DNA from: a virus
DNA length: 25,118 bases
IMG/VR virus record: IMGVR_UViG_3300045135_001765
Coordinates: 1-25,118 of that record
Strand: one strand, 5' to 3'
Part shown: positions 1 through 25,118 of the stretch, in pieces
Position numbering within the stretch: position 1 is the first letter of the stretch
Layout: every line of letters starts with the position of its first letter
The notes under the pieces: generated by a model
Told to the model about the DNA's origin: nothing
The model's database searches: none
The model's input: the letters and a program-made list of their open reading frames with translations, nothing else
Position numbers and translations under genes: made by a program

Positions 1-653
1 CAGAACGAAGAACTAGAAAGTCCAATAAAGTGCCGCCAAAAGCTGGACCTTATCATAACTCTCATATATCTGATGATTATAAGAAAATTGCTCTTAATAA
101 AGATCAGATAACAATTGATCAGGTTACGGATTTACAACCAAAACCTGAAGAACCGGCTCCATCAATTCCAGAACCAAGAATTCAGGAAGAAAATCCTAAC
201 ACTTCTGAAAGGCCGGATGGTGGTAGACCCAAGAATGCATTTGATACACAACCCCGTAAACAAAAGGTTGTAAAACCATTGACGGGTCCAAGTACAGCGA
301 ATGTCTTAATCTGGGCAACTTCTGCCCAAAAGGAAATAACTGATTTATTGCAACCTGCTTTATTAGCTCATTACGGTAAATCAAATGTAAGAAAGCTAAC
401 AAAACAGGAAGCTGAAGAACTAGAGCTATCTAAGTTTGTCGTGCTTTCCAACCTAAAACCATTCACTGAGATAAATGAGGATATAATATTCGATATATTG
501 AAAACAAATGCAAAAGTTGACACTCATATCTTAAGTCAGGTTGAACAATTTGTGAAGGATTTTGTGGACAAGAACTCTAAGACACCATCAGTAGATGAGA
601 TGCGTCAAATCTACTGTTTGTCGTACTCATATGTAAAAAGTCCACTTGAGTAG
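1..653 (+). CDS. Probable portal protein, C-terminal part (5' truncated)
   Basis: The frame is open from base 3 to the TAG at 651-653, so the gene enters from the left edge. The first internal start, GTG at 30, has no Shine-Dalgarno sequence before it and is not the likely start. What is visible is a charged, proline-rich linker with an 'ERPDGGRPKN' stretch, followed by a helical region rich in Lys, Glu and Leu. A disordered Pro/Gly-rich tail carrying a GGRP element is common at the end of phage portal proteins, the dodecameric ring through which DNA enters and leaves the capsid. The gene sits directly before the maturation protease, which is where portal lies in HK97-type head modules. The portal call rests on position and this tail alone; the catalogued core of the family is outside the window, so another head protein is possible. 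Confidence 0.5.
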   Translation, partial: ERRTRKSNKVPPKAGPYHNSHISDDYKKIALNKDQITIDQVTDLQPKPEEPAPSIPEPRIQEENPNTSERPDGGRPKNAFDTQPRKQKVVKPLTGPSTANVLIWATSAQKEITDLLQPALLAHYGKSNVRKLTKQEAEELELSKFVVLSNLKPFTEINEDIIFDILKTNAKVDTHILSQVEQFVKDFVDKNSKTPSVDEMRQIYCLSYSYVKSPLE

Positions 654-675
654 AAAAATGGTGTATAAAAAATAT

Positions 676-684
676 GAGGTGATC
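676..684 (+). promoter_or_regulatory. Very strong Shine-Dalgarno site
   Basis: GAGGTGATC lies three bases before the ATG at 687. It matches nine consecutive bases of the complement of a standard bacterial 16S rRNA 3' end. It fixes the start of the protease-scaffold gene and shows that the host uses canonical SD initiation. Confidence 0.75.
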
Positions 685-686
685 AT

Positions 687-2105
687 ATGAAAATTCATAA
701 GCAAGAAATCTTAGATGGTTTATCAGAAAAAATCGAGGCTAGTGCCAGCGTGTCGCTAGATGCTCAGATTCTGATTGATTCTGATTTGGACCATCCCTCT
801 GAAGAAGAAATACAGAAAACACTTGCTGGTTATGGGCATTCCAACCCTGACCAGATCGATCTGTATTACATCAATACTGTTTTGGTTTCTACTGGGTGGA
901 ATAAAAACGACGATGTATTTGCTGCTGAAGAAGCTTGGGCTGCCAGGGATACTCCTGTGGACAAGCAATTTAACTATATGCACGATGAGAGCGATATCAT
1001 AGGGCATATTACTGGTAGCACTGTTGTTGATGAAAACGGCACAAAAATTGAAGCTGAAGACCCACCCGAAAAATTTGACATTATTACCTCAGCCGTTCTA
1101 TATAAATCCTGGAGCGATCCAGAATTAAGAGAGAGGATGTCTCAGATAGTTTCTGAGATAGAAGAAGGAAAATGGGCGGTTTCTATGGAATGTTTGTTCT
1201 CAGATTTTGACTACTCTGTAGTTTCACCTGATGGTGAGATGAAGGTTGTAGCAAGAAATGATGAATCGGCATTCCTGACGAAACATCTCCGTGTTTATGG
1301 CGGGAAAGGAGTGTACGAAGGATATAAAGTAGGAAGATTGCTACGCAATATCGCTTTTTCTGGTAAGGGGTTGGTTAATAAACCAGCTAACCCACGAAGT
1401 ATTATTCTTCAACCAGACGAAGACCCATTCGATGATAACTTTACCAACTCTGTAAATGTAGAGGAGTTTAACATGGCTGATGATCAGAAAGTCGAAAGTT
1501 CTGACATTGAAGTAGAAGCAGCGGTTGCTTCAGTCAATGACGAGCTAGAGACGATCAAAGCTGATCACGAAGCGGCTGTTGACGGTCTAACCTCAACAAT
1601 CGCTGAACGAGATGCTAAGATCACAGAACTAGAAGAAAGTGCTGCTGCACTAACTTCTGAACTGGAAGAAACCAAAGCTAAACTAGATGAGACTTCAACT
1701 CAGCTAGGTGAAGCCGAGGCTACTATTCGCACTATGGTTCGTACAGCACAGGCTAAAGATGCTGGTATTGCAGACGATAAAGTCGAAGATACCCTCGCTA
1801 AGTTTGACGCTGTCGATGATGAAGCTTTTGCAGCTATGCTTGATCTTGTCAAGACTCAGGCACATGTCAGCTTAGAATCAAACGACAATCCGGCTCCAGC
1901 ACCTGCACCAGCAGCCGCTCCAGAGCCAGTTGTTGAAGAAGAAGTCGAAGCTGAAGAAGAAGTAGCTGAAGAAGAAATCGAAGAAGCAGTTGAAGAATCT
2001 GAAGCTGCTCTAATTGATGCTCCTGAACCAGTACAGAACGCTTTTGCATCTGCTACTGAGTTTTTCAGAACTTCTGTTCTAAACACCACTAAAAATCTCA
2101 AGTAG
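687..2105 (+). CDS. Capsid maturation protease fused to scaffold
   Basis: The 472-residue protein has two parts. Residues 1 to about 245 look like a prohead serine protease: His99 lies in 'YMHDESDIIG', matching the catalytic-His region followed by an IG turn, and Ser166 lies in 'WAVSMECLF', matching the nucleophile-Ser S-x-E pattern. Such enzymes cleave scaffold and capsid precursors inside the prohead. Residues about 263-360 form a Glu/Leu/Ala-rich coiled coil. An alanine-proline run and a very acidic stretch (about 405-440) follow, and the protein ends in a basic tail. This is the composition of an internal scaffold, like the delta domain or lambda Nu3. The gene lies between the probable portal and the decoration and capsid genes. 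The start is fixed by the strong SD at 676-684. The third catalytic residue was not assigned. Confidence 0.8.
   Translation: MKIHKQEILDGLSEKIEASASVSLDAQILIDSDLDHPSEEEIQKTLAGYGHSNPDQIDLYYINTVLVSTGWNKNDDVFAAEEAWAARDTPVDKQFNYMHDESDIIGHITGSTVVDENGTKIEAEDPPEKFDIITSAVLYKSWSDPELRERMSQIVSEIEEGKWAVSMECLFSDFDYSVVSPDGEMKVVARNDESAFLTKHLRVYGGKGVYEGYKVGRLLRNIAFSGKGLVNKPANPRSIILQPDEDPFDDNFTNSVNVEEFNMADDQKVESSDIEVEAAVASVNDELETIKADHEAAVDGLTSTIAERDAKITELEESAAALTSELEETKAKLDETSTQLGEAEATIRTMVRTAQAKDAGIADDKVEDTLAKFDAVDDEAFAAMLDLVKTQAHVSLESNDNPAPAPAPAAAPEPVVEEEVEAEEEVAEEEIEEAVEESEAALIDAPEPVQNAFASATEFFRTSVLNTTKNLK
1473..2105 (+). CDS. Nested scaffold protein from internal in-frame start
   Basis: ATG at 1473 is codon 263 of the protease-scaffold frame. 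It is preceded by GAGGAG at 1461-1466 with six bases between, a textbook ribosome site inside a coding region. Initiation here would give a 210-residue protein holding only the coiled coil, the acidic region and the basic C-terminus. Lambda does the same: Nu3 scaffold is translated from within the C protease gene, giving many scaffolds per protease. What is seen is the SD, the ATG and its exact placement at the domain boundary. That the start is used is inference; GAGGAG also simply encodes two Glu residues here, so chance is possible. Confidence 0.55.
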   Translation: MADDQKVESSDIEVEAAVASVNDELETIKADHEAAVDGLTSTIAERDAKITELEESAAALTSELEETKAKLDETSTQLGEAEATIRTMVRTAQAKDAGIADDKVEDTLAKFDAVDDEAFAAMLDLVKTQAHVSLESNDNPAPAPAPAAAPEPVVEEEVEAEEEVAEEEIEEAVEESEAALIDAPEPVQNAFASATEFFRTSVLNTTKNLK

Positions 2106-2116
2106 GAGAAAAAATA

Positions 2117-2560
2117 ATGGCACTTAAAGGTGATCGAAACGTACTCGAAACTGATATTAGTTTCTTTATTAACACAACCGCTGAAAAAGGGCAACTTCTT
2201 TGCCTAAGCACTGGTGCTTCTGGTGCGGCGATGGACCATTCATCATCCCTAGCGGCAACCGCTAGTGGAGAAGGTATTCCTCTAGGAATTCTTCTTAACG
2301 ATGTCGTTGACATCGATCAGACTCGTCAGCACATCAACTGGCACAAAGATGAAGTTCAAAAGGGTGGTAAGGTTACTATTTTAACCAAAGGCACGATTGT
2401 TACTGATCAGGTCACTGGTACACCATCGGCTGGCGATGTTGCATACCTAAATGCTAGTGCTACTGTAGGAGCACAAGTCGGCGGGTCTTCAGCAGTTGGT
2501 CGTTTCCTTTCCTCTAAGGATGCTGATGGCTACGCTAAAGTTGCTATCAACCTTCCATAA
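2117..2560 (+). CDS. Capsid decoration / head-stabilising protein
   Basis: This 147-residue, beta-rich protein lies directly before the major capsid gene, the usual place for the lambda gpD-like decoration protein that binds the expanded capsid surface. AGGAGA at 2104-2109 is placed well for the ATG at 2117. The middle, with 'KGGKVTILTKGTIVTDQV' and a following 'GDVAYLNASATV', resembles the small beta-barrel seen in many capsid-associated proteins whose gene precedes the capsid gene. No membrane segment or signal peptide is visible. The decoration role is inferred from size, fold type and position; a head-fibre base is an alternative. Confidence 0.6.
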   Translation: MALKGDRNVLETDISFFINTTAEKGQLLCLSTGASGAAMDHSSSLAATASGEGIPLGILLNDVVDIDQTRQHINWHKDEVQKGGKVTILTKGTIVTDQVTGTPSAGDVAYLNASATVGAQVGGSSAVGRFLSSKDADGYAKVAINLP

Positions 2561-2584
2561 ACAATAAAGAATAGGAGAATATAA

Positions 2585-3595
2585 ATGTCTTTTACACAGA
2601 AGCCCAGTCCTGAATTTATCGACCTTCTCAAAAAGGCCGGTAGTGCTGATAAAGCGGAAGCTCTAGTAGCACAGCATGAACTTGCTAAAGCTATTGAACT
2701 TCCGCTACGCGAAGGCGTTCTCGTTGGCGATATTGCTGGCGGTATCTTTGAGCGTATCACAATGGAACCCGGAACTTCTACTGAGTTCCCACTAGATCTC
2801 CTCTCACCTGGTCAAGAAGACGAATTCATTGCCTACACAAATCCTGGTAATGGTCGTGTTCCAGAGAGAACAGTTGAAGGCGATTACGTAATGATTCCTA
2901 CGTATAGCGTCACAAACGCTATCGACATGCTTCTTCGTTATGTCCGAGAAGCCCGTTGGGACGTTGTCTCACGCGCTGCTCGTGTCCTAGAAGCTGGTTT
3001 CGTTAAGAAGATGAACGATGATGGATGGCACACGATCCTCGCCGCTGGCGTTGACCGTAACATCCTCGTTTACGATGCAGATGCTGCTGCTGGTCAGTTC
3101 ACGAAGCGTCAGATTTCTCTCATGAAGTCCGTCATGCGACGTAACGCTGGTGGTAACAGTGCTTCTCTTAATCGCGGTAGTTTAACTGATCTCTATCTAT
3201 CACCTGAAGGTCTCGAAGATATTCGAAACTGGGGTGTTGATCAGGCTGACGAAACGACCCGTCGTGAGATCTATCAGTCCGCTGATGATGGTGGTGCTAT
3301 CACCAGAATCTTTGGTGTTAATCTCCATGCTCTCGATGAACTTGGTCAGAGCCAAGAATACCAGAATTACTTTGCAGATAATCTTTCTGGTACACTTGGA
3401 CCATCAAGTGATGTCGAGCTTGTTGTTGGTCTTGACCTCGCTGCTAATGACAGCTTCGTCATGCCCGTCAAGCAAGAAGTTACCGTTTTCGAAGACGAAG
3501 CACTGCATCGTCACCAGAAGATGGGCTTCTACGGTTTCGCAGAAATCGGCTTTGGTGTTCTAGATTCACGACGAGTTCTACTCGGCTCCTTCTAA
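2585..3595 (+). CDS. Major capsid protein (HK97 fold)
   Basis: The 336-residue protein has the usual length and position for a major capsid protein: after protease-scaffold and decoration, before a terminator. A helical N-terminal arm (about 1-45) leads to an E-loop-like region around 'FPLDLLSPGQEDEFIAYTNP' (about 65-90). Then comes a helix-rich P-domain with 'ARWDVVSRAARVLEAGFVKK', and finally a beta-rich end with 'MPVKQEVTVFEDEALHRHQK' and a closing GFG segment, typical of the A-domain and spine of this fold. AGGAGA at 2573-2578 supplies the SD. Codons are richer in C-ending forms than elsewhere in the window (32 G/C in the 60 bases at 3001-3060), consistent with very high expression. It forms the icosahedral shell. 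No obvious N-terminal cleavage site was assigned. Confidence 0.88.
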   Translation: MSFTQKPSPEFIDLLKKAGSADKAEALVAQHELAKAIELPLREGVLVGDIAGGIFERITMEPGTSTEFPLDLLSPGQEDEFIAYTNPGNGRVPERTVEGDYVMIPTYSVTNAIDMLLRYVREARWDVVSRAARVLEAGFVKKMNDDGWHTILAAGVDRNILVYDADAAAGQFTKRQISLMKSVMRRNAGGNSASLNRGSLTDLYLSPEGLEDIRNWGVDQADETTRREIYQSADDGGAITRIFGVNLHALDELGQSQEYQNYFADNLSGTLGPSSDVELVVGLDLAANDSFVMPVKQEVTVFEDEALHRHQKMGFYGFAEIGFGVLDSRRVLLGSF

Positions 3596-3617
3596 ACATC
3601 GTGGCTGTATAATATTA

Positions 3618-3653
3618 GGGAGGTGGCAGAAATGTCGCCTCCCTTTTATTTTG
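3618..3653 (+). terminator. Intrinsic terminator after the capsid gene
   Basis: GGGAGGTGGC (3618-3627) pairs with GTCGCCTCCC (3634-3643) over ten positions, two of them G-U, around an AGAAAT loop. TTTTATTTT follows at once. It lies 22 bases after the capsid stop and probably limits transcription of the lower-copy genes downstream. Confidence 0.85.
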
Positions 3654-3678
3654 GTGTAATATAAATTGGAGGAACCTT

Positions 3679-4131
3679 ATGAATTACAGTGTTTTATCAA
3701 ATGAAATAAATAATGACCCACTAGGGCTAGGTTATGCGTCTATGGATGCATATCAGATTCGTGATTCTATCAATGGAAAAACTAGATCTTCCTATAAAGT
3801 ATTGACATCAAATGACTTGCTGAAATGGTCTGGAATAAACGGTAGATACATAAAAGTAAAAAATGCCGCAGATAATACAAGTTTATCTAATGAAATAAGA
3901 TCCGCAGCTTTTGCTGCCGTAGTTATGGTGGAGAGAGATAATACGTTATTTGACTATAATGACACAAATTCACAAAATATATTTAATATTCTAGTCAGTA
4001 ACGATATAATATCTCAAGAAGATAAAAATGATTTGGTCTCTACTTTAACAGAAAATGTTAGTAGAGCACAAGAATTGGGTTTGCCACAATTGAGGAAAAA
4101 ACATGTAGAAAGAGCAAAAAATGGCAGTTAG
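3679..4131 (+). CDS. Small virion-region protein of unknown function
   Basis: This 150-residue protein is not assigned to a named function. Its N-terminus carries 'NDPLGLGYASMDAYQIRDSI', an element I recognise from small proteins of unknown role in structural modules of many tailed phages (an N-D-P-x-G-L-G-Y pattern followed by a short helix). The rest is mostly helical and polar, with a basic tail (RKKHVERAKNGS); there is no membrane segment. GGAGG at 3668-3672 serves the ATG at 3679. The 3' end overlaps the next gene by 11 bases, so the two are probably coupled. It is the first gene after the capsid terminator. A head-completion role fits the position but has no direct support. Confidence 0.7.
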   Translation: MNYSVLSNEINNDPLGLGYASMDAYQIRDSINGKTRSSYKVLTSNDLLKWSGINGRYIKVKNAADNTSLSNEIRSAAFAAVVMVERDNTLFDYNDTNSQNIFNILVSNDIISQEDKNDLVSTLTENVSRAQELGLPQLRKKHVERAKNGS

Positions 4132-4540
4132 TAAAGCTGGACAACAGGTTACATTTTCATCAGCGAATTCCCTAGCTGTTTCTGGGGATAGTCAAGCCAC
4201 TAGTGATGCTATAACTTTATCAAGCAATAGTGTCGCCGCCCAAATGACGCTAAAGTCGGACCATTCTGGATCTCCGTTATCAGGTGATACAGTCGATTTT
4301 TACATTTTATATTCGACGGGTGATCCGGATGGTTCGACGACTGATGAATTTGATACGTCTGGTCATGCTTTACATCTGGCAATTTTAGATTTAAATGTAG
4401 AAGATCCAGCGCAAAAAACTGTAGATATTCCAGTGAGCGCAAAATCTTTCAAAATTTATGTAGATAATAATAGTACCACACCTGGCTCATCTGGTGTAAT
4501 AACCTGTTCAGCAGAAATATACGAAACAGTAGTTTCTTAG
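4121..4540 (+). CDS. Beta-rich putative virion protein
   Basis: The 139-residue product is rich in Ser, Thr, Asp and Val with regular alternation of hydrophobic residues and no charged helices, suggesting a beta-sandwich. Segments such as 'VDFYILYSTGDPDGS' and 'KSFKIYVDNNST' look like strands and turns of an Ig-like or jelly-roll domain on a virion surface. There is no signal peptide or membrane segment. It starts inside the 3' end of the upstream gene (11-base overlap) with only a weak purine-rich stretch as SD, so it is likely made by translational coupling. Ten bases separate it from the next structural gene. Its exact role (head fibre, neck decoration or tail) cannot be read from sequence. 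Confidence 0.65.
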   Translation: MAVSKAGQQVTFSSANSLAVSGDSQATSDAITLSSNSVAAQMTLKSDHSGSPLSGDTVDFYILYSTGDPDGSTTDEFDTSGHALHLAILDLNVEDPAQKTVDIPVSAKSFKIYVDNNSTTPGSSGVITCSAEIYETVVS

Positions 4541-4550
4541 GAGTAATCTT

Positions 4551-4967
4551 ATGTCCGCTATGACTAACTATTTTGAATCTGGTATTCTCAACCAGGTCTT
4601 TAGAGGTATTTCACTAACGCTGCCATCTACTGGTGTTTATATTGGTTTAACTTCGGGAGTACCAACCGAAGCAACACCTTCTGCTGATGAACTTGCTGGT
4701 AATGCTTATGCTAGAGTTCATGTACCGACAGGTAATTGGACACAACCAGCAACTGATGATAACGGTCAAAAAATTGAAAATAACGCCGCTATTGACTTTC
4801 CAACTGCCGCTGGCGGTAACTGGGGTTATGCTAGTGGTGTTATTATTGCAGATGCATTAACTGGCGGTAATATATTAATGAAGGGTTCATTAACAACTCC
4901 TCGTAATATACTTGAAGGCGACACTTTTAGGTTTAGCTCTACTGATCTGGATGTCAAATTTGACTAA
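4551..4967 (+). CDS. Putative tail-fibre-type structural protein
   Basis: The 138-residue protein follows a layout that recurs in many phages. A short N-terminal helix is followed by 'VYIGLTSGVPTE', then 'AYARVHV', 'AAIDFPTA', 'WGYASGVIIADA' and 'GGNILMKGSLTTPRNI', ending in a strand with 'GDTFRF'. Proteins of this kind are commonly annotated as small tail-fibre or virion proteins and are predicted to be all-beta. I recognise the pattern but not a verified function. AGGAGT just before the ATG gives a good SD. It is the last gene before the terminator at 4986-5020, forming a short unit with the two genes upstream. Confidence 0.65.
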   Translation: MSAMTNYFESGILNQVFRGISLTLPSTGVYIGLTSGVPTEATPSADELAGNAYARVHVPTGNWTQPATDDNGQKIENNAAIDFPTAAGGNWGYASGVIIADALTGGNILMKGSLTTPRNILEGDTFRFSSTDLDVKFD

Positions 4968-4985
4968 TTCCAGTTTTTTAATATT

Positions 4986-5020
4986 GGGGTAGCATACTTT
5001 GTATCTGCCCCTATTTTTTT
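4986..5020 (+). terminator. Intrinsic terminator before the fibre genes
   Basis: GGGGTAG (4986-4992) pairs with CTGCCCC (5005-5011). After one bulged C, ATAC pairs with GTAT around a TTT loop. TATTTTTTT follows. It closes the 3679-4967 unit, and the first fibre gene begins 12 bases later. Confidence 0.82.
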
Positions 5021-5031
5021 AGGCTGGTAAT

Positions 5032-7134
5032 ATGTTTGGTTTCTACAGCTTTAGTGAAAACCCGTTTTCTTCTGCATCAGTAGTTTCTGCTGGTGAAGTT
5101 AAGACTGGTGTAGCTGTATTAAATGCTTCTGGTAATTTGACTGCTGATTTGTCTAGTGCGGGGTCAATAAGAGAAGGTAATTCTTTATTATCTTCTTCCG
5201 GCATTTTTGATTCAAATGGCAGAATTATACATGGTGGGTTTGCAACATTAGAAGCTTCTGGATCATTAACTTCTAATGGTTCAGTGCTAGTTCCTATTGA
5301 TAGTTCACTTGAAACTTCTGGTAATTTAACATCCAACCTATCTCGTATTGCCGTCACTCTAGAAGGTGCTGCAAGTTTATCTTCTTCTGGTGTATTTGAT
5401 TCAAATATTAGCATTGTACATGGCGGAAGTACATCAGCAAATGCTAGTGGTGAATTAACTTCTGATATACATGTAGTTCATGGTGGTATATCTCAATTTG
5501 AAGCATCTGGTACTTTAGGTGTTAGCGAGTCAGTTGAACTTGATGGAGCCAGTTTATTATTAGATGCTGGTACAGTATCAGCTAAGGGCACACTATTAAG
5601 TGTTTCCTCTAGTTCTACAGAAGCTTCTGGTACAATCACTCCTGATCCAGGTCGTATCATACCACATGGTAGTTCACTATCTGGATCTGGTATTGTAACT
5701 GGAATATCCAGTAGTAGAAAAGTATCTGCTACTGATATATCTTCAAGTGGAACTACAACAAATAATGGAACATTAATACTTGGTCCATTATATTCAATTG
5801 AATCATCTGGAACTATTGATCCTAATGGCAGTAATTTAATTGCTGGTAAAGCCTCGTTGACATCTCCGGGTGCTACGATTGTTGCTGGAAAATTTGCTCC
5901 AGGAGAATTAACAGCATCGTTATCAGCATCTAGTTCTATAACCGCACAAATAGGATTAGATCTTGAAAGTCAAGCCACCATTGGACAGTCAGCAAAAGAG
6001 TTTGTAAGAAAAACTAGTAGGCCAAATTATAAGCCAGCACTACCTGAATTATCTAATAAAGATGAAGGAATAATACTGGACTTCCCATTTTATGAAGGGG
6101 CGGGAAATTTACGCAGTGTTTCCTCTAGGAGACAATCCGGCAATGCAAACATGTTAATGTGGGGAAGGGTTGATGGGCGGCAGTCCTTAACGTCTAATGG
6201 CGGTAGTTATAATAATTATAGAATAACCTTTGATTCTACAGATTTTAATTTCTCAGATGGCAGTTTGCTAATATCATTTAAACCAACAAGGTCTACTTCT
6301 GGTTCTCAGTTCTTGTTTAATAATCGAGGAACTGGAAACAACAATAATGAAATTGATATCTATTCTTTAAATTCCTCAAATAAAGTTCGCATAGATATTT
6401 ATAACGGAACATCCAGACAAAGACTAGATGTACCCAATTTATCCTTTAATAGTTGGAATACCCTTATTGTAACATTTGGTAGCGACCTTAATGCCTCTTT
6501 GAACGGCAATGATTTTTCAACGTATTCTTCCATAACAATGCCATCAGCAAATAGTTCTACGAGTTATATATTAGGAAACCCTGATGACAGATTTGGTATG
6601 GAGGGGTCTGTAGATCATTTTAGGTTATATGACAGGCAGATTTCACAAACTTATGCAAAACAATTACACAGAAATATATACCAAGATTATTCCCTAGATT
6701 ACATAATCCCAAATCACTACGAAATGTCTAGAGTGACCAGCAGTGGTCGCCTGATGAAAAATTCTGGAAGTAATATATCTGCATCTGGTCAGGTGATAAG
6801 TCGCGGATCATTTTTGATTGCGCAAATAAAAGCAGCACTTGGCGGTGAAGGGTTAATTACCGCAAATGGAATTCTTACAGATTTTGATGTTACCACCGCC
6901 TCCTTACAAGCCGCTGCCACAATTGCGGCAAATGGTATTCTACTTGGTGAACTTGATACTGTTCCATTTACAATGCTAATTAATCGACTTGAGGAGTATA
7001 ATATAGATGTATACAGGCAATTTGCCAAGGAGTTTAATGTGGCAAAATCCAAGGCGATATCAGCATCTATAGATAAAATAAATATTACGGACATTAACAT
7101 AGATAAAATTCTAGAAGCAAATCTAGAAAAATAA
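5032..7134 (+). CDS. Repeat adhesin with LamG/concanavalin-like domain
   Basis: The 700-residue protein begins 'MFGFYSFSENPFSS', an N-terminus type common in environmental phage fibre proteins. Residues about 27-325 are an array of roughly 20-residue repeats built on 'ASGxLTSNGS', often ending in 'HGG' (for example near 5220, 5420 and 5480). Residues about 344-540 form a LamG/concanavalin A-like lectin domain: 'GIILDFPFYEGAGNLR' opens it, a 'FNSWNTLIVTF' strand is in the middle, and the hallmark 'SVDHFRLYDRQIS' closes it. Similar SG-type repeats resume at about 566-640, and the C-terminus (650-700) is helical. The domain probably binds surface glycans, making this a receptor-binding or head/tail-decorating fibre. 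SD is weak. It lies just upstream of a second large fibre gene. Confidence 0.75.
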   Translation: MFGFYSFSENPFSSASVVSAGEVKTGVAVLNASGNLTADLSSAGSIREGNSLLSSSGIFDSNGRIIHGGFATLEASGSLTSNGSVLVPIDSSLETSGNLTSNLSRIAVTLEGAASLSSSGVFDSNISIVHGGSTSANASGELTSDIHVVHGGISQFEASGTLGVSESVELDGASLLLDAGTVSAKGTLLSVSSSSTEASGTITPDPGRIIPHGSSLSGSGIVTGISSSRKVSATDISSSGTTTNNGTLILGPLYSIESSGTIDPNGSNLIAGKASLTSPGATIVAGKFAPGELTASLSASSSITAQIGLDLESQATIGQSAKEFVRKTSRPNYKPALPELSNKDEGIILDFPFYEGAGNLRSVSSRRQSGNANMLMWGRVDGRQSLTSNGGSYNNYRITFDSTDFNFSDGSLLISFKPTRSTSGSQFLFNNRGTGNNNNEIDIYSLNSSNKVRIDIYNGTSRQRLDVPNLSFNSWNTLIVTFGSDLNASLNGNDFSTYSSITMPSANSSTSYILGNPDDRFGMEGSVDHFRLYDRQISQTYAKQLHRNIYQDYSLDYIIPNHYEMSRVTSSGRLMKNSGSNISASGQVISRGSFLIAQIKAALGGEGLITANGILTDFDVTTASLQAAATIAANGILLGELDTVPFTMLINRLEEYNIDVYRQFAKEFNVAKSKAISASIDKINITDINIDKILEANLEK
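5110..6010 (+). repeat. Array of ~20-residue SG-rich repeats
   Basis: About fourteen degenerate units of 19-23 codons, each with an 'ASG' or 'SSG' core followed by 'LTSN' or 'IFDSN' and often 'HGG', make up residues about 27-325 of the first adhesin. DNA copies are similar but not identical, so this is an old protein repeat, not a recent tandem duplication. Bounds are approximate. Confidence 0.7.
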
Positions 7135-7143
7135 GGTGGAGTC

Positions 7144-9771
7144 ATGGCATTAGTATTAAAAGATAGAGTAAAGGAGACAACCGCATCAACTGGTACTAGC
7201 ACTATCAATTTGGCTGGTGCTGCTACTGGTTTTGAAGGATTTGTTTCCGCCGTTGGTAGTGGTAATTCGTGTTACTATACAATTCTAGATGCTAATGGTA
7301 GTGCATGGGAAGTAGGAATTGGCACGGTAACTGATGCCGCTACAGATACACTATCTCGTGATACTATTTTGGAGAGTAGCAATAGTGATAATGCCATCTC
7401 TCTTACTAGTGGTACACACACAGTATTCCTAACCTATCCTGCGGATAAATCTGTCTACAGAAATAGTAATGACCAAATTGTTGCCACAGCATCCGGAATT
7501 GTATTTAGTGATTCTACCGTACAAACTACTAGTGCTGTTACATATACTGCCGGAACTGGATTATCACTGTCTGGTACTGAGTTTAATGTTAGCGGTGTAG
7601 ATACAAGCTTATTGCAGGGCACCATTAGTTCCGCACAAATTGCTAATGACGCAATTGATAGTCAACATTATACAGATGGTTCTATTGATACTGCACATAT
7701 TGGTGATGATCAAGTTACATATGCTAAAATACAACATGTTTCTGCTACAGATAGGATTCTTGGTAGGGATAGTGCTGGTGCTGGTGAAATAGAAGAAATC
7801 ACTGCATCAGGTCTTAGAACTATGATAAATGTAGCTGATGGGGCTACTGCAAATGTTGGAGACATAACCTCGGTTATTGCCGGAACTGGACTTTCCGGTG
7901 GCGGCACTAGTGGAGATGTTACTGTAAATGTTAGTGGCGTAGATACAAGCTTATTGCAGGGAACTGTCGCCAATAATCAATTAGCAAATTCGTCAGTAAC
8001 AATAACTGCTGGTACAGGATTGTCAAATGGCGGAAGTGTTGCTCTTGGTGGCAGTGTTAGTATAGATGTCAATCATGCTTCCATAGATCATGATTCTTTA
8101 AACAATTTTGTGGCAAACGAGCATGTTGATCATACATCCGTCACACTTACCGCTGGTTCTGGATTATCTGGTGGTGGGGATATTTCATCTAACAGAACTT
8201 TTAATGCTTTAACAGCAACCACCTCGGCATCTGGTATAACCACCTTAACTAATACAATCAATGGTGATCAAGATAAAGCCTTAACGCCCAAGGCAGTTAA
8301 TGATGCTAATTATTTAACATCTGAAAGTGATACATTACAAACAGTAACAGGTCGTGGTGCTGTTACGACAAATGATATAACAGTTTCTGGTGAGCTTGTA
8401 GTTTCAAGACCAGAGGCATTCGCTGCATTAAAAGTCGCTTCTAGTGGACAACAAATTAGTTTTGGAAATAGAGGCGAAGATGGCAACGACGGCATGGTCA
8501 CGATAAAACTTGATGATGACGGGGCTACTTATGCAGCTAGTTCCGGCGTACAAGTTTCTTTGAATTCTGCAAAAAGTGCTTTAGCTGTCGTTCCAACAGC
8601 CGGAGATACGACAATACCTAGAACCGTATTTAACGGTGGGGATAGTAGCATAAGACCTGATGGTGATGCCGTTGTTAATATCAAATCAATACATGAAGAT
8701 GTACCAAATCTTATTGTCTACGGTAAAAGTGGTGGAACATCCCATTTAACAGAATGGAAAGATTCTGATGGCGACACTGTTGCATACATTGGGGAAAAGG
8801 GCACTCTTAGTTTGGGTAAAGATTTTCATATTCAGAAGTTTGATAGTTATGTAGCTACCGGAGTAGGACCAACAGATGCGAGTGGTGTAGCTTTAACATT
8901 TAACAATGAGGCACTACATAATAGCTATTCCTATAGGATTCGTTGTTATGATGAGGATTCAAATCGTCAAGACGGTTCCGTTTTTCTCGCTAGGAAAAAT
9001 GATGACGATAGTGGCAACTGGGACGTTACGACAGTCGCAATTCAAAAAAATGCTCAGAATGAATATCCAATAGTATTTAATGATGGCGGAACTCTTAAAG
9101 TAAAGACGGGTGGTGCAACCGGTGGAAGAGATATTGTCGTATATATTGAAGGTATATATGTTAATAGAAATGATGTTACAGGATATATTTGGGGCGGGGA
9201 TTTTATTTGGTCAAAAGTTAGTACTGCTGGTGGTTCTCTTCATAGTATTTACGCAAGTGGAAATGTCGGCATAAATAAAGAAGTACCGGCACATGCCTTA
9301 GAGGTTACCGGAACTGGAAACTTTGCAGGTATACAAACACCTTCGATTGAATACACGGATGGTGATGACGCTATAACTATTGCTGATGGTGGCGCTGTAA
9401 CATTCGCTAAATCAATTAATCAAGCAGCAAATACTGCTACTGATGGCGGTATTGTTGACATTGATTGTAGTCTTTCTAACTACCATGAAATACTTATGAA
9501 TGCTGATGCTACTAGAATTAACTTTACTAACGTAACTGCTGGCCAAAGAGTTATTGTTAGATTTAAGCAGCATAGTTCCCATATTGATTTAAATTCAAGT
9601 GAAGGATTTAATGATGTAGATGTTAATGGGAGTAATGCAACTATAAAGTGGGGAGGTGGAGTAGTTCCCACCTTAACAGAAACCAATAACGCCATTGATG
9701 TTTATGGATTTATCTTTGAAAGCACAGTAACTAATGTTATGGCATTTATTATTGCTCAGGATGTTAAATAA
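7144..9771 (+). CDS. Large tail fibre protein
   Basis: The 875-residue protein opens with a conserved fibre attachment-type domain ('MALVLKDRVKETTASTGTST' to about residue 100, including 'DTLSRDTILESSN'). 'IVFSDSTVQTTSAV' follows, a motif common in phage fibres of environmental origin. The centre holds repeats of 'AGTGLSGGG' (four variants) and a duplicated 'SGVDTSLLQGT' unit, suggesting a trimeric beta-solenoid shaft. Near 9260, 'GNVGINKEVPAHALEV' matches the recurring 'GIGTTxPxxxLxV' element of fibre C-terminal regions, and a final beta-rich domain (about 750-875) probably forms the tip. No intramolecular chaperone motif was recognised. AAGGTGGAG at 7133-7141 is the SD; TAATG couples it to the next gene. 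It likely mediates host recognition. Confidence 0.8.
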   Translation: MALVLKDRVKETTASTGTSTINLAGAATGFEGFVSAVGSGNSCYYTILDANGSAWEVGIGTVTDAATDTLSRDTILESSNSDNAISLTSGTHTVFLTYPADKSVYRNSNDQIVATASGIVFSDSTVQTTSAVTYTAGTGLSLSGTEFNVSGVDTSLLQGTISSAQIANDAIDSQHYTDGSIDTAHIGDDQVTYAKIQHVSATDRILGRDSAGAGEIEEITASGLRTMINVADGATANVGDITSVIAGTGLSGGGTSGDVTVNVSGVDTSLLQGTVANNQLANSSVTITAGTGLSNGGSVALGGSVSIDVNHASIDHDSLNNFVANEHVDHTSVTLTAGSGLSGGGDISSNRTFNALTATTSASGITTLTNTINGDQDKALTPKAVNDANYLTSESDTLQTVTGRGAVTTNDITVSGELVVSRPEAFAALKVASSGQQISFGNRGEDGNDGMVTIKLDDDGATYAASSGVQVSLNSAKSALAVVPTAGDTTIPRTVFNGGDSSIRPDGDAVVNIKSIHEDVPNLIVYGKSGGTSHLTEWKDSDGDTVAYIGEKGTLSLGKDFHIQKFDSYVATGVGPTDASGVALTFNNEALHNSYSYRIRCYDEDSNRQDGSVFLARKNDDDSGNWDVTTVAIQKNAQNEYPIVFNDGGTLKVKTGGATGGRDIVVYIEGIYVNRNDVTGYIWGGDFIWSKVSTAGGSLHSIYASGNVGINKEVPAHALEVTGTGNFAGIQTPSIEYTDGDDAITIADGGAVTFAKSINQAANTATDGGIVDIDCSLSNYHEILMNADATRINFTNVTAGQRVIVRFKQHSSHIDLNSSEGFNDVDVNGSNATIKWGGGVVPTLTETNNAIDVYGFIFESTVTNVMAFIIAQDVK
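7597..7961 (+). repeat. Internal duplication in the fibre gene
   Basis: A 23-base stretch at 7597-7619 recurs exactly at 7939-7961, a period of 342 bases (114 codons), encoding 'GVDTSLLQG' in both. Around it 'AGTGLS' repeats recur. It marks a duplicated fibre-shaft unit. Confidence 0.7.
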
Positions 9772-10175
9772 TGGCTAAAAATTTAAGAAACCATGTCGTA
9801 ATCGGCACAGAAAGTGGAACAGAAAGAACAGTTTCAGGAACTGGTCCTAATTATACAGTCTCATATACACCCGGAGACCCTCCTCAGACGTTAATTGTTG
9901 GAGACTATGTTTATATAGAAAAAAGAGAAGCTGGTGCTGGCACTGGCAGTACATTACTTTCTACATATGTGTATGTAATCACAGCGGTAACATATGCTGG
10001 CGGGGAAGGGTCGTCTGATGATATTACAATGCAGTGGCTCTACGAGACAGCCGGAACTTATGGTGACGATTCGCCACTTGATTTATATTCTGGCGGGGGT
10101 AGTTCAGGCGATCCAGAACAGGCACCACATAAATTTGTAAAAATTCTAGGACCGGCATTTACAATGTTTATGTAA
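9771..10175 (+). CDS. Small beta-rich protein after fibre gene, unknown role
   Basis: The 134-residue product starts in a TAATG overlap with the fibre stop, so its translation is tied to the fibre. It is rich in Thr, Tyr, Gly and Val, with strands such as 'GDYVYIEKREAG' and 'TYVYVITAVTYAGG'. A flexible 'GGGSSGDPEQAPHKF' stretch near the end is followed by a hydrophobic tail 'ILGPAFTMFM'. There is no signal peptide. Position and composition suggest a fibre-associated protein such as an assembly partner or a tip subunit, but nothing in the sequence proves it. It is followed after nine bases by the first gene of the glycan-type cassette. Confidence 0.65.
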   Translation: MAKNLRNHVVIGTESGTERTVSGTGPNYTVSYTPGDPPQTLIVGDYVYIEKREAGAGTGSTLLSTYVYVITAVTYAGGEGSSDDITMQWLYETAGTYGDDSPLDLYSGGGSSGDPEQAPHKFVKILGPAFTMFM

Positions 10176-10184
10176 GGATAAAAG

Positions 10185-11228
10185 ATGGAAGATATACATG
10201 AGTGCCAATGTGCTCAGGCGGGATATTGTGAGTTTTTTAAGCAAGAAATGACTTATGATCCACCAAACTGGCAGTGGTGTCAACGGGCTAGTAAGTCTGA
10301 ACGAGATCAATATAAAGCTAATTGCGATAAAAAACACAAAAGAAGAGAAGAACAAAACAGAATGTTCTTGGATGCCGAATACATTACAACAGCACAATTG
10401 ATACAAGAGTGTAAGGATCTATTACTACCTCAAATTGCAAAACTCAATCTTAAAGGTGTAGTAGGTATACCGAGATCAGGAATGCTCCCTGCCAGCATGA
10501 TAGCACTCTGGCTTAATCTGCCCTTATATTTTGTTAATAGGTCTGGTCAACCCAATATATTATCTGCCTCAACAAATTTTGGCGGAATAAGAATGGGGAA
10601 CTTTTTAAGCAGACAGGGTAAACTTTTGGTCGTAGATGATACGATATACAAAGGAAATGCAATTCAAGATTTTAAATCAACATTTCACGAAGACGCTTTT
10701 TATTGCGCTGCTTACGCCCATCCTTCAGCAAAACATAAAGTAGATTTCTTTGCTAAAGAACTGCCCCCTCCACATCTGCTAGAATGGAATCTTTTTAACT
10801 GCACATACATAGAGACTGCGTTATTAGATTTTGATGGCATATTTTGTCCAAATGTTCCATACGAAATGTCTATAGACGAAAAAAAATATATTGACTACAT
10901 AAAAAATGTAGAACCTTTCCCACACAGAATCCCTAAAACACATTGTAAGGGAATTGTAACTGCACGCTTAGAAAAATATCGCTCCATCACGGAAGATTGG
11001 CTAAGACGACACGAAATTAATTACGGGTTCTTAAAAATGTTCCCCACAGAAGATAAAGCCAAGAGAGATAAAAATCATGTAGAAGAGTCGTCAACATTTA
11101 AGTCCGAGATATTTTCCAATTCTGATGCTAACTTTTTTATAGAGAGCGAAATACCAGAAGCGGTCAGAATAAGAAAGAAAAGTGGAAAGTTTGTAATCTG
11201 TCCGGAGGAAAAATTATGCAGGAGATGA
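10185..11228 (+). CDS. Phosphoribosyltransferase-HAD fusion with Cys cluster
   Basis: The 347-residue protein has three parts. Cys7, Cys9, Cys15 and Cys32 near the N-terminus (C-x-C-x5-C-x16-C) could bind a metal. Residues about 65-195 are a type I phosphoribosyltransferase: 'VVGIPRSGMLPA' (92-103) is the early strand-loop, and 'VVDDTIYKGNAI' (149-160) is the PRPP-binding loop with the paired Asp. Residues about 205-335 look like a HAD-family hydrolase: 'LLDFDGIFC' with Asp215 and Asp217 (motif I), 'GIVTAR' with Thr259 (motif II), a Lys-rich helix, and 'FFIESE' as a possible motif IV. Such a protein could use or make a phosphorylated ribosyl compound and remove a phosphate. Substrate is unknown. 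It heads a four-gene coupled cassette; its end overlaps the glycosyltransferase start by 13 bases. Confidence 0.78.
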   Translation: MEDIHECQCAQAGYCEFFKQEMTYDPPNWQWCQRASKSERDQYKANCDKKHKRREEQNRMFLDAEYITTAQLIQECKDLLLPQIAKLNLKGVVGIPRSGMLPASMIALWLNLPLYFVNRSGQPNILSASTNFGGIRMGNFLSRQGKLLVVDDTIYKGNAIQDFKSTFHEDAFYCAAYAHPSAKHKVDFFAKELPPPHLLEWNLFNCTYIETALLDFDGIFCPNVPYEMSIDEKKYIDYIKNVEPFPHRIPKTHCKGIVTARLEKYRSITEDWLRRHEINYGFLKMFPTEDKAKRDKNHVEESSTFKSEIFSNSDANFFIESEIPEAVRIRKKSGKFVICPEEKLCRR

Positions 11229-12022
11229 CCTGCCGAATAAAATTAATTGACAGACTCCCCACAAAAACATCAGATTTAGCAATATGTTTGATACCCGCAA
11301 ATAAAGAAGCAATGGACCAACTTGATATTACTAGGAATAACATACTACAATATGCTGAAAAATGCAATGCCGATTATATAGAATTAACCGGAGACCAAGC
11401 TCCAGACTGGCCCATGTCGAATAAGTACAGGCTAAAACAGGTAATTGAAAATTACGAACATACATTGTACCTTGATTGTGATGTAGTAATTAAAAAAGAC
11501 GCTCCAAATATATATGAAGAATTAGCATCAGACAAAGTTTGTTTTGTTAATGAGTGGAATATAATCAAATCATCATCCCATGCTATTTTTAGAGCTATGA
11601 AATCAGAAAGAGAAATGGCTGTACAGGAATATCCGCATCTAGCCAAAAACAATAGAGACATCCAGCCGAATGGGGGTGTTATGTTGTTTCCAAAAAAACT
11701 AGCACACAGATATTCGCAACCGCCCTCATTTTACTCTAAAAGATGGTGCTTTGATCAAGACTACCTTCTACTTAACTTAGAAGATAACGAATTTGAATTA
11801 ATGGACTGGAAATATAATTTAGAGTTTATTGATTTTGATTTTTGGTCAAAAATAGAAGATGCCTACTTTGTTCATTTAAATGGTTCTAGACCATTAGATT
11901 ATAGATTAAGACTACTAAATAGGTTGGTCAATAAAGAATATTCCTTTCTACCACAACCGGAACCAAAGGAAAATGATTCTGTTATAGATAGATTTAGACC
12001 AAATTGGAGGACGGAATGTTAA
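11216..12022 (+). CDS. GT-A (GT8-like) glycosyltransferase
   Basis: The 268-residue protein shows the ordered marks of a nucleotide-sugar-dependent GT-A glycosyltransferase. There is a beta-alpha start 'DLAICLIPANK', then a D-x-D metal site in 'LYLDCDVVI' (Asp87 and Asp89), 'QPNGGVMLF' (150-158) as the acceptor/donor loop, 'CFDQDYLLL' (178-186), and 'YFVHLNGSRP' with His220, matching the late metal-binding His of GT8-type enzymes. It would transfer a sugar from an NDP-sugar to a protein or glycan. A GGAGG just before ATG 11216, in the 3' end of the previous gene, is its SD. It is coupled to a sulfotransferase-like gene downstream. Donor and acceptor cannot be read from sequence. There is no membrane anchor, so it should act in the cytoplasm. 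Confidence 0.82.
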   Translation: MQEMTCRIKLIDRLPTKTSDLAICLIPANKEAMDQLDITRNNILQYAEKCNADYIELTGDQAPDWPMSNKYRLKQVIENYEHTLYLDCDVVIKKDAPNIYEELASDKVCFVNEWNIIKSSSHAIFRAMKSEREMAVQEYPHLAKNNRDIQPNGGVMLFPKKLAHRYSQPPSFYSKRWCFDQDYLLLNLEDNEFELMDWKYNLEFIDFDFWSKIEDAYFVHLNGSRPLDYRLRLLNRLVNKEYSFLPQPEPKENDSVIDRFRPNWRTEC

Positions 12023-12576
12023 TCAATAACAAAAAAAAGATTTTAATCTGGCAACCGTTTAAGAACTACAGCACATCCTTAGCAGACTATATGACTAGCT
12101 ATAGAATTTTTGGTCATGGTAGATTTCTCTTTGCGCAAGGTCCAGTACCGTATCTAGCAAGTGATGTAACAGAACCAGATGATGAACCTGGTTTGGGGCA
12201 TACAAATTGGCTTCCAGCTAGATGCACAAATTATTTAAAACTTCTACCAATAAGAAATCCTTATGATAGAGTTGTCAGTCAGTGGAAGAATACATTAAAG
12301 GATTGGGGGAATATTGAATTCGATGAGTGGCTTATGATTCATTCCAAACAATTAGTAATGTTTCCAGTAACAAAAATGTACAAATACGAAAAACTTATTA
12401 AGGTCGAGCATATACAGGATGAGTTAGAACAATTGGGTTTGTGGAGTAGTGAGCACGAATTCCCGCACAATAATAAATCAGATATTCAAAATGATTTTAA
12501 ATTAAACCAGAAACAAAAAGATATTATATATTATTTTCACTATAGTGATTTTGTCGAAGGGGGATATGAAAAGTGA
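12016..12576 (+). CDS. Small sulfotransferase-like protein
   Basis: The 186-residue protein carries both PAPS-binding signatures of sulfotransferases. The N-terminal 'QPFKNYSTSL' (13-22) aligns position by position with the 5'-phosphosulfate loop P-K-T-G-S-T-S-L, including Lys16 and Ser19-Thr20-Ser21. 'PIRNPYDRVVSQW' (78-90) is a clear 3'-phosphate site with Arg80 and Ser88. It would move sulfate from PAPS to a hydroxyl, presumably on a sugar given its neighbours. ATG 12016 is chosen because GGAGG at 12006-12010 lies five bases before it; an upstream in-frame TTG at 12004 would overlap that SD. At 186 residues it is shorter than most members (often 250-350), so it may be a compact or reduced form. 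It overlaps the glycosyltransferase by seven bases and the epimerase by four. Confidence 0.75.
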   Translation: MLINNKKKILIWQPFKNYSTSLADYMTSYRIFGHGRFLFAQGPVPYLASDVTEPDDEPGLGHTNWLPARCTNYLKLLPIRNPYDRVVSQWKNTLKDWGNIEFDEWLMIHSKQLVMFPVTKMYKYEKLIKVEHIQDELEQLGLWSSEHEFPHNNKSDIQNDFKLNQKQKDIIYYFHYSDFVEGGYEK

Positions 12577-13457
12577 CCCTAAAGGCAGTCGTAACTGGAG
12601 GTTGTGGTTTTATAGGTTCTAACCTAGTTGATAAACTTGTTCAGAAAAGCTTCGAAGTTATTGTCATAGATAATAAATTTGATAATAAAAATAAAAACGC
12701 TTCATATCATAAATATGATATAAACAACTATGAACTAATTGAACCATTATTTATGGATATTGATTATGTATTTCACTTAGCAGCAGAATCGAGAATACAA
12801 CCAACTATTGAAAATCCAAGACTTGCAATGAAAACAAATGTTCTTGGCACATGTAATGTTCTAGAAGCTTCCAGAAAATATAACATTAAAAGAGTAGTGT
12901 ACTCATCTACTTCTTCAGCTTATGGATTAAAGAATGACCCACCACTTGTTGAGGATATGCATAGAGATTGTTTAAATCCATATTCAGTCTCAAAATGTGC
13001 TGGAGAAGATCTGTGTAAAATGTATTACAGTCTATATGGATTAGAAACTGTTACATTTAGATACTTTAATGTATATGGAGAAAGACAACCAACAAAAGGA
13101 CAGTACGCTCCGGTAATTGGTATTTTTCAAAGACAATATTCAAATGGTGAGCCGATGACCGTCGTTGGTGATGGGTCACAAACCCGTGACTATGTTCATG
13201 TTTCAGATGTTGTAAATGCCAATATTCTCATGGCTTTACACGAAGATGAGTCTTGTTTAGGTGAGATTTTTAATGTGGGAACTGGTACTAGTTATTCAGT
13301 TATGGATATAGTATCTATGGTAGGATCTGATAATGCAAACTATGTTAATGTTCCAAATCGAGTTGGTGAAGCGAAAAATACACTCGCTGATAATAAAAAA
13401 CTGAAATCATTTGGATGGACCCCTAAAATCAAACTCCAAGAATGGATTAAGTCATAA
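12573..13457 (+). CDS. NAD-dependent sugar-nucleotide epimerase/dehydratase
   Basis: The 294-residue protein is an extended short-chain dehydrogenase/reductase. It has the Rossmann loop 'TGGCGFIGS' (8-16), the 'VFHLAA' strand, a Ser-rich 'SSTSSAYG' (111-118) and the catalytic Tyr137/Lys141 in 'NPYSVSK'. 'FRYFNVYGERQ' follows, then 'GDGSQTRDYVHVSDV', which is typical of UDP-glucose 4-epimerase/WbpP-like enzymes. It would convert an NDP-hexose (or acid), supplying donor for the glycosyltransferase two genes upstream. The start is GTG 12573 in a GTGA overlap with the sulfotransferase stop, with AAGGGGG (12557-12563) as SD. It ends a little earlier than typical 310-340-residue members, so the last helices are short. 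Substrate specificity is not resolvable; dehydratase activity is less likely given the whole pattern. Confidence 0.85.
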   Translation: MTLKAVVTGGCGFIGSNLVDKLVQKSFEVIVIDNKFDNKNKNASYHKYDINNYELIEPLFMDIDYVFHLAAESRIQPTIENPRLAMKTNVLGTCNVLEASRKYNIKRVVYSSTSSAYGLKNDPPLVEDMHRDCLNPYSVSKCAGEDLCKMYYSLYGLETVTFRYFNVYGERQPTKGQYAPVIGIFQRQYSNGEPMTVVGDGSQTRDYVHVSDVVNANILMALHEDESCLGEIFNVGTGTSYSVMDIVSMVGSDNANYVNVPNRVGEAKNTLADNKKLKSFGWTPKIKLQEWIKS

Positions 13458-13520
13458 GAAGCTAAATAACAATTTTGGGTGTAAATACTAATGTAGACAT
13501 ACCTTTTAAAGGGTGAAGAT

Positions 13521-13829
13521 ATGGCGGCTAATGAAATACATTTAAACGATGTGGGAACACAGTTCAAACTTACAATATCAGATGCTGGTACTGCGGTTGA
13601 CGTATCATCTGCCACAAAAACAATAAATTTTAGAAGACCTGACGGCACTTGTTACGCAAAAACCGCCACAAATTTTACTGATGGTACAGATGGTATAATA
13701 TCATATATCACAGAATCTGGTGATCTCGATACAACTGGAACATGGAAATTACAGGCTTTTGTGGATTTTGGGGCGACAGAATTTTATTCAGATATTCATT
13801 CATTCCGAGTCCACAAAAACATCTGTTAG
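13521..13829 (+). CDS. BppU-type Ig-like virion protein
   Basis: The 102-residue protein has the layout of a baseplate upper protein (BppU) N-terminal-like domain: 'HLNDVGTQFKLTISDAGTAV' with 'VSSATKTINFRRPDGT', then 'DGTDGIISYIT' and 'GTWKLQAFVDFG', ending in a 'DIHSFRV' strand. This all-beta domain is found in phage baseplate and tail-associated proteins and often stands alone as a small virion protein. GGGTGAAGAT before ATG 13521 is an acceptable SD. Sixty-three bases separate it from the cassette, the first clear gap after four coupled genes, and nine bases separate it from the neck adaptor. It marks the return to structural genes. Confidence 0.72.
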   Translation: MAANEIHLNDVGTQFKLTISDAGTAVDVSSATKTINFRRPDGTCYAKTATNFTDGTDGIISYITESGDLDTTGTWKLQAFVDFGATEFYSDIHSFRVHKNIC

Positions 13830-13838
13830 GAGATAGAT

Positions 13839-14342
13839 ATGGCTTGGCAAGACCAAATGTCAACAATAGTAAGATATGTCGTAAATGATGTCGATAGTTC
13901 AAATTATACCTTTTCTGACGAAAGGGTAGAAACATCTATTTTAGTAGCTGCTCAATTAGTTAGTAATGAGGTGGACTTTGTACAAACATATACAATCGAT
14001 GTAGAAGGCGGCACAATATCACCTGATCCAACGGTTACTGCTACCAAAGATAATGATTTTACCAATATTATCTCTTTAAGGGCAGGATGTATAATACTGG
14101 GCAGTGAGTTAAAAACTCAAGGATTAAGTGCAGTTCGTGTTAGTGACGGTCCTTCCAGTATTGACATGAGCCGCACAATGGATGGTATCAAAATTCTGTA
14201 CGATGATGTGTGCAGACGATACGAAGAGGCTAAATTACAATACAAAGCTGACGGTGTTGTTGGCGAAGCAATTCTTTCACCATATGCACCTGGGGCGGAT
14301 GTGGTAAACCGGACTTATGATCACAGAGGATATTACTTATGA
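13839..14342 (+). CDS. Head-tail adaptor (neck) protein
   Basis: The 167-residue protein begins 'MAWQDQMSTIVRYVVNDVDS', followed by 'YTFSDERVETSILVAAQLVS', a short helical unit in which a small insertion ('ISPDP') precedes 'DFTNIISLRAGCIIL'. A long C-terminal helix 'RTMDGIKILYDDVCRRYEEA' and a flexible tail complete it. Helix-rich proteins of this size and pattern, placed before the closure and tail-completion genes, are the adaptors that dock under the portal (HK97 gp6/SPP1 gp15 type). AGGAGATAG before ATG 13839 gives the SD. An ATGA overlap couples it to the next gene. The assignment is from layout and position, not from a verified family hit. Confidence 0.7.
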   Translation: MAWQDQMSTIVRYVVNDVDSSNYTFSDERVETSILVAAQLVSNEVDFVQTYTIDVEGGTISPDPTVTATKDNDFTNIISLRAGCIILGSELKTQGLSAVRVSDGPSSIDMSRTMDGIKILYDDVCRRYEEAKLQYKADGVVGEAILSPYAPGADVVNRTYDHRGYYL

Positions 14343-14617
14343 GTTTTAAGACACAGACTGAACTTATTGCAGCTTCAACTGGATTATTTTACGATAATAC
14401 AGTTGGTGCTATTACACCATCTGGTTTTCGTCAGATGCATGAACATATTGCGGATTCTATGGTCCCCTACGATGCATCTGGGGTATTTCAGATTAACACA
14501 ACTCCAACCGGTAGTGTCCCAACACCAACTCCAACAGGTGCTATGGTATTGGATACGGCTGATTCAGAATTGCATATCTTTGATGGTACAAACTGGTTAA
14601 TATTCCAACCTATTTAG
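14339..14617 (+). CDS. Small virion-module protein with FDGTNW motif
   Basis: The 92-residue protein starts in an ATGA overlap with the adaptor gene. Its N-terminal half contains a helix with 'GFRQMHEHIADSM'; the second half has a Pro/Thr-rich linker and ends in 'GAMVLDTADSELHIFDGTNW', the short beta motif found at the end of many phage fibre and virion proteins where a Trp-ended strand closes a small surface domain. The function is not known. The position within the neck genes and the tight coupling suggest a neck-attached decoration or whisker-like protein. Confidence 0.6.
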   Translation: MSFKTQTELIAASTGLFYDNTVGAITPSGFRQMHEHIADSMVPYDASGVFQINTTPTGSVPTPTPTGAMVLDTADSELHIFDGTNWLIFQPI

Positions 14618-14632
14618 TAGAAAGAAAATAAA

Positions 14633-14839
14633 ATGGCTGACGTACTACAAAAAGTAAATAATAGCAATGATTATATCAATGGGGCGGCGATAGTTACAGT
14701 TACGCCGTTACCAAATACGGCTAAAACTAGACTAGCACAAACTATTAATGATAATACTGGTGTTGGTTCAATTAGTGGTATCTTGGATAGCAGATTTGAT
14801 GATCCTAGATATTACACAGGCGATAGCGGAGTTGGTTAA
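14633..14839 (+). CDS. Very small neck-module protein, unknown
   Basis: This is a 68-residue product with no recognised domain. It has a strand-like 'GAAIVTVTPLPNTA', a helix-turn 'KTRLAQTINDN', and a Tyr/Asp-rich tail. The SD is weak (AGAAAG before the ATG), but the TAATG overlap with the next gene and the shared strand argue for a real gene rather than a chance frame. It may be a small neck or head-completion cofactor. Confidence 0.5.
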   Translation: MADVLQKVNNSNDYINGAAIVTVTPLPNTAKTRLAQTINDNTGVGSISGILDSRFDDPRYYTGDSGVG

Positions 14840-15318
14840 TGGCTATTACTATACCATCTGATGTATTTGCAAAATACAAAGAATTCGCTGATGGGATGAT
14901 ATCAAATTTTGGTATCACCTGTCAGCTTATATACACTGAGAAAATCGAAGAAATCTCAGAAAGTGTACCTAGACCAAAACAGCGACGTTCCCTGAATGTT
15001 AGAGATAGGGGTGATTCTGCTGGGTTTGCTAGGGGTACTAAAAAGTATAAGACGGTGGAAAACACTGAAGACATCACTCTACGAGTATATTGGAATAGAA
15101 AAGAATGGATCAAAATTGGTGAAATGGAAGTTCCTGATGGTTCAATCCAAACCATTGGTTATTTATCAGATTTACCTAAACTCAATAAGGCTAAGGCTTT
15201 ACTGGTAAATAAAGACGCTCAGGGTTATGAGGAATACCGTTTCGTAAAAGCTGCGGAGCCATTTCCTTATGGTTTAAAGCAGGATAGATATGTAGTTTGC
15301 TTCTGGAGTAGATCATAA
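14839..15318 (+). CDS. Head-closure / neck connector protein
   Basis: The 159-residue protein starts in TAATG overlap with the preceding gene and ends in TAATG overlap with the next. Residues 1-40 form a helix and a strand ('YKEFADGMISNFGITCQLIY'), followed by a flexible basic loop rich in Arg and Pro (about 40-75) and a beta-barrel-like second half with 'DITLRVYWNRKEWI' and 'EPFPYGLKQDRYVVCFWSRS'. A long loop in a small beta-barrel is the plan of head-closure (stopper) proteins such as SPP1 gp16 and HK97 gp7, which seal the capsid after DNA packaging. Position between the adaptor and tail-completion genes supports this. The assignment remains an inference. Confidence 0.6.
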   Translation: MAITIPSDVFAKYKEFADGMISNFGITCQLIYTEKIEEISESVPRPKQRRSLNVRDRGDSAGFARGTKKYKTVENTEDITLRVYWNRKEWIKIGEMEVPDGSIQTIGYLSDLPKLNKAKALLVNKDAQGYEEYRFVKAAEPFPYGLKQDRYVVCFWSRS

Positions 15319-15971
15319 TGGCGGGCACTAGGTTAAGATTAGTTACTACGCCTTCGCAGTTTGCTGCTACGGTACAGTTTCTAGTCGCACCTAAAGCTGA
15401 TAAGATTCTGACGAAAGCAAAGCCCGCCATACAAAATCGTATATCTAATCTATTAAGGACCGCTATAGAAGGCAGTCCAACTATTCAGTCCTTAAAAGGT
15501 GGTGAATTACAAGTAGATTTTGGACTTACTGACGGAGCAGCAGATGCTGCGACTAGAGATATTGTAAATGCTGTAGTATCTGCCGTAAATGTATTTTTCC
15601 AAAGATCCAGACGGGGAAAAACTTTAGGAAATTTAGTTATACAAATTGACCCCGCGATAGTTTCAACAGCCGTACAAACTTCTACAACTAATGGTATATA
15701 TAATAGTAACGGCAATCAAATTACTTGGTTAGACTGGTTAATGAACAAAGGTACTCAAGTAATTATTGATGGGTTTGAGGTTGTTTCAACTACTGATTAC
15801 GACGAGAGATCAAGAAGTGGCGGCGGATTCATGTTGCCCACTGGTGGTGTTTTCCGTGTTGCTCCAGAATTTGCTGGTACTGCTGGTGATAATTTCATCA
15901 CTAGAGCCATTATAGCCAACGGACCAAACATTAGAAGAATCATACAAGAAGAATTTAAGAGGTTATTCTAA
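15318..15971 (+). CDS. gp10-like tail-completion / neck protein
   Basis: The 217-residue protein begins with a strand and then a helix of the kind seen in HK97 gp10-like head-tail joining proteins: 'KAKPAIQNRISNLLRTAIEG' (about residues 33-52), followed by 'LQVDFGLTDGAADAATRD' and a hydrophobic helix. The middle is longer than usual for that family, with 'GNQITWLDWLMNKGTQVII' and a Gly-rich turn, and the C-terminus ends in a helix 'NIRRIIQEEFKRLF'. TAATG overlaps couple both ends. In this place, between closure and terminator, a tail-completion role is the natural reading; sequence alone does not prove it. Confidence 0.55.
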   Translation: MAGTRLRLVTTPSQFAATVQFLVAPKADKILTKAKPAIQNRISNLLRTAIEGSPTIQSLKGGELQVDFGLTDGAADAATRDIVNAVVSAVNVFFQRSRRGKTLGNLVIQIDPAIVSTAVQTSTTNGIYNSNGNQITWLDWLMNKGTQVIIDGFEVVSTTDYDERSRSGGGFMLPTGGVFRVAPEFAGTAGDNFITRAIIANGPNIRRIIQEEFKRLF

Positions 15972-16945
15972 TGCCGGATATAAATCTAAAAGGTTTTACA
16001 AAACTTGGTGATTCTACACTAGTAAACGATATCAAAGAAAATGTTATTTCTTTTTTTGATTGGGGTCTTCTAAAGAAGGATAACTACATCAATGTTAGTA
16101 TCCCGTCTAGTGGTATCTATGGCGGCAATGAGCACCAGTTGCGATTAGTAGACGATCCGCGATACACCGCAGGTCAAGTCTGGGAAGGCTTTAGATCAAA
16201 TTGGGTTTGGGAAAGTGGAATAACCGGCACTGATGGTGCGCCTCTCGTTGGTTCATCTGATGCAAACCCAGGTGTGTCAGGGGTTTACGTCGATAGCACT
16301 TTCCATCCGGTTACTGCTACCGGCACTTATGCCCACCACATTAATCATCCACAAGGTCGAGTTGTATTTGACACTGCAATTCCGACAACAAGTACTGTAA
16401 CTTGTGAATATAGTTACAAATACGTCAATGTAACAGAATCAAATGGTTTACCGTGGTTTAAAGAATTACACAGAAGATCAGAAAGAGTTGATAATTCACA
16501 GTTTACTACCACATCTGGTGATTGGTCTCAGCTTTCACAGAATAGATACCAATTACCTGCGATTGGAATAGAAGTCGCAAACACAAGGTCTGTAAGGGGT
16601 TATCAACTTGGCGGCGGTTCATCCTATGTTTACACAGATGTATTCTTTCACTGTGTAAGTGAAGACTCTTATATGCGAGATAGTTTGATAGATGCAGTCA
16701 GTTTACAAAATGATAAAGTGTTTAGTATGTTTGACTTAAACGCAATTGCGGATGCAGATGCCTTCCCCCTTGATCATAGGGGCGTGCCAGCGTCAGGGGC
16801 GTTGCGTTTTCCAGATCTCACAACTGATTACAAATTTAAGGCTTTACGATTTTTAGACATGAAATTTGACTCGATCTACACCCTCAATCCTAATTTATTC
16901 GTTGGCACAGTAAAATGCACTACAGAAATAATTTTTGGTGTATAA
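15971..16945 (+). CDS. Probable tail terminator with N-terminal extension
   Basis: The 324-residue protein precedes the tail tube gene, where siphophages carry the tail terminator that caps the tail and joins it to the neck. The second half supports this: 'YQLPAIGIEVANTRSVRGYQ' followed by 'SYVYTDVFFHCVSEDSYMRD' and 'DAVSLQNDKVFSMFD' resembles the alpha/beta core of terminators (a leading strand, then a strand with an aromatic pair, then a helix). About 170 residues lie in front of it, with beta-type 'DNYINVSIPSSGIYGG' and 'PQGRVVFDTAIPTT' segments that usual terminators lack. The start is a TAATG overlap. An alternative is a larger neck protein of unknown family. Confidence 0.5.
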   Translation: MPDINLKGFTKLGDSTLVNDIKENVISFFDWGLLKKDNYINVSIPSSGIYGGNEHQLRLVDDPRYTAGQVWEGFRSNWVWESGITGTDGAPLVGSSDANPGVSGVYVDSTFHPVTATGTYAHHINHPQGRVVFDTAIPTTSTVTCEYSYKYVNVTESNGLPWFKELHRRSERVDNSQFTTTSGDWSQLSQNRYQLPAIGIEVANTRSVRGYQLGGGSSYVYTDVFFHCVSEDSYMRDSLIDAVSLQNDKVFSMFDLNAIADADAFPLDHRGVPASGALRFPDLTTDYKFKALRFLDMKFDSIYTLNPNLFVGTVKCTTEIIFGV

Positions 16946-16984
16946 ATCAATAGAACATGTTCTTCTTTTATGTGGAGATAAAAA

Positions 16985-18247
16985 ATGGCAAATGTAGCAA
17001 ATGCTAATACAAGAGTCTTTTATGCGACTCAAGGCGTAACAATTGGCGGTAGGGGAAATATCGCTGATGTTCAAGATTCGTGGATAACTGGGAACTGTAA
17101 TCAGACAGGCAAACATACAGTTGTTCATGGTTTACAAAGTGTTGGTGTAGATACCAACTTTAACCTTGAACAGGCTTTCGAGCTTGGTCAGTTGTCACTG
17201 TACGAGAATATTGAAGATATTCCAGACATTTCTGTTAGTATGCAGAAATTCCTTGATGGGTATTCTTTAATTTACCATCTAGGTGCCAGTTTCACTGAAG
17301 CTGCTCATGCTTCAGACAATCAGGAATTAGCCTCAACTAAAACCACGCTTTCTGGTCGTGCCGATACTCGTGCCGATATCCGCATGGTTATTAGTGATAC
17401 TACGGATGAACAGGTAGCAACTGGTATTGGCGGCACTGCAAGCACACCTGTTTCTGAACTTTATTGTTCTGGTATGTATATTTCAAGTGTTTCTTACACA
17501 ATTCCAACTGATGGCACATGTACTGAAGATGTAACATTTGTTGGCAATAACAAAAAATGGATTACTGACCCGGAAGCTGGTGGTGACAATCTCCTATTGG
17601 CTAACGATTCTGGTCTTAACCAAGGTTTTGGTACTATCTTTGGTAGTGATGAACCAAATGCACCCGGAAATCACGTTCTTAGGCGTGAAGATGTCGTAAC
17701 CACAGCCAGTGGTGTTAGCGGTGGTGCTGGAATATATAGCACGGTTGTTCCAAGTATTATTGCTGGTGTTAGTGCTGGAGCTACAATTGGTACTAGAGAG
17801 ACAGCAAGTGCTGGTTTAGTTGATACTGATAATGTTCACCTTAACTCCTTTAGCTGCTCCACAGATTTAGGTCGTGAACAGATTAACCAGTTGGGCACAC
17901 GTACACCTTATAACCGTTATGTTACTTTCCCAACTGAAGTTACATCAACAATTGAAGTTACAGCAACTGCTGGTGACAATGTTAACGCTGTTGAAACCGC
18001 TAGAACAAATCTTAGTAATCATGAGATTTGTATAGTATTAGCAGATTCAACAGTCATTCACTTAGGTAAGAAGAACAAACTTGCTTCTATTACTTATGGT
18101 GGAGGTGACGCTGGTGGAGGAAATGCCACAATTACTTATAACTTCTCTAACTTTAATGATATGGTTGTTCTTCACAGTGGCGACCCAATTCGTGGTTCCG
18201 ATAACACAGCGGGTACAAATTACTGGGCCGATAAATTCGCTACCTAA
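16985..18247 (+). CDS. Major tail tube protein
   Basis: The 420-residue protein has a beta-rich first half with 'LQSVGVDTNFNLEQAFELGQ' and 'DIPDISVSMQKFLDGYSLIY', a combination I associate with phage tail tube proteins (the tube strand followed by a 'Ps' or 'pdveV' loop). The C-terminal part has a second beta domain ending in 'ATITYNFSNFNDMVVLHSGD'. It is followed by the chaperone genes and tape measure gene, the fixed order of siphophage tail modules, which makes the tube call firm. The length exceeds a minimal tube (often 150-250), so extra surface Ig-like domains are likely between residues about 200 and 330. GTGGAGAT at 16972-16979 is the SD. It assembles in hexameric rings around the tape measure. 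Confidence 0.8.
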   Translation: MANVANANTRVFYATQGVTIGGRGNIADVQDSWITGNCNQTGKHTVVHGLQSVGVDTNFNLEQAFELGQLSLYENIEDIPDISVSMQKFLDGYSLIYHLGASFTEAAHASDNQELASTKTTLSGRADTRADIRMVISDTTDEQVATGIGGTASTPVSELYCSGMYISSVSYTIPTDGTCTEDVTFVGNNKKWITDPEAGGDNLLLANDSGLNQGFGTIFGSDEPNAPGNHVLRREDVVTTASGVSGGAGIYSTVVPSIIAGVSAGATIGTRETASAGLVDTDNVHLNSFSCSTDLGREQINQLGTRTPYNRYVTFPTEVTSTIEVTATAGDNVNAVETARTNLSNHEICIVLADSTVIHLGKKNKLASITYGGGDAGGGNATITYNFSNFNDMVVLHSGDPIRGSDNTAGTNYWADKFAT

Positions 18248-18264
18248 TGACTAAATAGGATCTT

Positions 18265-19269
18265 ATGAAGGACTTAAATAAGATTTTATCGGGAAATATT
18301 CTCGTACAGGCGAGAAATAACATCTTAACTGTTCGTCAGCCAGATGCCGCAACTCGGTATCTGGCTGATTTTTTTAGTGAACAGCTTTATGAAGATGCGT
18401 TTAAGAATAATATATACCTACAGGAAGAACTAGAGCAATTAATTATTGAAAATGGTTGGTGGTCTCAAGACAAAGAGGATGAACTAAAACAAATACCAAA
18501 AGATATTGAACAAATGAAAGTAGATTATTTTAATAGTTTTTTGCGAGATAATGTCAAAGAACTAATAAAGAAAGGTATCAGGAAGAAGGAAGACAGGTTC
18601 GAAGATCTCACAAAAGAGAAATACCGGTTCTTTAATTACACCTGTGAAAGTCTGAAAAGTCAAGCTTACACAATGTATATACTGGAACACTGCACTTTTT
18701 ATGAAAACGGGGATAAAATATCTCTAGAGGATATTAGTATTCACGCACTTTATGGAAAATATAATGCAGAAATACTGGATGACAAAGATATACGGGAAGT
18801 TAGCAAAAGTCCAAACTGGCGGATGATATGGAATGCGAGCAAAGATTCGCGGGAAATATTTCCTTTACCAGCTTGTGACTTAACTGAAATGCAGAAGAGT
18901 CTAATCAGTTGGACACGAATGTATGACAGTATTTACGAATCAATGGAAACACCATCTGATAGTATCATAGAAGATGATTATGCTATTGATGGATGGTTTA
19001 CAGTGCAAAGAAGGAAGAGGGATGATGACAGAAAAGAATCTGAAGGTAATAAACTACCGGACTCTGCGGAAGTTTTTGTCCCGGTATCAAACAAAAAAGA
19101 AGCACAGCGTGTGCATGATATGAATACACAACAAGGAAAACAAGTTATTAAGTCCCGTATGCAGGATTTAAAAGAACAAGGTTCCTTGGAAGAAGGACAA
19201 TTTAGTCATGTAAAACAGGACTTAGCCATGAAGGCGAACAAGCAAATGTTCGATAGGTACAAAAAATGA
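18265..19269 (+). CDS. Tail assembly chaperone-like protein, long form
   Basis: The 334-residue, charged, helix-rich protein occupies the place of the tail assembly chaperones between tube and tape measure. Its N-terminus has a strand-turn pattern ('LSGNILVQARNNILTVRQ'), and much of the rest is helix with many Lys and Glu; no enzyme motif is visible. Trp-containing helices occur near 'NPNWRMIW'-like and 'ENGWWSQDKED' positions. It ends in six A bases directly before UGA, inside an ATGA overlap with the next gene, so readthrough by -1 slippage is a possibility (see findings). The role is inferred from position and composition; a longer chaperone than usual, or an accessory tail protein, are both open. 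Confidence 0.6.
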   Translation: MKDLNKILSGNILVQARNNILTVRQPDAATRYLADFFSEQLYEDAFKNNIYLQEELEQLIIENGWWSQDKEDELKQIPKDIEQMKVDYFNSFLRDNVKELIKKGIRKKEDRFEDLTKEKYRFFNYTCESLKSQAYTMYILEHCTFYENGDKISLEDISIHALYGKYNAEILDDKDIREVSKSPNWRMIWNASKDSREIFPLPACDLTEMQKSLISWTRMYDSIYESMETPSDSIIEDDYAIDGWFTVQRRKRDDDRKESEGNKLPDSAEVFVPVSNKKEAQRVHDMNTQQGKQVIKSRMQDLKEQGSLEEGQFSHVKQDLAMKANKQMFDRYKK

Positions 19270-19577
19270 ATTCAAAGGACGACCTCTATAAGGAAAAGTC
19301 TAAGGACAGATTGACTAAAAATTGTAAGAAAAAAATACAGACCACCATGATTGGCGCACTAAGTAGTATCGAAGATCACTTAGGTTTTTTATGGGGTCAC
19401 AAATCTGATGAGGCACTCTCAGAAGAACAAGAGAAAATGAGGCAACTTTATGAGGAATTAAGATCGGAGATACTGGACAAAGGTAATACGCAAATGCGTA
19501 ATATAGATGCTGAACTTACTCAATACGATATTAACTGGAATCGCTATCAGTATCAGATTCCAATTAAACCCCTCTGA
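19266..19577 (+). CDS. Small chaperone-associated tail protein
   Basis: The 103-residue protein is strongly basic at its N-terminus ('KEKSKDRLTKNCKKKIQ') and then helical with 'SEEQEKMRQLYEELRSEI'. It starts in ATGA overlap with the long upstream gene. It stands in the -1 frame relative to that gene, the same geometry as the second component of a chaperone pair (lambda G/GT type), so it may be expressed alone by coupling or as a C-terminal fusion. No domain is recognised. The next gene follows after eleven bases. Confidence 0.55.
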   Translation: MNSKDDLYKEKSKDRLTKNCKKKIQTTMIGALSSIEDHLGFLWGHKSDEALSEEQEKMRQLYEELRSEILDKGNTQMRNIDAELTQYDINWNRYQYQIPIKPL

Positions 19578-19588
19578 GGAGAATTACG

Positions 19589-20446
19589 ATGGAAGAAAAA
19601 AGAATTACCGTAAAAAAAGAAGGTGGCGAAGAAACTGATTTGATCATCACCAAACCCACCAATAAACAAATGCTGGAAGCTGAACGTGTCTATAAAGGCG
19701 CATTCAGAAAAGCCCTTGAAGAAGGCGCAATGCTTCGCAAAAAGCTTGGTAATTACATGACGGAACAGGGTATTTGGACTGATGAGCAGGAAGAAGAATA
19801 CAACAAAGTTGTCAAAGAGATCAATCTACTAGACTACCAGCTAAACAAAGGTAGGGATGTAGATGGTAAAAAACTCAAGCTAAGTCAAGCCAAGGAAATG
19901 GCTTTTGAGTTGCAAGATAAAAGAATTGAATTCCGGGATTTGATTGCTGAAAGACAGGAACTGGATCATATGACCGCAGAAGGTCAGGCAGATACTGAAA
20001 GATTCAGTTATCTCGTCTATCTTTGCACTAAAGATTTCCTGACGCAAAAACCGTATTATTCTTCTTATGAGGACTACCAAAATAGGGGCAATGAGCAGGA
20101 AGCTGTAGAAGCCGCTAAAACCGTAGGCGAAATTGTTTACGAAATAGATGAAGATTATGAGGGCGGTTTAACGGAAAACAAGTTCCTCAAACGATTTAAG
20201 TTCGCTAATGACAAAAATCAATTAATTGACAAAGAAGGAAACCGTATTGATAGAGAGGGTAATAAAGTTGATGAAGAAGGTTATATTTTAAACAAAGATG
20301 GCAAACGAGTCAACGTCAATGATCTTCCTGTTTTAGAAGATGATGAAAAAGTTGACAATGCTGACTTTGAGGACGATTTAGGTGTAGTAATAACTGAGGA
20401 GAAAAAAACGACTACCCGGAAGCGGACAGTTAAAAAGAAAGAGTAG
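19589..20446 (+). CDS. Tail-assembly-type coiled-coil protein with acidic repeats
   Basis: The 285-residue product has a mixed beta N-terminus (1-22, 'ITVKKEGGEETDLIITKP') followed by a long charged helical region (25-140) with coiled-coil character, then a beta-type part with 'FSYLVYLCTKDFL'. Residues about 212-242 carry four or five copies of a 7-8-residue unit of the form I/V-D-x-E-G-N-K. The C-terminus is acidic and then basic (TTTRKRTVKKKE). The TGAGGAG SD before ATG 19589 is strong. Its place just before the tape measure gene suggests it helps load or solubilise the tape measure during tail assembly. The role is inferred; the repeat is unexplained. Confidence 0.6.
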   Translation: MEEKRITVKKEGGEETDLIITKPTNKQMLEAERVYKGAFRKALEEGAMLRKKLGNYMTEQGIWTDEQEEEYNKVVKEINLLDYQLNKGRDVDGKKLKLSQAKEMAFELQDKRIEFRDLIAERQELDHMTAEGQADTERFSYLVYLCTKDFLTQKPYYSSYEDYQNRGNEQEAVEAAKTVGEIVYEIDEDYEGGLTENKFLKRFKFANDKNQLIDKEGNRIDREGNKVDEEGYILNKDGKRVNVNDLPVLEDDEKVDNADFEDDLGVVITEEKKTTTRKRTVKKKE

Positions 20447-20452
20447 AACGGT

Positions 20453-20506
20453 GGGCGTGAATTCTTATGATGTTTTAACATCGTGGGTTTTCCACGCCCT
20501 TTTTTT
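20453..20506 (+). terminator. Terminator-like structured leader before tape measure
   Basis: GGGCGTG (20453-20459) pairs perfectly with CACGCCC (20493-20499) and is followed by seven T (20500-20506). Inside the 33-base loop are two smaller stems: GATGT/ACATC (20469-20473 with 20478-20482) and CGTGG/CCACG (20482-20486 with 20492-20496). The last conflicts with the outer stem and is itself followed by CCC and the T run. It likely reduces expression of the tape measure relative to the tube; the alternative pairing could allow regulation. Confidence 0.7.
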
Positions 20507-20520
20507 ATTGGGAGTGAGAC

Positions 20521-23500
20521 ATGGCTAACGATAGTATTCTGGTCCAAGTACAGCTAGGCGCACCAACAAAAGCCAATGTTAATGCTGTAACTAAGCAAAT
20601 AAAGAGTGCCCTTAGTAATGTTAGCGCAAATGTCCAGATTCAGAATGGTCGTCAAGCTGCACAGCAGCTTCAAAATATAAAAACCAAAACTGATGCTTCT
20701 ACCAAATCAATGAATTCTTTTGGTGAAGCTATTGGTTTATCTGGTAGACGGTTTTTAGCTTTTACTTCGGCTGTTGCTGTAGTTGGTAGGTTAACATCGG
20801 CAATTTCTCAAGCAACTAGGGAAGCAATAAAATTCGAGAGAGAATTTGTAAAATTAGCACAGGTTTTTGATACGGATGTTAAAGCTCTTGATAGACTACA
20901 AGGCTCAATATCTGAGTTAGCTCAAGAATTTGGTCTTTCAGCAACCGTTATCGCTAGGACTAGTGTTGTTCTTGCTCAATCAGGTTTGACTGCGAAACAA
21001 ACTGAACAAGCTATGGCGGCACTTGCTAAAACTACATTAGCTTCTACATTTGATAATATAGCATCTACTACTGAAGGTGCTGTTGCTATTATGGCTCAGT
21101 TTCGTACTCAGGCTACTCAGTTAGAGTCTCAACTTGGTGCTATTAACGCCGTTTCTAAGAAATTCGCTGTTGAATCTGGAGACATCATCGAGGCGGTGAG
21201 ACGGGCTGGTGGTGCATTTAAGGCCGCTGGTGGTAACTTTGAAGATTTCATATCACTCTTCACTGCTGTTCGTAGTACGACTCGTGAAAGTGCTGAAACT
21301 ATTGCCACTGGTTTTAGAACAATCTTTGCTAGAATTCAACGACCTAGAACTATTGAGTTTTTCCGGGAGTTAAACATTGAACTTACTGATGGTCGTGGAA
21401 ACTTCATTGGTGCATTTAAAGCTATCAGAAGATTAAGTGAAGGATTGCAACGTGCAGGTATTGAAGCTGGTAGTTTAAAATTTGCATCAGTTGTTGAACA
21501 GCTTGGTGGTATTCGTCAGGTCTCTCGTGTAATTCCATTATTGGGTGAATTTGCTAAAGCTGAGAGAGCTAGACAAGTTGCTCAACAAGGTGCTGCATCA
21601 TTAGATGCTGATGTCGCAAAGGCACAAGAAACACTAGCCCAAGCATTTGCTAGAACCACGGAAAACTTTAGAGCTTTGATCCGTGAAATATCACAAACCG
21701 AAAGCTTCCAATCAATACTCCAAATCGCATTAAGTCTTGCTAATGCATTTATTGAAGTTGCTAGATCGGTCAAACCTCTTATTCCTTTAATCACTGCTTT
21801 AGGTGCCGTTAAGATTGGTGGTTTGGCTGCTGGTGCATTAAGAAAAGGTCTTGGTGGTGCTGGCGGTACTGGTGGACTTGGGCAGGGATTTAAAAGAGGT
21901 GGTCCTGTTCCTGGTACTGGTAGTGGTGATACGGTCCCGGCGATGTTGGAGCCTGGAGAATTTGTTATTCGTAAGAGTGCTGTTCAGGCGTTTGGTGCGG
22001 ATAGATTGTCGAGGATTAATAAGTATGCTCGTGGTGGACCGGCAGAAGCTAGTATCAAAAGTATCAAAAAACGATTTCCCAGTCTAAATAAAAATCTTCC
22101 ACGTAATAAAAATGCTTTAAATATTCAAGATGCAGATTTTGCTAAAGTTAACATCGTTCAGCGTGTTGTGACAGATTCTCAAGTTAAAAGACTGAATAAT
22201 GACCCTAGTGGTAAAAAATTAGTTTCTAATTTTGTCAATGAACCAAATGTTAAACAACAAGCTAATTTGTTTGAGTCTATTGTTGCACGTATTTATAAAA
22301 GAAATTTAATTAAAACAGATCAGTCTCCTTTGGATGTTCGATCAGAGGCAGGTATTGGAGAGGTTAAGTTTAGAAATCCTAGCAGAGTGTCAAGGGTTGA
22401 TCTTATTGGTAAAATGTTTAGAGACGCTTTAGGATTTGAGCGTGGATCTACTGGTTTAAGAAAAAATATTTTAGGAACATATACATCCCAGACTGGTGAA
22501 AGTCGTAATTTTGGTAATTTAGAATTTTATGTGCCTGGTACTATTTTAAAATCATCAGGAAAAAAGACTGCTGGAAAAGGTCGATTTTTATCAAAATTTG
22601 CTAAAGGCGGTGCAGTAGGCACCGATACAGTCCCCGCTCTCCTAACTCCCGGCGAATTTGTAGTCAATAAAGAATCAGCTAAAGCTTTTGGTTATGGGAA
22701 ATTGGGTAAGATTAATAAGTATGCTAAGGGTGGTGTTGTTGGGGTACAGAAATTTGCTAATGGTGGAAATGTATCGGGGTCAAATATACTATCCGGTGCA
22801 GCCGCTGGGGGTCTTGCGTTATCTGTAGTCTTTTCAGCTTTAGGCGAAGAAGCAGATGGTATAACTAAAGCCCTATCTAAAACAGCGATTACAATTGGTA
22901 TTTTAGGATCTGTTTTAGCTTCTTCTGCTGCAAAAGGCAAAAAATTTAGAGAGTTGTTTTCAAAGTTGTTTTCAAATAAAGCAAAGAAAGAAATTGAAGA
23001 CGGCGCTAAAGAGATTGCTGAAGCCACAACTAAGGCTGAAAAACCACTTGATGATTTTGGTAAAGAATTGAAAAAAGTTGTTGCACTTTTGCGTTCTGTT
23101 AGCAACAAGCTTGGTGGAATAAGAACAAGAAGTGGCAGACAAAGAGTTCCTGGGTCAAACCAACCTGTTCGTGCTGGTGTGGCTGGTTTTCAAACTCCTG
23201 GTAAAATATCTCAGATCAGGAAGCAAGGAGCATTTGGTTCTGGCGAGCTTGGGGGTGAAGCCGGTGGAGCCGGTGGAAAGGGTGCGTCAGCAATACAAAC
23301 TGCAATAGAAGTAGCACAAGCGGGTCTAGTTGCTACTATTGCTGGTGTTTCTGCTACTTTTTCAATAGCTGCCGATTCTGCTAAAAAGATGTCTGAGCAG
23401 TTTATAGAAGCTGGCAATGCCGAAGAAGCTGGTCAACAGGCAAGATTAGCCGCTGAACAAGAATCTATGTCTTCAGCAGTAACTGTTCTTGCTGGGGGAG

Positions 23501-25118
23501 CGGCTGTAATAGGTACTTTTGTGGGTGGACCATTGGCTGCGATTATTGCTGGGTTTGCAGCACTTGCAGTTATTTTAACAGGTGGTCAGGAGATTATTCA
23601 ATCATTTTTTGATACTGTGAGTAATGTTGTCGTTGGTATTTTAGAAATTGGAGTTAAGTTTGGTCTTGTAACTACAGAAATAGCGAATGCGGTTACGGCA
23701 GCACTGCCCGATCCAAAACTGTCGGCAGATTTAGCTCAACAACAAGCTGAATTTCAAGCTCAGATAAAAAAGACAGAGAAAGAAATCAAGAAACTTGGCG
23801 ATGCTACTAAACTATTTAAAGATGAGTTATCTATAGCTCCTGAAGATCTTAGGGGCGACTTGATACAAAAGCAAGCTGATAAATTAACTCAATTCGCAAA
23901 TACGGTTGATCAGAGCGGTCTTGTTTTTGAAAAGAATGGGGAAACTGTATCGTCATTACAAGACACAATAGATAAACTTAATGCAGAAATAGAACGCAAT
24001 TCTAAAACATTTGACGGGAATGCCAGAGAAAGAAACAGAGAAACTCAACAGTTAAAACAACGAGTAACACAAACGCAGAAAGAAATAGAAACAGCAAAAC
24101 AAGCATCAACACAGCAGTTAGATAACTTAAAAACCACATTTGAAGCAGCTAGAGCAAATCAAGTTTTCGGTCAAACATTAAAGAGATTGACTAAAGATGG
24201 TAAAGTACAATTGGACCAACAGGGAAGAGTTACTAAAGAGACAATTCAATCATCAACCGCTCTTAATAATATTTATGCGGGACTAATTGCTTCTGGTAGT
24301 AGTGAAAATCAAGCTAGGGTGGCAATCACAAAAGCTATTCTTGGCGAAAAGTCTGCTATGGAGCAACTTAGGGAAGTTAATGAAAAGTTAACAACCAGTA
24401 TTGGTTCGGAATTGAGACCATTGCTTTTTGGGGCTGTTGATGAACAATTAAAAGCTGCTCGCAGAGTAAATGCGGGAATAAAAATTCTTGAAACTCAAGA
24501 TGTTGGAAGTGTGCGATCAGGACAAAGAGGTGGTGGGTTAGATTTTATTAGAACCTTGGGTAATGCGGGACTAACATCTTTTCAGGGTCAAGAACTTACT
24601 GACATATTAGAAGGAATATTTAGAACACAAGCTGGCAGGGAAGGTGAAGAAGGACAAAATCTTATTAACGTATTTGATCAGTTGAAGGCAGACGGTGCAG
24701 AAGGTAAAAAGCAAGCTGATGCATTTCTGTCGGGTTTATTTGGAATCGATGTTACTCAATTAAGGCAGCTTCAAGAATTAGAAAATATCAACGAAGCTCT
24801 TAGTCAACAATCAACAAACGGTCAAGACAACGCTTTCAATGGAGCCATACTCCACGCATTGGGTGAAAATAATCCCAGGGAACATATTATTGAGGTTGGC
24901 GATAGGACCAATACACATTTACAAAACATTTTCGATGAATTAGGTGCAATAAAAGTAAATACAGCTAAACCAGTTCCAGCACCTATAGATACTCCATCTC
25001 CGGATTTTATGATCGGGGGAGGCGGAAATATCGTCACCGGACAAGCAAAAGGCGGGCCGGTCTATGCCGCAGGCGGCACATTAGTAAACTTCCAGCCACA
25101 AGGTACAGACACAGTACC
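20521..25118 (+). CDS. Tape measure protein (3' truncated)
   Basis: The frame is open from ATG 20521 (SD GGGAG at 20510-20514) through the right edge: 1532 complete codons, no stop. Residues about 90-340 match the TP901-type tape measure core: 'AIKFEREFVKLAQVFDTD', then 'ISELAQEFGLSATVIARTSV', 'LAQSGLTAKQTEQAMAAL', and a conserved 'QFRTQ' region. Three copies of a 'GG-V-GTDTVPALL-PGEF' motif occur at about 460-506, 696-738 and 1510-1532 (cut). Between the first two lies an embedded domain (about 535-675) with nuclease-like spacing. Hydrophobic segments lie near 754-775, 789-803, 932-952 and 987-1020, and coiled coils near 1070-1205. It sets tail length and is ejected with the DNA. Being unfinished at 1532 residues, it implies a long tail. 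Confidence 0.9.
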   Translation, partial: MANDSILVQVQLGAPTKANVNAVTKQIKSALSNVSANVQIQNGRQAAQQLQNIKTKTDASTKSMNSFGEAIGLSGRRFLAFTSAVAVVGRLTSAISQATREAIKFEREFVKLAQVFDTDVKALDRLQGSISELAQEFGLSATVIARTSVVLAQSGLTAKQTEQAMAALAKTTLASTFDNIASTTEGAVAIMAQFRTQATQLESQLGAINAVSKKFAVESGDIIEAVRRAGGAFKAAGGNFEDFISLFTAVRSTTRESAETIATGFRTIFARIQRPRTIEFFRELNIELTDGRGNFIGAFKAIRRLSEGLQRAGIEAGSLKFASVVEQLGGIRQVSRVIPLLGEFAKAERARQVAQQGAASLDADVAKAQETLAQAFARTTENFRALIREISQTESFQSILQIALSLANAFIEVARSVKPLIPLITALGAVKIGGLAAGALRKGLGGAGGTGGLGQGFKRGGPVPGTGSGDTVPAMLEPGEFVIRKSAVQAFGADRLSRINKYARGGPAEASIKSIKKRFPSLNKNLPRNKNALNIQDADFAKVNIVQRVVTDSQVKRLNNDPSGKKLVSNFVNEPNVKQQANLFESIVARIYKRNLIKTDQSPLDVRSEAGIGEVKFRNPSRVSRVDLIGKMFRDALGFERGSTGLRKNILGTYTSQTGESRNFGNLEFYVPGTILKSSGKKTAGKGRFLSKFAKGGAVGTDTVPALLTPGEFVVNKESAKAFGYGKLGKINKYAKGGVVGVQKFANGGNVSGSNILSGAAAGGLALSVVFSALGEEADGITKALSKTAITIGILGSVLASSAAKGKKFRELFSKLFSNKAKKEIEDGAKEIAEATTKAEKPLDDFGKELKKVVALLRSVSNKLGGIRTRSGRQRVPGSNQPVRAGVAGFQTPGKISQIRKQGAFGSGELGGEAGGAGGKGASAIQTAIEVAQAGLVATIAGVSATFSIAADSAKKMSEQFIEAGNAEEAGQQARLAAEQESMSSAVTVLAGGAAVIGTFVGGPLAAIIAGFAALAVILTGGQEIIQSFFDTVSNVVVGILEIGVKFGLVTTEIANAVTAALPDPKLSADLAQQQAEFQAQIKKTEKEIKKLGDATKLFKDELSIAPEDLRGDLIQKQADKLTQFANTVDQSGLVFEKNGETVSSLQDTIDKLNAEIERNSKTFDGNARERNRETQQLKQRVTQTQKEIETAKQASTQQLDNLKTTFEAARANQVFGQTLKRLTKDGKVQLDQQGRVTKETIQSSTALNNIYAGLIASGSSENQARVAITKAILGEKSAMEQLREVNEKLTTSIGSELRPLLFGAVDEQLKAARRVNAGIKILETQDVGSVRSGQRGGGLDFIRTLGNAGLTSFQGQELTDILEGIFRTQAGREGEEGQNLINVFDQLKADGAEGKKQADAFLSGLFGIDVTQLRQLQELENINEALSQQSTNGQDNAFNGAILHALGENNPREHIIEVGDRTNTHLQNIFDELGAIKVNTAKPVPAPIDTPSPDFMIGGGGNIVTGQAKGGPVYAAGGTLVNFQPQGTDTV

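Follow-up and report, generated by a model that had tools for sequence, protein, structure and literature searches.

The tape measure gene and its internal slot

The DNA analyzed here, referred to as the window, is a 25,118-nucleotide stretch covering positions 1 to 25,118 of the IMG/VR virus record IMGVR_UViG_3300045135_001765. An open reading frame (ORF) of 1532 amino acids (aa), which is still open at the contig end, lies at 20521–25116 on the plus strand. A Pfam search detected a PhageMin_Tail domain (PF10145, E=1.1e-22) at residues 130–311, and PHROG 28 (tail length tape measure) also matched the protein (E=2.4e-31). Judged from the occurrence of this N-terminal domain in a very long ORF, the product is a tape measure protein (TMP). 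Two near-identical repeats of the form “GDTVPAxLxPGEF”, with PGEF motifs at residues 478 and 710, flank an internal block that we refer to as the cargo slot. The features of the gene are listed below with the evidence for each; L002 is a related TMP, and A1 is a set of 22 window-like slot sequences that share 12–26% identity with the window and were selected partly by motif.

20521..25116, plus strand: TMP ORF, 1532 aa, open at the contig end (PF10145 and PHROG 28)
20908..21453, plus strand: PhageMin_Tail domain, residues 130–311 (Pfam match)
21898..22038, plus strand: first PGEF repeat, residues 460–506, the 5′ border of the slot (sequence; L002 82% identical at residues 451–500)
22039..22605, plus strand: cargo slot, residues 507–695 (identity drop against L002; GC 32%)
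22207..22539, plus strand: putative PD-(D/E)XK-like domain, residues about 563–673 (leave-one-out profile match)
22273..22275, plus strand: E585, the helix Glu (E in 22/22 A1 sequences)
22333..22335, plus strand: D605 (D in 22/22 A1 sequences)
22360..22368, plus strand: E614-V-K616, the (D/E)xK motif (in A1, position 614 E20/D2 and position 616 K19/R3)
22411..22413, plus strand: K631, a conserved Lys of the next helix (K in 21/22 A1 sequences)
22606..22734, plus strand: second PGEF repeat, residues 696–738, the 3′ border of the slot (L002 82% identical at residues 701–750)
25045..25116, plus strand: beginning of a third PGEF repeat, truncated where the contig stops (sequence GGPVYAAGGTLVNFQPQGTDTV)

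An earlier note on this DNA, made from the sequence alone, had singled out the stretch between the first two PGEF motifs as unlike the rest of the TMP, and both base composition and sequence comparison set it apart. The slot has a GC content of 32%, lower than that of the sequence before it (42%) and after it (41%); among 51 slots, GC was below that of the upstream sequence in 42 and below that of the downstream sequence in 43. When the window TMP was aligned with that of L002, identity was 72–98% over residues 1–500, collapsed to 16–22% in the slot, returned to 82% at the second repeat, and fell again to 10–32% in the rod up to the next repeat, which is present in L002 as a complete third PGEF copy at residue 1968. 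Both flanks of the second repeat thus diverge, and at least two parts, the slot and the rod 3′ of this repeat, have been exchanged. The drop in identity and its return at the repeats make the PGEF repeats look like exchange borders; they seem, from this comparison, to be the junctions at which cargo is exchanged, with the N-terminal part for tail assembly being retained. A survey of TMP mosaicism reported no genuine recent cases that it could confirm (PMC10684548); the alignment of the window with L002 looks like such a case.

Other genes of the window were also inspected. A run of sugar-modifying genes lies within the structural module at 11216–13457 and comprises a glycosyltransferase-like gene (PF01501, a weak match), a sulfotransferase (PF03567, E=3.3e-5) and an NAD-dependent epimerase (PF01370, E=7.6e-59). 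A 347-aa protein encoded at 10185–11228 combines a phosphoribosyltransferase-like stretch (“VVDDTIYKGN”) with a HAD/polynucleotide-kinase-like end (PHROG 415, E=3.3e-4), and a large protein encoded at 5032–7134, which carries a lectin-like Laminin_G_3 domain (PF13385, E=3.3e-8), is probably a tail or decoration protein.

Contents of the slot in related phages

The window block had no sequence match in Pfam, PHROG, PADLOC or PDB, and the domain alone, used as a query, found no close relative in viral contigs and no match in phage records. A single, small match to the G-alpha family (PF00503, E=0.07) was taken as noise. A domain-centred scan that started from another slot, that of L033, found nothing beyond L033 itself, and neither A1 nor the alignment A4 contained a stretch with sufficient conservation for such a scan. 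A scan of genome contigs yielded four matches, all short, without any comparable prophage. Relatives were gathered instead with two other parts of the TMP as queries, its N-terminus and the second PGEF repeat. In IMG/VR, the N-terminal 500 residues found 298 related stretches, from which 80 were retrieved, and the second repeat gave 481 matches, from which 79 loci were kept. Between the two repeats of these related TMPs, the content of the slot changes from phage to phage.

A helix-E…D…(D/E)xK arrangement was found in 41 of 59 non-redundant slots (69%). The pattern had been drawn up once the sequences had been inspected; in the controls, which were scored with the identical pattern, the figure was 7.4% both for composition-shuffled slots and for 377 segments of equal length taken from these TMPs. 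A hidden Markov model (HMM) grown iteratively from the whole L096 slot, and thus free of the motif as input, gathered 36 of the 59 slots, and the only residues conserved in at least 80% of sequences in its columns were G, F, E, D and K. Against all TMP ORFs, this HMM found 165 domains in 159 ORFs (54 non-redundant). The earlier note had proposed Glu585, Asp605, Glu614 and Lys616 as the residues of a nuclease active site and had suggested that their conservation be checked. The positions proved exact, and across A1, with its motif-assisted selection, all four residues are conserved, position 614 being only E or D, an exchange that on sequence grounds is the one expected from the PD-(D/E)XK signature. 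A further set, A5, comprises 48 sequences; all of them have the G, E and D, the position that follows is occupied by D in 30 and by E in 18, and the Lys is kept in 44 and replaced by Thr in 4. The residue order and spacing typical of PD-(D/E)XK nucleases are therefore present and conserved among the relatives in both sets. When a profile was built from the remaining 21 A1 sequences, the window slot scored 32.5 bits against it, while the best of 1000 shuffled sequences reached 10.9 bits, and the A1 and A5 profiles proved to be related in a single hhalign comparison (E=5.5e-6). The A5 domain occurred in 15 of 20 virus records, once in each, and always inside an ORF of 1026–6929 aa that holds the TMP locus. 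The slots with Thr in place of the Lys of (D/E)xK (“DATRT” or “DVTRT”) are those of L095, L106, L126 and L156, and this subgroup possibly represents inactive copies. Four other slots (L103, L123, L128 and L146) contain two different E-D-(D/E)xK domains in tandem. For one pair of these, L123/L128, dN/dS was 0.14; two further close slot pairs gave 0.40 and 0.42, L111/L116 gave 1.09, and L133/L134 gave 2.29 with too few changes to read. Resting as they do on few close slot pairs, these values are compatible with a function combined with fast change.

Other slots carry other cargo. In six hand-picked, staphylococcal nuclease (SNase)-like slot sequences (set A6), the invariant residues were D, D, R, D, E and R, which include the SNase-type D, R, E and R, and the profile of this set matched only staphylococcal nuclease among the PDB matches listed (best E=1.4e-5). 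Going by these residues and matches, SNase-like domains occupy the slots of other TMPs and are a second, unrelated nuclease fold at the site. The slot of L029 holds an ADP-ribosyltransferase (ART) exoenzyme domain (PF03496, E=3.5e-10). Weaker were an ADP-ribosyltransferase match in L035 (E=1.7e-3, under the curated cut-off), a HAD/polynucleotide-kinase-like match in L037 (PHROG 415, E=1.5e-4) and several nucleotidyltransferase-like matches; GNAT-like, P-loop and HExxH stretches were recognized by eye only. The E-D-(D/E)xK, SNase-like and ART domains are all placed after the first PGEF repeat of their TMPs. Thus the carrier was observed to be constant and the enzyme domains at one of its sites to be interchangeable, which extends the earlier proposal beyond a single domain in one phage: the domain of the window is one occupant of a polymorphic slot present in many phages. 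From these comparisons we conclude that the slot is hypervariable and most often filled by a putative, divergent PD-(D/E)XK-like domain. The block and its borders, the conserved residues, the diversity of the cargo and the single TMP-borne copy in each record are direct observations.

Two TMPs in the collection, L314 (in G138) and L315 (in G129), are giants with open frames of 6929 and 5989 aa. Between their PGEF repeats, HAD-like, GNAT-like (“GYGPKLYDAV”) and metalloprotease-like HExxH (“YHELTHQ”) stretches were seen by eye, and a protease embedded in these proteins could release cargo. A different marine tail protein (L049–L058 and L064–L081) has one PGEF repeat followed by a conserved domain with the stretch “DPYGTLGCIGV”, similar in appearance to an L,D-transpeptidase-type motif. 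A contractile sheath family was searched for in 20 virus records and found in none. This suggests that the phages are siphophages, although a divergent sheath could escape such a search.

Fold of the domain and competing explanations

The earlier note had assigned the block to the PD-(D/E)XK nucleases. The order and conservation of the residues support this in part, and the evidence for the fold is weaker. Two AlphaFold2 models were of low confidence (mean pLDDT 50.5 and 62.6). Small helical bundles made up most of their structure matches, and a PD-(D/E)XK chain was absent from the matches listed, which proves nothing given the poor models. Neither A1 nor A5 matched a nuclease family in Pfam, and their profiles gave nothing significant against PDB, where a match to Eco15I (E=1.5) was at noise level. 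As accepted PD-(D/E)XK references, profiles of Mrr_cat (PF04471) and Hjc were built from genomes. Against Mrr_cat, A1 scored 15.8 and A5 15.0, above the maxima of 100 column-shuffled decoys (12.8 and 12.7, respectively), and the two accepted members, Mrr and Hjc, scored 14.5 against each other. Against Hjc, the scores of A1 and A5 were inside the decoy range and not significant. The similarity to Mrr_cat weakly favours a PD-(D/E)XK fold; the support is weak because the aligned part is short and confined to the Glu helix.

Our preferred interpretation, which we regard as rather probable, sees in the block a divergent nuclease domain of PD-(D/E)XK-like type, carried in a hypervariable TMP cargo slot as a candidate effector at infection. 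A purely structural role, in which the domain, whether its fold is PD-(D/E)XK-like or another, is a spacer, a chaperone-binding element or an element of the tube lumen and its acidic residues hold it together without catalysis, appears unlikely. It would accommodate the replacement of Lys by Thr in 4 of 48 relatives and by Arg in 3 of 22, and it agrees with the TMP being mainly a ruler whose other parts also diverge. The earlier note had left room for a dead fold of this kind. The retention of the four residues across about 12–26% identity argues against a dead spacer, even if the Thr-for-Lys copies leave some ground for it: E, D, (D/E) and mostly K are kept while nearly all else changes, the position of residue 614 exchanges only D for E, SNase-type catalytic residues are kept in slots of another fold, and L029 carries an ADP-ribosyltransferase. 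Quite unlikely, too, is that the four residues mark another metal-binding enzyme fold outside PD-(D/E)XK. The fold is unconfirmed and the Hjc comparison was not significant, which would suit such a reading, but the order of helix-GxxFE, D and hydrophobic-(D/E)xK together with the E/D exchange is typical of PD-(D/E)XK, and Mrr_cat scored above all 100 decoys for both A1 and A5, at about the level of Mrr against Hjc.

Two further explanations accept a nuclease and differ over its purpose. The enzyme might have no effector role in the host and instead cut the DNA of the phage itself while this is packaged or ejected or while the neck is assembled, in the manner of T4 gp4-like head-completion nucleases. 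Virion nucleases required for packaging are known, with T4 gp4 as the example cited in PMC7824862. A core function of this kind should be conserved, whereas the cargo is swapped behind TMP N-termini that are 72–98% identical and elsewhere, as in L029, is accompanied by an enzyme that does not cut DNA; we therefore hold this explanation to be improbable. Least probable by far is a selfish element, that is, an in-frame homing nuclease or intein housed in the TMP gene. Different nuclease folds at one site and the AT-rich insert are what such an element might leave, but non-nuclease cargo also exists in the slot, and no clean empty site was seen in the family. In the window, residues 507–695 contain no His and no Cys, so that there are neither the usual intein splice junctions nor an HNH active site, and an intein or HNH element was rejected for this slot.

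Proposed role and relation to known systems

In the interpretation that we prefer, a nuclease-like effector in the slot, the putative nuclease domain would be carried by virions within the TMP, be expelled together with it at infection and fold at the cytoplasmic side of the membrane. There it might cut or nick DNA of the host chromosome, resident prophages, plasmids or a co-infecting phage, and the SNase-like, ADP-ribosyltransferase-like and other enzyme-like cargo of related phages would serve this early stage of infection as well. That the domain has the fold, is catalytic and enters the cell is what we infer, and so is its target; delivery into the cell is plausible by analogy, from TMP biology and the P23-45 and Tme precedents described below. 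The presence of several folded copies in a tail tube could be explained if the domain unfolds inside the tube, and the sparing of phage DNA if that DNA is modified or if nicking is structure-specific. More tentatively, and with slightly less than even confidence, we suggest that the TMPs of a broad, uncultured, siphophage-like group are polymorphic effector carriers, a counterpart of polymorphic toxins with an exchangeable slot bordered by PGEF repeats, that such slots bring nucleases, an ADP-ribosyltransferase and other enzymes in during DNA entry, and that in giant TMPs the slot reaches thousands of residues. TMPs are usually annotated as rulers only. If our interpretation is correct, they would also be carriers of early-acting enzymes and would provide phages with an added route of attack on hosts, prophages and rivals at entry, which would account in part for why some TMPs are so extremely divergent and long.

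Phage TMPs with a polymorphic nuclease slot were not described in the open PubMed Central texts that we searched, nor did any paper there combine “tape measure protein” with “ADP-ribosyltransferase domain”. TMP-borne enzymes as such are already known, and the polymorphic nuclease slot is, within these texts, the new part. Among nuclease families, the nearest tested relative is Mrr_cat (PF04471) of the PD-(D/E)XK nucleases, which have the same order and type of catalytic residues as the window domain and, in Mrr_cat, a weak similarity at the Glu helix; they differ in that no PD-(D/E)XK family gave a significant match to the window domain, whose fold is putative. The staphylococcal nuclease family (PF00565) occupies the same slot in other TMPs, with a profile match to solved structures (E=1.4e-5), but its fold is different and it is not the cargo of the window. 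Polyvalent proteins of phages and conjugative elements are multi-domain proteins with many effector domains and are presumed to enter along with the DNA (Iyer et al. 2017, PMC5512222); the giant TMPs of related contigs have a similar flavour, and tape measure proteins find no mention in the text of that article. In Thermus phage P23-45, gp96 is a TMP fused to a virion RNA polymerase, and the full protein is present in virions (PMC10770324). It resembles the window TMP as a siphophage TMP with an integral enzyme domain (putative, in the window), but it has one fixed, N-terminal RNA polymerase, whereas in the window group small nuclease-like and other domains, which vary, lie between repeats in an internal slot. 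Tme, a tapemeasure-related endonuclease effector of a contractile injection system in Streptomyces davawensis, has an active nuclease domain (PMC11126660). Like the window protein, it is TMP-related and bears a (putative, in the window) nuclease domain, and the role of Tme has been shown; it differs in that its nuclease is EndA-like (DRGH/H-N-N), C-terminal and part of a bacterial injection system, whereas the window domain has no His, carries E-D-(D/E)xK, is internal and is found in phages.
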